A stretch of DNA of 64,000 nt, taken from the NCBI GenBank assembly GCA_030432595.1, contig JAUIGU010000013.1:1-64000 (forward strand), read 5' to 3'. Positions 1-64,000 of this stretch are shown here, piece after piece. Under the pieces are notes generated by a model, which saw nothing but the letters and a program-made list of their open reading frames with translations, did not search any database and was not told the origin of the DNA. Within the stretch, counting starts at the first letter, position 1. Each line of letters starts with the position of its first letter. Origin of the DNA: Phycisphaerae bacterium (lineage in GTDB: Bacteria; Planctomycetota; Phycisphaerae; Phycisphaerales; Phycisphaeraceae). Position numbers and translations under genes: made by a program.

Positions 1-18
1 AAAGATCTTGCGTTCCAT
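1..18 (-). CDS. 5' end of an unidentified minus-strand gene (partial)
   Basis: An ATG on the minus strand at 18-16 opens a frame reading MERKIF before the window ends. An AAGGAG Shine-Dalgarno sequence sits about seven bases upstream on the same strand, the best ribosome binding site in this end of the window. Six residues are too few to identify the product. The gene would be divergent from the secreted protein that starts at 278, with the space between acting as a shared promoter region. Confidence 0.4.
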
Positions 19-277
19 CCTGGGCTCCTTGGCGGGAGACCTAGGATGGACGCAAGTGCGCGAAAGCGCAAGGCTTACGGCCGTGGCGCAAAAAGACCCG
101 TGGGGCTGCGGCTAAGCCCATTCTCTCGCTGTCGATTCGGGGCGGATCCCCCGTTCAGCCGTCATTGCCCCTGATCCGGCCCGCCCTTACAATCCCCGGG
201 CTCGGCGGGCGACGGTCGAACCCCGTTCACCGCCGCCCCAAGCCCTCCCGCCCCGGAACCTCCGCGGAGTCGTGCCC

Positions 278-1024
278 ATGCTGTGCCGCCGTTTCTCCCG
301 TCCGTCGCTGACCGCGGCCCTCGCCCTCGCCGCCGCCGGCTTCGCTGCGCCCGCCGGCGCCCAGGAATCCAATGCGCCCGCCCGCGCCACCGACGACCCC
401 GGCACCTTCCCCATCCCCGCCGTCGCCACCGACGCCTGGCAACTCGACCTCGAACACGAACTGCCCGAGACCATCGCCGTTACCGACGTGTTCGGCCACA
501 CCCAGTGGTACTGGTACCTGACCTACACCGTCGTCAACCACACCGGCGAGGACCAGAACTTCATCCCCGAAGTCACCGTCGCCACCGACTCGGGCAACAT
601 CATCGAGGCCGGCCGCGGCGTCCCCGCCCGCGTCTACCAGGCCATCGCCGACAAGCAACGCAACTCGCTGCTCGAGTCGCCGCAACAGGTCATCGGCACG
701 CTCCGCCAGGGCGAAGACTTCGCCAAGAGCTCCGTCATCATCTGGCCCGTCCCGCCCGAGGACGTCGACCGCTTCACGCTGTTCTTCGCGGGCCTGTCCG
801 GCGAGTCGGCGGTGCTGCGCAAGCCCTCCACCGGCGAGCCGATCCTCGAGCAGGCCATCGACCCCATCACCGGCGAGCCGCGCGTCGATGAGAACGGCAA
901 CCCCGTGATGCGCCCCCTCATCGCCCGCCGCGCGCTGTCGCTGACTTACGCCACCCCCGGCACCCCCGCCTCCCCGCAAAACATCTCGGTGACGCTGCTG
1001 GGGGAGGGGCAGGTGATGCGGTGA
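278..1024 (+). CDS. secreted protein of unknown function (248 aa)
   Basis: The protein starts with a typical signal peptide: arginines, an alanine/leucine-rich core, then a probable cleavage after an A-x-A near residue 27. The mature part is a compact, mostly beta-looking domain with no recognised catalytic motif. The sequence TVVNHTGEDQNFIPEVTVAT suggests an immunoglobulin-like or carbohydrate-binding fold, as in planctomycete proteins that describe properties of a larger structure. I do not recognise a named family. The ATG at 278 is preferred to a GTG six bases upstream because a GGAG lies eight bases before it. The gene stands alone, followed by a small membrane protein on the same strand after 35 bases. 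Confidence 0.75.
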   Translation: MLCRRFSRPSLTAALALAAAGFAAPAGAQESNAPARATDDPGTFPIPAVATDAWQLDLEHELPETIAVTDVFGHTQWYWYLTYTVVNHTGEDQNFIPEVTVATDSGNIIEAGRGVPARVYQAIADKQRNSLLESPQQVIGTLRQGEDFAKSSVIIWPVPPEDVDRFTLFFAGLSGESAVLRKPSTGEPILEQAIDPITGEPRVDENGNPVMRPLIARRALSLTYATPGTPASPQNISVTLLGEGQVMR

Positions 1025-1059
1025 TTTATTGGATCACGGATTCCGGGAGATAATAAGAA

Positions 1060-1356
1060 TTGACGTTCGACGCCGACGAACCTGTTCCAACGCACGAGGT
1101 GTCCGATGAGGATCATACGCAGTCATCGCCCGTGAAGGTGATGAGTCTAGCGCTTCGATTGCTGTGCGGCTTGATCGGCGGTGCGTGCGGGATGTTTTTC
1201 GGTTTTCTGATCGGGCTACTGGCACTCATGCTCGGAAACGTTTGGTGGATGATCATCGTGCTCCCGCTCTTAGGGGGCGGTGTCGGCGCGGGGGCCGGAC
1301 TTCTGATGCCGCGAGTTCTGATTGAAATCTTTGGCAGCTTTACGGATATTTTCTGA
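1060..1356 (+). CDS. small two-helix membrane protein (98 aa), unknown function
   Basis: The first 28 residues are acidic and polar (cytoplasmic-looking). They are followed by two or three glycine-rich hydrophobic stretches: residues 30-57 (LRLLCGLIGGACGMFFGFLI) and 60-88 (an NVWWMIIVLPLLGGG turn). The short C-terminus is hydrophobic. No family is recognised. The start is a TTG supported by a GGGAG ten bases upstream; no ATG would keep the acidic tail. Its base composition is more AT-rich than its neighbours, suggesting either relaxed selection or recent arrival. It lies 35 bases after the secreted protein and just ahead of a repeat cluster. It could be a real small gene or a degraded remnant. 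Confidence 0.5.
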   Translation: MTFDADEPVPTHEVSDEDHTQSSPVKVMSLALRLLCGLIGGACGMFFGFLIGLLALMLGNVWWMIIVLPLLGGGVGAGAGLLMPRVLIEIFGSFTDIF

Positions 1357-1398
1357 TCTTGGTGACGAGTTGTTGGTTGCCATGAGTTTGCAACGGGT

Positions 1399-1535
1399 CC
1401 TCCCCCGCCGGGGGAGGTGGCCGGCGAAGCCGGACGGAGGGGGCGGCGGTGAGTTGCTTGCCGGCGAGTGTTCTGGTGGTGCTCGCCCTCCCCGCCTCGC
1501 TGCGCTCGGCACCCCTCCCGGCGGGAGGGGAGGGT
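1399..1535. repeat. inverted pair of GC-rich composite palindromes upstream of panC
   Basis: Two copies of the same composite element face each other. Copy one (1399-1445) has a perfect hairpin CCTCCCCC-GCC-GGGGGAGG, then CCGGC-GAA-GCCGG, then a GGAGGGGG tail. Copy two (1482-1535) is the reverse complement of a variant: CCCCTCCC-GGC-GGGAGGGG plus a GCCTCGC-TGC-GCTCGGC hairpin. Each could fold as a small multi-arm RNA. Related palindromes recur at 2494, 23490 and 26407, so this is a dispersed family. It separates the small membrane protein from panC. Confidence 0.75.
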
Positions 1536-1539
1536 TTCG

Positions 1540-1545
1540 TACACT
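1540..1545 (+). promoter_or_regulatory. possible -10 hexamer for panC (TACACT)
   Basis: TACACT lies nine bases before the panC ATG. If it is a sigma70-type -10 element, transcription would begin about three bases ahead of the start codon, giving a leaderless or nearly leaderless message. There is no visible Shine-Dalgarno sequence before panC, which fits. No -35 consensus is visible because the palindromic repeat occupies that position. Confidence 0.35.
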
Positions 1546-1554
1546 GCGTCGCGC

Positions 1555-2415
1555 ATGCAGCTGCTGCACACCCGTGAACAACTCGATGCCTGGCGGTATG
1601 AGCAGGGCGGCGCACGACAAACCGTTGGGCTCGTGCCCACCATGGGCGCTTTGCACGACGGGCACCTCTCGCACATCCGGCACGCCAAAGAGAACGCCGA
1701 CCGCGTCGTCGTTTCCATCTTTGTGAACCCCACGCAGTTCGGGCCGAACGAAGACTTCGAGCGGTATCCGCGCGACCTCGAGCGTGACGCGGCGCTGTGT
1801 GAGCAGCACGGCGCCGACGCGATCTTTGTGCCGGAGGTGGAGGTGATGTACCCGCCGTCTCTGCCCAAAACGTGCGAAGCGCAGTTGACCATGCCGGGGG
1901 TGGCGGCGGAGTTGGAAGGGGCGCAGCGGCCCGGGCATTTTGCGGGGGTGTGTCGGGTGGTGATGAAGTTGTTCGGCCTCGTTCGGCCGGACGTGGCGAC
2001 GTTCGGGCGGAAGGACTACCAGCAGCTCACGGTGATCAAGGCGATGGTGGCGGATTTGATGGTGCCGGTGCGGGTGGTGGAGGTGCCGACGACGCGCGAG
2101 CCGGACGGGCTGGCGATGTCGTCGCGGAACGTGTACCTGGATGCGGACCAGCGGGAGCGGGCGCTGGGCCTGATCGCGGCGCTGCGGGCGTGCAAGGAAT
2201 CGGTGGCCGGCGGGGAGCGCGGGGTCGCGGCGCTGGAGGAGGGGCTGCAGGCAACGCTGGCCGGGCACGAGGTGGATGCGGTGGATTACGCGGTGGTCCG
2301 CGACGCGGAAACGCTGGGGCCGGCCGCGGACGGGTTCGACCCGGCGGGGGCGGTGGCGCTGCTGGCGTGCCGGTTCGGGGCGACGCGGCTGATCGACAAT
2401 CTGGCGTTGGGGTGA
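1555..2415 (+). CDS. panC: pantothenate synthetase
   Basis: This cytoplasmic enzyme condenses pantoate with beta-alanine, using ATP, to make pantothenate for coenzyme A. The 286-residue length matches the family. The nucleotidyltransferase signature is clear: PTMGALHDGHLSHI near residue 24 carries the HIGH-like motif. VNPTQFGPNEDFERYPR follows, and the pantoate-binding and phosphate-binding segments GRKDYQQL and SSRNVYL are intact. The ATG at 1555 is chosen because homologues begin just before the conserved T/V-G-x-VPTMGALH block; an upstream in-frame extension would read through the repeat. It has no panB or panD neighbour here and is followed by repeats and rplU. Confidence 0.97.
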   Translation: MQLLHTREQLDAWRYEQGGARQTVGLVPTMGALHDGHLSHIRHAKENADRVVVSIFVNPTQFGPNEDFERYPRDLERDAALCEQHGADAIFVPEVEVMYPPSLPKTCEAQLTMPGVAAELEGAQRPGHFAGVCRVVMKLFGLVRPDVATFGRKDYQQLTVIKAMVADLMVPVRVVEVPTTREPDGLAMSSRNVYLDADQRERALGLIAALRACKESVAGGERGVAALEEGLQATLAGHEVDAVDYAVVRDAETLGPAADGFDPAGAVALLACRFGATRLIDNLALG

Positions 2416-2434
2416 GATGGTTGGGTGCCCGTCG

Positions 2435-2619
2435 GAGCCGGGAGCGTGAGCGACCGGTGGGGATTCCGGATACGCCCGAGCCCATGCCGGGTACCCTCCC
2501 CCGGCCCCTCCCGGGGGGAGGGGAGTTGAGAAAGCCCGCGTTGCGGGCGGGCTTGATTTCGGTACACTGTGCGGCTCGCAAATTCTTGGGGGCGGACCGG
2601 TCGCTGACGCTCCCGGCTC
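2435..2619. repeat. 24-bp inverted repeats flanking a CCCTCC-type palindrome
   Basis: The arm at 2435-2458 (beginning GAGCCGGGAGCG) and the arm at 2596-2619 (ending CTCCCGGCTC) are reverse complements with a single mismatch. They are 137 bases apart. Between them at 2494-2526 lies a palindrome of the CCCTCCCCCGG / GGGGAGGGG family also seen at 1399, 23490 and 26407. No coding sequence is enclosed. The arrangement looks like a small non-autonomous repeat unit rather than a terminator alone. Confidence 0.7.
2541..2568 (+). promoter_or_regulatory. likely promoter of rplU
   Basis: TTGCGG at 2541-2546 and TACACT at 2563-2568 are separated by 16 bases, a plausible vegetative promoter upstream of rplU. 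The start codon is about 96 bases downstream, leaving an untranslated leader that contains the right arm of the inverted repeat described at 2435-2619. Confidence 0.4.
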
Positions 2620-2664
2620 TGATCCCCGAACCCCGATCCCTGTACCCCGAACCCCGGACACGCC

Positions 2665-2985
2665 ATGTACGCCGTCATCGAAGACTCCGGCACGCAGATC
2701 AAGGTCGCGGAAGGCGACGTCATCACCATCGCCAAGCGCGAGCTGGGCGAAGACCAGGCCGAGCTGACCTTCGACAAGGTGTTGATGATCGGCGGCGGCG
2801 AAAAGGCCGCGTCCATCGGTGCCCCGCTGGTCAAGGGCGCGTCGGTCACGGCCGACATCCTTGAAGAAGGCAAGACCGAGAAGATCAACGTCGTGAAGTT
2901 CAAACGCCGCAAGGGCTACAAGCGCAACAACGGCCACCGGCAAGACTTCATCAAGGTGAAAGTGACCGGGATCAAGGCCGGCTGA
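2665..2985 (+). CDS. rplU: 50S ribosomal protein L21
   Basis: L21 binds 23S rRNA in the large ribosomal subunit. The 106-residue length and the pattern are standard: MYAVIEDSGTQIKVAEGD at the start, a central FDKVLMIGG strand, and the C-terminal KFKRRKGYKRNNGHRQ segment that contacts RNA. Most bacteria place rpmA (L27) directly after rplU. Here a strong terminator follows about 40 bases after the stop and the next gene is a convergent nuoA, so rplU is monocistronic at this locus. Confidence 0.97.
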   Translation: MYAVIEDSGTQIKVAEGDVITIAKRELGEDQAELTFDKVLMIGGGEKAASIGAPLVKGASVTADILEEGKTEKINVVKFKRRKGYKRNNGHRQDFIKVKVTGIKAG

Positions 2986-3026
2986 GACCGGCGGATTGCC
3001 GAGTGAGTCTTGCCGATTGTCGATTG

Positions 3027-3053
3027 AAGCCACGCCTTACGCGTGGCTTTTTC
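3027..3053 (+). terminator. rho-independent terminator after rplU
   Basis: A nine-base perfect stem (AAGCCACGC / GCGTGGCTT) with a five-base loop is followed by a run of T. It lies 41 bases after the rplU stop. Because the stem also begins with A residues it may work in the other direction for the convergent nuoA gene. Confidence 0.85.
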
Positions 3054-3117
3054 GTTGGGCGAAACCGGCACGACGGCCGTTCGGCAATCGGCATTCCGCA
3101 ATCGGCAATGACCAACG

Positions 3118-3558
3118 TCAGTCGTACCGGAACACGCCCTTGCGCCACGCGTACATGAAGGCGATGATGGTCGTGAGGATGAAGAAGACCATCCGGCCCA
3201 GGAAGATGGTGTGCCAGCCGGTGTCGAGGCCGAGTTGCGAGAACGTCGCGGCCCAGGGGTAGAGGAAGACGATCTCGACGTCGAACAGGAGGAAGGTCAT
3301 CGCGACGATGAAGAAGCGGACGTTGAAGCGCCGCCGGGCGTTGCCGATGGGGTTCATGCCCGACTCGTAGGTCGTGCCCTTGACCTCGCCGACGCGCGAG
3401 GGCCCGAGGACGTGGGTCATCACGAGGTTGGCGACGCCGAAGGTGACGGCCATGAGCAGGAGGATGCCCAGGGCGGCCCAGGCGTTGAACCCGCCGGGGG
3501 AGCCGGCGGCGAGCAGCGCGTTCAGCGGAGAAGCAGCGGTCAACATCGTCGCGGGCAT
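3118..3558 (-). CDS. nuoA: NADH-quinone oxidoreductase subunit A
   Basis: This is a small integral membrane subunit of respiratory complex I, located at the junction between the peripheral arm and the membrane arm. The 146-residue protein has the expected three transmembrane helices: about 28-48, 83-106 and 117-137. The conserved YESGMNP block and the acidic helix FLLFDVEIVFLYPW are intact. The gene is isolated: nuoB and the rest of the nuo cluster are absent from this window, so complex I genes are split in this genome. A TACACT hexamer lies six bases before the ATG, which would make the message start at or next to the start codon. Confidence 0.95.
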   Translation of the reverse strand: MPATMLTAASPLNALLAAGSPGGFNAWAALGILLLMAVTFGVANLVMTHVLGPSRVGEVKGTTYESGMNPIGNARRRFNVRFFIVAMTFLLFDVEIVFLYPWAATFSQLGLDTGWHTIFLGRMVFFILTTIIAFMYAWRKGVFRYD

Positions 3559-3678
3559 GGCGGGAGTGTACCGGGTGATTCACGACGCCGCGGCGCGTAA
3601 GCCCGGCCCCGCCAGACGGTTGCCCGCCCCGGCCGACCTAATGGTTTACCCCCCACCCGCGATTTCCGGGATTTTTAT

Positions 3679-3740
3679 TTGCAAAGTCGGATTGCCGGGT
3701 ACAATCCGCAATGGTCCGCCGGCGAGCGTCGCCGGCTTTT
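3679..3740 (+). promoter_or_regulatory. possible promoter and 5' hairpin leader for the RRM gene
   Basis: TTGCAA at 3679-3684 and TACAAT at 3700-3705 form a promoter-like pair with short 15-base spacing. About a dozen bases downstream, at 3718-3740, is a perfect eight-base hairpin (GCCGGCGA-GCG-TCGCCGGC) followed by TTTT. A transcript from this promoter would begin with a terminator-like hairpin about 90 bases ahead of the start codon, so this could be an attenuator. It could instead be an independent terminator. Confidence 0.35.
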
Positions 3741-3833
3741 CTGGTTGAAGACCGAAATCTCGCGATTGCCCGAACGTGTTTTTGTTCAGCTCCGAGTGAT
3801 CAGGCCTTCTTGTGAATGGAGCTGTGTGTTCAG

Positions 3834-4157
3834 ATGAAGATGTACGTTGGCAATCTTGCGTGGAAAGTGGCAACCGAGGACTTGGAGGCGCTGTTCTCCA
3901 ACTACGGCGCGGTTTCGGACGCGATCGTCCTGACCGACCGTGAGACCGGCCGCAGCCGCGGCTTTGGTTTCGTGACCATGGGTGACGAAGACGCCCAGAA
4001 GGCGATCGAGGCCCTGGACGGCCAGGACTTCGAGGGCCGTCCGCTCCGCGTCAACGAGGCGCAGGAACGCGCCCCGCGTGGCGGCGGTGGTGGCGGCGGC
4101 GGCGGTGGTTACCGCGGTGGCGGCGGCGGCGGTGGCCGCAGCGGCTCGACGTGGTAA
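3834..4157 (+). CDS. RRM-type glycine-rich RNA-binding protein
   Basis: This is a single RNA recognition motif with a glycine-rich tail, the bacterial type resembling cyanobacterial and plant cold-induced RNA-binding proteins. RNP2 (MYVGNL) and RNP1 (RGFGFVTM) are both intact, so single-stranded RNA binding is expected. The domain spans residues 1-82 and is followed by about 25 residues rich in Gly and Arg ending GRSGSTW. The ATG at 3834 is preferred over one at 3816 because a GGAG lies twelve bases upstream and homologues start at the M(K)MYVGNL block. It is monocistronic, with a terminator immediately after. A role as an RNA chaperone is inferred from the family. Confidence 0.93.
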
Positions 4158-4186
4158 GCCCCGGCTTTCCTTAAGACAACCGAAAG

Positions 4187-4213
4187 CGGCTCCGTGAAAG
4201 CGGGGCCGTTTTT
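4187..4213 (+). terminator. rho-independent terminator after the RRM gene
   Basis: A seven-base GC stem (CGGCTCC / GGGGCCG, one T-G wobble) with an eight-base loop is followed by five T residues, 29 bases after the stop codon. Confidence 0.75.
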
Positions 4214-4332
4214 CTTTGAAGGGTTTTCTTTGGTGATGCGCTGATTTGAGGTTTTCTCATGGGATCGGCGGCGGATCGCCGTACCATGGAAGAAGCCGCC
4301 GTGGGCCGGCGGCGCCCCTCAGGAGTTCCGAC

Positions 4333-5310
4333 ATGAAACGTTCCCCCGCCGTTGTGCTGTCCGCGCTGCTTACGTTGACGCTGGGGGGCGTGCCGGATGC
4401 GGCCGCGCAGTCGTTGCAGGACCGGGTGGAGTACCTGCGGGCCAAGCGGGCGCGTGAGGCGCGGGCGGCGGAAGAAGCGGCCCTGCCGACCGGGCCGAGC
4501 ATCGACCGCCTGCTCGCGAAGCGGATGGACTTCCAACTCACCGAGGTCGGGTTTCAAGAGGCGCTGGAGGTGTGGTCGGAGCGCACGGGCGTGCGGATGC
4601 TCGTGAACTGGGCGGCGATGGACAACGACGGCGTGGACCCGGACGTGCCCATCACTGTGGACCTGCGCGACCTGCCGGCGGCGCGGGTGCTGCTGGTGCT
4701 GCTGGACGTGGGCAGCACGGAGTTCCGCTTCATCGCCGAGGTCGAGCCGTGGGGCATGCAGGTGCGTACGCGGGAGCAGGCCAACCGCGACGTCCATGTG
4801 AGAATCTACGACGTGCGCGACCTGGTGATGGAGATCCCCAACTTCACCGACGCGCCGAGCTTCGAGTTGTCCGAGGCGTTGCAGGGCAATTCCGGCGGGC
4901 AGGGCGGGAGCAGCACGAGCATCTTCGGTGAGAACGAAGACAACGACGAAGACGAACCGACCGCGCAGGAGCGCGGCGACGAGTTGGCCGAGACGATCCG
5001 CCAGACCGTCGAGCCGGACATCTGGCGGAACAACGGCGGGGAGTTCAGCTCGATCAACTTCACGAACGGCCGGCTGATCGTGCGGGCGCCGATCTATGTG
5101 CACAGCCAGATCGGCGGCTCGGCGCTGATCGGCCGGCCTGAGACGCCGACGGGGTACGCCTTCCGCACGCGCAACGGCGGGATGCGCTCGCCGGGCGCGG
5201 CGCCGGTGGTCGGGAACCCGGCGGTCAACGCGGCCGCGCCGCGGCCGCGCAGCACCGGTGTGGCAGGCGTGGCGGATGCGCCGCAGGACGTGGCGGGCGT
5301 CGCGGAGTGA
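4333..5310 (+). CDS. secreted protein with secretin short-domain-like pattern (325 aa)
   Basis: A signal peptide (residues 1-25, ending DAAAQS) is followed by a charged helical stretch. Then comes a domain beginning MDFQLTEVGFQEALEVWSER that resembles the short N-terminal domains of secretins and TonB-type receptors. The segment VRIYDVRDLV, later IRQTVEPDIWRNNGGEF and NGRLIVRAPIYVHSQI, is a recurrent arrangement in planctomycete secretin-like and lipoprotein families. No channel-forming C-terminal secretin domain is present, so I do not call it a secretin. The ATG is supported by AGGAG at 4321. The C-terminus is low-complexity, rich in Ala and Pro. Periplasmic assembly or scaffold protein is an inference. 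Confidence 0.7.
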   Translation: MKRSPAVVLSALLTLTLGGVPDAAAQSLQDRVEYLRAKRAREARAAEEAALPTGPSIDRLLAKRMDFQLTEVGFQEALEVWSERTGVRMLVNWAAMDNDGVDPDVPITVDLRDLPAARVLLVLLDVGSTEFRFIAEVEPWGMQVRTREQANRDVHVRIYDVRDLVMEIPNFTDAPSFELSEALQGNSGGQGGSSTSIFGENEDNDEDEPTAQERGDELAETIRQTVEPDIWRNNGGEFSSINFTNGRLIVRAPIYVHSQIGGSALIGRPETPTGYAFRTRNGGMRSPGAAPVVGNPAVNAAAPRPRSTGVAGVADAPQDVAGVAE

Positions 5311-5315
5311 AAGAG

Positions 5316-5408
5316 GGGTGCCACGGTTGCTTGCAACCGTGTGTCTTCAATGCGCTGCTTTGTGATCACCTGCGGGGTTGAGCACGGTCGCAAGCGACCG
5401 TGGCACCC
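5316..5408. repeat. inverted pair of 20-bp palindromes between convergent genes
   Basis: Two perfect palindromes (CACGGTTGC-TT-GCAACCGTG at 5322-5341 and CACGGTCGC-AA-GCGACCGTG at 5383-5402) are arranged as an inverted repeat with GGGTGC and GCACCC at the outer ends. They fill most of the gap between two convergent genes and may act as a bidirectional terminator, but the structure is more elaborate than needed for that. Confidence 0.7.
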
Positions 5409-5435
5409 GAGTTGGCTGCGCGCCAGGCATTTCCT

Positions 5436-6530
5436 TCACGGCCCGACGAAGCGGTAGTCGCCCTTGTTTTCGTCGGCGATGATCTTCAGCACGGTCTCGC
5501 CGACGCGGTTTCGGAAGGCGAGGGTGTTGATGTGGACGCGTCGGCCGGGGTTGTGGCGGGTGATGGTTTCGGTGACGCCGACGTTGAAGCTGCCGTCGGA
5601 GAGCAGCCAGATCGTGTCGGGTCTGAGCCGGGTGAGCGCGGTGGTGAGCGCCTCGGTGGGGTCGGTACCACCGCCGGTGCTGACGGTGCGGACCCAGTCG
5701 ACGTAGCGCTCGATGTTCTTTGCGGTCGCGGGGACCAAACCCGGCGCGGGCATGGGTTCGGCGTCGCTGTCGTAGAAGATGACGTAGAACGATTCGTGCG
5801 GGCGCAGCGAGCGCAACGAGCGGATCAGCTCGAAGCGCGCGTCGGCGAACGCCCCGCCCTGCATGCTGCCGGACTTGTCGAGGATGAAGACGAACCGCGA
5901 GCCGTGCCCGGGCTGACCGAAGAAGCTGGCGAGCCCTTCGTGGCCGCCGCCGCGTCCGGCCGCGTCGCCGGTCGCGCCGGCCAGGGGCGTGGCCGTGGCG
6001 TCGGGCGTAGTAGCCGGTTGGCGCGGCACGTCGGCGTCGAGCGCGGACAAGTCGGTAGCGAAGCCGAGTTCGGCGGCGAGTGGTGAATCGGTCGAAGGTC
6101 GCGGCGTGGCGGCGGGTTCGGCGGTGGCTTCACGGGCCTCGGTGGTCGCATCGTCTTTCACGGCGCCGCGATCCGTGTCGTGACCCGCACGATCATCTTC
6201 CACCGGCGCGGGGTGGCCGCGCCCGCCGCGCTGTTCCGCACTGCCGGTGGCGTCCCCTGTGTTCGTGGTCCCGGGCCCGTCTTCGTGAGCGCCCAGACCG
6301 CCGCCGGTTCCGGGGCCGCCGCCGGTGTTCGCGTGTGCGGCACCCGCCTCATTCGAGATTGGCAGCGGCAGCCACAACCACAGCGAACTGAGCGCCAACA
6401 AAAACAGCAACAACGCCACCACCGGCGGCACCCAGCGATGACGGCCTTCCGGACGCTCCGCCGCGGCTTCGGGCACCGGGTCGGTCTGCGGCGAGAGGTC
6501 GTGAGGTTTTCGGACGCCCGGCGGATTCAT
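5436..6530 (-). CDS. membrane-anchored von Willebrand factor A domain protein
   Basis: Residues 33-53 form one transmembrane helix, preceded by a short cytoplasmic proline/charge-rich tail. A long low-complexity linker follows, with Gly, Ala, Thr and Glu, then a vWA domain over about 205-364. The metal-ion-dependent adhesion site is intact: D-K-S-G-S at 218-222, the TGGGTDP loop and the LLSDGSFN strand. vWA domains bind protein partners through a metal ion. It is transcribed divergently from the eight-gene GTPase cluster, and vWA partners are common in predicted NTPase-based conflict and co-translocation systems, so a functional link is plausible. The ATG at 6530 is chosen over a TTG at 6545; neither has a strong ribosome binding site. 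Confidence 0.88.
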   Translation of the reverse strand: MNPPGVRKPHDLSPQTDPVPEAAAERPEGRHRWVPPVVALLLFLLALSSLWLWLPLPISNEAGAAHANTGGGPGTGGGLGAHEDGPGTTNTGDATGSAEQRGGRGHPAPVEDDRAGHDTDRGAVKDDATTEAREATAEPAATPRPSTDSPLAAELGFATDLSALDADVPRQPATTPDATATPLAGATGDAAGRGGGHEGLASFFGQPGHGSRFVFILDKSGSMQGGAFADARFELIRSLRSLRPHESFYVIFYDSDAEPMPAPGLVPATAKNIERYVDWVRTVSTGGGTDPTEALTTALTRLRPDTIWLLSDGSFNVGVTETITRHNPGRRVHINTLAFRNRVGETVLKIIADENKGDYRFVGP

Positions 6531-6563
6531 GGGGTCGCGGATCAATGGGCTTTCGGGTTACCC

Positions 6564-6583
6564 CGATATACTGGAGTGTATCG
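6564..6583. promoter_or_regulatory. 20-bp operator-like palindrome between the vWA gene and the GTPase operon
   Basis: CGATATACT-GG-AGTGTATCG is a near-perfect dyad (one mismatch in nine base pairs) in the 133-base divergent intergenic region. It contains TATACT on the plus strand and TATATC on the minus strand, so it overlaps possible -10 elements for both directions. This is where a regulator controlling both units would be expected to bind. The binding protein is unknown. Confidence 0.45.
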
Positions 6584-6663
6584 GTCCAAGCGTCTGGCCG
6601 GACGCGGTTTACGCCGCCCCGCACGCCGAAACAGACCTCCCCGGCCGTCATTCCGGAGCCTTC

Positions 6664-8160
6664 ATGATCACTGACGCCGCGAAAGCCGAGCCGGGGGTGT
6701 CGCCCGGCGTCGATCCGCGGCGGCAGGCTGCGCCCGCCACGGACGCCGGCCCGACGACCGACTCATTATCGGAAGGCCCGTGTCCGCCCCAGTCGGCTCC
6801 CGACGACTCCGCCGTCCACCGCGTGGGCTGGACCGGGCCGGCCAAACGCCGCACGACCTGCCCGCACTGCTGGCAGCGGTTCCACCTGGGCGACGTGTTA
6901 TGGGTCGCGACGCATCCGGGCCTGCGCGGCGACCCCGTGGCCGGCGACGACGCGATGCGCCGCTTCCTGCCCACCAACTACAACGTGCACGGCGACGCGA
7001 TCGACGCCGGCGGCTCGGCGTGCCACGACCTGGCCTGCCCGCACTGCCGGCTGCCCGTGCCGCGGGCGCTGCTCGAAGCGCGGCAGCTCTACTTCTCACT
7101 CGTCGGCGTGCCGGCCAGCGGGAAGTCGTACCTCACCGCGGCGATGAGTTGGCGCCTGCGCGACCTGTTGCCCAACCGCTTCGTCTGGGGGTTCCAGGAC
7201 ATCGACGCCCAGGGCAACGCCGCCCTGATCGAGCACGAGCAGACCCTGTTCCTCCGCGACAAGCCCGACGAGCCCGTCAGCCTCGACAAGACCCAGATGC
7301 ACGGCTCGCACTACGAGCAGGTGCGCTTCGGCGATCAGCAGATCAGCCTGGCGCGGCCGTTCCAGTTCCTGCTCACGCCGCCGCGTCACCAAGCCCGGTC
7401 GCGCCCTGGCGAAACAGAAACGGAAAGCGAAACCCGATCGCGCGTGTTGAACTTCTACGACAACGCCGGCGAGCACTTCCTCCCCGGCAACGACAACGCG
7501 CTGACGCCCGGGACGCAGCACGTCGCGCGGGCCAACGCGCTGATGTTCCTGTTCGACCCGATGCAGGACGCCCGCTGCCGCGCCGCGCTGCAACCCGCCA
7601 GCAACGACCCGCAACTGGGCGACACGTTCGGGCACGCGTCCCGGCAGGACGCAATCCTCAACGAGATGGGCCGACGCATCCGCCGTTACGCGCACCTCGA
7701 CGCCACCGCGACGATCAAGCAGCCGCTGATCGTGCTGGTCAGCAAGGCCGACGCCTGGCTCGAGTTGGCCGGCCTGCACTGGGGCGACGAGCCCGAGCCG
7801 GTGCTGCAACAGCCCGACGGCACGTGGGCCGTGGACACCGCGCTGATCGAGCGCGTCTCGTCCGCGGTGCGCGGCTGGCTGCAGAAGGTGACGCCCGAGT
7901 TCGTGTCGCTGGCCGAAGGGATGCACGAGACGGTGCGCTATCTGCCGGTGTCGGCGCTGGGCGGCCCGCCCGAATCCGTCGGCCGTGAAGCGCGGTTGAT
8001 GGTGCGCCCCGCGCAGCTCGCGCCGCGGTGGGTGGCGGCACCGCTGCTGTACGCCCTGAGCAAGTGGTCGCGGCAGACGTTGCCCGACGAGGCCACCCCG
8101 CAACCGACGGAACCAAACGGACAAGACGAAACACCCGCCGCCCCGGAGGACGCGGACTGA
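6664..8160 (+). CDS. P-loop GTPase, double-GTPase (DO-GTPase2)-like, with zinc ribbon
   Basis: This is the first gene of an eight-gene overlapping cluster. The N-terminus is disordered. Two CPHC pairs (Cys 66/69 and 125/128) form a likely zinc ribbon. A GTPase-type P-loop domain follows, with Walker A GVPASGKS at 148-155, a switch-like D-N-A-G at 266-269, and S-K-A-D at 360-363, which matches the base-specificity NKxD motif. Conserved RFVWGFQD and QVRFGDQQISLARPFQFLL segments lie between. This order matches the DO-GTPase2 family as I remember it from predicted conflict systems. The last 40 residues are acidic and disordered. The start at 6664 is inferred because the upstream in-frame extension is proline-rich and without homologous character. 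The protein looks soluble and is probably the nucleotide-dependent switch of the system. Confidence 0.85.
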   Translation: MITDAAKAEPGVSPGVDPRRQAAPATDAGPTTDSLSEGPCPPQSAPDDSAVHRVGWTGPAKRRTTCPHCWQRFHLGDVLWVATHPGLRGDPVAGDDAMRRFLPTNYNVHGDAIDAGGSACHDLACPHCRLPVPRALLEARQLYFSLVGVPASGKSYLTAAMSWRLRDLLPNRFVWGFQDIDAQGNAALIEHEQTLFLRDKPDEPVSLDKTQMHGSHYEQVRFGDQQISLARPFQFLLTPPRHQARSRPGETETESETRSRVLNFYDNAGEHFLPGNDNALTPGTQHVARANALMFLFDPMQDARCRAALQPASNDPQLGDTFGHASRQDAILNEMGRRIRRYAHLDATATIKQPLIVLVSKADAWLELAGLHWGDEPEPVLQQPDGTWAVDTALIERVSSAVRGWLQKVTPEFVSLAEGMHETVRYLPVSALGGPPESVGREARLMVRPAQLAPRWVAAPLLYALSKWSRQTLPDEATPQPTEPNGQDETPAAPEDAD

Positions 8161-10634
8161 TGGCCTGGGAACTGGTCTACACCTCGGCGCCGCGCGGCCT
8201 GACGACCGGCTCGACCGGGTTCTGTACCGTCGCGCACAGTCAAGGCCTGCCCGCGTCGCTCCAGCCCCGCCTCGAAGCGCTCAGCGGCTACCGACCGCCC
8301 CGGCAAAAACCCGACGACGGCGCGATGCCCGTGCGATACAGCCACGTTTTGCTGAACCACGCGGGCCAGACGCTGTCCGTGCTGTCGCGCGTCGCGGCGG
8401 CGGGCGTGGACCACACCGGGCGCTCCAACAAACTCGCCGACCACCGCGTGCTGATGCCTCACGAACGCGCCGCCGCCGGCCCCGCGTGGGTCGCGCGCCA
8501 GCCAAACATCTTCCGTGAACACTGGCAACAAGAGCCGACGGTGTTGAACGCCTCGGCGTCAATGCCCGCGGGCGAACAAGAACCCGGCGTATGTTCCGTC
8601 TGGGCCGACGCCGCGGGGGATGCCGGGTGGGCGGGCGTCCTGGCGGATCTGTTTTTGCTGGATCCGTCGGCACCGGTCTACGTGGTCTACGACCCGGCGC
8701 GGCACGACGCGGCACGTCTGATCGACGAAGCCGTCGCGCTGCTGCCGGTGTCGCGCCGCTGGGACGTCACCTTCTCCACCTACTACACCGACCCGCTGGG
8801 CGAGGACGGCGTCGCGTGGCGATTCGTGATGGCGGGCACCCCCGCTGCCGGCGCCGCGCGGACCGCGAACGACCGCGGGCGCTGTATCGACCTGACGTGC
8901 TCTCTTGGTGAATCGCCTGACAGCGCGTATGTCTGCGCCGCGCGCACGGGCGAGCCGCCGAGTGTGCCGTACGAGTTGGCCGAGTCCGAGGATCAGCCGC
9001 GATCGGACGTGGAAGCCGCGACGACCGCCACGCCTGGGACCGCGGCCGGTGTCATCACGAACAAGTCCACCATTCCCACCACACGTTTGGCCAGAGAGTC
9101 CACTTCCACGCACGACCGAGACCCGAACGGGAAAGACCGCAACGACATCGATTTCAACGAACCGGCACGCACCGACACGGCCGCGTGGAAATGGGTCGCC
9201 GCCGCCGCCATCCCCGCGCTGCTGGTCGCGGGGGGTTTCTACGCGTGGTCGGGCGACACCGCGGACGCAGACGCCGGTCGGCACTCCGAACAAGACGCCG
9301 CCGAGGTCGCTCGACTCCGCCAACAGTTGTCCGAGTCGCAGCGCCGCGTCGCCACGCTTGAAAACCAGGTGCGCGCCCCCGCCACCGACAACGAAACAAC
9401 CGCACCAGGCGATGTCATCGACCGCGTCATCAAGCCGGAACATTCGCCGGCGGCGTCAACCAAGGAGTCACTCGGCCTCGCCGAAGCGCTAAGTGACGCT
9501 GAACCCTCGACAGAAGACGATTCCGAAACGGTGTTTTCGGAGGTTGATGTCGCGCCCCGATCGCCCGTCAAAGTCGCTGCCGACCTGCCCCGTGCCACGA
9601 CGGGCCCCGCAGGGTCCGCCAGCATGGGAACCGCCGCGCGCCTCGACGGTGCCGCCGGCTGGCTCTGGCAGCCCGACGATTTCGTCGCCCGCGGCGCGGC
9701 GCTCACCGTCACCCCGGCGTGGGACGAGGCCGACGCCGACCTGCGCTGGCGCACCGGGGCGGACGCGGCCGAACTGGTCTGCCGATCCGTGGACGCGCTG
9801 GGGACTCCGCGTGACGTGGTGCTCGGGCGTGTTTCCTTGTCTGACGAAGGCGTGCGTTGGTCCTGGACCGACGCCACGCTGCCCCGGTCGTGGGCCGGAC
9901 GGCGCGAGGCGCTGTGGTGGCACGCCGCGGCCACGACCTTTGTCGTTCACGATGCGCAGCAGCAAACCCTCGCCGAGATTCAGGGAATCGTGCCCGTCGA
10001 GGCGAGCGCGAACATCAACGCGCGTCCAACCGCCATCCCCTGGGCAAGCACCGCCGTGCCCGCCGCCCTGCGGATTGACGCGCCGCCGACCGGGTGGTCT
10101 GCCGAGTTGCGCCCCGACGGACGCCGGCTCGACCTGCGCGGCCCTGCCGGTTCCACGCTGCACCTCCGACTCACCGATGCGGATTCCCAGGTCAAGGTTG
10201 AAACGTCCTGGGCGCGTGACGCGGACGAATTGCGGACGTCCGCCGCAGAGTTGGAACGCCGCGCCCAGACGCTCGCCGGGTGGCTCGAACGCCACGCGGC
10301 GTTGAAAGAACAGCACGAAATCGCCGGCCGGAGCCTGCCCCGCAACGACGACCGCGAGGTCCTCCACACGTTCCGCTCCGACCCGAAGTTCTACGCCGTG
10401 TTTGAACGGTACGACCGGGCGCAAGACGAACTCGCAGCCCACGCGGACGAACAACCTGGCTTCGACGCCGCCGACGCCGCAACGGAACTCGACCAATTGC
10501 GTCAACGCGTCGCTGCGATGACGGGTCAAGCCCTAGAGATGCAAGGGTTCCCCGGAGCGCGCGTCGAAGTGATCGCATCACGGTCCGGCGCGGTGGCCGC
10601 GCACATCGCTATATCCCAGGAGGAACCGTCGTGA
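8160..10634 (+). CDS. GAP1-N2-like GTPase-associated transmembrane protein (824 aa)
   Basis: The start overlaps the GTPase stop by one base (TGATG). The N-terminus, LVYTSAPRGLTTGSTGFCTV, is the hallmark of GTPase-associated protein 1 (N-terminal domain type 2), known from operons with double-GTPases. The cytoplasmic region extends to about residue 342. One transmembrane helix (343-363, WVAAAAIPALLVAGGFYAW) then leads to an external coiled coil (about 376-405) and a beta-rich domain of about 200 residues. A helical region rich in Asp, Gln and Arg ends the protein. This layout suits a protein that senses the GTPase inside and contacts envelope partners outside. Its biochemical activity is unknown. 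The domain assignment is from memory and needs a profile search. Confidence 0.83.
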   Translation: MAWELVYTSAPRGLTTGSTGFCTVAHSQGLPASLQPRLEALSGYRPPRQKPDDGAMPVRYSHVLLNHAGQTLSVLSRVAAAGVDHTGRSNKLADHRVLMPHERAAAGPAWVARQPNIFREHWQQEPTVLNASASMPAGEQEPGVCSVWADAAGDAGWAGVLADLFLLDPSAPVYVVYDPARHDAARLIDEAVALLPVSRRWDVTFSTYYTDPLGEDGVAWRFVMAGTPAAGAARTANDRGRCIDLTCSLGESPDSAYVCAARTGEPPSVPYELAESEDQPRSDVEAATTATPGTAAGVITNKSTIPTTRLARESTSTHDRDPNGKDRNDIDFNEPARTDTAAWKWVAAAAIPALLVAGGFYAWSGDTADADAGRHSEQDAAEVARLRQQLSESQRRVATLENQVRAPATDNETTAPGDVIDRVIKPEHSPAASTKESLGLAEALSDAEPSTEDDSETVFSEVDVAPRSPVKVAADLPRATTGPAGSASMGTAARLDGAAGWLWQPDDFVARGAALTVTPAWDEADADLRWRTGADAAELVCRSVDALGTPRDVVLGRVSLSDEGVRWSWTDATLPRSWAGRREALWWHAAATTFVVHDAQQQTLAEIQGIVPVEASANINARPTAIPWASTAVPAALRIDAPPTGWSAELRPDGRRLDLRGPAGSTLHLRLTDADSQVKVETSWARDADELRTSAAELERRAQTLAGWLERHAALKEQHEIAGRSLPRNDDREVLHTFRSDPKFYAVFERYDRAQDELAAHADEQPGFDAADAATELDQLRQRVAAMTGQALEMQGFPGARVEVIASRSGAVAAHIAISQEEPS

Positions 10635-11848
10635 ACCTGCCGCGTATCACATCGCGTGGATTCAGGTTGTCGGTTCTGCCGGCCGTGTGGTTCTCTGCAC
10701 TTCCTTTGTGCGTTGCGGCGCAGAGTGACCCCGTGTTGGAAGACTTCGAAACCCGCTACGTCGAAGCGGTGAAACAGATCGAAGCCCAACTCCTCCAGGC
10801 CGGGCAGCAGATCGAAGACGAGCAACAGGCGTTGCTGGACAAGCTCGGAAAGACGCACGACGAATTGCAGGCCGAACGCCGGCGGGCGGACGCGCTCGAG
10901 GCCCGGCTCCGTGCGCTCAACGGTGAAGCGTCGGCGGTGACCGACATCGACCCCGGCGTGACGCCCACCGACCAACAAGCGGCGCATTGGCTCGCATTCC
11001 CCGAGCGTTCGGTGAACGCGCTGGGTCTCATGGAAGCCCAGGACATCCGCATCGGGACGGTTCCGCTGGGCACCGACACGGTAGCCATCGTCTGGCCGAC
11101 CGATGTCGCACTCCCGGACGGCGCGGTGCGGCCGAGCACCGCCACCGAGGGCAATCGGACGCACGTCCAGGTGGCGACGACGTTGGGTCCGCCCCGCACG
11201 CTTGCCACACTCCGCGTCGAGGGCGAAGCCCTGTTCTGGACCTGGCACGCGCTCTCACCGGGCGACGCTTCCGACGCGCTCGCGTACCTCGACACCGCGC
11301 TGCCGCGCTGCGGGTTCGATGCGCAACGCGCCGACGTGACCCTCGCGTCGCTCCAGTTCCGTCCGCTCGACCTGCTCGTCGGCCAACGCGCCGACACCCA
11401 GTCGGGGGTGGTGCTTCGGCCGGGCATTGGCCGGTTCCGTCTCGGCGCCGAGGTCGCGACCGCGGGCTGGGTGCTCTTGGCGGATCGTCCCGATGAAGTC
11501 GGCTGGGTGTCGCCGGCGTTGTCGTGGCAGGTCGCCCTCGCGCCCGACGGTGAATCGGTGACGGTGCGACGCGGGCCCGGCCTGGAACGCCGCACCCAAG
11601 ACCTGGAACGCCAGCGGCGTCAGTGGGAACAGGACCTCGCCCGCCGTGACGCGGACGCCGTCGGCGTCGACACCGCTCGGGTTCAGGCGGAGCTTGAACG
11701 CATCGACGAAGCGCAACAGAAACTCGAAAGCGCCCGGCAGACATTGTCGACGCAGGCGGGCCCGCTCGGGTCGCCGGTCGTCCGTCTGCTCACGCCCGAC
11801 GGGCGGATCGTTCTGGCGCGGCTCACCCTCGCGACGGAGGGCCGGTGA
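10631..11848 (+). CDS. exported coiled-coil protein, third gene of the GTPase cluster
   Basis: The GTG start overlaps the previous stop (GTGA) and is preceded by AGGAGGAACC, a near-ideal ribosome binding site. A signal peptide spans about residues 1-30 (…PLCVAAQS). Residues 35-100 form an acidic/basic heptad coiled coil (AVKQIEAQLLQAGQQIEDEQ). The middle is beta-rich, with repeated 'TVALPDG', 'LATLRVEGEALFWTWHAL' and 'PLDLLVGQRADT' strands. It resembles the external half of the preceding GAP1-like protein: both contain a LFWTWH/VRWSWTD-type segment followed by coiled coil. A second coiled coil closes the protein. It is probably a periplasmic partner of the neighbouring transmembrane proteins. 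Confidence 0.8.
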   Translation: MNLPRITSRGFRLSVLPAVWFSALPLCVAAQSDPVLEDFETRYVEAVKQIEAQLLQAGQQIEDEQQALLDKLGKTHDELQAERRRADALEARLRALNGEASAVTDIDPGVTPTDQQAAHWLAFPERSVNALGLMEAQDIRIGTVPLGTDTVAIVWPTDVALPDGAVRPSTATEGNRTHVQVATTLGPPRTLATLRVEGEALFWTWHALSPGDASDALAYLDTALPRCGFDAQRADVTLASLQFRPLDLLVGQRADTQSGVVLRPGIGRFRLGAEVATAGWVLLADRPDEVGWVSPALSWQVALAPDGESVTVRRGPGLERRTQDLERQRRQWEQDLARRDADAVGVDTARVQAELERIDEAQQKLESARQTLSTQAGPLGSPVVRLLTPDGRIVLARLTLATEGR

Positions 11849-14800
11849 CCATGCAGGACGCGCGCAGCCTCACCCAACGCATCGACGCGCTGCTCACCGC
11901 CGACGCGCTTCCCGACGCCGACGAAGCCGCGTCGTTGGCCGCGGCGTACGCGCGGCTGTCCCGGCAGGCGCACGACCGGCTGACGCGCTGCCAGGAACTG
12001 CTCGCGCGCGGCCTGCGTTCCGAGGCGGTCCAGGAAGCCGAGACCGAACCGACGTTGCTGGTGCTGGTGTCGTCGCTGGAGCTTCAGCGCTTCCACGCGT
12101 GGCAGGACTTCTGCCGCCGCCACGACCTGCCCGCGCCGTGCGAGGTCCGGCCGGACGTCGTCGCCGAGTTAAACCGCGCCTACGCGGCCGAGCAGTTGGT
12201 CTCGCCGCTGTTGCGCGAGTACCGCCTGCGCTGCGTGGTGCGGGCGCCGCTGACCGCACGGATCGCGGCCCTGCGCGGCGTGGCCGGCGTCGACCGCGGC
12301 AACCGCGCCTGGGCCGACGCGCTGATCGAACTCGAACGGCAGCGCCTCACCGAGATCCCCGACGCCGTCCAGTCGGCCATGGGCGATGTCGAAGCGCTGC
12401 AGAACCTGCAGCGCGAACTGATCGACGACCGGCGCAAGGTGCCGGCTCCGCCGCGCCTGTTGGACACCGTCGCCGAGGCGTTGCAGGACTCCCGGGTGCG
12501 TCACGCCCAGCGACAACTCGAGGCGATGCTCCCGGTGCTCGGCGAGGCGTACAGCGCGATGGATTACCCGGCCTGCCGGGCGCTGCTGGACAACTGGACG
12601 CAGACGCTCAAGGCCGTCGGGCGCACCGCGTTGCAGGTCCCCGAGCACCTGCGCGAAGCGGTCGAACCCGCGCTGCGGTGGGTAGAACAGCAGGCGGTGC
12701 GCCAGGAAAACGAGGCTGCGTTCCATCGCGCCTGCCGCGCCCTGACCGACGCTGTGGAAGACGACGAAGGGGTGGACCCGCTCGCCGCGGCGCTCGCCGA
12801 GGCGGAGAGCTTCGAGCAACCGCTGCCCGGATCGCTCGGCGAGGATGCGCGGGCCGAACTCGCGCGCCGCCGCGCCGTGCAGACCCGCCGGCGGCGGACG
12901 CGGCAGGCGGCGGTTGCCGTGGTGGTCCTCGGCCTGTGCGGAGCCGTGGCGTGGACGATCCATCGGGCGCAGGTCGAGCGCGATGTGGATCAGCGCCTCG
13001 CCCAGGTGCGCACCGCACTCGACGACCACGACGTGGACGCCGCAGGCTCGCTCTGGCTCACCTTCGCCCAAGCGCGCTCCGACCACACCGACACCCCACG
13101 CGCCCGCGACGTTTATGACCGCCTCGACGCGGCGAAGCAGGAAGAAGAGCGGCGCGCCGACGCCTTCGCGCAACACGCCGCGACCCTTGCCGAGTCCGCG
13201 GACGAAGAACTGACGCAAGATGAACTCGCGTTGCTGTCCGAATTGGCGCGGCTTGCGGACGACCACCAACAGGTCGAGGCCTTGCGTGACCGATACCGGG
13301 CGCACCGGGCGAAGGTGCAACAAGCCAACGACCGGGCAGCGCTCGAGGTGGCGGCAACCCTCCGGACCCGTTTGCGCGGGATCGGCAGCGACGCGTTGGA
13401 CCGTGAGCCTCAAGCCGTGCTCGCCACCGCCGCCGACGCCGCGGAACAACTGCGGGGGTTGCAGCAGCGCGACGGCATCACGCCGACGACGCAGCGGGTG
13501 ATCGCGTCGGTGACCCGGGAGGCGGTCGGCCTGCGGGAAGGCGCGCAGGCCGTGCTCGACCAACGGGAGCTTCGTCGCCAACGCGCCGAGGCGGAGACGC
13601 AGCTTGCGCGTTACACGTCCCGGCCCGCGCTGCTCGCGGGGCAACTCGCCGACTATGCCAAGCGCTTCCCGGATGCGCCGCTGACCCCCGCGTTTTCCCA
13701 CGCCGCGTCGGATGTTCCGGCGTGGGAAGCGGTGGAGGCCTGGCTGGCCGTCCGCGAGAAGTGGCGGGGCGATCCCGCGCCCGCGACGTTGCAACAGGCG
13801 GCCCAACGGCTGCGCGACCTTGAGGCGTACACGCAAAGCCACGACGCATCGCCCATGGCGCCGGCACTTTCCGACTACCGGAGCTACTGGGGCGCGGCGA
13901 TCCTCGCTTCCGCCGACGACGGGCCGTGGCGCGGCCGGCTGCCGGAACTGCTGCGTGCCCCGATCTTCCGGGACCTCGGCGTGGCCGAAACCACGGACGG
14001 GCGGCGCTTCTACATCGTCGGCGACGGCAACCGCCGCGAGACCTCGCTGGGCACCGCCATCGACGTCGTGCTCTCGCCCGACACCACGCAAACGACCACG
14101 AAAACATTCGCGCCCGGGCTGCTCGGCCCCGTCGAGCCCAGCCCGCAGTCCGAACTCGCCGCCGAGTTGCTCGCGCGGGTCTCGACGTACGAACTCGACC
14201 GTTGGCACACCTTCCCGGTGGACGTCGTCGAGACGGTGCTCGATGCCGACGCCGTCGATCCCGTGCTGCGCGGCGTACTCGTCGAGCTCTTGTTGAACAA
14301 CCTCGAAGAAGCCACGGGTCGGCTCCACCCCGACCTGGCGGCGCTGCGCGACCGCATCGCGGTGCACGGCGAGCAGGCGGTGAACTGGCTGAACCCCGAC
14401 GACATGCCCGCACGGACGACGCGCCGCTTCATGGAGAAGGTGCTCGCCGAGCCGCGCGACCCGGACCGCTGGCGCGCGGCGCTGGCGGTCGAGCGTGCGT
14501 CGGTGTCGCGCGGGGTGAGCCCGCACGTCCTTCAGCGCGCGGTGCTGATGCCGGATATTGACGGACGGCCGATCGCGCTGACGCACACGGGCAGCCCGCC
14601 GAAAGACGCAGAGGTCTGGGCCGTCGCCGCGGGGGAGGCGTCCGAGGCGTCGCCGCGCTTCCTGCTTGTGGGGCGCGTCAGCAAAGACGGTTTGAAACTC
14701 GAACCCTGGGCGAAGGCGCAGCTGCCGTTCGGTTCCATGCTCTGGCTCCTCGAAGCCACGCCCGACGAATTCCCCGGGTTTCACGAAGACCCCGAATCCT

Positions 14801-14850
14801 CTGATGACCGGGCGGAGCTCGTCGTCAACGCCCCGGGGAACCAACCATGA
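11845..14850 (+). CDS. large single-pass coiled-coil protein (1001 aa) of the GTPase cluster
   Basis: The GTG start overlaps the upstream stop by four bases; an ATG two codons further in is also possible. Residues 1-345 are helical and Arg/Glu/Leu rich, with no enzyme motif (for example LTQRIDALLTADALPDADEA). One transmembrane helix sits at about 352-372 (AVAVVVLGLCGAVAWTIH). The remaining 630 residues are external: a long alternating helical region rich in Ala, Gln and Arg up to about 640, then a folded mixed alpha/beta domain. This inside-helical, one-span, outside-coiled-coil plan suggests a structural spine or scaffold crossing the periplasm. No family is recognised. Confidence 0.78.
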   Translation: MTMQDARSLTQRIDALLTADALPDADEAASLAAAYARLSRQAHDRLTRCQELLARGLRSEAVQEAETEPTLLVLVSSLELQRFHAWQDFCRRHDLPAPCEVRPDVVAELNRAYAAEQLVSPLLREYRLRCVVRAPLTARIAALRGVAGVDRGNRAWADALIELERQRLTEIPDAVQSAMGDVEALQNLQRELIDDRRKVPAPPRLLDTVAEALQDSRVRHAQRQLEAMLPVLGEAYSAMDYPACRALLDNWTQTLKAVGRTALQVPEHLREAVEPALRWVEQQAVRQENEAAFHRACRALTDAVEDDEGVDPLAAALAEAESFEQPLPGSLGEDARAELARRRAVQTRRRRTRQAAVAVVVLGLCGAVAWTIHRAQVERDVDQRLAQVRTALDDHDVDAAGSLWLTFAQARSDHTDTPRARDVYDRLDAAKQEEERRADAFAQHAATLAESADEELTQDELALLSELARLADDHQQVEALRDRYRAHRAKVQQANDRAALEVAATLRTRLRGIGSDALDREPQAVLATAADAAEQLRGLQQRDGITPTTQRVIASVTREAVGLREGAQAVLDQRELRRQRAEAETQLARYTSRPALLAGQLADYAKRFPDAPLTPAFSHAASDVPAWEAVEAWLAVREKWRGDPAPATLQQAAQRLRDLEAYTQSHDASPMAPALSDYRSYWGAAILASADDGPWRGRLPELLRAPIFRDLGVAETTDGRRFYIVGDGNRRETSLGTAIDVVLSPDTTQTTTKTFAPGLLGPVEPSPQSELAAELLARVSTYELDRWHTFPVDVVETVLDADAVDPVLRGVLVELLLNNLEEATGRLHPDLAALRDRIAVHGEQAVNWLNPDDMPARTTRRFMEKVLAEPRDPDRWRAALAVERASVSRGVSPHVLQRAVLMPDIDGRPIALTHTGSPPKDAEVWAVAAGEASEASPRFLLVGRVSKDGLKLEPWAKAQLPFGSMLWLLEATPDEFPGFHEDPESSDDRAELVVNAPGNQP

Positions 14851-16031
14851 ACGCCACGGCGCCCGAACACGCCGCGGACACCGCCGCGTCCAGTGATCGC
14901 ACCGCCGGCGACGCGTGGTTTGTCCGCCTGGGTGCCGAGCGGCACGGCCCGATGCCGATCGCCCAGGTCCGGCAGCGTTTCGAAGCCGGGCTGTATTCGC
15001 GGTGGCACGAAGGATCAAGCGACGGTCGGTCGTGGACTCCGATCCGTGGTTTGCTGAACGACCTCGAAGACGCTTTCCCCGAGGACCTGACACCCGCCGC
15101 GGTCGCGCCCGGCGAACAGACCGGCACGGGCGCTTTCGATTGGTCGCAACTCGTCTCCGAGACGGACCACAGAGCAAGCCCGATTCAGCAAACCAAGCCG
15201 GCCGCATCTTGGCACACCGCCCGCGTGGCCGAGGCATCGATGGGCGGGTTGTTGCTGGCGCTGGGCCTGCTGCCGATCGTGGCCGACGGGTCGCGGGCCA
15301 CCGGATGGTGGGGCTGGCCGTCGGGTCAGACGGGGTGGCCGTTCGCGTTGATGTCCGGGCTGTGGATGACGGTCGGTCTCGTCATGTTGATGTTCAGCGT
15401 CACGCCGAAGTTCAACGCCAAGGCGTATGCACCGCGCGGTACGGCGTGGTTTGCGGCGATCTGGTTGACGGGATGGCTTGCCGCGGGCGGCGGTCCGGCG
15501 TTGCTGCTCGTGGCGCCTGCGTGGCTGGTGGTTCTGGCGGGTTATGAAGCGCACGTGCGCTTCCCTCTGCACCGCGCTGCGCTCTGGACGACCGGCGGAC
15601 TGTTGCTGGTTTTGAGCACCACCGTTACGGGGTTCATGGAGTCGCTGAGCGCGACCGTGGCGACGTTCTGGTGGGCCGTGGGACTGACCGTGATCGGCTA
15701 CGGGTTCTGTATCCATCCCTCCCGCACAGCATCACGGAAGTTCAAATTGTTGGTCGGCGCGGTCGGCGTGCTTGCCCTGTTGTTCGCGACAGGCATCACC
15801 GCACACCAAGGCGCACAGAGCCTTCGCCCGACGGAACCGGTGCAGGCCGGGGCACAGTATGTCCGCGTCGCCGTGTTCGTCACCGCGATGCTCGGACTGG
15901 TCGGGATGCGCTGGGTGAACCGGGCGAACATTCAAAACCTGCGAAAGTCCAACGGCGTGATCGTCACGCACGCGGACCCGGAGATGACCGCATCCATCTC
16001 CACCGTTCCCTATGCGGAGACCCCGCGTTGA
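14847..16031 (+). CDS. GYF-domain polytopic membrane protein of the GTPase cluster
   Basis: The ATG overlaps the previous stop (ATGA). Residues 22-72 match a GYF_2 (DUF4339-type) domain: W-F-V-R ... G-P-M-P-I-A-Q-V ... G-L-Y-S-R-W ... W-T-P. Bacterial GYF_2 domains sit on the cytoplasmic face of membrane proteins and probably bind proline-rich peptides; the GTPase tail and the vWA linker are proline-rich. About eight transmembrane helices follow (roughly 127-150, 165-190, 200-240 as two, 250-300 as two, 305-325, 340-362). The C-terminal tail is short and polar. There is no transporter signature. It is a plausible membrane platform that recruits the cytoplasmic parts. Confidence 0.8.
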   Translation: MNATAPEHAADTAASSDRTAGDAWFVRLGAERHGPMPIAQVRQRFEAGLYSRWHEGSSDGRSWTPIRGLLNDLEDAFPEDLTPAAVAPGEQTGTGAFDWSQLVSETDHRASPIQQTKPAASWHTARVAEASMGGLLLALGLLPIVADGSRATGWWGWPSGQTGWPFALMSGLWMTVGLVMLMFSVTPKFNAKAYAPRGTAWFAAIWLTGWLAAGGGPALLLVAPAWLVVLAGYEAHVRFPLHRAALWTTGGLLLVLSTTVTGFMESLSATVATFWWAVGLTVIGYGFCIHPSRTASRKFKLLVGAVGVLALLFATGITAHQGAQSLRPTEPVQAGAQYVRVAVFVTAMLGLVGMRWVNRANIQNLRKSNGVIVTHADPEMTASISTVPYAETPR

Positions 16032-16948
16032 CTACGACCGCCACCGACCCGCCGGAGTCCTTCGGCACCGACACCGTTTCGGCTACCGACACCGCACCAC
16101 CGCCCGTGGACGACGCCCGGCTGCACTGGCGGCGCGGCGACCTGGAGTGCCGGATCGGTCTGACCGGCGCGCCCAACACGTCGGTGGCGACGGCGGTCTG
16201 GCTGGTCGTGGCGGTGGCGTTGACCATCGCGTTCTACCTGGTGTTGACTGTGTTGCCCGAGTCGCGCGGCGTGGCGATGTTCACACAGCGCGGCCCGGTG
16301 CCGTATGTCGTGGTGACGCTCACGGCCTGGGCGCTGCTCATGCTCGCGGTCAAGCTGCACAAAATCGCCCACCAGGCCAGGGCGCTGCGATTCGGTGACA
16401 TCGTCCCCGCCGACCCGGACTTCGTGCTCTCGCCCGGCACGGTGGCGCGCGTGATGGAACGGTTAAAGGCGCGCTGCGTCGACCCCGTCAACTTCATCCT
16501 GTTCCGTCGGGTCGAGTTTGCGCTCTCGAACCTCCGCAACATCGGGCGGATCAGCGACGTGGACGAGGTGCTCAACTCCCGCGCCGACGCCGACGCCGAC
16601 GCCGCGGAATCGAGCTACACGTTGTTGCGTGGCCTGGTGTGGGCGATCCCGGTGTTGGGGTTCATCGGCACGGTGCAGGGGTTGTCGGCGTCGCTGGGCG
16701 CGTTCGGTGCGGTGATCCAGGATACGGCCGACTTCGAGCAGCTCAAGCCGGCGCTGCGCGAGGTGACCGGCGGGCTGGCAACGGCGTTCGACACGACGCT
16801 GGTCGCGCTGGTCGCGGCGCTGGGGGTGCAGATGCTGCTGACCGTGGTGCGCAAGCGCGAGGAAGATTTGCTCGACGCGTGCGGCGACTACTGCCGGAAG
16901 CACGTGGTCGGTCGGCTGCGGCTCAGCCCGTTCGAGGCGGGCGCGTGA
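16028..16948 (+). CDS. MotA/TolQ/ExbB-like proton-channel subunit
   Basis: The start is probably TTG at 16028, overlapping the previous stop (TTGA) like all other junctions in the cluster. Four transmembrane helices lie at about 57-77, 93-110, 201-218 and 254-275, with a cytoplasmic loop of about 90 residues between the second and third: the MotA/TolQ/ExbB plan. Helix three contains IPVLGFIGTVQGLSASLGAF and helix four contains LATAFDTTLVALVAALGVQM. These are the two signature helices that line the ion path, including the conserved threonines. In flagella, Tol, Ton and Zorya systems such proteins pentamerise around a dimer of single-pass partners, and two candidate partners follow directly. 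Confidence 0.9.
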   Translation: MTTTATDPPESFGTDTVSATDTAPPPVDDARLHWRRGDLECRIGLTGAPNTSVATAVWLVVAVALTIAFYLVLTVLPESRGVAMFTQRGPVPYVVVTLTAWALLMLAVKLHKIAHQARALRFGDIVPADPDFVLSPGTVARVMERLKARCVDPVNFILFRRVEFALSNLRNIGRISDVDEVLNSRADADADAAESSYTLLRGLVWAIPVLGFIGTVQGLSASLGAFGAVIQDTADFEQLKPALREVTGGLATAFDTTLVALVAALGVQMLLTVVRKREEDLLDACGDYCRKHVVGRLRLSPFEAGA

Positions 16949-17763
16949 GCGGGCGTCGCCGCCGAGGCCGGCGCGGCGGGGCGGGCGGGCCGTTCTCGCT
17001 GTTCGCGTTCCAGGACATCATGTGTGCGGTCACGGGCGTGATGATCGTCACGACCTTGCTGCTGGTGATGGATTTGCTGACACGCACGGTCACCGCCGCG
17101 CCGACCCCGACGATGTCGACGACCGAAGCAACACCGTTCGACCCGGCCGAACTCGAGGCGTTGCGGGCTCAGCGCGATCGGCTGCGCAGCGCGATCGAAG
17201 AATCCTCAAACAACGATGATACTTTGATGGTGATTGCGGGTTCCGTTTTGCAACAGCTCACCGAACGCCTGGACCGCGCCCGCGACCAGCGGCTGGACGC
17301 CGAGGCGCAGTCGGCAGCGTTGGCCGCCACGGCCGAGGCGCTGCGTACGCGTGGCGAAACCCTCGACGAGCGCGCCCGGCAGCTGGCCGAACAACTCGCG
17401 GAGGTCGAGACACGGGTTGCCGCTCGGCTGAACACGCAACGCGTGACTCGGCTGGGCGGCGAAGCTTCGGGGAAAGAGACGTGGTGGGTGCGGCTTTCCG
17501 ACGGGCCGTGGCGGGCGGGCAGGCTCGTGAGCAGCGACGTGGCAACCGGAACCGAAAACGCTGGGGCGGTTGACCTCGGCGGGACCGCGGATGATGTATT
17601 GCGTTGGGTTGAAACCTTAGACCCCGCAGGCGATGCGTTGGTTTTGCTGGTCGAACCGAGTGGCGTCGAGGCGTTTCATGGTTTGCAGGGGGGGCTGCGG
17701 GCGCACGGGTACGACGTTGGTTGGGACCTGGTGCTGCCTGAAAATCCGGAGGCCGATCCGTGA
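16945..17763 (+). CDS. MotB/TolR/ExbD-like partner protein 1
   Basis: The GTG start overlaps the previous stop (GTGA). A basic N-terminus (Arg and Gly, residues 2-16) precedes one transmembrane helix at about 17-45. Asp24 sits at its cytoplasmic end in FAFQDIMCAVTGVMIV, the position of the proton-accepting aspartate in MotB and ExbD. A coiled coil follows (about 65-160), then a small folded domain (about 165-272) with a conserved-looking ETWWVRLSDGPWR strand. There is no OmpA-type peptidoglycan-binding domain, unlike MotB or ZorB. The C-terminal domain shares its general layout with the next gene (a 'LDP..D.L.L.V.P' strand), so the two may form a heterodimer. Confidence 0.82.
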   Translation: MSGRRRRGRRGGAGGPFSLFAFQDIMCAVTGVMIVTTLLLVMDLLTRTVTAAPTPTMSTTEATPFDPAELEALRAQRDRLRSAIEESSNNDDTLMVIAGSVLQQLTERLDRARDQRLDAEAQSAALAATAEALRTRGETLDERARQLAEQLAEVETRVAARLNTQRVTRLGGEASGKETWWVRLSDGPWRAGRLVSSDVATGTENAGAVDLGGTADDVLRWVETLDPAGDALVLLVEPSGVEAFHGLQGGLRAHGYDVGWDLVLPENPEADP

Positions 17764-18629
17764 GTCGGTGCCGATTTCAGGAAGACACGCAGGACGCGCT
17801 CGAGTTGTTTCTCGACGCGATCAGCAACGTGTTCGGCGGGATTGTGTTCATCGCGCTGGCGGTTGTGATCCTTTTGCAGTTCTCGACCGCCAACCCGAGC
17901 GATGCGATCGGTGACGTCACGCAACGTCAGCAAGCCCCCGCAGATTCGGACGATCTGCGCAGACAGATCGCCGTTCTGCGTGCGCTGTTGGAAGACGCCG
18001 AACAGAACGACCGCGTCGATACAGGTCGGTACCAAGCCGCGCTCGCCGAAGTCGAGCTGGCCGAAGCGGAACTCGCCCGACTCCACCGCGTCCAAGAAGA
18101 GCAACAGCAAGATGTGCTAGAGGCCCGCGCCGCGATTGACGCCGCGGAACAGCACGTCGCCGCGTTGGAGCAGCAACTGCTCGACGCGCGAACCGCGTTG
18201 GAGAACGCGCCGCGAATGTCCCCGGATCGCCAGCGCGTCGGACGTTTCCAGACCACGGCCAAACGCGAGGTGCCCGTCATGCTTAAGGCCGAGCATTTGG
18301 TCGAGGTGCTGCGTTTCCCGTCGGGCGGCGGTGATCCGACGGTCAACGCGGACGACCTCCGCCTCGACACCACGGCCAACCGGGTGCGCCCCCGGCCCGG
18401 CGCGGGCACGCGGATCGGCGACGGCGCCGCGGGCGACCAGGCGTTGATTGGCTGGCTGGCCGGTCTCGACCCGCGGCGCGACTATCTCTCGGTTGCCGTC
18501 TGGCCGGACGCGTTCGGCCCCGCGCTGCGCCTGCGCGACCACGCGCTGGACATGGGGTTTGCCTTCACCCTCACTCCCGTCGCGGACGACCGCGGCGTCC
18601 CCTTCAAGGCGACGTCCGGCGTCCAGTGA
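17760..18629 (+). CDS. MotB/TolR/ExbD-like partner protein 2
   Basis: The GTG start overlaps the previous stop (GTGA). One transmembrane helix at about 18-40 (FLDAISNVFGGIVFIALAVV) carries Asp19 at its cytoplasmic end, again the place of the MotB/ExbD proton-accepting aspartate. A long glutamate/alanine-rich coiled coil spans about 60-155. A C-terminal domain (about 175-289) contains GWLAGLDPRRDYLSVAVWPD, comparable to the TLDPAGDALVLLVEPSG strand of the preceding protein. Two different single-pass partners for one channel protein is unusual: MotB, TolR and ExbD normally form homodimers. It is the last gene of the cluster; no clear terminator follows before the convergent tRNA. Confidence 0.82.
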   Translation: MSRCRFQEDTQDALELFLDAISNVFGGIVFIALAVVILLQFSTANPSDAIGDVTQRQQAPADSDDLRRQIAVLRALLEDAEQNDRVDTGRYQAALAEVELAEAELARLHRVQEEQQQDVLEARAAIDAAEQHVAALEQQLLDARTALENAPRMSPDRQRVGRFQTTAKREVPVMLKAEHLVEVLRFPSGGGDPTVNADDLRLDTTANRVRPRPGAGTRIGDGAAGDQALIGWLAGLDPRRDYLSVAVWPDAFGPALRLRDHALDMGFAFTLTPVADDRGVPFKATSGVQ

Positions 18630-18732
18630 CCCAATCCCAACATCAGCGGATCGGTTCGCTCGGGTTGTGTGGATTCACATCGCCCCGCGCGATTGACGAT
18701 GCGCTTGACGATCCTCCCCGGAAGACGGCCAA

Positions 18733-18806
18733 TCGGGGTGACATGATTTGAACATGCGACCTCTTCGTCCCGAACGAAGCGCTCTACCAAGCTGAGCTAC
18801 ACCCCG
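18733..18806 (-). tRNA. tRNA-Pro, anticodon CGG
   Basis: The minus strand folds as a complete 74-nt cloverleaf. The acceptor stem is CGGGGTG/CACCCCG with discriminator A, and the D arm GCTC-AGCTTGGTA-GAGC. The anticodon arm CTTCG-TTCGGGA-CGAAG reads anticodon CGG with G at position 37. The variable loop has five bases and the T arm is GCATG-TTCAAAT-CATGT. The CCA end is not encoded. G37 after a CGG anticodon is typical of proline tRNAs. Confidence 0.95.
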
Positions 18807-18896
18807 CGGTGTGCGGCCGGGAATCGTATCGCAAGGCGGGGGGAACGCCAAATGTCGCCGGGGCAAACCTCAAACACCGGCGGGCGGGGTGCCGGG

Positions 18897-20786
18897 TCAG
18901 GCCTCTTCGGCATCGACGACGACGCGGTTGCCGTGGACCTCGACGACGCGGACGGCGGTGCCGGGGTCGATGAAGCCGCCGGTGGAGACGGCGTCGATGA
19001 GGTGGCCGTCAATCTCGATCCGGCCGGAGGGTCGCAGGCCGGTGGCGGTCACGGTGGCGGCCTGGCCGACGGCGGCGGGGCGGTCACCGCCCAGGGCGTG
19101 GTCGCCGTGGACCGGGGATGTCGGTCGCGACGGATCACCGGAGCCGGCCCGGGGGTCGTCGGCCAGGATCAGCCGGTTGAGGAACGGCACCTTGCCGTAG
19201 AACTGGGTCAGCGCGACCATCGCCACCAACGCCAGCGCAAACGCGCCGAGCATCGAAAGCGATGAGCGCAATAAGAGGTCGCCCGTCCCGGGCGCGGGCA
19301 TCGGGAGCTTGCCGCTGCCGTCGGTAGGCACGACAGACAGCGCGAGCCCGGCGATGACCATGACGATGCCCACAATGCCCAGCAGCCCGAATGTCGGCGT
19401 CGCCACCAGTTCCACGATCAAGAGCGCCAGCCCCAGCACCATCACGATCAGGTGCCAGACCTCGGCGAGCCCGACCACGAACGGCGCGACCAACAGCACG
19501 ATCAACGCGATGACCGCGATCGCGCCGGGGAACCCCACGCCCGGCGCCTGGAACTCGACGTATGCGCCGACCAGCACCGCGAGCACGAGCACGCCGCGCA
19601 CGAACGGGTTGGTCAGAAACCCCGCGAGCGACTCGGACCACGTCTGCTCGACGCGGACGACGCTGCCCGCGTTGAGGCGCTTGCGCAGCGCGGGTTCGTC
19701 CGCAACGATCGCGGCCGCGAGCCCGAGGTCGACCGCTTCGGTCTGGTTGAGCGTGTAGAGCGTGCTGCCGTCGTGCACCAGGCCGTTGGGCAAGGTGTGG
19801 CCGCTGGGCAGGGTTTCGACGGCGCGCCAAAGGCTCTGTTCGTTCGCGGAGACGGTCGGCGTGGGGCGGGCGATCTTGGCGTAGTCGTCTTCGGGGTCGC
19901 CGCCGCGGAGGTGTTTGTCCTGCGCCGCCTCGAAGCTCAGGCCGTTGACCATGATGTCGAAGTCGGTCTGGTTCACGAGCCGACGCTGCCCGGTCTCGAC
20001 GTGCTCGACGAAATACACCTCGATGCCCAGCACGCACATCGCGTGGAACGGCGCGAAGTCGTACCCGTTCGCGCGGGCGTTGTCTCGGTACTCGGCCAGG
20101 ACGGGCGAGAGCGCCTTGGCCCGCTCGGTGGGGGCGAGCTCCTGGCCCATCGCGACCGGCGCCGAGTCGCCGAACGCGGACGAGTTGGACATCACCACCG
20201 CGTCGCACGCCGAGGCGATCATCGTCCCCGCCGAGTAAGCCTGGTCGTTGACCCACGCGATCACCGGCACGGGCAGGTTTTTGAGGTACCGGCAGATGTC
20301 CTGCGCCGACGTCACCACCCCGCCGGGCGTGTCGAGCTCGAGCACGATCACCGTCGCGCCGCCGTCGATCGCGCGTTGCACGCGGCGCTCCAGCGACTCG
20401 AGCGTGAAGTCGTAGATCATGCCCTCGACCGGGATGACCGCGACGACGCTGCCGGAGGGCAACGCCTGCAGCGCGGCCCGGCTGGACGTCGGGCCGGGCG
20501 CGGTTGAAGCAGCCGGAGACGTTGTAGGTTCCGCGGTTGTTTCCGCGTCATCCTCTTCGACTGCGACTACGTCTTCGTTTTCTACGGCCGTATCTTCGGT
20601 CGTGGAATCCACTCCCACCGACGAAACCACCAAAAAACAATCCATCGGCAGCGGCATCGTCAACCCGCCGTTGCCGTGGCTCGGCGGCGCCAACGCCATC
20701 GCCATCGCCAACGACGCGACCAGCACGACCAACACGTTGAACCAAGACCGGAGGTGTGTGTCCACCCTCAAAGTATATGACCACAT
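18897..20786 (-). CDS. NfeD-family membrane-bound ClpP-class serine protease
   Basis: This is a full-length NfeD protein: an N-terminal signal/anchor, an acidic linker (about 55-100), then a periplasmic ClpP-type serine protease domain (about 110-340). The nucleophile is Ser185 in QAYSAGTMIA, and LELDTPGG precedes it. Four transmembrane helices follow (about 415-540), with a C-terminal OB-fold NfeD domain (about 565-629). Members cleave membrane proteins such as stomatin, and are linked to membrane quality control. No stomatin/SPFH gene is beside it, unlike many genomes. Several starts are possible; the ATG at 20786 gives a complete signal segment, and a GTG a few codons later has purine-rich DNA before it. 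Confidence 0.9.
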   Translation of the reverse strand: MWSYTLRVDTHLRSWFNVLVVLVASLAMAMALAPPSHGNGGLTMPLPMDCFLVVSSVGVDSTTEDTAVENEDVVAVEEDDAETTAEPTTSPAASTAPGPTSSRAALQALPSGSVVAVIPVEGMIYDFTLESLERRVQRAIDGGATVIVLELDTPGGVVTSAQDICRYLKNLPVPVIAWVNDQAYSAGTMIASACDAVVMSNSSAFGDSAPVAMGQELAPTERAKALSPVLAEYRDNARANGYDFAPFHAMCVLGIEVYFVEHVETGQRRLVNQTDFDIMVNGLSFEAAQDKHLRGGDPEDDYAKIARPTPTVSANEQSLWRAVETLPSGHTLPNGLVHDGSTLYTLNQTEAVDLGLAAAIVADEPALRKRLNAGSVVRVEQTWSESLAGFLTNPFVRGVLVLAVLVGAYVEFQAPGVGFPGAIAVIALIVLLVAPFVVGLAEVWHLIVMVLGLALLIVELVATPTFGLLGIVGIVMVIAGLALSVVPTDGSGKLPMPAPGTGDLLLRSSLSMLGAFALALVAMVALTQFYGKVPFLNRLILADDPRAGSGDPSRPTSPVHGDHALGGDRPAAVGQAATVTATGLRPSGRIEIDGHLIDAVSTGGFIDPGTAVRVVEVHGNRVVVDAEEA

Positions 20787-20852
20787 CGAACGCCCACGAC
20801 CATTCCCATTGTCTACCGCCGCGCCGCCGGACATTTCGAACCCCAACACAAT

Positions 20853-20901
20853 GAAAAAGACGCCCTGCCGAGCCCCCCCAAGGCGCGTCTACGGCAGGGC
20901 G
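20853..20901 (-). terminator. rho-independent terminator after the dihydroorotate-dehydrogenase-like gene
   Basis: Read on the minus strand, a ten-base perfect stem (CGCCCTGCCG / CGGCAGGGCG) with a 21-base loop is followed by TCTTTTT. It lies about 40 bases after the stop codon at 20940. Confidence 0.8.
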
Positions 20902-20939
20902 CCGTGCGGTCCGTTCGCCGGTGCTGGCCCTCCTCCGGG

Positions 20940-21944
20940 TCAGTCCGTGCCGGACGCGCTGAGGTTCCCCGCCTTCCCGCTGCGCAGCACCCGGTAGTAG
21001 TTCGCCCGGACGTACGCCTCCCGCTGCGGGACCTGCCCCAACGCCAACCGCCCGCGGAGTCCCTGCACGCTGTGAACATCCGCGGCTTCCAGCGCCCGGA
21101 CGAATTGCTCCACCAGCGTCGTCAGATAGTCCGGCCCGTGCAGGTAAAGCGGCGTCACCACCTGCACCGCGTGCGCGCCGCACGCCACCGCCCGGGCCAC
21201 GTCCTGCCCGCTGGTCACGCCGCCGCTGACCGCGAGGTTCGGCCGGACGCGTTCGGCCAGGATCGCCGCCCACCGCAGCCGAAGGTTCAGCTCGTTGCCC
21301 TCGCTCAGACGCAGCGTCCGCGACGGCGTCATGCCCGGCCAGTCGATGTGCGGCTGGTAGAACCGGTTGAACATCACCAAGGCCTCCGCGCCGGCCTCGC
21401 CCAGGTGCGTCGCCAGGTTCGGCAGGGCGGTGATGAACGGCGAGAGCTTCACCGCGATGGGGATCGCCAGCTTGTTCCGCAGCGTGTCCACCATGCCGAC
21501 CATGTCGCGCTCGACATCGTCGGAGGTCTCGCCCAGCTCCGTCGCGACCTTGTAGACGTTTAACTCGATCGCGTCGGCACCGGCCTGCTCCATCGCCAGC
21601 GCGTAGCGCAGCCAGCCGCCCGGCGTCGTGCCGTTGAGCGACGCGACCACGGGGATGCCCAGCACATGCTTGAGGCGGTAGACCCGGTCGAAGTAGTCCT
21701 CCGGGTCAACGCGCACGCCGGCCTTGCGGTAGTCGGCGGGGATCACCGGCGGGGCGATCGACCCGGCCGGGCGGGACAACGGCATGTTCGCCAGCTCTTC
21801 CTCGAACAGCGAGGACATGACGATCAGCGGCGCCCCCGCGTCTTCGAGCTGCCGGGCGGTGTCCACGTCGTCGCAGAGCGGGCTGGCGCCGGGGATGATC
21901 GGGTGTTCGAGGTCCAGGCCGAGGTAACGGGTGTGAAGTTCCAC
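20940..21944 (-). CDS. dihydroorotate dehydrogenase-like flavoprotein
   Basis: This is a 334-residue TIM barrel of the PyrD/PreA type. Family features include HPIIPGASPLCDD at the N-terminus, the strand VVASLNGTTPGGW, IELNVYKVA (the position of the FMN/substrate-binding asparagine), VKLSPFI with the conserved lysine, and C-terminal phosphate-binding SGGVTSGQDV and GAHAVQVVTPLY. The usual catalytic cysteine or serine loop is not obvious, so substrate is uncertain. These 'DHODH-like' proteins are common in planctomycetes and anaerobes, and are often annotated beside true PyrD. The GTG start at 21944 has AAGGAG seven bases upstream and a good promoter further up. It is transcribed alone. Confidence 0.88.
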   Translation of the reverse strand: MELHTRYLGLDLEHPIIPGASPLCDDVDTARQLEDAGAPLIVMSSLFEEELANMPLSRPAGSIAPPVIPADYRKAGVRVDPEDYFDRVYRLKHVLGIPVVASLNGTTPGGWLRYALAMEQAGADAIELNVYKVATELGETSDDVERDMVGMVDTLRNKLAIPIAVKLSPFITALPNLATHLGEAGAEALVMFNRFYQPHIDWPGMTPSRTLRLSEGNELNLRLRWAAILAERVRPNLAVSGGVTSGQDVARAVACGAHAVQVVTPLYLHGPDYLTTLVEQFVRALEAADVHSVQGLRGRLALGQVPQREAYVRANYYRVLRSGKAGNLSASGTD

Positions 21945-22003
21945 GGTGAGCTCCTTTCCGAAGCGGCCCCGATGGCGGAGGGGGGAGCCGATTTCGTGCC
22001 TCA

Positions 22004-22031
22004 AGTATAATCGGATAATTTTATCTGTAAA
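22004..22031 (-). promoter_or_regulatory. sigma70-type promoter for the dihydroorotate-dehydrogenase-like gene
   Basis: On the minus strand TTTACA and TATACT are separated by 16 bases in an AT-rich island. The predicted start of transcription is about 50 bases ahead of the GTG start codon and its AAGGAG site. This is one of the clearest promoters in the window. Confidence 0.65.
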
Positions 22032-22147
22032 TCAAATTATGGGGCCGAGGGGCGAAAAAACCCGCATTCCCGGCCGCCCCGCCTTGGCCGGGCCCCGCGG
22101 GCGCGGGTACGATGCCGCGTCCCGCCCGACGCCCCGGAGCCCCGCCC

Positions 22148-23482
22148 ATGCCCATCCAGATCACCATGCCCCGCCTCTCGGACACCATGGAGGAGGGCAC
22201 CCTCGTCCGCTGGCTGGTCAAGCCCGGCGACAAGGTCGCCGCCTCCGACCACGTCGCCGACGTCGAGACCGACAAAGCCACCATGGAACTCAACGTCTTC
22301 GACGAGGGCACGATCGCGAAGCTCGCCATCGACGAGGGCGGGACCGTCCCGGTGGGCTCGCTGATCGCCGTGCTCGCCGAGGACGGCGAGTCGGTGGAAG
22401 ACGCGGCGGGCAGTGTCGGTGACGGTGCTGGTGGCGGTGCAGAAAAGGAAAAAGAAAATCAAGAGGAAGCGAAGCCCGAGCCGTCTTCGAACGGTAGCGC
22501 CGCGTCTACCCCGGCCAGTCCGCCTCCTGCCACTGACACCAACACTGCCACTTCCGGGGGCGTCCGCATCTCCCCGCTGGCCCGCAAGTTGGCCGACGAA
22601 CACGGCCTGGACGTGAGTCAACTCCAGGGCTCGGGCCCCGACGGGCGCATCATCAAACGCGACATCCTCGCCGCCGTCGAAACCGGCAGCGCCAAGCCGA
22701 GGGCTGAGCAACACGAAGCCCCGGACCAAAAGCCCGCACCCGTCCCGACCATCGCCGCCGCCGGCCTGGAAACCAAGACCGTCGCGCTGTCCGGCATGCG
22801 CAAGACCATCGCCAAGCGCCTCGTCGAATCCAAGACCACCGTCCCGCACTTCCAGGTCTCCGTCGCGGTCTACATGGACCCGCTGATGGAGCTGCGCAAA
22901 ACCATCAACGGCCAGCTCGAATCGCAGGGCGTCAAGCTCTCCGTCAACGACTTCGTCACCCGCGCCATCGCGCTCGCGTGCCTCGAACACCCCGTGGTCA
23001 ACGCCTCGTGGACCGGCGACGCCGTGCAGTACCACGGCAGCGTCAACGTCGGCACCGCCATCGCCCTGCCCATCCAGGACGACGGCACCGGCGGCGGCCT
23101 GCTCGTCGCCACCGTCCGCGACGTCCAGAACAAGGGCCTCCGCCAGATCAGCCAGGACGTCAAGGCCCTCGCCAAGAAGGCCCGCACCACCGGCCTCTCG
23201 CCGGCGGAGATGTCCGACTCGACGATCACCATCTCGAACTTAGGGATGCCGCAGTACGGCGTCACGCAGTTCACCGCCATCATCAACCCGCCCAACGCCG
23301 CAATCATCGCCGTCGGCGCCGCGCTCGAAAAACCCGTTGTCCGCGACGGGCAGATCGTCGTCGGCCACGAGATGAACGTCACCCTCTCGGGCGACCACCG
23401 TGTCATCGACGGCGCGAGCGCCGCCGAATACCTCAGCACGCTGCGCAGGTTGCTTGAAAACCCCGCGGCGCTGTTGGTCTGA
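22148..23482 (+). CDS. dihydrolipoamide acyltransferase (E2) of a 2-oxoacid dehydrogenase complex
   Basis: E2 is the core of pyruvate or branched-chain 2-oxoacid dehydrogenase; it moves acyl groups on a lipoyl arm to coenzyme A. The lipoyl domain spans residues 1-78, with Lys43 in VETDKATMEL. An Ala/Pro/Glu-rich hinge follows, then the peripheral-subunit-binding domain (about 140-178, ISPLARKLADEHGLDVSQL), and the catalytic domain to residue 444. The active-site DHRVIDGA is intact, with the QYGVTQFTAIINPPN strand before it. The conserved SDTMEEG near the N-terminus favours pyruvate dehydrogenase. The start at 22148 directly precedes the lipoyl domain. E1 and E3 genes are not adjacent. Confidence 0.95.
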   Translation: MPIQITMPRLSDTMEEGTLVRWLVKPGDKVAASDHVADVETDKATMELNVFDEGTIAKLAIDEGGTVPVGSLIAVLAEDGESVEDAAGSVGDGAGGGAEKEKENQEEAKPEPSSNGSAASTPASPPPATDTNTATSGGVRISPLARKLADEHGLDVSQLQGSGPDGRIIKRDILAAVETGSAKPRAEQHEAPDQKPAPVPTIAAAGLETKTVALSGMRKTIAKRLVESKTTVPHFQVSVAVYMDPLMELRKTINGQLESQGVKLSVNDFVTRAIALACLEHPVVNASWTGDAVQYHGSVNVGTAIALPIQDDGTGGGLLVATVRDVQNKGLRQISQDVKALAKKARTTGLSPAEMSDSTITISNLGMPQYGVTQFTAIINPPNAAIIAVGAALEKPVVRDGQIVVGHEMNVTLSGDHRVIDGASAAEYLSTLRRLLENPAALLV

Positions 23483-23489
23483 GTGCTCG

Positions 23490-23610
23490 AACTCCCCTCC
23501 CTTTGGGAGGGGCCGGGGGAGGGTGCTTACTTCTCTCAAAACCCAACACGCTCGCGTCACCCACGACCCGCCGAGCACCCTCCCCTGACCCCTCCCCGAG
23601 GGAGGGGAAT
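23490..23610. repeat. inverted pair of CCCTCC/GGGAGG palindromes
   Basis: The copy at 23490-23526 (AACTCCCCTCCC, TTTGGGAGGGG, CCGGGGGAGGGTGC) and the copy at 23575-23610 (GCACCCTCCCC … GAGGGAGGGGA) are inverted relative to each other across 48 bases. Both belong to the palindrome family that is also found inside mutM at 26407. They lie between the E2 gene and the phosphatase gene, 14 bases before the latter's GTG. Confidence 0.8.
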
Positions 23611-23624
23611 CGGAACACCGCGAC

Positions 23625-25439
23625 GTGACCGACGCCCCGCCCCAACCCGAAACGCCGGAGTTTCCCGGCCAAACCGGCGCAAGCCGCAGCGACTCCGTCG
23701 ACCTCCCCCTCGCGCGCCTCTCGCTCACCGACTTCCTCGACCTCGAAACGCTCCAGCAGATCCAGGACGCGTTCGCCGCCGTGACCAAGATGGACACGGC
23801 GATCCTCGACGCCGACGGCCGGCCCGTCGTCGCCGAGACCGACCGCACCGACCGCTTCCTGGTCGACGCCGCGCTGGGCCAACTCCTCGACGCCGACGCG
23901 CAGCTTGAGAACGGGCAGTTCACCGCGCCCATCACCGTCGAGGGCAAGACGCTGGGCAGCATCGTCGTCCAGGCCGACGACCCGACCCGCACGCCCCAGT
24001 CCAACCGCCAGCGCCTGGATGCGCTCGCGTCGGCGCTCGACCTGCCCGACGACGAACGCGACGACCTGGTGCGCACCGCCGAGTCCGCCTTCGCCGCCAA
24101 CCGCGCCGCGTCGGTGCAGTTCCTCTACCTCATCGCCAACGCCATCGCCCGGCTGTGCTACCAGACCTGGGCGGCCCGGCACCACCTGCAGGAACTCGCG
24201 GCGCTGTACCGCGTGTCCACCGTGTTGTCGGGTTCCAACGACCTGCAACACATCCTCGACACCGCGGCGCGCGAGACCGCGGCCGTGCTCGGCGTCGACG
24301 CCGTGGTCATCCGCCTGCTCGAAGACGGGCCGGACGGCCCCGAACTCAAACGCCGCGCCAACCACGGCCTGTCCGACTCCTACGTCAACCGCAACCAACT
24401 GCTGGTCAACCGCTCCGAGATGTACACCAAGGCCATGGCCGGCGACGTGATCTACATCGAAGACCTGCCCACCGATCCGCGCACCTACTACCCCGAGGAT
24501 GCCCGCCGGGAAGGCCTCAACTCCATGCTCGCGCTGGGCCTGATCGACCAGGGCACGGCCATCGGCAGCATCCAGGCGTATACCACGCAAGTCCGCGCCT
24601 TCACCAAGGAACAGGTCAAGCTTTTCCGCGCCGTCGCCCAGCTCGTCGCCACTGCGATCTCCAAGCAGCGCCTCGAGACCGACCGCCGACGCAACGCCGA
24701 AACGCTCCGCCAACTCAACCTCGCCGCCGACGTGCAGCGCCGCATGCTGCCGCGGCGCGAACCGCAGCTACCCGGGCTGGATATCGCGGCGCGCTACGTC
24801 CCCAGCTTCCAGCTCTCGGGCGACTTCTACGACTTCATCAAGCTCGGCGACGACAACATGGGCTTCGCCATCGGCGACGTCGCCGGCAAGGGCATCGCCG
24901 CCTCGCTGCTCATGGCCGCCGTCCGCGCGTCCCTGCGCGCCTACGCCCACGACGTCTACCACCTCGACGAGGTCATCCGCCGCGTCAACGTCGCCCTCAC
25001 CCGCGACACGCTCGACAACGAGTTCGCCACCCTGTGGTACGGCGTCTACAACCCGCACACCCGCCGACTCACCTACTGCAACGCCGGGCACGAGCCGCCC
25101 CTGCTGCTGCGCGACGGCAAACTCATCCCCCTCGACGTCGGCGGCATGATCGTCGGCATCGACCGCACCCAGCCCTACGAAAACTCCGTCATCGACCTCA
25201 AACCCGGCGACCTCATCCTGCTCTACACCGACGGCCTGCCCGACGCGATGAACCCCGACCAGCAGCGCTTCGGACGCGAACGCATCGACGGCCTGTTCGG
25301 CGACTACCTCGAACGCCCCGACGCCTTTCCCACCGCCCGCGACTTCCTCAACCATGTCCTCCGGCAACTCCGCGAACACACCGGCCCCCGCCGCGGCAGC
25401 GACGACACCACCCTCGTCGTCCTCAAGGCCGGGTCGTAA
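23625..25439 (+). CDS. GAF-domain SpoIIE-type (PP2C-like) serine phosphatase
   Basis: This cytoplasmic signalling protein of 604 residues would dephosphorylate anti-sigma-factor antagonists in partner-switching pathways. Residues 25-165 resemble a sensory PocR/GAF-like module (LTDFLDLETLQQIQDAFAAV). A GAF domain spans about 200-345 (VSTVLSGSNDLQHILDTAAR). The PPM/SpoIIE domain spans about 365-603. Metal-binding aspartates are visible in QLSGDFYDF, AIGDVAGKG, LLYTDGLPDA and GSDDTTLVV. The preceding AADVQRRMLP is the usual linker. The GTG start is the first after the repeat; residues before about 25 are disordered, so the exact start is uncertain. No partner anti-sigma gene is adjacent. Confidence 0.93.
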   Translation: MTDAPPQPETPEFPGQTGASRSDSVDLPLARLSLTDFLDLETLQQIQDAFAAVTKMDTAILDADGRPVVAETDRTDRFLVDAALGQLLDADAQLENGQFTAPITVEGKTLGSIVVQADDPTRTPQSNRQRLDALASALDLPDDERDDLVRTAESAFAANRAASVQFLYLIANAIARLCYQTWAARHHLQELAALYRVSTVLSGSNDLQHILDTAARETAAVLGVDAVVIRLLEDGPDGPELKRRANHGLSDSYVNRNQLLVNRSEMYTKAMAGDVIYIEDLPTDPRTYYPEDARREGLNSMLALGLIDQGTAIGSIQAYTTQVRAFTKEQVKLFRAVAQLVATAISKQRLETDRRRNAETLRQLNLAADVQRRMLPRREPQLPGLDIAARYVPSFQLSGDFYDFIKLGDDNMGFAIGDVAGKGIAASLLMAAVRASLRAYAHDVYHLDEVIRRVNVALTRDTLDNEFATLWYGVYNPHTRRLTYCNAGHEPPLLLRDGKLIPLDVGGMIVGIDRTQPYENSVIDLKPGDLILLYTDGLPDAMNPDQQRFGRERIDGLFGDYLERPDAFPTARDFLNHVLRQLREHTGPRRGSDDTTLVVLKAGS

Positions 25440-25827
25440 CGCCGCCCGTAACCTCCCTCTTAAAGCCGAGGGTTGGGCAACGCGAAGCCCCGGATCGCCC
25501 CCCGGCATTCACCAGACAGCCCCCGTCCCTTGGCGCAACCCCCGTGGAAAACCTCGGGAACCGCGCGCGGCCGCCCACTCGAGCCCGGCGCTCCGACGCG
25601 CGGCCTGCACCACGCTCTCTTCCGTCACACGATCTGAACACAATTCAGTCGCCACGCCCCTGCTTTGTTTTGAGCGCGAACGGCGTTCGTGCGCCATCCG
25701 GTCCCCAATAAACCTGCCGATTCAAACCACTCCCAATAAAGACCTTGCAGACTTATCCGCGCGGTTTTCCACGTTGCGCCAACGCAGAAGAAGGGAGAGG
25801 ACAGATAAATCCTTCCAAACGACTTCT
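25440..25827. other. 388-bp gap, no gene recognised
   Basis: This region separates the convergent phosphatase and mutM genes. The second half is noticeably richer in A and T than its surroundings. I see no signal for a coding sequence with a ribosome binding site, no tRNA, and no strong terminator hairpin. Confidence 0.5.
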
Positions 25828-26718
25828 TCATCTTTCCGTGACGACTGCTCCCGGTTGGCACCGCCCGCACCAGACCGTGGTTCGGCCGGCGATCAGGTCC
25901 GACCGCAGAACCGCCCGGCATCGTCGGCACGGCTGGCCGCCCCGGCCGTACACCTTGTGCCGCAGGGCGTACGACCCCGGTGATCCGTTGGCGTCCACGT
26001 AGTCCCGCAGCGTGCTGCCGCCGGCCTCGATCGCCCGAATCAGCAGCCGACGCATCGCCCCCACCAGCCGGCGGGCCTCCTCCCGCGTCACCGCCGCCGC
26101 GCACCGCTCCGGCGCGATCCGCGTCGCGAACAGCAATTCGTCCACGTAGATGTTGCCCAACCCCGCCACCAGATGCTGATCCAGCAGCGCCGCCTTGAGC
26201 CCGCGCTGCGTCTTGCTCAGCTCCGCGTGCAGCCGCCCAGGCGTGATCGTCAAAGCATCCGGCCCCAATACGCCCCAACGCTGTTCCTGCAACGCCGCCT
26301 CGTCCGTGAAGCACCACACCCCACCAAACCGCCGCGGGTCCGTGAACGCCAGCGCCGAGCCGTCCATAAACCGCCACACCACGTGCGTGTGCACCGGAAA
26401 TGTCTGAACTCCCCTCCCCTTGGGAGGGGCCGGGGGAGGGTGCGCATTGTGCGTTTCACCTTCCGGGGGTTCGTACACACACAACCGCCCCGACATGCCC
26501 AGATGCACACACGCGACGCAGCCGCGTTCACCCACCAGCGCCAACTGCTTGCCGTGCCGAAGCACCGCCGACACCGAATCCCCCTTCCACGCACCGGACA
26601 TCGTTTCGCCATCGCACACCACGTCCGGCCGTCGCAGCTCCACGGCTACCACCCGCCGCCCGACCACCGCGCGTTCCAGCGTGCGGCGCACGGTTTCAAC
26701 CTCGGGCAGCTCGGGCAT
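25828..26718 (-). CDS. mutM: formamidopyrimidine-DNA glycosylase with in-frame repeat insertion
   Basis: MutM removes 8-oxoguanine and formamidopyrimidines and cleaves the DNA backbone. The N-terminal MPELPEVET (Pro2 nucleophile, Glu3) is intact. So are the GKQLAL lysine near residue 58, the FTDPRRFGG loop, the [11 protein letters not shown] helix-two-turn-helix and the C-terminal zinc finger (CRRC … CGRC). At 296 residues it is about 20 longer than usual. The extra segment, about residues 92-105 ([13 protein letters not shown]), is encoded by a genomic palindromic repeat inserted in frame in a surface loop between the two N-terminal beta strands. Catalytic residues are unaffected, so the enzyme is probably active. 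The ATG at 26718 is fixed by the required N-terminal proline. Confidence 0.95.
26407..26444. repeat. CCCTCC-type palindrome inside the mutM coding sequence
   Basis: The sequence AACTCCCCTCCCC-TTG-GGAGGGGCCGGGGGAGGGTGC is almost identical to the intergenic copy at 23490-23526. Here it lies within mutM and is translated, without a stop or frameshift, on the minus strand. Confidence 0.9.
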
Positions 26719-26894
26719 GTTTGTCGGGGATCGGGGGACAGGGATCAGGGATCGGCGAACATGATCAAGGGCGAGAACTTGCGACCCTCCGTTCTTCACA
26801 GGCTATGCACGCGACGAACCGGCCATTCCTTTCGGTCGTCTTTAATGCATTCTGGCTGATCGCCGATCCTCGTTCCCCGAACCCTGAACCGGGC

Positions 26895-26900
26895 TACCCT
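26895..26900 (+). promoter_or_regulatory. possible -10 hexamer of the MoxR operon (TACCCT)
   Basis: TACCCT ends six bases before the moxR-type ATG, the same spacing as TACACT before nuoA. A transcript would then start at or next to the start codon. No Shine-Dalgarno sequence is visible. No clear -35 element is visible. Confidence 0.3.
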
Positions 26901-26906
26901 AACGCC

Positions 26907-27978
<1,072 letters not shown>

Positions 27979-27980
<2 letters not shown>

Positions 27981-28011
27981 TGTTAGATGTGAGAGGTTAG
28001 ATGGTAGATGT
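27979..28011. repeat. left TTAGATG repeat flanking the four-helix-bundle gene
   Basis: GATGTTAGATGT followed by GGTTAGATGGTAGATGT forms short imperfect direct repeats of TTAGATG. It begins at the moxR-type stop codon and includes the start codon of the next gene. An inverted counterpart lies at 28392-28430. Confidence 0.8.
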
Positions 28012-28381
28012 TTCGGGCAGTGCGGCGGAGAAGCGTCGAGAGCTGGAAGCTCGGTTGAAGGCGTTTGCGCTGCGGGTTTTGGAACTGACGAAAGCGTTGC
28101 CGGATGACTACCGCGGACGGGCCGTGGGTTCGCAGGTGTTCCGCAGCGCGACGTCGGTGGCCGCCAACTACCGCGCGGCCGGGCGGGGAAAGTCTAAGCC
28201 CGACTTCATCGCGAAACTAGCGATCGTCTTGGAGGAAGCCGACGAGACCTGCTTCTGGCTCGAACTCATCATTGAGGCCGAGATGGTCAAGCCCAAACGC
28301 GTCACCCCCTTGCTCGAAGAAGCCAACGAGATCACTGCCATCATCGCCGCCGCCCTGAAATCCGCACGTAGCCGAAAGTGA
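28001..28381 (+). CDS. four-helix bundle protein (23S rRNA intervening-sequence / S23 family)
   Basis: This small helical protein (126 residues) of the four-helix-bundle family is first known from 23S rRNA intervening sequences; related Avd proteins work in diversity-generating retroelements. The family pattern is present: FALRVLELTKALPDDYRGRA, then QVFRSATSVAANYRAAGRGK, DFIAKLAIVLEEADETCFWL and a final helix with the lysine-rich end. It sits between moxR and DUF58 of an operon where no such gene is expected. It is bounded by inverted TTAGATG repeats, and its own start codon lies inside the left repeat. That is strong evidence of insertion as a cassette. Its role here is unknown. Confidence 0.93.
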   Translation: MVDVSGSAAEKRRELEARLKAFALRVLELTKALPDDYRGRAVGSQVFRSATSVAANYRAAGRGKSKPDFIAKLAIVLEEADETCFWLELIIEAEMVKPKRVTPLLEEANEITAIIAAALKSARSRK

Positions 28382-28391
28382 CTTGATGCCG

Positions 28392-28430
28392 ACATCTAAC
28401 ATCTAACATCTAACATCTCACTTCTTACAT
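28392..28430. repeat. right CATCTAA repeat flanking the four-helix-bundle gene
   Basis: ACATCTAACATCTAACATCT is a threefold direct repeat of the complement of TTAGATG. It is inverted relative to the repeat at 27979-28011. It ends with the ATG of the DUF58 gene, so it has replaced that gene's normal upstream sequence. Confidence 0.85.
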
Positions 28431-29409
28431 GCCCCCCGCCCCCAACTACCTCGACCCGCAGACCCTCGCGTCCATCAAAGGCATCGACCTGCGCGCCCGC
28501 CTCATCGTCGAGGGCCTCATGTCCGGGCAGCACCGCTCGCCCATGCAGGGCGTCTCCGTCGAGTTCGCCCAGCACCGGCCCTACACCGCCGGCGACGACC
28601 TGCGCTCCCTCGACTGGAAGATCCTCGGCAAGACCGACCGGCTCTACATCAAGCAGTACCTCAAGGAAACCAACCTCGACCTGCTCCTGCTCGTCGATTG
28701 CTCCGGCTCGATGGGCTACACGTCCCTCACCGAGAGCCGCCCCGGCTGGACATCGAATTGGTCGAAATGGAACCACGCGTGCTGCGTCGCCGCCGCCATG
28801 GCCAACGTCGCCATCGCCCAGCGCGACCGCGTCGGGCTCACCGTCTTCGCCGACGACGTCGTGGACGGCACCCGCCTCTCCAACGCGTCTGACCACTGGC
28901 AGTCCATCGCCGCCACCCTCGCCCGCACCCAACTCGTGGACGAAACCAACGACGACCTCGTGCCGGACGACAACACGCACAACCACACCGACCTCGAACG
29001 CATCATCGACCGCACGGTGAATCGTTTAGGCCGGCGGTCACTGGTCGTGATCATCTCCGATCTGTTTGACGACCCTACCCACCTCGAGAACGCGTTGGGC
29101 CGTTTGCGCTTTTTCCGGGGGAAGGGGCATGATGCGATCGTGCTGCAGGTCATGGACCCGGCCGAGCTCGATTTCAACATGCGCGACCCCACCGACTTCC
29201 TCGGTTTGGAAGGCGAAGGGCGATTGCCCCTGGACCCCGCGGCGTTGCGCGGCGCGTACATGGAGGTCGTGCTCGAACACCTCGACACCGTCGAAAGGCT
29301 CTGCCGAAAGTTCGGGTTCGATTACTTGCGACTGAACACGAGAGACCCCCTCGGCCCGCCGCTGTCGCATTTCCTGGCGAAGCGCGCGTCGATGATCGGG
29401 AAGCAGTGA
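28429..29409 (+). CDS. DUF58 domain protein (MoxR partner, vWA-like)
   Basis: DUF58 proteins are the cytoplasmic vWA-like partners encoded after MoxR ATPases. This 326-residue protein has the diagnostic YTAGDDLRSLDWK motif near residue 55 and a vWA-type metal site VDCSGSMGY near 88-96. KGHDAIVLQVMDPAELDF marks the later Rossmann strand, and the C-terminal LFLAKR-type end is present as LSHFLAKRASMI. No transmembrane segment is present. The ATG lies within the repeat that bounds the four-helix-bundle insertion, so ribosome binding sequences have been altered by that insertion. Confidence 0.95.
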   Translation: MPPAPNYLDPQTLASIKGIDLRARLIVEGLMSGQHRSPMQGVSVEFAQHRPYTAGDDLRSLDWKILGKTDRLYIKQYLKETNLDLLLLVDCSGSMGYTSLTESRPGWTSNWSKWNHACCVAAAMANVAIAQRDRVGLTVFADDVVDGTRLSNASDHWQSIAATLARTQLVDETNDDLVPDDNTHNHTDLERIIDRTVNRLGRRSLVVIISDLFDDPTHLENALGRLRFFRGKGHDAIVLQVMDPAELDFNMRDPTDFLGLEGEGRLPLDPAALRGAYMEVVLEHLDTVERLCRKFGFDYLRLNTRDPLGPPLSHFLAKRASMIGKQ

Positions 29410-29411
29410 GC

Positions 29412-29921
29412 ATGAAACCACAGATGGACGCAGATAAACGCAGATTGAAACGGGTTGTTCTCCCGGTGTTCATTGTGCTCGTGGTCTTAGGGTTTATTGG
29501 GCTAACCGTGATCGCGTCGATCCCGCGTGTGGATTACACCGACAGAGTTGAAACGCAAACGAGGTTCGTTCCGGCCGGCGCGGAGAAAGTTTCAGCGTAT
29601 ACGTCGGGCTTGGGACCGATGGATTGCTATCTGTTTCGTGTAGAAGAAGACTCGTTTGTTCAATGGGCTGAGCAACACACTGTTCCGGATAGCTTGTCGG
29701 TACGTGCAGGTCGTCGGTACTGGCTTCCCAGAGCCGCGGTAGAAAAGTCGGCTGCTGAGGGTTTGATCCTAGAGCTTGATGAAGGCAAGGACGGCTACTT
29801 ATGGACCATCCATGAGGGTCTCGGCTTCTCGGAATATGACGAAAACAATCCGGATTCTGGTATCACGGCGTGTTTTGATCGAAACTCGGGTTGGGCTTAT
29901 GTATCGGTTCACCGAAGATGA
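29412..29921 (+). CDS. single-pass membrane protein of unknown function inserted in the MoxR operon
   Basis: This 169-residue protein has a short basic N-terminus and one transmembrane helix at about 12-34 (VVLPVFIVLVVLGFIGLTVI). A small external domain follows with strands such as KVSAYTSGLGPMDCYLFRVE. No family is recognised. Its codon use is clearly more AT-rich than its neighbours, and the first ten codons derive from the widespread 'ACCACAGATGGACGCAGAT' type repeat, so it looks foreign. A GTG at 29406 overlapping the previous stop is an alternative start. The final ATGA overlaps the start of the BatA-like gene, so it is probably co-translated. Function in the MoxR complex is doubtful. 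Confidence 0.7.
   Translation: MKPQMDADKRRLKRVVLPVFIVLVVLGFIGLTVIASIPRVDYTDRVETQTRFVPAGAEKVSAYTSGLGPMDCYLFRVEEDSFVQWAEQHTVPDSLSVRAGRRYWLPRAAVEKSAAEGLILELDEGKDGYLWTIHEGLGFSEYDENNPDSGITACFDRNSGWAYVSVHRR
29415..29450 (+). repeat. 'ACCACAGATGGACGCAGAT' type dispersed repeat, translated in frame
   Basis: The motif (ACCACAGATGGACGCAG, ATAAACGCAGATT) belongs to a repeat I have seen scattered in unrelated bacterial genomes. Here it supplies the N-terminal residues MKPQMDADKRRLK of the gene starting at 29412. Confidence 0.6.
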
Positions 29922-32524
29922 TGATGATGCTCGCCCAAGTCGCGTCCTCCTTCATCGCCCCGGCACTTGCCGGTGCGGGCGCGGCGGCGATCGCGGTGCC
30001 GATCGCGATCCACTTGTTGTCGCGCCTTCGGCGGAAGCGGCAGCGGTGGGGGGCGATGCGGTTCCTGCGGCTGGCGTACCAGAAGCAGAAGAACCGGCTG
30101 CGCCTTGAGCAGTGGCTGCTGCTGGCGACGCGGTGCTTGCTGGTGTTGTTGATCGGGTTGGCGCTGGCGGGGCCGGTGGTCGGCGGGGCGGTCGCGCGGT
30201 GGTTGTCCGGGGCCGGCGGCGGGGGGCGGACGGTGCACGTGGTGATCGACGACGCGCTGACGAGCGCAGTGGTGGAAAACGCTGCAAACGCAACAAACAC
30301 AGCAAACCCGGAATCAGAAAGCGACGCGGCTTCGTCGCGTACTGCTTCCTCACGCCTCGACGCGTTGAAACGCGATGCGTCTGCCTTGCTCGACGCACTC
30401 GGCGCGGGCGACCGCGTGGTGTTGTGGCGGTCGACCCGGCCCGACGCGGCGCTCGAGGGCGCGGCCGGGAGCCTGGGCGCGGTGCGGTCGGCGTTGGACG
30501 AACTCGAACCTGCGCCCGTCGCGGCGGACTGGCCACGTCTGGTGTCGGCGATCTCGGCGAAGGTCGAGCGCGACGCCGCGGCGGCCCGGCCGGTGGTCAC
30601 GGTGTTGTCCGGCTTCGCACGGGGTGACGGCGCGCTGACCGAGCCCGCACCCGCGGGGCTGGTGATGCTCGCAGACCGGGCGGCGGTGGCGCTGCGCCGC
30701 CCGGCGGCGTCGCGGCCCAACCGCCAGATCAGCGCGGTCGTGCCCCGCCGCGCGGTGGTCGTGCAGCAGGGCGGCGGCGCGGCGGGGTCGGTGAATGTGA
30801 GCCTCACGGTCCGCCGGTTTGAGGACGCGGCCGAAAGCGCCTCGGCGTTGGTGCGCGTGGAGTTGTTGCGCGTGCCGAACGACGCCGGCGCGGATGAACT
30901 CGCAGCGCAGGTGGTGGCGACGGCGGAGCGGGACGTGTCGTGGTCGGTGGGTCAGTCGGAGGTGGCGTTGTCGGTGGCGGTGGCGTTGCCGGCGTTGCCG
31001 GAGGGTTTCGACCGCGAGGCGCTGGCGGTGCGGGCGGTGTTGTTGGGGCGCGTCGGCGCGTCGGCGACGGCGGAGGACGCGCTGTGGCTCGATGACGAGT
31101 CGTTCGCGGTGGTCGAGGCCGTACGGCTGCTGCGGGTCGGGGTGCAGGGCGGCGAGACCGCGGCATCCCCGGAAACCGCGGACTCATCGGGCACGACCGG
31201 TGCGGTTAGCGCAACCAACACGAACGACCTGGGCCCGGCGGTGTTTGTCCGCGCGGCGCTGGGCGGCGGCGCGGGCGTGGGCTCTTCGGGGATTGAATCG
31301 TCGGCGCTTGCGCGGATCGACGTGGGGGCGCTCGAGGGGTTGGACGCGGTGTTCGTGTTGTCGCCGGCGCTGGTCGGGCCCGAGGGCTGGTCGGCGTTGG
31401 CACCGTGGGTGGAGGCGGGCGGGGTGCTGTGGGTGATGCCGGACGCGGACACGCGCGGCTCGTTGAACTGGCCGGCGTTGATGTCGCGGGCGCTGGGCGA
31501 GGCGTTGCCGTTGGCGGGGGACGTGACGGAGTTGGCCGAGGGCGCGTCGCTGGCCGAGGGTGCCGGCGCGCCCGAGGCGTTGTCGCTGTTGTCGGGTTCG
31601 TGGTCGGCGCTGCTGGGGCCGGTGCGGGTGAACCGGGTGGTGAACGTGTCGGCGGACGCGGAGGTGGAAGACGTGCCGTCGGGTTCGGAGACACGCGACA
31701 CCCCGAACGACAACACCGACACGACGGACAACACCGCGACGCGTTCGTCGTCAACCTCATCGCCCGGTGCGCGTCCGGGCGCGGCGGTCTGGCTGTCGTG
31801 GGGCGGCGCGGAGTCGCCGTGGCTGGTCGCGCAGCCCGCGGGCAAAGGCACGGTGCTGTGGCTGGGTTCGGCGCTGGACCCGTCGTGGACAAATCTGCCC
31901 GCCAAGCCGTTGTTCCCGGCGCTGGTGCAGGACGCGCTGCGGTCGGCGGTGTCGCAGCGTTTGGGCCGGCGTGCCTGGCCCGCCGACGAGCGCCCGCCGG
32001 GCGGGTTGAACGTCGCGGAAGCGCAGCGGGTGCGGATGGGCGACGCGTCCGGTTCAATCTCGAACAACACGAACGGCACCGACGCAACCGGAGCCGCGAC
32101 CGACGCCACGACCGACCGCACGCGGCGTCTCGACCTCGACGCCCCCGCGCCGCGTCCGGGGTTGTACGTGTTGCCGCGCAGCGGCGATGCGCCGGTGCTG
32201 GTCGCCATCAACCCCGAGGCCAAGGCCGGCGACGCCCGGGCCCTGGACGAGACGGCGCTGAGCGCGTGGTGGGACGCGCTTGGCGCGTGGTCGTGGCTGC
32301 CCGAAGCGCCGGCCGAGTTTCTCGCGTCCGAGTCGCCGCGGGCGGCACTGCACATGTGGCTGCTGTGGGCGGTGCTGGCGTTGGTGTTGTTGGAGGCCTG
32401 GCTGAGCCGGGTGTTCAGCCACGCGACGACGGACCGCCCGGGCCTGCGCCGCCGGGCGATGACGGTGATCGACCACTGGCGGCTGGGTGAGTTCGCGGAC
32501 CGGGCCCGGCGGAAGGCGGCGTGA
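29918..32524 (+). CDS. BatA-like membrane protein of the MoxR operon
   Basis: An N-terminal BatA domain spans about residues 1-80: a first helix, the IAIHLLSRLRRKRQRWGAMRFL motif and a second helix LLLATRCLLVLLIGLALAG. About 720 external residues follow, with a divergent vWA-like region (TVHVVIDDALTS) and low-complexity Asn/Thr/Asp linkers. A glutamine-amidotransferase-like or DUF4159-type fold follows (LDAVFVLSPALVGPEGWSAL). One C-terminal helix sits at about 820-842. The N-terminal BatA plus C-terminal anchor is the planctomycete form of the Bat proteins that work with MoxR and DUF58. The ATG at 29918 overlaps the previous stop. Runs of ATG codons make the exact start ambiguous by up to three residues. 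Confidence 0.85.
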   Translation: MMMMLAQVASSFIAPALAGAGAAAIAVPIAIHLLSRLRRKRQRWGAMRFLRLAYQKQKNRLRLEQWLLLATRCLLVLLIGLALAGPVVGGAVARWLSGAGGGGRTVHVVIDDALTSAVVENAANATNTANPESESDAASSRTASSRLDALKRDASALLDALGAGDRVVLWRSTRPDAALEGAAGSLGAVRSALDELEPAPVAADWPRLVSAISAKVERDAAAARPVVTVLSGFARGDGALTEPAPAGLVMLADRAAVALRRPAASRPNRQISAVVPRRAVVVQQGGGAAGSVNVSLTVRRFEDAAESASALVRVELLRVPNDAGADELAAQVVATAERDVSWSVGQSEVALSVAVALPALPEGFDREALAVRAVLLGRVGASATAEDALWLDDESFAVVEAVRLLRVGVQGGETAASPETADSSGTTGAVSATNTNDLGPAVFVRAALGGGAGVGSSGIESSALARIDVGALEGLDAVFVLSPALVGPEGWSALAPWVEAGGVLWVMPDADTRGSLNWPALMSRALGEALPLAGDVTELAEGASLAEGAGAPEALSLLSGSWSALLGPVRVNRVVNVSADAEVEDVPSGSETRDTPNDNTDTTDNTATRSSSTSSPGARPGAAVWLSWGGAESPWLVAQPAGKGTVLWLGSALDPSWTNLPAKPLFPALVQDALRSAVSQRLGRRAWPADERPPGGLNVAEAQRVRMGDASGSISNNTNGTDATGAATDATTDRTRRLDLDAPAPRPGLYVLPRSGDAPVLVAINPEAKAGDARALDETALSAWWDALGAWSWLPEAPAEFLASESPRAALHMWLLWAVLALVLLEAWLSRVFSHATTDRPGLRRRAMTVIDHWRLGEFADRARRKAA

Positions 32525-32687
32525 TTCAGTGAAACCCTGACTTTCGCGAGGGGTGGGCGAATCTGCTTGGTCGGCGGTGTCGCGAGCGATATCGTGGGGA
32601 TGGTTGAGATCGCGGTCATGTCGCAGTCGGGTTGGGGCGGATCGCGGGTTTCACGTTTTCATCTCACAGGTCGAAGGGCGGAAGATC

Positions 32688-33995
32688 ATGAGGAGTCCGA
32701 GTCGTTTGTCGCGTGGGGTCGTGGCGTGTTCGTTGCTGGCGTGTGGGGTATTCGCTTCGGGGCCGGCGTCGGCGACGAACCTCACCATCCTGCACACCTT
32801 CACCTCCGGCGCGACCGACGGCCATTCGCCGACCGGGCTGTTGTTGGACAATGGCGTGCTCTACGGCACCACGCGGCGCGGCGGCCTGCCCGACGCGGGC
32901 ACCGTCTACAAACTCAACGCCGACGGCACGGGGTTCGGCCTGCTCCACAGCTTCACCGGCGGCACCTTCACCGACGGGCAGAACCCGCGCGGCAACGTCA
33001 TCGTTGATAACCAGACGCTCTACGGCACGACCGGTTCGTTCGGCGGGAGTGTCTACAAGATCAACACCGACGGCACCGGGTTCGCCCAACTCCACCAGTT
33101 CAACTATCCCGGCACGCAGACCGATCCTCAAACCCCCGTCGTCGGCGTCACCCAGATCGGCAACACGCTCTACGGCACGACCGCTGACGGCGGCGCCAAC
33201 GCCGGGTCCGTCATCATCCCCAACCAGGCCGGCGGCGGCGGGACCGTTTTTCGCCTCGGGACTGACGGCACCGGGTTCACCGAACTCCACGGCTTTAACC
33301 CCACGACCGCCGACGGCCACACCCCCCGCACCGCGCTTACCACCGACGGCTCGACGCTCTACGGCATGACCCAAGGCGGCAACCCGATCTCACCCAACGC
33401 CGGCACGGTCTTCAAGATCAACGCCGACGGCACCGGCTTCAACACGCTCTTCGAGTTCGACAACACTTCCTCCATCCGACCCGACGGCGCGATCCCCGCC
33501 GAGAACCAACTGGTCCTGGTCAACAACCGCCTGTACGGCACGACCCAGACCGGCGGCTTCATCTCCGGTGTCGCCGCCAACCGGGGCGTTCTCTTCGCCA
33601 TCGACACCGACGGCAGCAACTTCGACGTGCTCCACACCTTCGGGGCCGGCCAGGACGGCATCTCCCCCATGGGTGCCCTGGCCCTGGACGGCAACACGCT
33701 CTACGGCGTCACGCTGGGCGGCGGCGACCACAGCCAGGGCACGATCTACCAGATCGACCTTGACGGCACCGGCTACCAGAAGATCCACGACTTCGCCGGC
33801 GGCGCCAACGACGGCGCCCGGCCCTTCCACGCGGGGCTCATCTACGACAGCGGCACGCTTTACGGCACGACCACGAGCGGGGGCCAGTTCGACATCGGCG
33901 TCGTCTACACCCTCAAAATCCCCGAACCCGCGGGCGGGACGGTCCTGCTGGGGATGGCTGGGCTGTGTGTCAGTCGTGTTCGCCGTCGGCGTTGA
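32688..33995 (+). CDS. PEP-CTERM protein with seven Gloeo/Verruco-type LYGTT repeats
   Basis: A signal peptide (residues 1-28, ending GPASATN) precedes seven copies of a roughly 50-residue repeat. Each has an L-Y-G-x-T core followed by a 'GTVxKLNxDGTGF xxLHxF' strand; the family is known as the Gloeo_Verruco (TIGR03803) repeat and is predicted to form a beta-propeller-like fold. The C-terminus IPEPAGGTVLLGMAGLCV ending in RRRR is a PEP-CTERM sorting signal, processed by an exosortase. The protein is therefore exported and probably anchored or released at the cell surface. It opens a run of nine secreted proteins. Confidence 0.92.
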   Translation: MRSPSRLSRGVVACSLLACGVFASGPASATNLTILHTFTSGATDGHSPTGLLLDNGVLYGTTRRGGLPDAGTVYKLNADGTGFGLLHSFTGGTFTDGQNPRGNVIVDNQTLYGTTGSFGGSVYKINTDGTGFAQLHQFNYPGTQTDPQTPVVGVTQIGNTLYGTTADGGANAGSVIIPNQAGGGGTVFRLGTDGTGFTELHGFNPTTADGHTPRTALTTDGSTLYGMTQGGNPISPNAGTVFKINADGTGFNTLFEFDNTSSIRPDGAIPAENQLVLVNNRLYGTTQTGGFISGVAANRGVLFAIDTDGSNFDVLHTFGAGQDGISPMGALALDGNTLYGVTLGGGDHSQGTIYQIDLDGTGYQKIHDFAGGANDGARPFHAGLIYDSGTLYGTTTSGGQFDIGVVYTLKIPEPAGGTVLLGMAGLCVSRVRRRR

Positions 33996-34075
33996 CGGGA
34001 TTGAGCGCGGCGTGGGTGCAACGGGCGGCGTGAAAGCTTCGCCAGCTTCACATCCGCGTGAGGCACGACGGTGAC

Positions 34076-34109
34076 GAAACCCCTGCGTTTGCGGTGTCTG
34101 CGGGGTTTC
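34076..34109 (+). terminator. hairpin after the LYGTT-repeat protein gene
   Basis: An eight-base perfect stem (GAAACCCC / GGGGTTTC) with an inner TGCG/TGCG-containing loop lies 81 bases after the stop. There is no T run, so intrinsic termination is uncertain; it may stabilise the message end. Confidence 0.4.
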
Positions 34110-34209
34110 CCGATGGTTTGTCGCACGGCACGCCGTTAGTATCCAAGCCGGCTCGGGATGATCCCGGGCCAGGTGCCCGCCGTCCGCGGCGACGAGGAGA
34201 CGAAAGAGG

Positions 34210-35388
34210 ATGAGCAAGGCGATGCGCACAACGGTGTCGGCGTGGGGGCTTGTCGCGTTAGCGGCGGCGCTGCTGATCGGCGTGTTCCCGGTCGGCGAGA
34301 CGTTCGCGGCCGAGGTGCGCTCGACGATCGTGGGCGTCGCGCGCAACGGCAGCTCGCAGGTCAACCTCGAACCCTTCGTCAATGAATTCACCGACCAGGT
34401 CGTCTCGCTCGACGAGACGTTTGAGTTCAACGGTCTGGACGGCTCGGGCGCCGACGCGACGATGAGCTTCAACGTCCAGGGCCAGGCCCAGTCCGACTTC
34501 GGCGTGCTGCGCGGCTCGCTGAACACGTCGATCAACAACGCCTTCTTCAACCCCGCCAACGACGCGTTCGACCCCGACACGTTCACCGGCACCCCCACGG
34601 CGCTGGGCGCGCAGACCAACGCGCGCTACCTCGACGAGATCGACGTCCAGGGCGACTCGCCCATCGACCACATCCGCCTCGAGCTGCGCATCACCGGCGA
34701 CGTCAGCGAGTCGCCCGGCGCTTACCCGTTCTCGTCGGGGTACATCAACCTCCGCCAGACCTTCGCGCCCAGCCCCAACGCGAACGTCACCGTGCCCGGC
34801 TCGCGCGTCGAGCTGTTCACCAACGGCCCGGTCGACCTCACGCTCACCTCCGACCCGTTCCCGCTCGTCGGCGAGACCTACAAGGTCGAGCTGATCCTCC
34901 AGCTCGTCAGCGACTGGATCATCGCCGGCAGCAGCGGGTCGCAGCTCCTGCCCGACGGCAGCAACGTGAGCAACGCGGCCGACCTGTTCAGCACGATCCA
35001 GATCACCGATGTGCTCGCCTTCAGCGACTCGGGCGCGCCGGTCAACATCACCTCCGCGATGGGCGCGTCCGGGGCGGACTACCTGACCATGGGCAACGCC
35101 CCGGCCGGCGACTACGACGACTCGGGGCAGGTCGAGCAGGGCGACCTGGACCTGGTGCTCCAGAACTGGGGCGCGGGCTTCGCGGGTGTGCCGGGCACAT
35201 GGGTCAACGAACGCCCGAACTCGGGGATCGTCGATCAGGCGGAGCTGGACGGTGTGTTGTTAAATTGGGGAAACACGTCGTCGCCGCGGTTTGACGGGTC
35301 GGCGGTGCCCGAGCCGGCGGCGTTGGGCGTGTGCGTGCTTTCGTGGTTCGTGGCGAATCGGCGTCGCGGGGTTGGTTCGTCGATCTGA
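34210..35388 (+). CDS. PEP-CTERM protein with dockerin-like module (392 aa)
   Basis: A signal peptide (about 1-33) is followed by a beta-rich domain of about 260 residues that I do not recognise. A dockerin-like pair of EF-hand half repeats follows at about 299-358: DYDDSGQVEQGDLDLVLQN and a second GIVDQAELDGVLLNWG. The first has the D-x-D-x-S-G calcium-loop pattern. The PEP-CTERM tail (VPEPAALGVCVLSWFVANRR) ends the protein. Dockerin-like modules bind cohesin-type partners in cellulosomes; no cohesin is visible in this window. The ATG at 34210 follows a GAGGAGACG. It is likely an extracellular matrix or degradative scaffold component. Confidence 0.88.
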   Translation: MSKAMRTTVSAWGLVALAAALLIGVFPVGETFAAEVRSTIVGVARNGSSQVNLEPFVNEFTDQVVSLDETFEFNGLDGSGADATMSFNVQGQAQSDFGVLRGSLNTSINNAFFNPANDAFDPDTFTGTPTALGAQTNARYLDEIDVQGDSPIDHIRLELRITGDVSESPGAYPFSSGYINLRQTFAPSPNANVTVPGSRVELFTNGPVDLTLTSDPFPLVGETYKVELILQLVSDWIIAGSSGSQLLPDGSNVSNAADLFSTIQITDVLAFSDSGAPVNITSAMGASGADYLTMGNAPAGDYDDSGQVEQGDLDLVLQNWGAGFAGVPGTWVNERPNSGIVDQAELDGVLLNWGNTSSPRFDGSAVPEPAALGVCVLSWFVANRRRGVGSSI

Positions 35389-35440
35389 TCGTGATACCCT
35401 TGGTCCTCGTGTTTCTGTATTGAGTTGGAGGCGAGTCGAG

Positions 35441-36370
35441 ATGAAGATTGCTGATTGCGTGGTTTTGGTGTTGGGTGCCGGTGCGGTGTCGTGCGTGACG
35501 ACGGCGCGGGCGGGGGATGTGTCCCCGACCGAGGTGGCGTTGACCACCACGTCCCCTGCTCAGTTGGGCACGGTCAATTTCGAAGACGACGCGCTGGTGG
35601 CCTACAACCCCGACACCGATGTCGCGTTGCAGATATTCGATCTCGCCGACGAGACCGGCATCATGCGCGACCTCGACGCGGTGCATGAGTTGCCCAACGG
35701 CAACCTCATCATCTCCACCCAGGCCGGCGGCACCGTGGGTGCGCTCGACTTCACCGAGTCCGACCTGCTTGAGATCGACCGCACGACCGGCGGCGCGACC
35801 ATGTTCCTCGACGCCAGCGCCGTGGGCCTGGAAGGCCTGAACAACACCGTGGCCAACATCGACGCGGTCTATGTGGACGGCGCCGGCGTGATCTACTTCT
35901 CGGTCGGCAGCGACGACGGCGCGTCGTTCCTGGGCGGAACCATCGACAACGCCGATGTCGTCGCTTACGACCCCACCGAAAACGACGCCGACCTCTTCTT
36001 CAACGGCTCGCTCATCGACGGCAACGGCGGCGACCCCGACGTCCAGGCCTTCACCATCCTCGACGACGGCGCGATCCTGCTCGCCGCGATCAACACCGCC
36101 GGCGGCGCGGACCTCATGACCCTCGCCGGCCAGGAGTTCACCCGCGACGACCTCGTGCGCTTCGAGCCGTTCATCGTCGACGTGATCGTCGGCACCGGCG
36201 TCCCGGTGGGCAACGCGTCGCTGTTCCTCGAAGGCGTCAACGAGTTCTCCGCGCCCGGGGAGATCATCGACGGCGTCACCGTCGGCGTCGTGCCCGAGCC
36301 GGCGGCCGCGGCGCTGCTGGGCCTCGGTGGGCTTGTGTGGTCGGCGCGTCGGTCTCGGGTGGTGCGCTGA
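35441..36370 (+). CDS. PEP-CTERM beta-propeller-like secreted protein (309 aa)
   Basis: A signal peptide (about 1-24, ending ARAGDV) precedes a repetitive beta-rich domain. Strands such as DVALQIFDLADETGIMRDLD and NLIISTQAGGTVGALDF, and repeated 'DLLEIDRTTG / VVAYDPTE' turns, suggest a six- or seven-bladed propeller. The PEP-CTERM tail is VVPEPAAAALLGLGGLVW followed by Arg residues. No catalytic residues are recognised. A GTTGGAGGCGAG before the ATG is a good ribosome binding region. It is one of several unrelated secreted proteins sharing the same sorting signal. Confidence 0.85.
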   Translation: MKIADCVVLVLGAGAVSCVTTARAGDVSPTEVALTTTSPAQLGTVNFEDDALVAYNPDTDVALQIFDLADETGIMRDLDAVHELPNGNLIISTQAGGTVGALDFTESDLLEIDRTTGGATMFLDASAVGLEGLNNTVANIDAVYVDGAGVIYFSVGSDDGASFLGGTIDNADVVAYDPTENDADLFFNGSLIDGNGGDPDVQAFTILDDGAILLAAINTAGGADLMTLAGQEFTRDDLVRFEPFIVDVIVGTGVPVGNASLFLEGVNEFSAPGEIIDGVTVGVVPEPAAAALLGLGGLVWSARRSRVVR

Positions 36371-36410
36371 GGAACCGCTGCGAACTCGTTCATCCCGTTG
36401 GGCTGCCGCC

Positions 36411-37175
36411 ATGCTCAGTCGCCTCGTGTCCATCCTCCTTGGTGTCGCGACGCTGGCGGTTTCGGCGTCGGTTCACGCCAGCATCGTGACCTACAGCGGC
36501 ACCGTCGTCGGCACACCCCCGCCCGGCGGCCCGGAGGTCGGCGACCCAGTGGTCGGGTTCATCGAGGTGGCGCCCGATCTGGAGCCCGGCATGACCAACG
36601 TCGGGCTGGACCTGATCGCGTGGAGCCTCGTCATCGACGGCACGCCCGTCGCCGGCAACGGCACGTTCCAGGGCGGGTCCACCAACGCCGGCGGCCCCGT
36701 CCTCACCCTCGACGCCAACGGTGACCTCATCGGCGGCGGCGGCGCGTTCAGCACCGGAAGCCCCTCATCGATCGCGACCTTCAGCTTCCCGGGGATCAAC
36801 CTCGGCGGCGGCGCCATCAGCGGCAACGCCGGCGTCAACGGCATCAGCACCACCGGCCAGTACGGCTTCTCAACCGCCGCGCAGACCGCCGGCGACTACG
36901 ACGACTCCGGCCAAGTCGAGCAGGGCGACCTGGACCTGGTGCTCCAGAACTGGGGCGCGGGCTTCGCGGGGCTGCCCGCCGCGTGGATCAACCAGCGCCC
37001 GACCACGGGCATCGTCGATCAGGCCGAACTCGACGGCGTGCTGCTCAACTGGGGCGACACCACGGCCCCGCGAGCGAGCGCCGCGGCCGTTCCCGAACCG
37101 TCGGCCTTCGTCGGACTTGGACTCGTCGGCCTGGCTCGGTGCCGGCGGTGCCGCCGCGTTCGCCTCCCCGCTTAA
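36411..37175 (+). CDS. PEP-CTERM protein with dockerin-like module (254 aa)
   Basis: A signal peptide (1-24) is followed by a small beta domain, in which GNGTFQGGSTNAGGPVLTLD resembles choice-of-anchor/lectin-like folds. A dockerin-like module then follows at about 161-222. Its DNA and protein sequence is nearly identical to that of the gene at 34210 (DYDDSGQVEQGDLDLVL; IVDQAELDGVLLNWG), so it is a recent duplication of the module. It ends in a PEP-CTERM tail (AAAVPEPSAFVGLGLVGLA, then basic residues). Function beyond surface association is unknown. Confidence 0.85.
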   Translation: MLSRLVSILLGVATLAVSASVHASIVTYSGTVVGTPPPGGPEVGDPVVGFIEVAPDLEPGMTNVGLDLIAWSLVIDGTPVAGNGTFQGGSTNAGGPVLTLDANGDLIGGGGAFSTGSPSSIATFSFPGINLGGGAISGNAGVNGISTTGQYGFSTAAQTAGDYDDSGQVEQGDLDLVLQNWGAGFAGLPAAWINQRPTTGIVDQAELDGVLLNWGDTTAPRASAAAVPEPSAFVGLGLVGLARCRRCRRVRLPA

Positions 37176-37348
37176 AGCCTGCCCACGCCGGCCGCACCCG
37201 GCTTTTTCGCGTTTATCGTGTTAATTACGCGGGAAACGCTCGGATTTGGCGGTGGGAAGGGTTATCCTAGTCGCAGTGGGTGAATCCCCGACTTCCGGCA
37301 GCGTGCAGCGGGCCGGACTGTGGTTTTCATCTCTCCCGGAGGTTCCCC

Positions 37349-38293
37349 ATGTTGCATGCCCCGCGTCCGCGCTTGTCGGCCTTCCTGTCCGCCTCCTCCG
37401 CCGCCGCGGCGTTGTCGGCCTGCACCCTGCCCGCGACCGCCCAGGTCAGCGCGTTCGACATCACATCAACGGCCGGGCAACTCAGCGACGGCACGAACGT
37501 GGTCGCGAACGTGCTGAGCCTGGACTTCACCGGCCAATACACCGGCTCGCTCATGCTGGTCGAACTGACGCAAGGCGCGATCATCAACGTCACGGCGTTC
37601 GGGGCGGACAGCAACTTCGCGCCGCACGAGGGCCTGGTCGGCATCGAGCCGGACCTCGCCTTCGACACGTTCCTCGCCCAGGGCGGCACGCGCGCCCAGG
37701 ACAACATCGGCGGCGACCCGCAGATGGGCGGCGGCGCGGTCACCATCGACCCCACCGAGGTCGCGGCCGTCTGGAACGACCCCGTCAAGATCAGCCAGGC
37801 GTGGAACCCCGGGGCCGGCAACGTCATCGCCGACATGACCGATTTCGCCGTCGCCCAACTCGCGTTCACCGACGACGCCGTCGGCCGCATCACCTACAAG
37901 GCCGGCGCCAACGGCAGCCTGTTCATCACGCAGACCAGCCAGTTCGGCGGGGCCGAGGTCTATCAGATCCTCAACGGCCGCGTCGTCACCACCCTGCCCG
38001 GCGACTACGACAGCAACGGGCACGTCGGCCAGGGCGACCTGGACTTCATCCTCCAGAACTGGGGCCGCGACATCGCCAGTGAAGGCGTGCCCGACGGCTG
38101 GGTGCAGGGCCTGCCCACCGGAGTCGTGAGCCAGGACGAACTCGACCCCATCCTGTCCAACTGGGGCGCAAACATCGAAGGCGATCTGTACGCCCTTGGC
38201 CCCAACGCCGCCGCGCTGCCCGAACCCGCGTCCCTCGCGCTCACCGCCGCGTTCGGCCTCGCGCTGACCACGCTCCGCCGCCGCGCCCGCTGA
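37349..38293 (+). CDS. tandem-family secreted protein 1 with dockerin-like module and PEP-CTERM
   Basis: This is the first and longest (314 aa) of five tandem paralogues. A signal peptide ends at TAQVSAF. The family domain follows (about residues 30-205): LSLDFTGQYTGSLMLVEL, PDLAFDTFLAQGG, MGGGAVTIDPTEVAAVWND and KISQAWNPGAGN. Unlike the other four it then carries a dockerin-like module (DYDSNGHVGQGDLDFILQNW and DELDPILSNWG). A LPEPASLALTAAFGLAL tail ending in Arg-rich residues is the PEP-CTERM signal. The intact module suggests it is closest to the ancestral form, and the others lost the module. Function is unknown. Confidence 0.87.
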   Translation: MLHAPRPRLSAFLSASSAAAALSACTLPATAQVSAFDITSTAGQLSDGTNVVANVLSLDFTGQYTGSLMLVELTQGAIINVTAFGADSNFAPHEGLVGIEPDLAFDTFLAQGGTRAQDNIGGDPQMGGGAVTIDPTEVAAVWNDPVKISQAWNPGAGNVIADMTDFAVAQLAFTDDAVGRITYKAGANGSLFITQTSQFGGAEVYQILNGRVVTTLPGDYDSNGHVGQGDLDFILQNWGRDIASEGVPDGWVQGLPTGVVSQDELDPILSNWGANIEGDLYALGPNAAALPEPASLALTAAFGLALTTLRRRAR

Positions 38294-38365
38294 CACATCC
38301 CACCGAGTTCTGTGTTTGAAACTTATTTACCTGTACACCTTTTCGCCTATGCCAGAGGAGAAATC

Positions 38366-39061
38366 ATGAAACCCGCCCGATCCGTTTCGCGTCTCGCCTG
38401 CCCCTGCGTCTTGTCCGCCCTCGCCGCCGCCGGCCTCGTCGTCGCCACCCCGGCCGCGGCGCAGGTCACCGACATCGACGTCACCTCGACATCCGCCCAA
38501 CTGGCCGACGGCACCAGCGTCGTCGTCAACCAGTTCTCCATCGACTTCACCGGCCAATACACCGGCTCGCAACTGCTGGTCGTGCTCGACACGGGGACGA
38601 TCTTCAACACCGACCTCTTCGGGGCCGACCAGGATGTCGCCCCCAATCAGGGCGCGATCGACAATGTCAACCCCGACCTCGCGTTCGACACGTTCCTGGC
38701 CCAGGGCGGGTTCCGCAACACCGACACCATCGGCGGCAACCCGGCGCTCGGCGGCGGGGCCGTCAACCTTGACGCCACCGAAACCTCGGCCGTGTTCAAC
38801 GACGCCACGAAGATCAGCCAGTCCTGGAACCCCGCGGCCGGGCAGTTCATCCTCGACCAGACCGACTTCGGCGTGTTCCAGCTGACCCTCACCGCCGACG
38901 CCCAAGGCACGTTCCAGTACTTCGCCTCGGCCAACGGGCAGTTCTACACCACCCCGGCCGGCTGGAACATCATCTCCGGCCAGATCATCCCCGAGCCGGC
39001 CACCGCGGCGCTGTTGGGTGGCGCGGCGCTCGGGCTGCTGGCGCGCCGCCGGCCGGGATAA
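38366..39061 (+). CDS. tandem-family secreted PEP-CTERM protein 2
   Basis: This 231-residue paralogue has a signal peptide (about 1-32) ending AAAQVTDID. The family domain contains FTGQYTGSQLLVVLDTGTIF, PDLAFDTFLAQGG, LGGGAVNLDATETSAVFND and SWNPAAGQFILDQTDFGVF. There is no dockerin-like module; the domain passes directly into IIPEPATAALLGGAALGLL and a short Arg tail. An AGAGGAG precedes the ATG. The conserved Thr/Tyr-Gly-Ser and DQT segments probably define a beta-sandwich. Thirty bases separate it from the next paralogue. Confidence 0.85.
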   Translation: MKPARSVSRLACPCVLSALAAAGLVVATPAAAQVTDIDVTSTSAQLADGTSVVVNQFSIDFTGQYTGSQLLVVLDTGTIFNTDLFGADQDVAPNQGAIDNVNPDLAFDTFLAQGGFRNTDTIGGNPALGGGAVNLDATETSAVFNDATKISQSWNPAAGQFILDQTDFGVFQLTLTADAQGTFQYFASANGQFYTTPAGWNIISGQIIPEPATAALLGGAALGLLARRRPG

Positions 39062-39091
39062 GCCTTGCGCCGCTACTCCGGAGCGTTCACC

Positions 39092-39790
39092 ATGCGGTCT
39101 CCTCTGATTCGCGCCCTTCCCCTCGCGTTCGTCGCCGCGTCGATCTGTCCCATCGCCCACGCGCAGGTCACCAACTTCCGTGTGGACACTCGGATCGGCC
39201 AGCTCTCCGACGGCAGCACCGACATCGTCGCCAACGCGCTGGCCATCGACTTCGATGGGCAATACACCGGTTCACAGCTGCTGGTGGAGTTGACGCAGGG
39301 CGAGATCGTCAATCTCCAGAGTTTCGGCGTTCATAACAACTACTCCCCCGTGCCCTGCGCTGTGTGTGGTTTATTCGATTTCGACTTCGAACTTGACACG
39401 TTCCTCGCCCAGGGCGGCCTGCGTGCTTCCGACACCATCGGCGGCAACCCCGCATTCGGCGGCGGCGCCGTGAACCTCGACCCCACCGAGGTCTCGGCCG
39501 TCTGGAACGACCCCGTGAAGATCAGCCAGGCGTACAACCCCGCCGCCGGGCAGTCCATCCTCGACCAGACCCAGTTCGTCGTCGCCCAGCTCTCGTTCAC
39601 CCCCGACGCCCAAGGCACCTTCGCCTACTTCGCCTCCGCCAACGGCGAGTTTTTCTACACCCGCGACGGCAACGCCATGGGCGGCACCGACCAGTACCGC
39701 ATCGTTAACGGCCGCATCGTCCCCGAACCAGCGGCGCTGGCGGTGTTGTTGCCGGGCGTCGCGCTCATGAATCGGAGAAACATGGGATGA
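39092..39790 (+). CDS. tandem-family secreted PEP-CTERM protein 3
   Basis: Signal peptide (1-24, ICPIAHAQVTNF), then the family domain: FDGQYTGSQLLVELTQGEI, a longer loop with cysteines (PCAVCGLFDF), the LDTFLAQGGLR block, FGGGAVNLDPTEVSAVWND and NPAAGQSILDQTQFVVAQL. It ends with VPEPAALAVLLPGVALMN and basic residues. The extra cysteine pair near residue 90 is not seen in the other copies and could form a disulfide. The stop overlaps the next ATG (ATGA), so copies 3, 4 and 5 are translationally coupled. The last 200 bases before the tail are nearly identical to copy 4. Confidence 0.86.
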   Translation: MRSPLIRALPLAFVAASICPIAHAQVTNFRVDTRIGQLSDGSTDIVANALAIDFDGQYTGSQLLVELTQGEIVNLQSFGVHNNYSPVPCAVCGLFDFDFELDTFLAQGGLRASDTIGGNPAFGGGAVNLDPTEVSAVWNDPVKISQAYNPAAGQSILDQTQFVVAQLSFTPDAQGTFAYFASANGEFFYTRDGNAMGGTDQYRIVNGRIVPEPAALAVLLPGVALMNRRNMG

Positions 39791-40488
39791 AACGCACGAC
39801 GTCCCTATTGACGTTGATCGTCGCCGCGTCGATCTGTCCCCTCGCCCACGCGCAGGTCACCGACTTCCGTGTCGCGGTTACTCCCGATCAGCTCCACGAC
39901 GGCACCGAAGTCGTCGTGAACGTGATGGAGATCGACTTCCTCGGCCAGTACACCGGCTCGCAGATCCTCGTCGAGCTCGACAGCGGGTCGGTCTACAACC
40001 ACATCGACTTCCTTGGCCGGCCGAACAACTTTGTGCCGCCTCCACCGAGCCCACTCGAACTACTTCCATCCAGCTTTTACGACATCTACCTCGACACATT
40101 CTTGGCGCAGGGCAGCCTTCGCCAGTCCGACAACATCGGTGGCGAACCAGCATTCGGCGGCGGCGCCGTGAACCTCGACCCCACCAAGGTCTCGGCAGTC
40201 TGGAACGACCCCGTGAAGATCAGCCAGGCGTACAACCCCGCCGCCGGGCAGTCCATCCTCGACCAGACCCAGTTCGTCGTCGCCCAGCTCTCCTTCACGC
40301 CCGACGCCCAGGGCACCTTCGCCTACTTCGCCTCGGCCAACAGCGAGTTCTTCTTCACCCGCGAAGGCAACACGATCGGCGGCGCCGACCAGTACCGCAT
40401 CGTCAACGGCCGCATCGTCCCCGAACCCGCGGCGCTGGCGGTGTTGTTGCCGGGGGTCGCGCTTCTTCATCGAGGAGAGAAGGCATGA
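39787..40488 (+). CDS. tandem-family secreted PEP-CTERM protein 4
   Basis: Signal peptide (1-22, SICPLAHAQVTD). The family domain follows with FLGQYTGSQILVELDSGSV, a proline-rich loop (FVPPPPSPLELLP), LDTFLAQGSLRQSDNIGG, FGGGAVNLDPTKVSAVWND and NPAAGQSILDQTQFVVAQL. It ends VPEPAALAVLLPGVALLH plus RGEK. DNA from about 40151 to 40350 is almost identical to 39441-39640 in copy 3, which means recent duplication or gene conversion, while the first halves differ. ATGA overlaps at both ends. Confidence 0.86.
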   Translation: MKRTTSLLTLIVAASICPLAHAQVTDFRVAVTPDQLHDGTEVVVNVMEIDFLGQYTGSQILVELDSGSVYNHIDFLGRPNNFVPPPPSPLELLPSSFYDIYLDTFLAQGSLRQSDNIGGEPAFGGGAVNLDPTKVSAVWNDPVKISQAYNPAAGQSILDQTQFVVAQLSFTPDAQGTFAYFASANSEFFFTREGNTIGGADQYRIVNGRIVPEPAALAVLLPGVALLHRGEKA

Positions 40489-41183
40489 GACGCTCATGCG
40501 TGTTGTTGTCTTTGTTCGTGTCGGTCGTTCTGGCGAGCCCGCGCGCCGCCGCCCAGGTCACCGACCTGCACGTCTGCCAGTTCTTCGGCACGCTTTCCGA
40601 CGGCACCGACGTGGTCTCGAACGTGCTGTCCATCGATTTCACAGGCCAGTACACCGGGTCGCAGATCCTCGTCGAACTCGACACCGGGTCGGTCGTCAAC
40701 GTCGATTTTTTCGGCGGCGCGAACAACGTGGCACCCACCCAAGCCGCGGTGGGCTTCGTGCCCGACCTCGCTTTCGACACCTTCGTCGCTCAGGGCGGCC
40801 TCCGGGCCGAGAACAACGTGGGCGGACAACCCGCGTTCGGCGGCGGTGCCGTCAACCTCGACCCCACCGAGGTCTCGGCGGTCTTCGACAGCGACACCAA
40901 GATCAGCCAGGCCTACAACCCCGCGCCCGGGCAGTTCATTTTTGATCAGACGCAGTTCGTCGTCGCCCAGATCACCTTCACGGCCGACGCGAACGGCACG
41001 ATGAAATACTTCGCCTCGGCCAACGGCGAGTTCTTCGTCGAAGACTCGCTCACCATCATCAACGGCCGCTGGCCCCTCTCGCCCGGCCCGCACGACGACT
41101 GCATCCCCGAACCCACGGCGGCGGCAACATTGCTGGCGGGCGCGTTGGCGTGGCGGCGTGAACGAAACCGACGCACACGTTGA
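40485..41183 (+). CDS. tandem-family secreted PEP-CTERM protein 5
   Basis: Signal peptide (1-23, SPRAAAQVTD), then the family domain: FTGQYTGSQILVELDTGSV, PDLAFDTFVAQGGLRAENN, FGGGAVNLDPTEVSAVFDS and NPAPGQFIFDQTQFVVAQI. A single cysteine near residue 28 and another near 210 (HDDCIPEPT) set it apart from the other copies. The PEP-CTERM tail is CIPEPTAAATLLAGALAW followed by RRERNRR. It is more diverged from copies 3 and 4 than those are from each other. It ends the PEP-CTERM cluster; no terminator hairpin is obvious after it. Confidence 0.86.
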   Translation: MRRSCVLLSLFVSVVLASPRAAAQVTDLHVCQFFGTLSDGTDVVSNVLSIDFTGQYTGSQILVELDTGSVVNVDFFGGANNVAPTQAAVGFVPDLAFDTFVAQGGLRAENNVGGQPAFGGGAVNLDPTEVSAVFDSDTKISQAYNPAPGQFIFDQTQFVVAQITFTADANGTMKYFASANGEFFVEDSLTIINGRWPLSPGPHDDCIPEPTAAATLLAGALAWRRERNRRTR

Positions 41184-41799
41184 ACCATCGATGCGGTGTA
41201 TCGCCGCAGCCCAATGGTCTGCGCGCTCTGCGCAGGTTGATGACGCTCGTCCCGCACTGCGTGGCAGTGCGGCTGAAAACGTAAATGTCGTTCTCTGCGC
41301 GACCTCTGCGCTCTCCGCGCCTCCGTGGTTTCTTTTGCTGCGCAGCAACGCGCACCAGCTCCCCGAAGTAAGCTCCGCTTCTTCCCGTCCCTTCCGGGGG
41401 CCGGGGTGGCGGGGGCCCGCAGGTTGTCGCGGGGTTCCAGGTCGGTGAGGCCGTGTCTCGGGAAAACGCAGCGTTCCTCTCATTTGCCGACGGGCAAGTC
41501 ACGAGCGCCGACGGGACACACGCCAAGGGAGTCCGATCCGAACGCGACGGCTCGCCGGGGCCGATGCGAGGTGTGCATCAGCGCGGTGCTGCGTGAAGTG
41601 GGAGCCGCCGCCGCGTGGGACGAAGGTCCGGCCTTGGTGAAGGTGGTGATATAAAGGGGCCGACGGTGTCGGCCGTTCGGGGCGCGTGTTTGCGAGCGCT
41701 CGACGGCGGCTACCGGCCGCCGCTTTGTAGAACTGCCGGCTCTTTGACAAGTGAAGCAGGGGCGTTGTCGCTCCACTAGGGCAACGAGAGAAGAGAGAA
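41184..41799. other. 616-bp gap with dispersed repeat and rRNA-leader-like motif
   Basis: I see no convincing gene. From the start it holds a dispersed repeat (41291-41336), then GC-rich unassigned sequence. Hairpin GGCCGACGG…TGTCGGCC lies near 41660 and GGCGGC-TACCG-GCCGCC at about 41705-41721. The boxA-like motif GGCTCTTTGACAA is at 41738-41750. It could contain a non-coding RNA or a relic of an rRNA operon leader. I cannot assign either. Confidence 0.4.
41291..41336 (+). repeat. 'CTCTGCGCTCTCCGCGCCTC' type dispersed repeat
   Basis: TTCTCTGCGCGACCTCTGCG, CTCTCCGCGCCTCCGTGGTT and TCTTTT follow each other. The CTCTGCG…CCTCCGTGG motif is one I know from intergenic regions of unrelated bacteria. 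It has no coding content here. Confidence 0.6.
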
Positions 41800-41822
41800 G
41801 CCCACGGATTGAATCCGTGGGC
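41800..41822 (-). terminator. terminator of the xylanase gene
   Basis: A near-perfect hairpin (GCCCACGGATT … AATCCGTGGGC) starts two bases after the xylanase stop and is followed on the minus strand by TTCTCTCTTCTC. The T run is interrupted by C but the stem is strong. Confidence 0.7.
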
Positions 41823-41823
41823 C

Positions 41824-42951
41824 TCAGGCGGGGCGTTTCGGGCCGTGCGATTCGAGCATGCGGGCGACGGCGTCGTACGCGATCTTGGGCCGGCAGTCGC
41901 GGTCGAACAGCAGCGGGTGGTTGGTCCGTTCGCCGGGCCAGTAGTTCAGCCAGCTACGCCCGTCGTGCAGGCCCCAGAAGCTGACGCGCGCGACCTTGTC
42001 GGCGTGGCGGCGGATCAGGTCAAACAACTTCGCGTACTGCTCGGCCTGACGCCGGAGGACTTCGTCCGGGCAGCCCTGCCGGTAGACGTCGTCCGCGACC
42101 GAGTAGTCATGGTGCACGGCCACGTCGGCGCCGCAGTCGGGGCGCTCGACCACGTCGAGGTCCAGCTCGGTGATCATCACCTTCAGGCCCAACGCGTGGA
42201 AAGCTTCGATGGCGGCTTCGAGGTCGTCGAAGGGGACCCGGTCGAGAAGCCAGTGGCCCTGGATGCCGACGGCGTCGACGCGCACGCCGGCGTCGAGCAA
42301 CTCACGCAGAAGGCGCAGCGTGCGTTCGCGTTTGTCGGGCACCTCGATGTTGAAGTCGTTGTAGTACAGCTCGGCGTCGGGGTCGGCGGCGTGGGCCATG
42401 CGGAACGCATCGGCGATCACGTCGGGCCCGGCGATCTGAGTAAACGGCGTGTCGCGCAGGTAGTCACCCGGCTCGGCGATCGCTTCGTTGAACACGTCCC
42501 AGCCGTGGATCATGCCCCGGTAGCGTCCGACGACGGTGTCGATGTGTTTTTCCATCCGCGCCAGCAGCAGGTCGCGCGAGGCGGCGGCGCCGCCGTTTTT
42601 GAAGAACCAGTCCGGGCACTGCTGGTGCCACATGAGGCAGTGGCCGATGACCGCGAGGTTGTTGGCGCGGGCGAAGGCGACGGTGGCGTCGGCGTCGCGG
42701 AGGTTGAACCGGCCCTCGGTCGGCTGGGCGTTGCCGGGCTTGAGGAGGTTTTCGGGGGTGAGCGCGTTGAAGTGGTGGCAGAGCAGTTTTCGCTCGACCG
42801 GGCGCAGCGCGGCGGGCAGGCCGCCGTCGATCGCGCAGCCCACGAGCACGCCGGCGCCGAGGACGTCGCGCAGGCCCAATTGCTCGCGCGGCGCGGGGCG
42901 GCGCGGGGCGCGGGAGGCCGGGGAACCGAGGCTGGCCGGGTGCGTGGTCAT
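41824..42951 (-). CDS. GH10 endo-1,4-beta-xylanase
   Basis: Glycoside hydrolase family 10 enzymes cut internal beta-1,4-xylosidic bonds with retention. The catalytic TIM barrel covers about residues 30-365. The acid/base is Glu156 in GWDVFNEA and the nucleophile is Glu262 in VMITELDLDV. Substrate-binding signatures HCLMWHQQCPDWF and VSFWGLHDGRSWLN are intact. At 375 residues it is a single-domain enzyme with no signal peptide and no carbohydrate-binding module, so it is predicted to be cytoplasmic, acting on imported xylo-oligosaccharides or on glycans made by the neighbouring operon. The ATG at 42951 is chosen. It is followed by its own terminator and has its own promoter. Confidence 0.95.
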   Translation of the reverse strand: MTTHPASLGSPASRAPRRPAPREQLGLRDVLGAGVLVGCAIDGGLPAALRPVERKLLCHHFNALTPENLLKPGNAQPTEGRFNLRDADATVAFARANNLAVIGHCLMWHQQCPDWFFKNGGAAASRDLLLARMEKHIDTVVGRYRGMIHGWDVFNEAIAEPGDYLRDTPFTQIAGPDVIADAFRMAHAADPDAELYYNDFNIEVPDKRERTLRLLRELLDAGVRVDAVGIQGHWLLDRVPFDDLEAAIEAFHALGLKVMITELDLDVVERPDCGADVAVHHDYSVADDVYRQGCPDEVLRRQAEQYAKLFDLIRRHADKVARVSFWGLHDGRSWLNYWPGERTNHPLLFDRDCRPKIAYDAVARMLESHGPKRPA

Positions 42952-43315
42952 GGTCAACAAGGAATGGCGCGAAACGTCGGGGCGAGGTGGTTCGAGCGGG
43001 GCGCCGGAGAAAAGGGAATCGACCCCACCACCGCAGACGGGACCATTGAGGCGGGATGGGGCACGCCTTCCGCGGCACCAAGGGCGGGCCGGGACCGGCG
43101 GGCTGTAATCGTTTTACCAAGTCAATCTACCGCGGAATGCGGCAAAGTCAACCGCTTTCCCGCCGGGGGAAGCGGGGCGGAGTCTTGTGAAGTTGGGTTG
43201 ACCCCACCCGTATCGGCCAAGCCCGACCATTTCGGGGCCGGGTGGGTGCGGGGGAAGGCCGGGGGCGTGTTGGCAAACCCGGACGGAAATGGCGGGGTGT
43301 TTCGACGCGTGGCGG
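42952..43315. other. 364-bp gap between the xylanase and the Wzc-like gene
   Basis: No gene is visible. It contains a likely minus-strand promoter (43124-43151) and a ten-base hairpin at 43152-43175 (CCGCTTTCCC-GCCG-GGGGAAGCGG) that may end the exopolysaccharide operon. It has no T run. Confidence 0.5.
43124..43151 (-). promoter_or_regulatory. possible promoter of the xylanase gene
   Basis: On the minus strand TTGACT and TAGATT are separated by 16 bases. A message would have a leader of about 165 bases before the xylanase start. It abuts the hairpin at 43152-43175. Confidence 0.45.
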
Positions 43316-45733
43316 TCAGTGCTTGGAGGGGACCGTCTTGATGTCGTCGAGGTCTTTGTCGTTGGGCAGCAGGTCGTTGACGGCGGTGAGTTCCCAGTCC
43401 TGTTCCTGGTAGCCGGCCTGGCGGTCGGTGAAGATCGACGCGGCGAGGATGCCCGAGCCGGCGGCCGCGAAGTCGGCGCTGTCGTGGGTGTCCGGGGCGT
43501 CGTCGTCGTGTGCCGGTTCGGGTTGGGGGGCGTGGCCGTCGCCGTTTCGCGCCGGGGCCGGGGCGGGGGTGTCGGCCTGGGCGGCCTTGTTGATGACGAC
43601 GCCGAGGACCTTGGCGTTGATGACGCGGAGGTGCTGGATCGTGCGTTGGTACTCGGCCATGTCCTGGTTTTCTTCGACGACGATGACGACGCCGTCCACG
43701 ACGCTGGCGACGGTGAAGGCTTCGAGCGAGCCGGGGATCGGGCCGGCGTCGAAGAGCATCAGGTCGAAGGCGGGCGTGGCCTGGTCGATGAGTTCGACGA
43801 TCTTGCGGTCGCTGAAGACGCCGAGGTGCCGGTCTTCCGCGGAGGAGGCGGGCAGGAAGGCGAGGCGGTCGTTGCCGGCGGTCTTGAGGCAGTCCTGGAG
43901 GGGTTGGCCTTCGAGGAAGCCGGCGATGCCGAGCGGGCCGGCGTGGCCGTTGGCGTGTTCGTGTTCGTGGTGTTCGTGGTGGGGCGGGTCGTCCTGGTGG
44001 TCGCGGGCGAAGTGCCCGGATTGTTCGGCCAGGCCGAGGAGGTTGCCGTCGGGGCGTTGCGGCGCGTCGGTTTGCCGGGCGGCGGCGCGGGCGACCTGTT
44101 TGCGGGCGATGCGTCCGGCAAGGTCGGCGTCGACGGCGAGGACGCGGGTGCCGGCGGTGGCGAGCGACGAGGCGACGCCGATGGTCACGCTGGTGCGGCC
44201 GGTGCCGCGGCGGGGGCTGACGAAAGCGATGGTGGCGACGTCCTGCTGGCGGGCGATGGCCTGGAGGACGGCGCGGAGCTGGTGCAGCGAGTCGGCGGCG
44301 CGGTCGTAGCCGGGGCCCACGAGCCGGTGCGTCGCGGCGATGCGGGGGATGACGCCCAGCAGCGCGGGGGCGTCGGACACCGCGGGCGCCGGCCGATCCC
44401 AGCCGGTGGCGTGGGGCGCGGGCAGGGCACCGGCGTTCATCGAGGTCACGGCCCAGCCGGCGGGGGCGTCGTCGGCGTCCACGGCACCGGCCTCGAAGTC
44501 GTCGGCGATGCGGCGGACCTCGCGGACCAGCCCGATGAAGGTCGCCAAGCCGAGCCCTAGAATTAGGCCCACGGCGGCGAACACGACGAGCTTGGGTCCG
44601 GCCGGCTTGCGCGGCGGCACCGCCGGGCTGAGCACCTCGATCGCGAGCTGGGCGATGTGGTCGGCGGCGGCCTGGGCGGCCTGGGTGCGCTGGCGCAGGT
44701 GGTCCAGGCGGGCGCGGGCCTGGTCGCGCGACTGGGCGAAGCTCTGGAGCAGGTTCTCGGCGGCGTCGGCGCGGGCCTCGCCGAGCTGGTCGGTCAGCGT
44801 GTGGACGTTCGCCTGGTAGCTGCGCTGCATGACGTGCTGGGGCCCGAGCACCTGCTTGGCGGCGGACAGCCGGGTCTGCGCGACGCCCAGTGCGACCTCG
44901 ATCTGCCGGATCTGCGTGAGCGCCGAGCTGTCGTACTGCACGTTGTTGTTCTGGTCCATCGCCAGCTGCAGCAGCGCGTCGAAGTCCTGCCGGTTCTGGC
45001 GGGCGGCGGCGAGGCGGGCCTCGGCGTTTTCGAGCGCGAGCGTCGCTTCGATGACTTCTTCCGAAAGCCGGGTGAGCTGTTGCTCGGCGAGGCGGGTCAT
45101 CATCTCGCGCGACCCGACGTTGAGCCCGAACGTGCCGTCCGCGTCGGTGTTGAGCGTGGCCTCGGTGTGCGGGGTGTGCTCGGGGTCGACGGCGAGGGCC
45201 TCGGCGAGGGTCATGTTGGCGCGTCGGCTCTGGGCCTTGACGAAGTTGCGGACGACCGCGTTGACCACGTCGGCGGCTTCCTGCGGGTCGGTCGAGGCGA
45301 AGCGCAGCGTGAGCGTCTCCTTGTCGTCGGCGACGGAAAAGCGGAGCTTCTTTTCGAGGTACGACTGCGGGTCCTTCTGTTTGCTCAGCACCGGGCCTTC
45401 GCCGATGCCGGGCTCGGCGAGGACGGCGTCGAGGACGGCGGCCGACTTGAGGACCGCTTCCTGGGCCGGCGCCGCGCCGGCGGTGGCGCCGCGCGAGACG
45501 AAGGGGTTCACGTTGCCGCTGACGGGCGGTCGGTGGACGTAGACGGTGGCGGACGCCTGGTACTTGGGCGGCACGACCTTCCAGACGCCCACGCCGGCGG
45601 CGAAGCCGAGCAGGCCCAGGACGATCAGCAGCAGCCGGTGCGACCACATGATCTCGAAGATCGAGCGGTCGCGCAGCGGGGTGGGCATCGCGGCCGGGAC
45701 GGGCGCGGGACGGTTAAAAGAAGCGGGCAGCAC
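43316..45733 (-). CDS. Wzc-like chain-length determinant / tyrosine-kinase-type protein with altered P-loop
   Basis: Such proteins control polysaccharide polymerisation and export as membrane oligomers. Order: Wzz domain with first helix (about 31-53), a long periplasmic coiled-coil region, second helix (about 385-407), then a CpsD/BY-kinase-like domain. The P-loop near 504-514 reads PRRGTGRTSV instead of the usual G-x-x-G-x-G-K-S/T, with Arg in place of the catalytic Lys. VLAVDADLAGR (Walker A') and FDLMLFDAG (Walker B) are present. There is no C-terminal tyrosine cluster. A His-rich insertion (about 579-599, HHEHHEHEHANGH) sits in the kinase domain. The GTG at 45733 is chosen because of AGGAG eight bases upstream. 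Last gene of the exopolysaccharide operon. Confidence 0.9.
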   Translation of the reverse strand: MLPASFNRPAPVPAAMPTPLRDRSIFEIMWSHRLLLIVLGLLGFAAGVGVWKVVPPKYQASATVYVHRPPVSGNVNPFVSRGATAGAAPAQEAVLKSAAVLDAVLAEPGIGEGPVLSKQKDPQSYLEKKLRFSVADDKETLTLRFASTDPQEAADVVNAVVRNFVKAQSRRANMTLAEALAVDPEHTPHTEATLNTDADGTFGLNVGSREMMTRLAEQQLTRLSEEVIEATLALENAEARLAAARQNRQDFDALLQLAMDQNNNVQYDSSALTQIRQIEVALGVAQTRLSAAKQVLGPQHVMQRSYQANVHTLTDQLGEARADAAENLLQSFAQSRDQARARLDHLRQRTQAAQAAADHIAQLAIEVLSPAVPPRKPAGPKLVVFAAVGLILGLGLATFIGLVREVRRIADDFEAGAVDADDAPAGWAVTSMNAGALPAPHATGWDRPAPAVSDAPALLGVIPRIAATHRLVGPGYDRAADSLHQLRAVLQAIARQQDVATIAFVSPRRGTGRTSVTIGVASSLATAGTRVLAVDADLAGRIARKQVARAAARQTDAPQRPDGNLLGLAEQSGHFARDHQDDPPHHEHHEHEHANGHAGPLGIAGFLEGQPLQDCLKTAGNDRLAFLPASSAEDRHLGVFSDRKIVELIDQATPAFDLMLFDAGPIPGSLEAFTVASVVDGVVIVVEENQDMAEYQRTIQHLRVINAKVLGVVINKAAQADTPAPAPARNGDGHAPQPEPAHDDDAPDTHDSADFAAAGSGILAASIFTDRQAGYQEQDWELTAVNDLLPNDKDLDDIKTVPSKH

Positions 45734-46727
45734 GGGCAAATCTCCTGACGGCGCGTCGGAGGCCAAAGCGGGATCGGCGGTCCGGCTCGCGGCGTCCGCG
45801 TGACGCCGACAACGAGCGGGGGGACCGCCGCACCTGACCAAGGTGCGCGGAGGTGGGGTTCAAGTCTTCCGAAACTGGGGTGGAAATCGCAAGAGCCGGT
45901 GCGGGGGTGGGGGTTGTCGCCGGGTCCGGATCGGCACAGGGCTTAAGGTCTTCCAGGATTGACACAGCTTTCAAGGGAATCGCGTCGCCGCAGAACAACT
46001 CGGCCAGCGCGCCGTTGGTGATGGGCTGGGCGCGGCCGTCGGCGCAGGCCTGTCCGAGGAACGCGAAGGCGTCGTCGAGCGCGGCCCACTGGTCGGCCGC
46101 GTCGATCTCCCAGCTGTGCCCCCAGAGGTGGATGACGCCGCCGCGGCGCAGCGCGACATCGGTCATGCGTCGAAGCCCCTGCCCCCAGGACACCGCGCAG
46201 CCCCGGCGGAGCCAGTGGGTGGTGCCGCGGACCGCGCGGCGCTTGGCGAGGTTCCGCAGGTGTCGGACGGCCGGGGTCGGGTGGGCCTGCACGGTGGTGG
46301 GCATCTCGCACAGCCGGCCGTGCCGACGCGGCAGGTCCAGCGACCAGCCCTCGACGGTGCGCATCCCCAGGAACCCGGCGTCTTCACAGATCGCGCGGTG
46401 ACGGGCCGTGAACCGACCCGACGGCGGGCAGAACATTCGGCACGGCCGGCCGGTCTGCTGCTCGACCCAGTCCTTGGACGCCTCGATCTCGGCCCGCCCG
46501 TCGATGCCCCGGGTGAGGACGACGTGGTGGATCGTGTGCGCCCCGACCTCGACGCCCGGGCCGAACGGCTCGTATTCCCGGGGCGCGACGCACGGCTGGT
46601 CGTAGAAACGACGCGGCACATAGAACGTCCCGCACAGGCCGTGCTTCTGAAGCATCTCTGCGAGGCGCAGGTCGCACGGGTGGCCGTCGTCCCAACTGGT
46701 CGTGATGTAGACGCGCGGGTCGTTCAC
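45714..46727 (-). CDS. polysaccharide deacetylase
   Basis: This NodB-type carbohydrate esterase removes acetyl groups from a surface glycan. The fold begins at once: YITTSWDDGH carries the catalytic Asp and the metal-binding Asp. GVEVGAHTIHHVVL contributes the His-x3-His-type site, CPPSGRFT the next motif, and VIHLWGHSWEID the final histidine region. The first 250 residues are the catalytic domain. About 80 C-terminal residues are low-complexity and basic (RRSPRSLSASRGRREPDRRS) and may be disordered. There is no signal peptide, so it is possibly cytoplasmic. The GTG start overlaps the upstream stop (GTGA) and its end overlaps the Wzc start by 20 bases. Confidence 0.88.
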   Translation of the reverse strand: MNDPRVYITTSWDDGHPCDLRLAEMLQKHGLCGTFYVPRRFYDQPCVAPREYEPFGPGVEVGAHTIHHVVLTRGIDGRAEIEASKDWVEQQTGRPCRMFCPPSGRFTARHRAICEDAGFLGMRTVEGWSLDLPRRHGRLCEMPTTVQAHPTPAVRHLRNLAKRRAVRGTTHWLRRGCAVSWGQGLRRMTDVALRRGGVIHLWGHSWEIDAADQWAALDDAFAFLGQACADGRAQPITNGALAELFCGDAIPLKAVSILEDLKPCADPDPATTPTPAPALAISTPVSEDLNPTSAHLGQVRRSPRSLSASRGRREPDRRSRFGLRRAVRRFARAARFF

Positions 46728-48172
46728 GCGGCGGCCCTCCTGCGCGGGAGACGCACATCGTCGTTGAAGACCGATGATTCGAGCAGGTGCGGGTGTCGGG
46801 GCGCGAGCGCCACGCCCGCCAGCCCCAGGCCCATCAGGCTCCACAGCCAGATTCCGCCCATGGGGTTTTCGAGGTAGACGTCGAAGCTGCCGTGGAACAT
46901 GGTCGCCAGGTACGCCGCGGACACCCAGACGAAGTAGCGCGTCCAGCCACGCAGTTGTTTCGCCTTGGCCTTGGCGAAGGCCCACGCGACGGAGCACCCC
47001 CAGCTCAAGTGCATGGCCAGCCAGATGCACACCGCCGGCACGCCGCCGCGGGCGAGGATGGTCAGCGTGCCGTTGTGCGGGCTGCGCAGCGAGTTGTCCT
47101 CGAAGACCTGAAACCCGTCGACGGTTGCGAGGTTGACGCCGAAGCCCTTGCCGCCCCAGAAGTAGTCGCCGCGGAACGTGTAGTCCAGGATCCCGCCCCA
47201 CCACTCGAGGCGCCAGCTCTTGGTGTCCTGGAGGTCGCCCTTGTCGACGGTGACGAACGTGCTCACCAGGTTGTTGGTGAACTGCTCCATCGAGAACTCG
47301 CGCGTCCGGCCGGGCATCTTGACCGTGGGGTTGATCGCCACCAGGGAGACGATGATCACGATGGTCAGCGCCGCCGTCCGCCACGGCCACGACGACTTCG
47401 GGAAGAACGCGAACGACAGCGAGAACGCGATCAGAAACGCGAAGAGCCCGCCGCGGTTCGCCACGCCGTGCACCGCCACCAGCAGCGCCATCGGCAGGTA
47501 CCACCACCCGCTGCGCGGCCGGCCCAAGCCGACGATGGTCAGCGACGCCATCGCCGCGCCGAACACCAGCGGATCGCCCATCTTGATGTAGATCATGGGC
47601 ACGTTGACGACCGGCCAGCGCGGCACGCCCGACTCCAGCCCCAGCGAAAGCTGCACGATGAACAGCAGCGGCACGATGCCCACCAGACGCCAGCCCCACT
47701 TGTCCACGGCGCGGACCAGCGCCGGCAGGAACCGCGGGTGGTCGATCAGCGCCGCCGCGACGATCACCGTGAACACCGCGTAATAAAAGATCGCCGCGTC
47801 ACGCAGCGCGTCCACCTTGTATTGCCCCAGGAACGGCAGCACCCGGCCCATGCACCACACGCCCAGCAGCCCGATCAGCCAGACCGTCGGAAGCCGCAAC
47901 AGGTCGCGCGGTCGGCGGCAGAACAGAATCAGCGGCAGGCCCGAAAGCATCAACAACTCACCCGCGAACACCGGCGGGTAAGGCAGGTACGCGAAGCCCT
48001 TGCCGATCGCCACGTACCCCATGTGCGACAGGCCGAACGCGATCATCCACCACCGGCTCCAGATGTGCCGCAGCGCGTGGGTCCACGCGGCGTCGCGTGT
48101 GATCGGCGCGGCGGTCGCCACGGGCGCGGCCGGTGTCACGCCGGTCAGGCTCGGGGAGGGCGCGCTGCTCAC
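46724..48172 (-). CDS. O-antigen ligase/polymerase-type membrane protein
   Basis: Members polymerise or ligate polysaccharide repeat units on the periplasmic side. The 482-residue protein has about 11 transmembrane segments and a long periplasmic loop at about 285-360. Within it is GGKGFGVNLATVDGFQVFED and then SPHNGTLTILARGGVPAVCI, the conserved H-N-x2-L-x2-L-A-R-x-G block of the Wzy_C/WaaL family. A conserved Arg and Trp pair (WRLEWWGGIL) lies in the same loop. It lacks the Cys/Arg/Arg signature of exosortases, so it is not the enzyme that processes the PEP-CTERM proteins. GTG start with GTGA overlap. Confidence 0.9.
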   Translation of the reverse strand: MSSAPSPSLTGVTPAAPVATAAPITRDAAWTHALRHIWSRWWMIAFGLSHMGYVAIGKGFAYLPYPPVFAGELLMLSGLPLILFCRRPRDLLRLPTVWLIGLLGVWCMGRVLPFLGQYKVDALRDAAIFYYAVFTVIVAAALIDHPRFLPALVRAVDKWGWRLVGIVPLLFIVQLSLGLESGVPRWPVVNVPMIYIKMGDPLVFGAAMASLTIVGLGRPRSGWWYLPMALLVAVHGVANRGGLFAFLIAFSLSFAFFPKSSWPWRTAALTIVIIVSLVAINPTVKMPGRTREFSMEQFTNNLVSTFVTVDKGDLQDTKSWRLEWWGGILDYTFRGDYFWGGKGFGVNLATVDGFQVFEDNSLRSPHNGTLTILARGGVPAVCIWLAMHLSWGCSVAWAFAKAKAKQLRGWTRYFVWVSAAYLATMFHGSFDVYLENPMGGIWLWSLMGLGLAGVALAPRHPHLLESSVFNDDVRLPRRRAAA

Positions 48173-49629
48173 GGCGTGGCCTCCACCAGAGCGCCGACGG
48201 GATCGGGCACGTTCGAACCGAACGCGGCCGAGTTACTCTTGGCGTGCGGCCGCGCGCCGCCGACCGCCTCGCGGTGCAGCTTCGCCATGTACATCCAGCC
48301 CAGCGCCACGCTCTGCACGAGCTGGGCGGTGAGCATGCCCACGACCATGCCCCACAGCCCGAACCACCACAGCATCGGCAGGCCGACGACGACCATGGTG
48401 ATTGCCGCGGCGATGGTGCACGGCAGCAGCAGGGCCGGCCGGTCCAGCGCCCGGAACATCGCGAACAGGATGCAGTTGACCGAGATGAGCACGGGCAACG
48501 CGCCGAGGATCCAGAGGACCCACGCCTGATCGACGAACTTGCCGTCGAACAGCAGCCCGACGATCGGCTCACCGAACAGTCCCAGGACGGGCCAGGCAAG
48601 CAGCGGCCCCGCGGCGACCAGGAGCGCGACGCGCAACGCCATGGCCTCGAACGCCGGCGTGCCCGCGCGGCGGACCAGCAGCGGCAGCATCAGGTTCGAC
48701 AAAGCCCAGGTCACCAACACGAACGGCGTGACGAGGGTGATCAGCGCCTTGAGTGCGCCGCCGGTGGCGAAGCCCGCGTCTTTGCCGACCGCGTAGCCGA
48801 CGACCACGGGCACGAGGATCATCGGCAGGTGCTCGGGGACGTAGCGGATGAAGTTGGAAAGCAGCGACCAGCGGCCGAAGCGCCAGTGCCGGATGCGCGC
48901 GGCGCGCCAGCGCGGTGTGAGGGTGAACACGGTCTTCCACAGGCCCAGCACGTGGATCAGCCAGACGTTGGCCAGCAGCGCCGCGCCGCCGAGCACGAGG
49001 ATCGCCGACGCCAGCGACAGCGCGCCCAGCGCCCGCAGCGTGAATAGCCCGACGAGCACGGACGCGACGTAGATGATCCCCGCCAGGCCCGCGGGCTTGG
49101 GGTCGGACTTGACGTAGCACGCGTCGCGCAGCACCCACGGCAGCAGCAGCGTGAACTGGGCGAACGCGAACGCGCTCAGCGCCCAAGCCAGGCGCGCCTC
49201 GCCGAGCATGACTTCGACGCCGGCAACGGCGAGCATGACCGCGGCGTAGACGGCGCAGAGCTTGCCGTGCATTCGCACGAGGTCGCCCAGGTAGTGGGGC
49301 AGGCGTCGGCGGTAGCGCTTCGAGCCGTACACCATCATGGGCTCGATCATGACGGAGGTGTGCACGACCGCGAGCAGGAGGTAGATGGCGAACGCGGTGG
49401 TGAACGTGCCGTAGGCCGGCTCGGAGAGCCAGCGCGCCAGGAAGACGTGGGTGAGGAAGTTGCCGCCGGCGAACAGGCCCATGTCGAGCATGCCCCAGAA
49501 GCCCTTACCGACCCAATGGCTGGTTAGGCTCGTTTGGTTCGTACGGTCCGCGTCGGCGCGCACCCCGGTCGGACGCACGGCGCTCGGCGTCGGCTCGGCG
49601 GCCCCGGACTCGGCGGAGAAGGCGCTCAC
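48169..49629 (-). CDS. polysaccharide flippase (MATE/MOP superfamily, Wzx-like)
   Basis: A 486-residue polytopic protein with about 12-14 transmembrane helices, in the Wzx/PST family that flips lipid-linked glycan units across the inner membrane. The first 35 residues are polar and cytoplasmic. MLDMGLFAGGNFLTHVFLAR begins the first helix pair, and RYVPEHLPMILVPVVVGYAV and the ALSNLMLPLLVRRAG segment match the family core. Positions between WecG-type transferase and ligase genes support the assignment. The GTG start is one base after the preceding stop; its own stop overlaps the next GTG. Confidence 0.88.
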   Translation of the reverse strand: MSAFSAESGAAEPTPSAVRPTGVRADADRTNQTSLTSHWVGKGFWGMLDMGLFAGGNFLTHVFLARWLSEPAYGTFTTAFAIYLLLAVVHTSVMIEPMMVYGSKRYRRRLPHYLGDLVRMHGKLCAVYAAVMLAVAGVEVMLGEARLAWALSAFAFAQFTLLLPWVLRDACYVKSDPKPAGLAGIIYVASVLVGLFTLRALGALSLASAILVLGGAALLANVWLIHVLGLWKTVFTLTPRWRAARIRHWRFGRWSLLSNFIRYVPEHLPMILVPVVVGYAVGKDAGFATGGALKALITLVTPFVLVTWALSNLMLPLLVRRAGTPAFEAMALRVALLVAAGPLLAWPVLGLFGEPIVGLLFDGKFVDQAWVLWILGALPVLISVNCILFAMFRALDRPALLLPCTIAAAITMVVVGLPMLWWFGLWGMVVGMLTAQLVQSVALGWMYMAKLHREAVGGARPHAKSNSAAFGSNVPDPVGALVEATP

Positions 49630-49630
49630 G

Positions 49631-50470
49631 TCACCCCGAACCCTTCGCGTGTTTCCCAGGCCCCAGCAGCAGGCGCTTCAGACACAGCGCGAGGAACACC
49701 GAGTTGGTCCCGAAGTAGCGCTTCCACAGCCGGCGCGGCTCGCGGTAGAGGCGGTACAGCCACTCGAGCCCGCGGCGCTGCATCCACGGCGGGGCCATCT
49801 TCAACGTGCCCGCGTGGAAGTCGAACGCGGCACCGACCGCGAGTTGCACGCCCTTGATCTGGCCGGCGTGTTCGTGGATGAACAGCTCCTGCTTGGGGCA
49901 GCCCAGACCGATGAAGACGAGCTTTGCGCCGCTGTCGTTGATGCGTTGCACCATCGCCGCGTCTTCCTCGTCGGTGAGAGGGCGGAACGGCGGCGACTCG
50001 GCGCCGCGGATGTCCAGCGCGGGGAACGCCTCGCCTAAACGGGATTGAAGCTTCTCGATGACCTGCGGGCTGCTGCCGTAGAGGTAGACGCCCACGCCGG
50101 AGTCGGCGGCCCACTCGCAGAGGCGCCACATGGTGTGCGGGCCGTACACGCGTTCGCTGAGTTCGTCTTTGTGGAAGAGCTTCAGCGCCCAGCGCAGCGG
50201 CTGGCCGTCGGGGTTGACCAGGTCGATTTCGTTGAGGGCCCGGCGGAACGCCTCGTCGTGGACCGCGGTGACGACGCCGTGCACGGCGGTGAAGGCGACG
50301 GTGGCGGGTTTGCCTTCGAGCGCCCAGCGCGTGATGCGGGCGATGGCGCGCGGCGGATCGACGGCGTCGATGCGGATGCCGAACAGGTCGCGCTTGGTGT
50401 CGCCCTCGGGCCGGGGCGGCGGGGGCGCGGCGCGGTCGACGAGTTGCTGGTTGCTGGCGTGGGTGGTCAT
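49631..50470 (-). CDS. WecG/TagA/CpsF-family glycosyltransferase
   Basis: GT26 enzymes transfer N-acetylmannosamine, its uronic acid or a related sugar to a lipid-linked acceptor. The 279-residue length is typical. Family signatures: FTAVHGVVTAVHDEAFRRAL, DLVNPDGQPLRWALKL (catalytic Asp region), YLYGSSPQVI, FIGLGCPKQELFI and WLYRLYREPRRLWKRY at the C-terminus. It acts early in the lipid-linked pathway at the cytoplasmic membrane. It directly follows the initiating sugar transferase, 13 bases downstream. Confidence 0.94.
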   Translation of the reverse strand: MTTHASNQQLVDRAAPPPPRPEGDTKRDLFGIRIDAVDPPRAIARITRWALEGKPATVAFTAVHGVVTAVHDEAFRRALNEIDLVNPDGQPLRWALKLFHKDELSERVYGPHTMWRLCEWAADSGVGVYLYGSSPQVIEKLQSRLGEAFPALDIRGAESPPFRPLTDEEDAAMVQRINDSGAKLVFIGLGCPKQELFIHEHAGQIKGVQLAVGAAFDFHAGTLKMAPPWMQRRGLEWLYRLYREPRRLWKRYFGTNSVFLALCLKRLLLGPGKHAKGSG

Positions 50471-50483
50471 GGTTGTTCGTCCG

Positions 50484-51722
50484 TCAGGACGCCCCGTCCC
50501 GCTTGACCACCGCGGGCACGGTGGCGGCGAGGATCTTCATGTCGTGCAGTAGGGTGCGCTTGCGGGCGTAACGCAGATCCATGCGGGCCCAGTCGTCGAA
50601 GCTCACGCGCGACCGGCCCCACACCTGCCAGATGCAGGTCAGCCCGGGGTGGACGCTGTGGCGGACGTCGTGCCAGGGCTCGCACGCCTCGGCCTCGAAC
50701 ACCGGCAGGGGGCGTGGGCCCACGAGCGTCATGTCGCCCTTGAGCACGTTGAGCAGCTGCGGCAGCTCGTCGAGGCTCGTTGCGCGGATGATCTTTCCGA
50801 CACGGGTCACGCGCGGGTCGTTGCGGATCTTGAACGCCGGGCCGTCCTGCTCGTTGAGCTCGAGCAGCTCGTTGCGCTGGCTCTCGGCGTCGACGACCAT
50901 GGAGCGGAACTTGTACATCTCGAACGCGCGTCGGCCGGCGCCCATGCGGACCTGCTTGAACAGCGCCGGGCCCGGGGTTTCGAGCTTGATCGCGACGGCG
51001 ACGGCGGCCAGGAGCGGCGCGCTGAGCGTCAACGCCGTGCCCGCGACCGTGACGTCGAGGGCACGCTTCCACAACGGCAGGGTGTCGGCGAAGTTCGAGA
51101 TCAGGCAGGGCGCGTCGCTCGCGACGGGCGCGGTGTGGTGTGCGTCGTTGGCGGAGGCGATCCGCAGCGGCGGCGGGCCGTCGTGGTCCGGGCTGTGTCC
51201 GTCGTGGTGGGCGTGGCCGTTGCTTTGACCGTTCGCGTGACCGTTGCTTTGGCCGTCGCCGTGCCCGTGGTGGTTCGACCCGGGCGGCGGGCCCTGCGGG
51301 CGGGAGTCGTCGGCGAGCTGCTTGCGGCTGGACACGTAGCGGAAGACGGCGAAGTTGGTCACCAGGCCCTTGCGGCTCAGGCGGCGCTGGACCTGGCGGG
51401 CGAGCACCTCGGCGCCCAACGCGTCGGTGTCGGGCAGCAGCGCGAACGCGCGGTGGCCGTCGATCACGCCGACCTCGTCGGTGATGCGCAGCCGATCCGA
51501 CAAGACCTCGAGCATGGTCCGCACCTTCCGCCGGCTGAGCCAGGTGCGCTTGGGCAGATAGAACACGACCAGCGACATGACGCCGCCGGCCCGGTCGATG
51601 CGCGAGCGCTCGCGCACCAGGACGTGGCGCAGGCGGTGCACCTCGCGCGGGGTCGGTGCCAGCGCGGCGGGCGTCGTGGGGTCGGTCGTCATCAGGCTGT
51701 GCTTTCTCGTCCGGGTCATCAT
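50484..51722 (-). CDS. initiating sugar transferase with N-terminal GGDEF-like domain
   Basis: The C-terminal half (about residues 205-412) is a bacterial sugar transferase that puts the first sugar phosphate on undecaprenyl phosphate: one helix at about 215-240, then MYKFRSMVVDAESQRN, IRATSLDELPQLLNVLKGD, LVGPRPLP and HPGLTCIWQVWGRSR. The N-terminal half (about 28-130, RSRIDRAGGVMSLVVFY … GHRAFALLPDTDALGAEVLA) resembles a degenerate GGDEF domain without the GGDEF signature. It is joined by a His/Asn/Gly-rich linker (about 145-184). A domain of this kind might sense a cyclic dinucleotide or regulate initiation. The ATG at 51722 follows GGAAGGAAGC. Confidence 0.9.
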   Translation of the reverse strand: MMTRTRKHSLMTTDPTTPAALAPTPREVHRLRHVLVRERSRIDRAGGVMSLVVFYLPKRTWLSRRKVRTMLEVLSDRLRITDEVGVIDGHRAFALLPDTDALGAEVLARQVQRRLSRKGLVTNFAVFRYVSSRKQLADDSRPQGPPPGSNHHGHGDGQSNGHANGQSNGHAHHDGHSPDHDGPPPLRIASANDAHHTAPVASDAPCLISNFADTLPLWKRALDVTVAGTALTLSAPLLAAVAVAIKLETPGPALFKQVRMGAGRRAFEMYKFRSMVVDAESQRNELLELNEQDGPAFKIRNDPRVTRVGKIIRATSLDELPQLLNVLKGDMTLVGPRPLPVFEAEACEPWHDVRHSVHPGLTCIWQVWGRSRVSFDDWARMDLRYARKRTLLHDMKILAATVPAVVKRDGAS

Positions 51723-51807
51723 GCCCTTGCTTCCTTCCGTGCCCGGCGTGGCCGGGGTGTTTCTCCCTGGGTCTGTCCGTCCGCGTAGCGGCTCCGACCG
51801 TCCGTGG

Positions 51808-53016
51808 TCAGACGCGCGACGGCTCCTGGTTCCCCTCGGCCGGTGTTGTGGTCTTCTGGGTATCGAGGCAGGCGATCAGCGTGTCACAGATCGCGTTGAT
51901 GTCGTCGGTGGTCAGCAGTGGGTGCAGCGGCAGCGTGACTTCCCGCGCGGCGGCGTCCATCGTGTGGGGCAGGTTCGGCGTGCCGCGCACGTGGGCGCGG
52001 ATGTGCGTGAACTCGTGCACCGGCGGGTAGTGGAACGTGGTCTGCACGCCCGCGTCCTGCAACGCGTCGCGCAACGCCTGCCGGTCGATCGACGCGTCGA
52101 GCATGACGGCCATGACGTGGTGCGCGCTGTCCTCAAGCCGGTCGGCGAACGGAATCGTCACGCCGGGAAGCTCCGCGAGGCGTTTGCGGTAGTGGGCAAC
52201 AAGGTCGTGTCGCTTGGCGTTGTTCGTGTCGAGTTTTTCGAGTTGGATCAGGCCGATGGCGGCGGTGATCTCGGTGGCGCGGTAGTTGAAGCCGGTCTGC
52301 ACGACGTCGTACTGCGACGCCCGGCCGGTGGCCTTGTCCCAACTGGTCTTGGTCATGCCGTGCGAGCGCCCGAGGCGGACGCGCTGGGCGATCTGCTCGT
52401 CGTCGGTGACGACCATGCCGCCCTCGCCGGTGACGAGGTTCTTGTTGGCGAAGAAGCTGAAGCAGCCGACGTGCCCGATCGTGCCGGCGTGCTTGCCGGT
52501 GTATGGCGAGCCTTCGCGGCCCTGGTACGCCGCGCCGATGGCGTGGCAGGCGTCTTCGACGACGGCAAAGTCGTGCTTGTCGGCCAGGGCCATGACCGCG
52601 TCCATGTCGCAGGGGTAGCCGGCCATGTGGACGACGACGGCGGCCTTGGTGCGCGGCGTGATCTTGGCTTCGAGGTCGGCGACGCCGAGATTCAGGTCGT
52701 CGGCCGAGGCGATGTCGACGAACACGGGCGTCGCGCCGCAGTAGAGCACCGCGTTGACCGACGCGACGAACGTGAACGACGGCACGAGCACCTCGTCGCC
52801 CGGCCCGACGTCGAGCGCGAGCAGCGCCAGGTGCAGCGCGGCCGTGCAGTTGGACACGAGCACCGCGTGCTCCGCGCCGAACTTGTCGGCGAAGGCCTCT
52901 TCGAACGCGGCGCTGCGCGGGCCGACCGACAGCCACTTGCCGCGCACCACGTCGGCGGCGGCTTGGGCTTCGGCTTCGCCGAGGTCGGCGTCACTGACCA
53001 GGTACTTCATGCTCAC
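51808..53016 (-). CDS. DegT/DnrJ/EryC1/StrS-family sugar aminotransferase
   Basis: These PLP enzymes aminate nucleotide-bound keto-sugars for surface glycans. Signatures: KWLSVGPRSAAFEEAF, LVSNCTAALHLALLAL, LVPSFTFVASVNAVLY, VVEDACHAIGAAYQG and the PLP-lysine loop GCFSFFANKNLVTGEGGMVV. The C-terminal HEFTHIR block is also present. The 402-residue length is normal. The likely product is a 3- or 4-amino sugar, but the preceding dehydratase needed to make the keto-sugar is not in the operon, unless the adjacent epimerase-family protein supplies it. The GTG start at 53016 has GGAG ten bases upstream; an ATG two codons on is possible. Confidence 0.94.
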   Translation of the reverse strand: MSMKYLVSDADLGEAEAQAAADVVRGKWLSVGPRSAAFEEAFADKFGAEHAVLVSNCTAALHLALLALDVGPGDEVLVPSFTFVASVNAVLYCGATPVFVDIASADDLNLGVADLEAKITPRTKAAVVVHMAGYPCDMDAVMALADKHDFAVVEDACHAIGAAYQGREGSPYTGKHAGTIGHVGCFSFFANKNLVTGEGGMVVTDDEQIAQRVRLGRSHGMTKTSWDKATGRASQYDVVQTGFNYRATEITAAIGLIQLEKLDTNNAKRHDLVAHYRKRLAELPGVTIPFADRLEDSAHHVMAVMLDASIDRQALRDALQDAGVQTTFHYPPVHEFTHIRAHVRGTPNLPHTMDAAAREVTLPLHPLLTTDDINAICDTLIACLDTQKTTTPAEGNQEPSRV

Positions 53017-53075
53017 GGTTCACGTTCTCCAGAACACATGGCTCACGCCGTGGTCCACTTTCCGGGGGGCGGGGG

Positions 53076-54038
53076 TCAGTTGCGGTAGCGGGCGTCCATG
53101 GGGTCGGGCCAGACCTGCTGCTTGAGCGCCGCGCCGACCTCGGCGACGCCGTCGTCGATGGACCAGTCGGGCGTGAAGCCCAGGCGGTCTTTCACCTTGC
53201 CGAAGGCCACGCGGTAGCTGCGCGGGTCGTTGTTGAGCTCCACGAACTCGAGCGACGCGTCGTCGATGTGTTTCACGACGGACTCGCCCAGGTCGATCTT
53301 GCGGGTGTTGTTGTCGTCGCCGCCGAGGTTGAAGACCTCGCCGCACACGGTGTCGCGGTCGGCGTCGAGGACGGTCTGGAAGCCCTTGGCGATGTCTCGG
53401 ACGTGGATGAAGGGTCGCCAGAACTGCTCGCCGTAGATCACGACCTTCTGGTCCTTGACCGCGGCGAGGGTGAAGTCGCTGACGAGCAGGTCGAAGCGCA
53501 TGCGCGGCGACACGCCGAACGCGGTGCTTAGCCGCAGCACGGTCGGGCAGAACGTGTCGCTGGCGGCGGCGAGGATTTCCTGCTCGGCCTGGACCTTGGT
53601 CTCTGAATAGACCGAGATGGGGTTGAGCGGGGCGTTCTCGTCGACGGGCGCGGAGGTGTCGGCGACGCCGTAGTTGCTGCAGGTGCTGGCGAAGACGAAG
53701 CGTTGAACGCCGACTTCTTGGGCGACTTTGAGCAGGACGCGGGCGCCGCCGAGGTTGATGTCGCGGGCCTCGTCGGGGTCGCGGTTGCAGGCGGGCTCGC
53801 CGACGATGGCGGCCAGCAGGCACACGGCGTCCTGTCCCTCCAACGCGTTACGCACGGCGGCCTCGTCGCGGATGTCTCCGCGGATGAGCGTGAAGCGCGG
53901 CTGGCCGAGCAGGCAGGTCAGCGACTCCGCGCCGAAGGATAACCGGTCAAACACGGTCACCTCGTGACCGGCCTCCCAGAGGCGGTGGGCCATGGGGGCC
54001 CCGACATATCCGGCTCCGCCGGCGATCAAAACTTTCAC
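53076..54038 (-). CDS. NAD-dependent epimerase/dehydratase (extended SDR)
   Basis: A 320-residue extended short-chain dehydrogenase acting on a nucleotide sugar. NAD binding: IAGGAGYVGAPMAHRL near residue 5. The catalytic YSETK tetrad region lies near 140 (NPISVYSETKVQAEQE). FWRPFIHVRDIA and FNLGGDDNNTRKIDL complete the C-terminal substrate domain. It could be an epimerase, dehydratase or reductase; the sequence does not decide. The GTG start at 54038 is placed at the nucleotide-binding strand and has an AGGAG upstream. Function in the exopolysaccharide pathway follows from its position. Confidence 0.93.
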   Translation of the reverse strand: MKVLIAGGAGYVGAPMAHRLWEAGHEVTVFDRLSFGAESLTCLLGQPRFTLIRGDIRDEAAVRNALEGQDAVCLLAAIVGEPACNRDPDEARDINLGGARVLLKVAQEVGVQRFVFASTCSNYGVADTSAPVDENAPLNPISVYSETKVQAEQEILAAASDTFCPTVLRLSTAFGVSPRMRFDLLVSDFTLAAVKDQKVVIYGEQFWRPFIHVRDIAKGFQTVLDADRDTVCGEVFNLGGDDNNTRKIDLGESVVKHIDDASLEFVELNNDPRSYRVAFGKVKDRLGFTPDWSIDDGVAEVGAALKQQVWPDPMDARYRN

Positions 54039-54088
54039 GGACAGGCTCTCCTGGTCAAACGCGGAAAAAACCAAAGCAAACACACACA

Positions 54089-54874
54089 TCAAGCGGTCAC
54101 GTCGTCCTTGCGGCGCAGCGGGTGATCGAGCACCATCGGTTTGGACACGTCCACCTCGGCGGGCAGGAACCGGTCGCGCATCTTCAGGAAGCGCTGGGTC
54201 GCCAGGGCGTAGTCTTCGGGCCGGCCGATGTCGAGCCACTCGCAGTCGGAGGTGTAGACCTTGACCTTGCGGTTGTTATTCATGAGGCGGTGGACCATGG
54301 TGGGCAGGTCGGTGAACTCGCCGGGTATGACCAGGTCCAGCACGTCGCGGTTGAAGATGTAGACGCCCATCGACACGTCGTAGTGCAGCCGGGGCTTTTC
54401 CTTGTAGCCGGTGACTTCGAGCTGCTCGTCGTACTCGATGACGCCCAGGTCGATCTTTACTTCCTTGGGGTGGGTGGCGATGGTGAGCTCGGCCTCGTTG
54501 TCGCGGTGGTAGTTGTAGAGCTGGCCGTAGTCGATGGTGCTGAGCACGTCGCCATTCATCACGAGGAACTGCTCGGGCAGGTCGTCGATCAAGGTGAGCG
54601 GCGCAACGGTGCCGAGCGGTTTTTCTTCGCGTGAGTATTCGATCTTCACGTTCCACTTCGACCCGTCGCCGAAGTAGGCCATGAGCAATTCGGCCAAGTG
54701 CCCAACGGCGAAGGTGAAGCGCCGGAAGCCGTGGTGCTTGAGTTGGCGGATGACGATCTCGAGGATCGGCAGGTCCGCGACGGGCGCGAGCGGCTTGGGG
54801 AAGTTGATGGTGTAGGGCTGGAGGCGTCGGCCTTTGCCCCCGGCGAGGATGACGGCGTGCTTTTCGTGGGTCAT
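54089..54874 (-). CDS. sugar-phosphate nucleotidyltransferase
   Basis: A 261-residue NTP-transferase makes the nucleotide sugar used by the operon. The N-terminal signature AVILAGGKGRRLQPYT, then FPKPLAPVADLPILE and LVMNGDVL, are intact; the second metal Asp is in CEWLDIGRPEDY. The short length without a left-handed beta-helix suggests a mannose- or glucose-1-phosphate type enzyme (RmlA/ManC-like), but the sugar cannot be set from sequence alone. The ATG overlaps the stop of the upstream glycosyltransferase (ATGA). Confidence 0.93.
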   Translation of the reverse strand: MTHEKHAVILAGGKGRRLQPYTINFPKPLAPVADLPILEIVIRQLKHHGFRRFTFAVGHLAELLMAYFGDGSKWNVKIEYSREEKPLGTVAPLTLIDDLPEQFLVMNGDVLSTIDYGQLYNYHRDNEAELTIATHPKEVKIDLGVIEYDEQLEVTGYKEKPRLHYDVSMGVYIFNRDVLDLVIPGEFTDLPTMVHRLMNNNRKVKVYTSDCEWLDIGRPEDYALATQRFLKMRDRFLPAEVDVSKPMVLDHPLRRKDDVTA

Positions 54875-56124
54875 CGGACGTTCTCCTCCAGGACGGCGTC
54901 GTCGGAAAGCGATGCGGTTTCGAAGTCGGCCAGGACCGAGGAGGCGGCGGCCGCGTCGTGACGACGGGTGATGGCGCGGCGGTAGGTGTCGATCAGGCTG
55001 CGGTAGGCCGGCTCGGCGCTGAACTGGATCTCGTAGGTGTGGCGGACCGAGCCGCGGAGGGAGCGCAGGGCGGGCGGGTTGCCCATCATGTCCTTGACGG
55101 CGTCGCGGAGGGCGTCGGCGTCGCCGGGCGGGAAGACGCGGCCGGTCTTGCCGGCCATGACCAGCTCGGGGATGGCGCCGCGGTCGCTGCCGACGATGGG
55201 CGTGCCGGCCTGCATGGCTTCGAGCAGGGTCATGGGCATGCCCTCGTAGGTCTGCGAGGGGAACACGAGCAGGGCGGCGGCGCGGAGTTCGGCCTCGACC
55301 ATCTCGCGGGGGCAGTGGCCCAGGTACTTCACGTTGCGGCGACGCCGGGCGAGGTCGCGGACGGCGTCGGCCATCGGCCCGCCGCCGGCGACGTGCAGCG
55401 GAAGGTCCAGGTCGTCGCGGTCCCAGGCCTCGATGAGCGTGCCGATGCCTTTTTCGGGCGATAGCCGGCCGAGGAACATCGCGAACTTGCCGTCGCCGTG
55501 GCCGACGCCCAGGTCTTCGCGGAGGAAGTTGGGTTTGCAGACGATGTGATCGGGGTCGAACCCGGCCGCGACGAACTTGTCGCGGGCGAACCGGCTGCAG
55601 GTGACCATGAGGTCGATGTGTTTGCGGAAAGTGCCCAGGAGGTGGTGGGCCGCGAGCATGCCGGCGATCGACGCCGTGGCTGCGCGGTTCTCGCGGTAGC
55701 AGGCGTGGCGGACGGCCGGCCACTTGAAAGTTTTGTGGACGCACTTCTCGCACGGCGTGCCGTCGAGCTGGCAGTACGCGCCGGGGCAGACGAGTCGGTA
55801 GTTGTGGAGGGTCTGCACGACCGCGGCGCCGGCCGAGCGCGCGGCCGAGTAGATCGACGGCGACATCAGCGGCAGGGTGTTGTGGACGTGGACGACGTCG
55901 GGCTTGAACGTCAGCACGCGTTCGCGGATGTCGTGGCGGGCCTCACGGCTCCAGACCGTCTTGCCCAGCAGTTGCAGCCGGGTGTAGCGCGCGACGTCGT
56001 CGTTGTGCAGGACGTACTGCTCAACGGTGTGGCCGTAGTCTTCCAGCAGCGCCTTTTCTTCGGCGAGGACCCGGTCTTCGCCGCCGGGCTGCTGATAGTA
56101 GTTGTGGCATTGCAGGATCTTCAC
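54871..56124 (-). CDS. GT4-family glycosyltransferase
   Basis: This is the first gene of the exopolysaccharide operon. A GT-B fold of 417 residues: QCHNYYQQPGGEDRVLAEE at the start, VVHVHNTLPLMSPSIY, and a cysteine-rich patch (CPGAYCQLDGTPCEKCVHK) near 125-145 that may bind metal. The C-terminal Rossmann domain carries the E-x7-E motif (EGMPMTLLEAM), with FLGRLSPEKGIGTLIEAW before it. The GTG at 56124 is chosen because a GGGAGA lies ten bases ahead and family members begin at this strand. It adds a sugar to the growing repeat unit. Confidence 0.94.
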   Translation of the reverse strand: MKILQCHNYYQQPGGEDRVLAEEKALLEDYGHTVEQYVLHNDDVARYTRLQLLGKTVWSREARHDIRERVLTFKPDVVHVHNTLPLMSPSIYSAARSAGAAVVQTLHNYRLVCPGAYCQLDGTPCEKCVHKTFKWPAVRHACYRENRAATASIAGMLAAHHLLGTFRKHIDLMVTCSRFARDKFVAAGFDPDHIVCKPNFLREDLGVGHGDGKFAMFLGRLSPEKGIGTLIEAWDRDDLDLPLHVAGGGPMADAVRDLARRRRNVKYLGHCPREMVEAELRAAALLVFPSQTYEGMPMTLLEAMQAGTPIVGSDRGAIPELVMAGKTGRVFPPGDADALRDAVKDMMGNPPALRSLRGSVRHTYEIQFSAEPAYRSLIDTYRRAITRRHDAAAASSVLADFETASLSDDAVLEENVR

Positions 56125-56570
56125 CGCGCCATCTCTCCCGTTCCGCGAACGCCGGCGGTGGCAGGCACACAGCCAACGCCCACAACTTTCTCGGCCCCGA
56201 CCGTCCGGGCGCTCGCCCGGCGGCACCCACCCGCGCGCGTTCACACCGCGCTGAAAGGTGGGGTGACGACACAACTAGCTCGCCAACCACGACCCGATGC
56301 GGTGCGCAGCCTCCCTGGCCTCAGCACCGTCAAATGCACCGCGCCGGCCGTGTGGCAGAACGCGGGATTCTCCCCGAGGGCATCCGTTCCCTCCCTCTAT
56401 GGGTGTCTAAGATAGCTCCTCAAACCGGGAGGGGAACGGCAAAACGTGGTTTTCATTTGTTTTGTTCTTGCAAACCCGGGCGGCGTGAACGCGTTGGCAA
56501 AATAGGCGCTTTGTCGCCAGACGGACCCCCGGATAACCCCGTAGAGGTTCGAGGAGAACACAGGCAATCC
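56125..56570. other. 446-bp divergent regulatory region
   Basis: This gap lies between the exopolysaccharide operon (minus strand) and the beta-helix gene (plus strand). The plus-strand end (about 56400-56480) is AT-richer than the rest and is a likely promoter region for both sides. I could not pick a confident -10/-35 pair. No RNA gene or riboswitch-like structure is recognised. Confidence 0.4.
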
Positions 56571-57647
56571 ATGACACCGAACCGCCGCACCTCCGCGCGA
56601 CGCATCCCCCGGGTCCGGCGGTTTTTGTGGCGGTGGGTTTTGCCGGTGTGGTTGGCCGGGGTAAGCGTTTCGGCGTCGCCGGCTTGCGGCCAACCCCCCC
56701 AGCCCGGGGTCGAGCTTCGTGAGGGCGCCGCGGTCCGGCAGACCGGTCGGCGGAACGTACGGATCGAAGCCCGGTGGATCGTCGCCTCGCCTTCGATTGT
56801 GTTGACGGACTGCCACGGCGTGGTCATCACGGGCTGCGACCTGAACAGCATTCAACTCAACGGCTGCACCGACGTGGTGATCGAGAACAACACGGTCCAC
56901 GACAGCGACCGGGTGGGCGTCGGGCTGGACGAGTGCCGGGAGGTGGTGGTGCGGGGCAACCGTTTTTCCCGGGTTTCGTCGGGGGTTTACGCCCACCGCA
57001 GCTCGGGCGTCCGGGTGTTGAGCAACCGCTGCGAGGACGTGCGGGGCCCGATGCCGCGCGGGCAGATGGTGCAGTTCGACAAGGTCACGGGATCGGGCAA
57101 CGAGGTTGCGTTCAACCTGGCCCTCAACCGCTTCGGGCAGAGCCGGCCCGAGGACGTGGTCAGCGTTTACCAGAGCCGGGGCACGCCCGACGCGCCGATC
57201 GACGTGCACCACAACCTGATCCTGGGCGACCCGACGCGGGGCAGCTCAGGCAAAAGCGATTCGGGCTCGGGGATCATGCTCGGCGACGGCGGGGGGGCGT
57301 TCCAGGTCGCGCGGCAGAACCTGCTGCTTTCGCCCGGGCAGGTCGGCATCGGCGTGGCGGGCGGGGAACACATCGCGGTCACCGGCAACCTCGTACGCGG
57401 CGCGGCGTCGGACGTGTCGAATGTCGGCATCTACGCTTGGAACCAGAGCGGCAAGCCCGGCGGGAACATCACCGTCACCGACAACGCCGTGCACTGGACC
57501 AACGCGGACGGCGTGGCGAACGATTTGTGGTTCGGCGAGGGCTTCGGCCGGGTCCGTGAAGCGGGCAACACGCCGCGGGCCACGGACCTGCTCGCGCTGC
57601 GGTCGTTGTGGCGGCGGTGGTTGGCGGCGTTCGTCGCGGCGAAGTAG
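56571..57647 (+). CDS. secreted right-handed beta-helix protein
   Basis: A basic N-terminus (RRTSARRIPRVRR) and hydrophobic core (FLWRWVLPVWLAGVSVSA) form a signal peptide of about 42 residues. The mature protein is a parallel beta-helix with repeated N-x-V/I-x-x-N turns: GCDLNSIQLNGCTDVVIENN, VGVGLDECREVVVRGNRF and SSGVYAHRSSGVRVLSNR. This fold is found in pectate-lyase-like and polysaccharide-processing enzymes such as alginate lyases and epimerases. A catalytic triad is not obvious. Its position across a divergent region from the exopolysaccharide operon suggests it acts on the exported polymer. GAGGAG lies about 15 bases before the ATG. Confidence 0.85.
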   Translation: MTPNRRTSARRIPRVRRFLWRWVLPVWLAGVSVSASPACGQPPQPGVELREGAAVRQTGRRNVRIEARWIVASPSIVLTDCHGVVITGCDLNSIQLNGCTDVVIENNTVHDSDRVGVGLDECREVVVRGNRFSRVSSGVYAHRSSGVRVLSNRCEDVRGPMPRGQMVQFDKVTGSGNEVAFNLALNRFGQSRPEDVVSVYQSRGTPDAPIDVHHNLILGDPTRGSSGKSDSGSGIMLGDGGGAFQVARQNLLLSPGQVGIGVAGGEHIAVTGNLVRGAASDVSNVGIYAWNQSGKPGGNITVTDNAVHWTNADGVANDLWFGEGFGRVREAGNTPRATDLLALRSLWRRWLAAFVAAK

Positions 57648-57681
57648 TCCCCGGAAATACCCGCAGGACCCGGACAATCCC

Positions 57682-57710
57682 TTGACGCGCCCCGCGTTAC
57701 GGGTGATATT
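57682..57710 (+). promoter_or_regulatory. sigma70-type promoter of the LEPR-XLL giant protein
   Basis: TTGACG and GATATT are separated by 17 bases. The predicted transcription start is about 22 bases ahead of the ATG, with GGATTGGAG as ribosome binding site. The spacing is ideal and the gene is monocistronic. Confidence 0.6.
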
Positions 57711-57738
57711 CGGTTTCCGAGGATTGGAGAAAGCCGCG

Positions 57739-60700
57739 ATGCCATTTCGCCCAGTTTCACGCCAGCCCCAGCAAGGCCGGGACGTTCCGTCGTTGTTTGA
57801 AGCGCTCGAACCGCGGGTGCTGCTCAACGCCGACCCCTTTGCCAACCCCGAGATCATTAACGCTGTCGCCGACACGCCGATCAGCATCGACGTCGTCGCC
57901 AACGACACCGACGCCGACGGCGACCCGCTGACCGTCGCCGCGCTGCCCGTGCCCACCACCTTCGGCACGGCCGAGATCGTCGGCAACGAAGTCCTCTACA
58001 CCCCCAACCCGGGCTTCACCGGCCAGGACCACTTCGCCTACACCGTCGAAGACGGCAACGGCGGCAGCGACGGCGCGACCGTGATCATCCTCGTCGCGCC
58101 CTCGGCCGACAACACCCGCCCTTACGCCGAGCAGGACGAACTTCCCGTCACCAACGACGGCAACCCCGTGCTGCTCGACGTGCTCGCCAACGACACCGAC
58201 GACGACGGCGACCCGCTGATCCTCTCGGCCATCACGGTTCCGCCGCCCAACGGCACCGCCACCATCGTCGGCAACCAGGTGCAGTACACACCTAATCCCG
58301 GGTTCAACGGGCAGGACTACTTCGCCTACGCCATCTCCGACGGGCGCGGCGGCTCCGACGGCGCAACCGCCATCCTCCAAGTCACCGGCGGCGGTGGCCC
58401 CAACACCAACCCCTTCGCCGGACAGGACGAACTCGACGTGCTGTACGAAGGCACGCCCGTCCTGCTCGACGTGCTCGCCAACGACTTCGACGCCGACGGC
58501 GACCCGCTGAGCATCACCGCCATCACCGTCCCGCCGCCCAACGGCACCGCGACGCTCGTCGGCAACCTGGTGCAGTACACGCCCAACCCCGGGTTCACCG
58601 GCCAAGACTACTTCGGCTACAGCATCGCCGACGGCAACGGCGGCGCCGACGGCGCGACCGCGATCCTCCAGGTCACCACCGGCAGCGCGCCCAACACGAA
58701 TCCCTTCGCCGGGCAAGACGAGGTCAACGTCACCAACGACGGCACCCCCGCGACGATCGACGTGCTCGCCAACGACACCGACGCCGACGGCGACACGCTC
58801 ACCATCTCGGCCATCACCGTGCCACCGCCCAACGGCACCGCGGTCATCGTCGACAACCAAGTCGAGTACACGCCCAACCCCGGGTTCACCGGCCAAGACT
58901 ACTTCGGCTACAGCATCTCTGATGGCAACGGCGGCACGGACGGCGCGACGGCCGTGATCCAGGTCTCGCCCCAGCCCAACCGCGACCCTGTCGCCGTCGA
59001 CGACGACACCACCGTGCAGCAGGGCCTGGGCACCGTGCCGATCGACGTCCTGCCCAACGATTCGGACCCCGACAGTGATCCACTCGACGTCGTCAGCATC
59101 ACCCAGCCCGACCACGGCAGCGCGACGCTCAACAGCGACGTCATCTTCTACACCCCCGACCCCGGCTACACCGGCCCCGACAGCCTTGACTACACCATCA
59201 CCGACAACCGCGGCGGCACGGCCACGGCGACCCTGAACATCACCGTCGTCGCCGCCCCCAACACCGACCCCGTCGCCAACGACGACACCGCCACCGTTGA
59301 CCGAGGCAGCACGGACAACGTCCTCGACGTGCTCGCCAACGACGACGACTTCGACGGCGACCCGCTCACGCTCGTGTCGGTGACGCAGCCCACGAACGGC
59401 ACCGCCGCGCTCGGCACCGGCATCCACGCGGGCAAAGTCCTCTACACGCCCGACCCGGGTTACGACGGCCCCGACAGCTTCACCTACACCCTCGACGACG
59501 GCAACGGCGGCACCGCCACCGGAACCGTGAACCTCACCGTCAACCCGCCCGCCAACACCGACCCCGACGCGGTCGACGACAACGTCGCGGTCGAGCAGGA
59601 CTCCGGCATTGCGGTGTTCGACGTGCTCGCCAACGACACCGACGACGACGGCGACCCGCTCACGATCACCGCCGTCACCCAGGGCGCCCACGGCAGCGTC
59701 GCCCTCGGTGCCGGCGCGGACGCCGGCAAAATCCTCTACACCGCGCAGTCCGGCTACAGCGGCCCCGACACGTTCACCTACACCATTGAAGACGGCAACG
59801 GCGGCAGCGACACCGCGACCGTCAACGTCGACGTCACCCCGGTCAACCGCGGCGTCATCGCGCTGGGCTCGGACGTCTACTTCGTCGATGAAGACGCCGG
59901 CACGCTGACCTTCTCCATCGTCCGCACCGGCGGCACCGACGGCGTGGTCACCGCGCAGTACCTCACCGTCGATGACACCGCGGTGGAGGGCGAGGACTAC
60001 GTCGGCTTCAACGCGATCGCGACCTTCGCCGACGGGCAGAGCGAAGTCTTCGTCGATATCCCGATCCTCAACGACGACGACGACGAGCCGACCGAGTTCT
60101 TCGCGATCTCGCTCAACGCCGTGGGCGGCGGGGTCGGCCTGGGCGGGCCGCGCACCGCGAACGTGTCCATCCTCGACGACGACCTGCCGCTGGTCGGCGA
60201 CGGGCTCAACGCCATCTACTGGAGCAACCAGGACTTCACCGGCAACACCATCGAACGCATCGACCCGCAGGTGAACTTCGACTGGGGTCTCGGCGGGCCG
60301 GGCCTGCTCTTCGGCGGCGACACCTTCAGCGCCCGCTGGACCGGACAGGTGCTCATCCCCGAGTCCGGCACGTACACCTTCGCGACCAACTCCGACGACG
60401 GCATCCGCCTGTGGGTCAACCGCGAACTGCTCATCGACAACTGGACGCTCCACGCCGAGACGCGCGACACCGGCACGATCAACCTCTCGGCCGGGCAGCT
60501 CGTGGACATCCAGGTGGACTTCTTCGAGCGCACTGGCAACGCTGTCGCCGAGCTGTTCTGGACCGTGCCGGGTCAGGCCGAGACGCTGATCCCCACCGCC
60601 GCGTTGTTCAGCACCGACATCGAGCCGATCGATCCCAACGACGGCCGGGTGACACTCCAGGCCGAGACAGTCGTGTCGGGGCTCAGCTCGCCGATCGCCG

Positions 60701-61923
60701 TCGAGTTCGCCCCCAACGGCGACATGTTCATCGCGCAGAAGAACGGCGTGGTCCGCGTGTTCAGCGGCGGGCAGTTGTTGTCCACGCCGTTCGTTGACCA
60801 CTCCGTAGCCGTCAACAACGTGCGCGACCGTGGCCTGCTCGACATCGCACTGCACCCCGACTTCCCCAACACGCCGTACGTCTACCTGCTCTACACCTAC
60901 GACCCGCCGGAGACGCAGGGCCAGTCCGGCCTGGCCGCGCCCGACCAGACCGGCAACCGCCCGGCCCGCCTCTCACGCTTCACCGCCGACCCGAGCACCG
61001 GCTACCGCACCGCCGTCCCCGGCTCGGAGGTCGTGATCCTCGGCACCAACTCGACGTGGGACAACATCTCCCGCCCGGACCTCGACTCGACCAACAACTT
61101 CAGCATCCCGCCCTCGGGCTTCGATGAAAACGGCGAACCGATCCAGGACTACCTCGCCTCCGACTCGCAGTCGCACACCGTCGGCTCGCTCGAGTTCGCG
61201 CTGGACGGCACGCTCTTCGTCTCCGTCGGCGACGGCACGTCCTACGGCGGCGTCGACCCCCGCACCGACCGCGTCCAGTCCATCGACAACCTCTCGGGCA
61301 AGATCCTCCGCATCGACCCCATCACCGGCGACGGCATCGCCGACAACCCGTTCTACAACGGCGACCCCGACGCCAACCGCTCCAAGGTCTTCGCCTTCGG
61401 CGTCCGCAACGCCTTCCGCATCGCGCTCGAGCCAACCTCCGGCGACCTTTACATCGGCGACGTCGGGTGGAACACCTGGGAAGAGATCAACGTCAGTTCC
61501 TTCGCCGGCGGCGGCGGTGAGAATTTCGGTTGGCCCTACTACGAGGGCGCGGTCGGCGGCAGCCTGCAGACCGGCGGGTACAAGAACCTGCCCACCGCCC
61601 AAGCCTTCTACGCCTCCAACCCCGACGTGACCGCGCCGATCTGGGCCCGCGACCACGCCGGCAGCGGCAGCTCGATCGTGCTCGGCGATTTCTACACCGG
61701 CACGACCTACGTCGGCTACGAGGACACGCTCTTCTTCACCGACTTCAACCGCCCGACCATCCAGGCCATCGTTTTCAACCCCGACGGCTCGATCCAGCAG
61801 ATCGTCGATGTGACCACGCCCATCGGCGCGGTCGTCGAGATGTCGATGGGCCTGGACGACCACATGTACTACGTCGACCTGGTCGGCGGCGTCGTGGGCC
61901 GGTTCGTGCAGCCGGGCAACTGA
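57739..61923 (+). CDS. LEPR-XLL giant surface protein: seven cadherin-like repeats, Calx-beta, PA14 and sugar-dehydrogenase domains
   Basis: Residues 19-30 read LFEALEPRVLLN, the LEPR-XLL motif that marks large planctomycete surface proteins. Seven tandem repeats of about 95 residues follow (about 32-690). Each has an N-D-x-D-x-D-G-D-P-L calcium-type loop and a Y-T-P-x-P-G-F/Y-x-G-x-D strand. A Calx-beta domain (about 695-815) contains VEGEDYVGFNA. A PA14 domain (about 818-960) contains SGTYTFATNSDDGIRLWVN. The C-terminal region (about 975-1394) is a glucose/sorbosone-dehydrogenase-type propeller: SSPIAVEFAPNGDMFIAQKN, GLLDIALHPDF, FGVRNAFRIALEP and GDVGWNTWEEIN. Adhesion and sugar binding or oxidation at the surface are inferred. 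Confidence 0.9.
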   Translation: MPFRPVSRQPQQGRDVPSLFEALEPRVLLNADPFANPEIINAVADTPISIDVVANDTDADGDPLTVAALPVPTTFGTAEIVGNEVLYTPNPGFTGQDHFAYTVEDGNGGSDGATVIILVAPSADNTRPYAEQDELPVTNDGNPVLLDVLANDTDDDGDPLILSAITVPPPNGTATIVGNQVQYTPNPGFNGQDYFAYAISDGRGGSDGATAILQVTGGGGPNTNPFAGQDELDVLYEGTPVLLDVLANDFDADGDPLSITAITVPPPNGTATLVGNLVQYTPNPGFTGQDYFGYSIADGNGGADGATAILQVTTGSAPNTNPFAGQDEVNVTNDGTPATIDVLANDTDADGDTLTISAITVPPPNGTAVIVDNQVEYTPNPGFTGQDYFGYSISDGNGGTDGATAVIQVSPQPNRDPVAVDDDTTVQQGLGTVPIDVLPNDSDPDSDPLDVVSITQPDHGSATLNSDVIFYTPDPGYTGPDSLDYTITDNRGGTATATLNITVVAAPNTDPVANDDTATVDRGSTDNVLDVLANDDDFDGDPLTLVSVTQPTNGTAALGTGIHAGKVLYTPDPGYDGPDSFTYTLDDGNGGTATGTVNLTVNPPANTDPDAVDDNVAVEQDSGIAVFDVLANDTDDDGDPLTITAVTQGAHGSVALGAGADAGKILYTAQSGYSGPDTFTYTIEDGNGGSDTATVNVDVTPVNRGVIALGSDVYFVDEDAGTLTFSIVRTGGTDGVVTAQYLTVDDTAVEGEDYVGFNAIATFADGQSEVFVDIPILNDDDDEPTEFFAISLNAVGGGVGLGGPRTANVSILDDDLPLVGDGLNAIYWSNQDFTGNTIERIDPQVNFDWGLGGPGLLFGGDTFSARWTGQVLIPESGTYTFATNSDDGIRLWVNRELLIDNWTLHAETRDTGTINLSAGQLVDIQVDFFERTGNAVAELFWTVPGQAETLIPTAALFSTDIEPIDPNDGRVTLQAETVVSGLSSPIAVEFAPNGDMFIAQKNGVVRVFSGGQLLSTPFVDHSVAVNNVRDRGLLDIALHPDFPNTPYVYLLYTYDPPETQGQSGLAAPDQTGNRPARLSRFTADPSTGYRTAVPGSEVVILGTNSTWDNISRPDLDSTNNFSIPPSGFDENGEPIQDYLASDSQSHTVGSLEFALDGTLFVSVGDGTSYGGVDPRTDRVQSIDNLSGKILRIDPITGDGIADNPFYNGDPDANRSKVFAFGVRNAFRIALEPTSGDLYIGDVGWNTWEEINVSSFAGGGGENFGWPYYEGAVGGSLQTGGYKNLPTAQAFYASNPDVTAPIWARDHAGSGSSIVLGDFYTGTTYVGYEDTLFFTDFNRPTIQAIVFNPDGSIQQIVDVTTPIGAVVEMSMGLDDHMYYVDLVGGVVGRFVQPGN

Positions 61924-61936
61924 ACCCACCGGGTTT

Positions 61937-61961
61937 AGCGGGCGACGCGCAGCGTCCCGCT
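61937..61961. terminator. hairpin between convergent genes
   Basis: AGCGGG(CG)ACGC-GCA-GCGTCCCGCT is a ten-pair stem with a two-base bulge, 14 bases after the plus-strand stop and 31 bases after the minus-strand one. It lacks a good T run in either direction; a bidirectional terminator is possible. Confidence 0.45.
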
Positions 61962-61991
61962 CAAACGCGCCCGCCCATCGGCAACACAGCA

Positions 61992-63338
61992 CTACTCCGC
62001 ACGGCTTCCACTCGGAATATCGCGCCCGTGCGGGTCGGTGACCGGCCCGGTCGGCGGCTCGACCGCGACGTGCTCAAACTGCTCGGCCGGTTCGTGCACA
62101 TGATCGGCGCGAAGCTGCGTGTGGTCCACCAGGTACGTCTCCCACAACCGGTGCCTGCGGACCAGGTCTCTTGCGCGTGATTGTCCCGAGGCAGTCAAGG
62201 CCAGGCCGTCCGGCGTTTCTTCGACGAGCGCCACGCGACGCGCGTCGATCAACGCACGCTCCATCCACGCCGCCGGCAACAGCGGCCGCAGCGCCTCGAC
62301 GTCCACCGCGGCACGCCCCTGCTCGCCGAATCGATAAAGCGTGGTGAGCAGGTCTTCGAGCGCGATGCTGCGCCCCAGCTTCTTGCGTCGCCACGCCTTG
62401 GCGATCACGCCGTGCGACGGCGACGCGAGCGCCGCGACGCCCAGGAACACGCCGCCCGCCACCGCCATCGTGCCCGCGGCGTTCCAGTCCGGCACGGCCA
62501 CCGCCTCGGGCAGCCACGGCCCCAGCGCCGCCGGAACCGCGGTCGCGCCCCAGTAACCCCCGACCCCGCACAGCACCGCGACCACCACGCTCAGCGCGAT
62601 CTGTGTGCTCAACTTGTCCGTGAGCAGCCGCGCCGTTGCCGCCGGGCAGATCAGCATCGCGATCACGAGGATCGACCCCACCGCCTCAAAACTCGCCACC
62701 GTCGCCGCCGCCACGAACACCATCAGCACGTAGTGCAGCACCCCGGCCGGGTAGCCCTGCGTCGTTGCCAAAGCCGGGTCGAACGCCGCGATCCGCAACT
62801 CTTTAAACAGCAAAACCACCAACGCCACGGCCAGCACCAGCATCACGCTCAGCGTCACCGTCTCGCGCGGCAGCTCGCCCAGCGTCTCCCACGAGAACAA
62901 CGCCGCCCACGTGTCCGGCGGAAACCAGAACAACGTCTCCAACTGACCGTGCAACACGCAGTCCGCGTCAAGATCCACGTGTCGTGCCGCGGCGCGCTCC
63001 AAGAGCAACACGCCCAGCGCGAACAGGATCGAAAACACCACGCCCATCGCCGCGCCCGACTCGACCCGCCCGAGCTTCTTCACCACCTCGACCAGCACCA
63101 CCGTCGCCACCCCCGCCAGCGCCGCGCCGACGAACATCGGCCACGACGCCCGCGTGCCCGCCACCAGAAACGCAACCACCAGCCCCGGCAACACCGAGTG
63201 CGAGATCGCGTCGCCCATCAGGCTCAACCGCCGCAGCACCAGAAAGTTGCCCAGCACGCCACACGTCACCGCCGCCAGCGTGCCGGTCAGCATCGGCAGC
63301 AGGTTCACGCTGATGAAGCCGTGGACTTCGGGGCTCAC
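61992..63338 (-). CDS. metal ABC-transporter permease fused to a DtxR-like domain
   Basis: The N-terminal about 300 residues form an ABC-3 family permease (ZnuB/MntB/SitD type) with eight or nine helices. GNFLVLRRLSLMGDAISHSV is the motif contacting the ATPase, and SFEAVGSILVIAMLICPAAT is the core helix. The C-terminal about 130 residues are a winged-helix DtxR/MntR-like domain: DLLTTLYRFGEQGRAAVDVE, then RRHRLWETYLVDHTQLRADH and VHEPAEQFEHV, the metal-binding/dimerisation part. A permease with a fused metal-sensor domain may be gated by Mn, Fe or Zn, rather than regulating transcription. GTG start overlapping the upstream stop. The last 20 residues are truncated relative to full DtxR repressors. 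Confidence 0.92.
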   Translation of the reverse strand: MSPEVHGFISVNLLPMLTGTLAAVTCGVLGNFLVLRRLSLMGDAISHSVLPGLVVAFLVAGTRASWPMFVGAALAGVATVVLVEVVKKLGRVESGAAMGVVFSILFALGVLLLERAAARHVDLDADCVLHGQLETLFWFPPDTWAALFSWETLGELPRETVTLSVMLVLAVALVVLLFKELRIAAFDPALATTQGYPAGVLHYVLMVFVAAATVASFEAVGSILVIAMLICPAATARLLTDKLSTQIALSVVVAVLCGVGGYWGATAVPAALGPWLPEAVAVPDWNAAGTMAVAGGVFLGVAALASPSHGVIAKAWRRKKLGRSIALEDLLTTLYRFGEQGRAAVDVEALRPLLPAAWMERALIDARRVALVEETPDGLALTASGQSRARDLVRRHRLWETYLVDHTQLRADHVHEPAEQFEHVAVEPPTGPVTDPHGRDIPSGSRAE

Positions 63339-64000
63339 GCGTCGCCCCTTTCCGCGTCGGCGACGCCGGCCGGCACGACGATGCCGCGCGCTTCCAGCGC
63401 GCTCTCCAACTCGTCGACCAGCGTCGGCGTCAGCACGTGCTCGACCTGGTCGACCGACCAGTCCACGTGGCTGGGCGCGACGTCCGCGTAGCTAATGAGA
63501 TACTGCTCCCAGAGGTGGTGGTTGCGGTTCACCCGCCGCCCGCTGGTGAGGCCTTGCGCGTTCACGCGCAGCGCGCTGCCGGTCCACGACGCCTCGCCCC
63601 GCTGGCGCAGCCGCAGCATGACCAGCGGCCGCAGCCACCGCGCCCACCCGCGCTCCAGCGCAATGCTGTCCACCACCCCGCCCGGCAGCGTCGCGACGTC
63701 CAGCCCTGCGTCGCCGCGCGGGCTGCGCTCGTATGCGGCTTCCAACAAGTGATCCCCCGCGATGCGCAGCCGCAACTGCACCCGCCGCCACACCGTTGCC
63801 ACCACGCCCCGCCGCGGCGCAAACAGCATGCTCACTACGAACACCCCACCCGCCCCGAGCACAATCACCGAGCCGGCGGGGTAGCCGGGCAAAAGTGCCG
63901 ACACCGCCGCGCCGACGTACCCGCACACCGCGCCCAGCGCGCCCGACAACACGACCAGCACCGGCAGCCGGTCCGTCCAGAACCGCGCGGACACCGGCGG
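63335..64000 (-). CDS. second metal ABC-transporter permease fused to a DtxR-like domain (5' end outside window)
   Basis: Only the C-terminal part is present. The first 70 visible residues are the last permease helices (VLVVLSGALGAVCGYVGAAV and GSVIVLGAGGVFVVSMLF, then APRRGV). The next about 140 residues are a DtxR-like domain: DHLLEAAYERSPRGDAGLD for the helix-turn-helix, then NHHLWEQYLISYADVAPSHV and DWSVDQVEHVLTP for the metal-binding dimerisation part. It is similar in plan to the downstream permease, so the operon has two permeases, both with fused sensors. ATPase and binding-protein genes should lie upstream, outside the window. Confidence 0.9.
   Translation of the reverse strand, partial: PPVSARFWTDRLPVLVVLSGALGAVCGYVGAAVSALLPGYPAGSVIVLGAGGVFVVSMLFAPRRGVVATVWRRVQLRLRIAGDHLLEAAYERSPRGDAGLDVATLPGGVVDSIALERGWARWLRPLVMLRLRQRGEASWTGSALRVNAQGLTSGRRVNRNHHLWEQYLISYADVAPSHVDWSVDQVEHVLTPTLVDELESALEARGIVVPAGVADAERGDA

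Follow-up and report, generated by a model that had tools for sequence, protein, structure and literature searches.

GAP1-N2 systems have been placed among conflict systems (Kaur et al. 2020, eLife, PMC7159879), in sections of the paper that also describe planctomycete versions with paired-GYF membrane proteins and call the FNIII repeats of these systems rapidly evolving. TolQ–TolR, ExbB–ExbD and MotA–MotB are 5:2 motors, and reviewers of such motors state, where they discuss paralogous B proteins such as AglQ/AglS, that it is unknown whether these form homo- or heterodimers (PMC9389320). Among the arrangements described in the sources cited here, the closest to one A subunit with two B subunits is that of Myxococcus AglR with AglQ and AglS (PMC3169522, PMC9389320). 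We analysed a 64,000-nucleotide stretch of a Phycisphaerae bacterium contig (the window), for which an initial annotation had proposed an eight-gene GTPase/ion-channel cluster. Eight open reading frames (g1 to g8), all on the forward strand between positions 6664 and 18629, each run into the next with overlaps of 1, 4, 4, 4, 4, 4 and 4 bases from g1 to g8, and their coordinates agree with the one- or four-base stop/start overlaps that had been reported.

The GTPase–GAP1–GYF part of the locus corresponds to GAP1-N2-type DO-GTPase systems as sections of PMC7159879 present them, with GAP1-N2 and GAP1-M domains in one protein, an upstream zinc-ribbon GTPase with a conserved Glu after a DxxG-like motif (Walker B region) and a GYF membrane protein as in the planctomycete variant; the window differs in adding a MotA-type channel, two B subunits, g4 and a gene for a VWA protein. 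The product of g1 (6664–8160) is a predicted cytosolic zinc-ribbon P-loop GTPase of the DO-GTPase2 type, a call that rests on its relatives (27 of 33 match DO-GTPase2 in Pfam at E up to 0.01) because the window protein itself scores below the cut-off (E 0.09, 12.9 bits versus 27). Zinc-ribbon cysteines 66, 69, 125 and 128 are invariant in all 33 relatives, as are the GTPase motifs (G1: G148, G153 and K154; G3: D266, N267, G269 and E270; G4: K361 and D363). The g2 protein (8160–10634) carries cytosolic GAP1-N2 (2e-27, 96.2 bits) and GAP1-M (3e-16, 59.7 bits) domains, each above the Pfam cut-off of 24 bits, followed by a linker, one transmembrane span predicted from hydropathy at about residues 346–364 and a periplasmic part. 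Profile searches thus recovered the two families first named for these proteins, and Pfam matches in the window proteins and their relatives likewise uphold the GYF and channel identities. Candidate GYF ligands in the GAP1 linkers were not enriched (PxG-hydrophobic motifs, 1 observed versus 2.5 expected), and PPG/PPP motifs (31 versus 17.6 expected, in 18 of 43 loci) are unconvincing as such ligands. None of the nine window proteins matched FNIII in Pfam, a miss that carries little weight given that these repeats are described as rapidly evolving.

Downstream of g2, the coiled-coil protein g3 (10631–11848), with a hydrophobic segment at its N-terminus, has a sequence relative in a single genome, from the same genus as the window, and is therefore not a general cluster member by sequence, with a positional counterpart at one further locus (L065); the idea that it copies the periplasmic part of GAP1 was unsupported (hhalign 1.6%). 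The g4 protein (11845–14850; 1,001 aa) is conserved among relatives in alignment and mainly helical, with a single span at about residues 355–373 by hydropathy. As an Arg-rich stretch precedes this span, its N-terminal part is predicted to be cytosolic and about 630 residues periplasmic. An AlphaFold2 model from 44 sequences (pLDDT 85.5, pTM 0.47) gave weak helical-repeat matches only in fold searches (Foldseek, lowest E 9e-4 with TM 0.09; VIA, top Z 8.9 with 18 Å rmsd). The g5 protein (14847–16031) combines an N-terminal GYF domain with about 6–7 membrane spans, the spans being seen in hydropathy. Its GYF assignment depends on relatives, 25 of 26 of which match GYF_2 in Pfam (E up to 0.01), because the window protein misses the cut-off (E 0.024); G34, P35 and S57 are invariant in the 26 relatives, and the C-terminal parts of these differ (trypsin, PrsW, DUF805, TM2 and DUF4190).

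The motor block begins with g6 (16028–16948, TTG start), an A subunit of 306 aa and four spans that resembles the TolQ, ExbB and MotA channels in its MotA_ExbB match (2e-9, 37.8 bits versus a cut-off of 22.9) and channel threonines. T215, T256 and T257 are invariant (10/10) and common to the TolQ/ExbB-like paralogue of the same genome (L004), and the nearest solved structure is TolQ (E 0.077). As in the known motors, single-span B proteins with a membrane Asp follow directly downstream: B1 (g7, 16945–17763; Asp24 codon at 17014–17016) has a coiled coil and a small alpha/beta periplasmic domain, and B2 (g8, 17760–18629; Asp19 codon at 17814–17816) a coiled coil and a periplasmic domain. Unlike those motors, the window has two distinct B types, side by side and recognizable by motif, with long coiled coils and no detectable ExbD sequence match. 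Pfam models for ExbD, TolR and MotB matched neither of the two B proteins, and hhalign of the B1 and B2 profiles against ExbD gave probabilities under 3%, with one reversed control, that of the B1 membrane segment, outscoring the real alignment (8.7%); homology to ExbD is thus unsupported by profile. Comparison of a B1 model with solved structures put TolR (5by4) on top at Z 8.0, with RNase-H/actin-like folds tied at Z 7.7 and ExbD (8pek) at Z 6.9, and none of the Foldseek matches reached E 0.001, the 50 listed being mostly ribosomal uS11 and integrase-like folds, with TolR absent among them.

The C-terminal profiles of B1 and B2 match one another (96.8% probability, E 3e-10), which makes their periplasmic domains homologous. 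Both types were present in 51 of 56 channel loci with over 3 kb downstream, among the best 80 of 457 loci. In the window clade, the membrane Asp occurred in every B1 (87/87) and B2 (82/82) found among 98 loci. In sister families, B1 lacked it in 39 of 51 loci (one fragment row, L086, is left out of this count); eight of the other 12 gave no B1 and four gave a B1 with an Asp of another type. B2 retained the Asp in all 26 sister cases found, and the search detected no B2 at 13 of the 39 loci with an Asp-less B1; since B2 seeds required Asp, while those for B1 accepted Ser or Ala as well, neither 82/82 nor 26/26 can exclude missed Asp-less B2 proteins. Because Asp-less forms of B1 occur in sister families, the two subunits do not appear to be interchangeable. 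This non-equivalence of B1 and B2, read from their sequences, is a new observation, and the two would be expected to pair as a heterodimeric axle.

The cluster is a real genetic unit, as co-occurrence and gene order both attest. Within the best 80 of 457 confirmed channel loci, a sample in which distant members are under-represented, g1, g2 and g4 were all present in 35 of 38 loci with over 9 kb upstream. In all 43 complete loci of the order count the six main components share a strand, and 38 of these loci have the order g1-g2-g4-g6-B1-B2, with the motor block ahead of the core in L130, L139 and L143. The genes are therefore regularly found together, and the claim of a single unit holds; of the eight-gene membership, the six main components are conserved together, but g3 is not and the initial annotation had overlooked a VWA gene. 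The latter (5436–6545, reverse strand), divergent from the operon, encodes a protein with one N-terminal transmembrane span (Pfam VWA_3, 3e-10) and belongs to the cluster as its ninth member: a VWA-type gene adjoins the cluster in the eight genomes examined from the window's order and, counted across all 47 complete loci, is present in 13, with one of these copies about 5 kb off on the other strand. Pairwise distance correlations between component trees were 0.62–0.85 (42 of the 47 complete loci), where none of the 500 permutations run for each exceeded 0.38, an agreement that shared species history alone could give.

The motor is modular. Five loci with enough contig have the GTPase–GAP1–g4 core without a channel, and two (L158 and L159) have g4 and the motor without a recognized GTPase or GAP1. 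Among Planctomycetota genomes, 16 of the 19 whose channel scores above 300 bits also carry GAP1-N2, and it was missing from 10 of 22 genomes with a channel of 160–245 bits; g1, g2 and g4 were absent from nine sister channel loci of 20 kb, a count that leaves out forty 7-kb loci with little upstream sequence. The conserved cluster occurs in planctomycetes and in a handful of bacteria outside them, and its presence is patchy (19 of 392 genomes in the phylum). In the window's family, the channel occurs in 2 of 41 genomes, and a third (G001) has g1, g2 and part of g4 on a short contig; it also retains the E2-DHO-NfeD block of the window's right flank, with no tRNA and no cluster gene in 16 kb there.

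These comparisons qualify the description of the system as undescribed. That word was too strong for the GTPase–GAP1–GYF part, since GAP1-N2 systems of planctomycetes that include paired-GYF membrane proteins are in print, but it stands for the motor as far as the main text of PMC7159879 goes, where MotA, TolQ, ExbB, TolR, 'proton channel' and 'flagell' are absent; sections of the same paper support the earlier statement that double-GTPase/GAP1 pairs lie in predicted conflict neighbourhoods. ExbB-ExbD1-ExbD2 systems, in the accounts consulted, share one A-type gene with two B-type genes but serve TonB-linked uptake and lack a GTPase. Zorya shares a MotA-like channel, and g6 has a weak PADLOC match to ZorA (E 3e-4). 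However, g6 ends about 30 residues past its last span, lacking the long ZorA tail, and Pfam and PADLOC found no OmpA-like B domain and no ZorC, ZorD or ZorE in the nine proteins, so we rejected membership of Zorya on protein length, domain content and the lack of its partners.

The genes that flank the cluster at 40 loci gave no clear signal of defence enrichment or of a defence island around the cluster. Among the 100 of 105 flank proteins scanned, 36 PADLOC models were matched, with one or two members each and most of those shown being PD-T4-6 models; 1 of 85 control proteins (from 136 listed entries, some duplicated) was matched. No phage-borne copy was found in 50,697 phage records, and four plasmid records held partial, distant matches, none covering 80%. 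Distant channel relatives do lie within defence islands on two cyanobacterial plasmids. Given these islands, the conflict-system placement, the variable C-terminal parts of g5 and the patchy presence, we lean towards defence as the physiological role.

Sequence documents which parts there are, that they are linked and inherited together and that the B subunits are of two non-equivalent types, and on this basis we consider a GTP-controlled, ion-driven trans-envelope machine with a two-B heterodimer axle the rather probable reading. The zinc-ribbon GTPase and membrane-anchored GAP1 would act together as a switch on the cytosolic side of the inner membrane, whose GTP state would set when a MotA/TolQ-type channel pentamer and its B1:B2 axle conduct ions and exert force (or depolarize the membrane). 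GAP1, g4 and the VWA protein may serve as sensors or couplers that extend into the periplasm, and GYF domains may dock exchangeable membrane modules. Were the machine real, a defensive response to envelope attack or damage would come close to an even chance as its purpose, envelope upkeep or transport would be somewhat less likely and motility or predation improbable. An alternative that dispenses with the machine altogether, a GAP1-N2 conflict system beside an unrelated ion channel in two operons linked by position only, might draw on the five motor-less cores, the sister channels in genomes without GAP1-N2 and the three loci with the motor block first; overlapping reading frames, the 35/38 co-occurrence and correlated trees speak against it and leave it improbable. 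A fully supported branch also separates the channels of linked loci from the rest, in groups set by bit score and thus partly by definition.

A GTP-regulated Tol–Pal/Ton relative that moves lipids, lipoproteins or solutes and has no defence role would accommodate the extensive periplasmic regions that g2 and g4 have, the VWA protein alongside and A and B parts whose nearest solved structures are TolQ and TolR (the latter top but tied), but patchy presence unlike that of a housekeeping machine and a core found without its motor make this rather unlikely. A GTPase-directed surface motility or predation machine of the Myxococcus Agl–Glt kind, in which MglA is the switch and GltJ a zinc-ribbon/GYF protein, is less likely still: the window GTPase is of the DO-GTPase type, a roadblock match, as for an MglB-like partner, is absent from the nine proteins in Pfam and the cluster occurs in Victivallis vadensis DSM 14823 (L156), which is not known to be motile. 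The Agl motor likewise has one TolQ-like and two TolR-like proteins, as parts of the cited sources describe (PMC3169522, PMC9389320), but this likeness is one of arrangement only, with Agl genes in separate clusters and no outer-membrane Glt proteins recognized by Pfam in the window cluster. Returning to the GTP-controlled machine, we tentatively extend it to a GTP-gated motor with an obligate A5:B1:B2 composition within a larger, unrecognized two-B class, in which one axle subunit could dispense with the ion-carrying aspartate, the GTPase-linked B1 would have kept (or regained) it and the whole would serve DO-GTPase/GAP1-run envelope defence.

On this reading, a predicted GTPase conflict-system class would be tied to an energy-converting motor, which offers a concrete part to assay. 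It would also bear on whether paralogous B proteins pair as homo- or heterodimers, a question that the review of 5:2 motors leaves open where it treats these proteins (PMC9389320). Sister families with the Asp on one B subunit only serve as a natural experiment in the number of ion-carrying sites required by a motor of this kind, which is testable by single point changes.

The eight genes g1-g8 lie on the forward strand at 6664-18629, and the one- or four-base overlaps of the initial annotation were borne out at all seven junctions (1, 4, 4, 4, 4, 4 and 4 bases). Its GTPase, GAP1, GYF and channel identities also held in profile searches: GAP1-N2, GAP1-M and MotA_ExbB exceeded Pfam cut-offs in the window's proteins, while the window's own GTPase (g1) and GYF membrane protein (g5) fell below those for DO-GTPase2 and GYF_2, respectively, which were matched through aligned relatives (27 of 33 g1 and 25 of 26 g5 proteins). 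Four zinc-type cysteines are present in the GTPase, and its G1, G3 (DNAGE) and G4 (xKxD) motifs are complete; all are invariant across the 33 aligned proteins. Hydropathy revealed one clear membrane span each in GAP1 (g2), the large helical protein g4 and the B subunits B1 (g7) and B2 (g8), about seven in g5 and four in the channel (g6), with a second, weaker hydrophobic segment of g2 falling within its GAP1 domain; membrane topology was inferred from charge.

To survey neighborhoods, a profile of ten channel proteins was compared with contigs of 84,980 genomes, yielding 457 confirmed loci, of which the best 80 were retained. Among these 80, 38 had more than 9 kb upstream, containing g1 in 35, g2 in 36, g4 in 35, g5 in 30 and g1, g2 and g4 together in 35 (exceptions: L086, L103 and L092 from Neorhodopirellula pilleata, where only g5, channel and B genes were recognized). 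Two B genes were present in 53 of the 56 with more than 3 kb downstream, with both types identified by motif in 51. The six main components (g1, g2, g4, channel, B1 and B2) were complete in 47 loci, and complete loci lay on one strand in 43/43 tested and shared one gene order in 38/43. Together with the 35/38 linkage, this order supports the earlier proposal that the set is a single unit. Tree distances of components were correlated pairwise at 0.62-0.85 (42 loci) versus at most 0.38 under permutation, an agreement that species history may partly explain.

Across 392 Planctomycetota genomes, GAP1-N2 occurred in 35 and a channel above 300 bits in 19, 16 of which also had GAP1-N2. At the thresholds used, 25 of 40 GAP1-N2 loci examined, window included, contained a GTPase/GAP1 pair of this type: 13 with a motor (channel and B genes), 5 with g4 but no motor, 1 without g4 and 6 ended by the contig. 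GTPase, GAP1 and g4 occurred without a channel in 2.7-8.2 kb of downstream room at L045, L051, L053, L059 and L063. Separately, L158 and L159 encode g4, channel, B1 and B2 with no GTPase or GAP1 recognized within 20 kb, possibly a GTPase-free version of the machine. Parts of the cluster are apparently duplicated in tandem at L144 and L148 (two B1-B2 pairs). Cultured carriers include Victivallis vadensis DSM 14823, N. pilleata Pla100 and Botrimarina colliarenosi Pla108; Desulfamplus and Nitrospiraceae matches come from metagenome bins.

The eight genes are not the full set, as a transmembrane VWA protein encoded divergently at 5436-6545 had been overlooked. By profile search, a VWA-type gene adjoins the cluster in 8/8 examined genomes of the window's order (the window, L013, L014, L015, L016, L017, L065 and L160), covering all but G002 of the nine known there to have GAP1-N2 or the channel orthologue, and lies by the cluster in 13 of the 47 complete loci (one about 5 kb off). 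The VWA gene of L095 and L118 is part of the operon, lying between those for the channel and B1, and the L095 protein bears its own GYF domain. N-terminal GYF domains were found by Pfam on further operon membrane proteins (L095, 10843-13550; L099, 10844-12715; L085, 10898-12232), including trypsin-type, VWA and squalene-cyclase-fold proteins as well as one lacking any further Pfam match. The C-terminal part of g5 is variable (n = 26: DUF4190, 6; Trypsin_2, 2; DUF805, 2; PrsW, 1; TM2, 1). The presence of GYF on trypsin-type and squalene-cyclase-fold proteins fits the idea that it may be a tag by which exchangeable modules of the envelope dock. Related one-span proteins with a common C-terminal region also occur between channel and B1 (L132, 10842-11801, with no Pfam match; L124, 1735-2694; L146, 10858-11766).

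Judged by profile comparison, B1 and B2 are homologous to each other (C-terminal probability 96.8%, E = 3e-10; spans 78%), with no homology to ExbD detectable by this method. Their spans begin with distinct motifs, F-x-F-Q-D in B1 and L-x-L-L-D-T-x-C-N-x-F-G-G in B2. The predicted B1 structure (pLDDT 81.6) combines a small alpha/beta domain with a long coiled coil and a membrane span; its first structural match was Escherichia coli TolR (Z 8.0), with ExbD at rank 10, but unrelated folds score up to Z 7.7, so B1 is likely rather than certain to be TolR-like. In the GTPase-linked clade (98 loci, delimited by channel score), the membrane aspartate was present in 87/87 B1 and 82/82 B2 proteins found. 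The 51 lower-scoring sister loci have channels that are longer on the whole, often with a coiled-coil tail, and 39 encode an FPFL-type B1 with no aspartate at that place (L162-L165, L167, L169, L170, L202-L216, L218-L220, L222, L223, L226, L228-L234, L240-L243). B2, searched for throughout with seeds that required the aspartate, was found at 26 of these 39 and had the aspartate in 26/26. A fully supported branch of the channel tree has the linked clade on one side, and three B1 state changes are needed. On these grounds, B1 and B2 seem not to be interchangeable; they probably pair as B1:B2.

A tRNA-Pro (cgg) gene directly follows g8 (18733-18806, reverse strand). G001, from the same genus, retains the adjoining E2-DHO-NfeD block with neither the tRNA-Pro nor cluster genes beside it in the 16 kb fetched, so either the cluster occupies a different site in each species or the site has undergone rearrangement.

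Starting from the observed parts, linkage and motifs, the cluster is moderately likely to be a GTP-switched ion-motor machine. The GTPase and GAP1 would act together as an inner-membrane switch; GAP1 would, like g4 and the VWA protein, extend outside the membrane; and the switch would control a pentameric channel that turns or pulls a B1:B2 axle. As to purpose, we lean towards defence because the GTPase class has been placed among conflict systems (PMC7159879), g5 effectors vary, the cluster is patchily distributed and distant relatives of the channel occur in defence islands. Counting against defence, the flanks of 40 loci had no clear defence enrichment and no phage-borne copy was found among 50,697 phage records. 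On two cyanobacterial plasmids, a channel with an aspartate-less B1-like and an aspartate-bearing B2-like protein is encoded close to viperin and type III-B CRISPR genes (Anabaena cylindrica, L202, 8854-11433) or to genes for SLATT, DNA methylase and DUF559 proteins (Microcystis aeruginosa, L203, 8539-11139), and looks like a candidate defence cassette.

The initial annotation knew of no described system combining GTPase/GAP1 with a motor. This stands in part: planctomycete DO-GTPase/GAP1-N2 systems with GYF membrane proteins are already in print (PMC7159879), but MotA, TolQ, ExbB, TolR, 'proton channel' and 'flagell' do not occur in that paper's main text. Among open-licence papers, GAP1-N2/GAP1-M and DO-GTPase led, unrelated papers aside, only to this one and PMC11237479, a passage of which names DO-GTPase next to phage-shock genes, and none was found that links TolQ, GTPase and gliding to planctomycetes. 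A survey of MotAB relatives from 2025, whose main text does not mention GTPase, reports that B homologues are frequently missed by sequence detection (PMC12505986). The channel with B1 and B2 resembles the one-A/two-B motors described for AglRQS (PMC3169522, PMC9389320) and ExbD1/ExbD2 systems.
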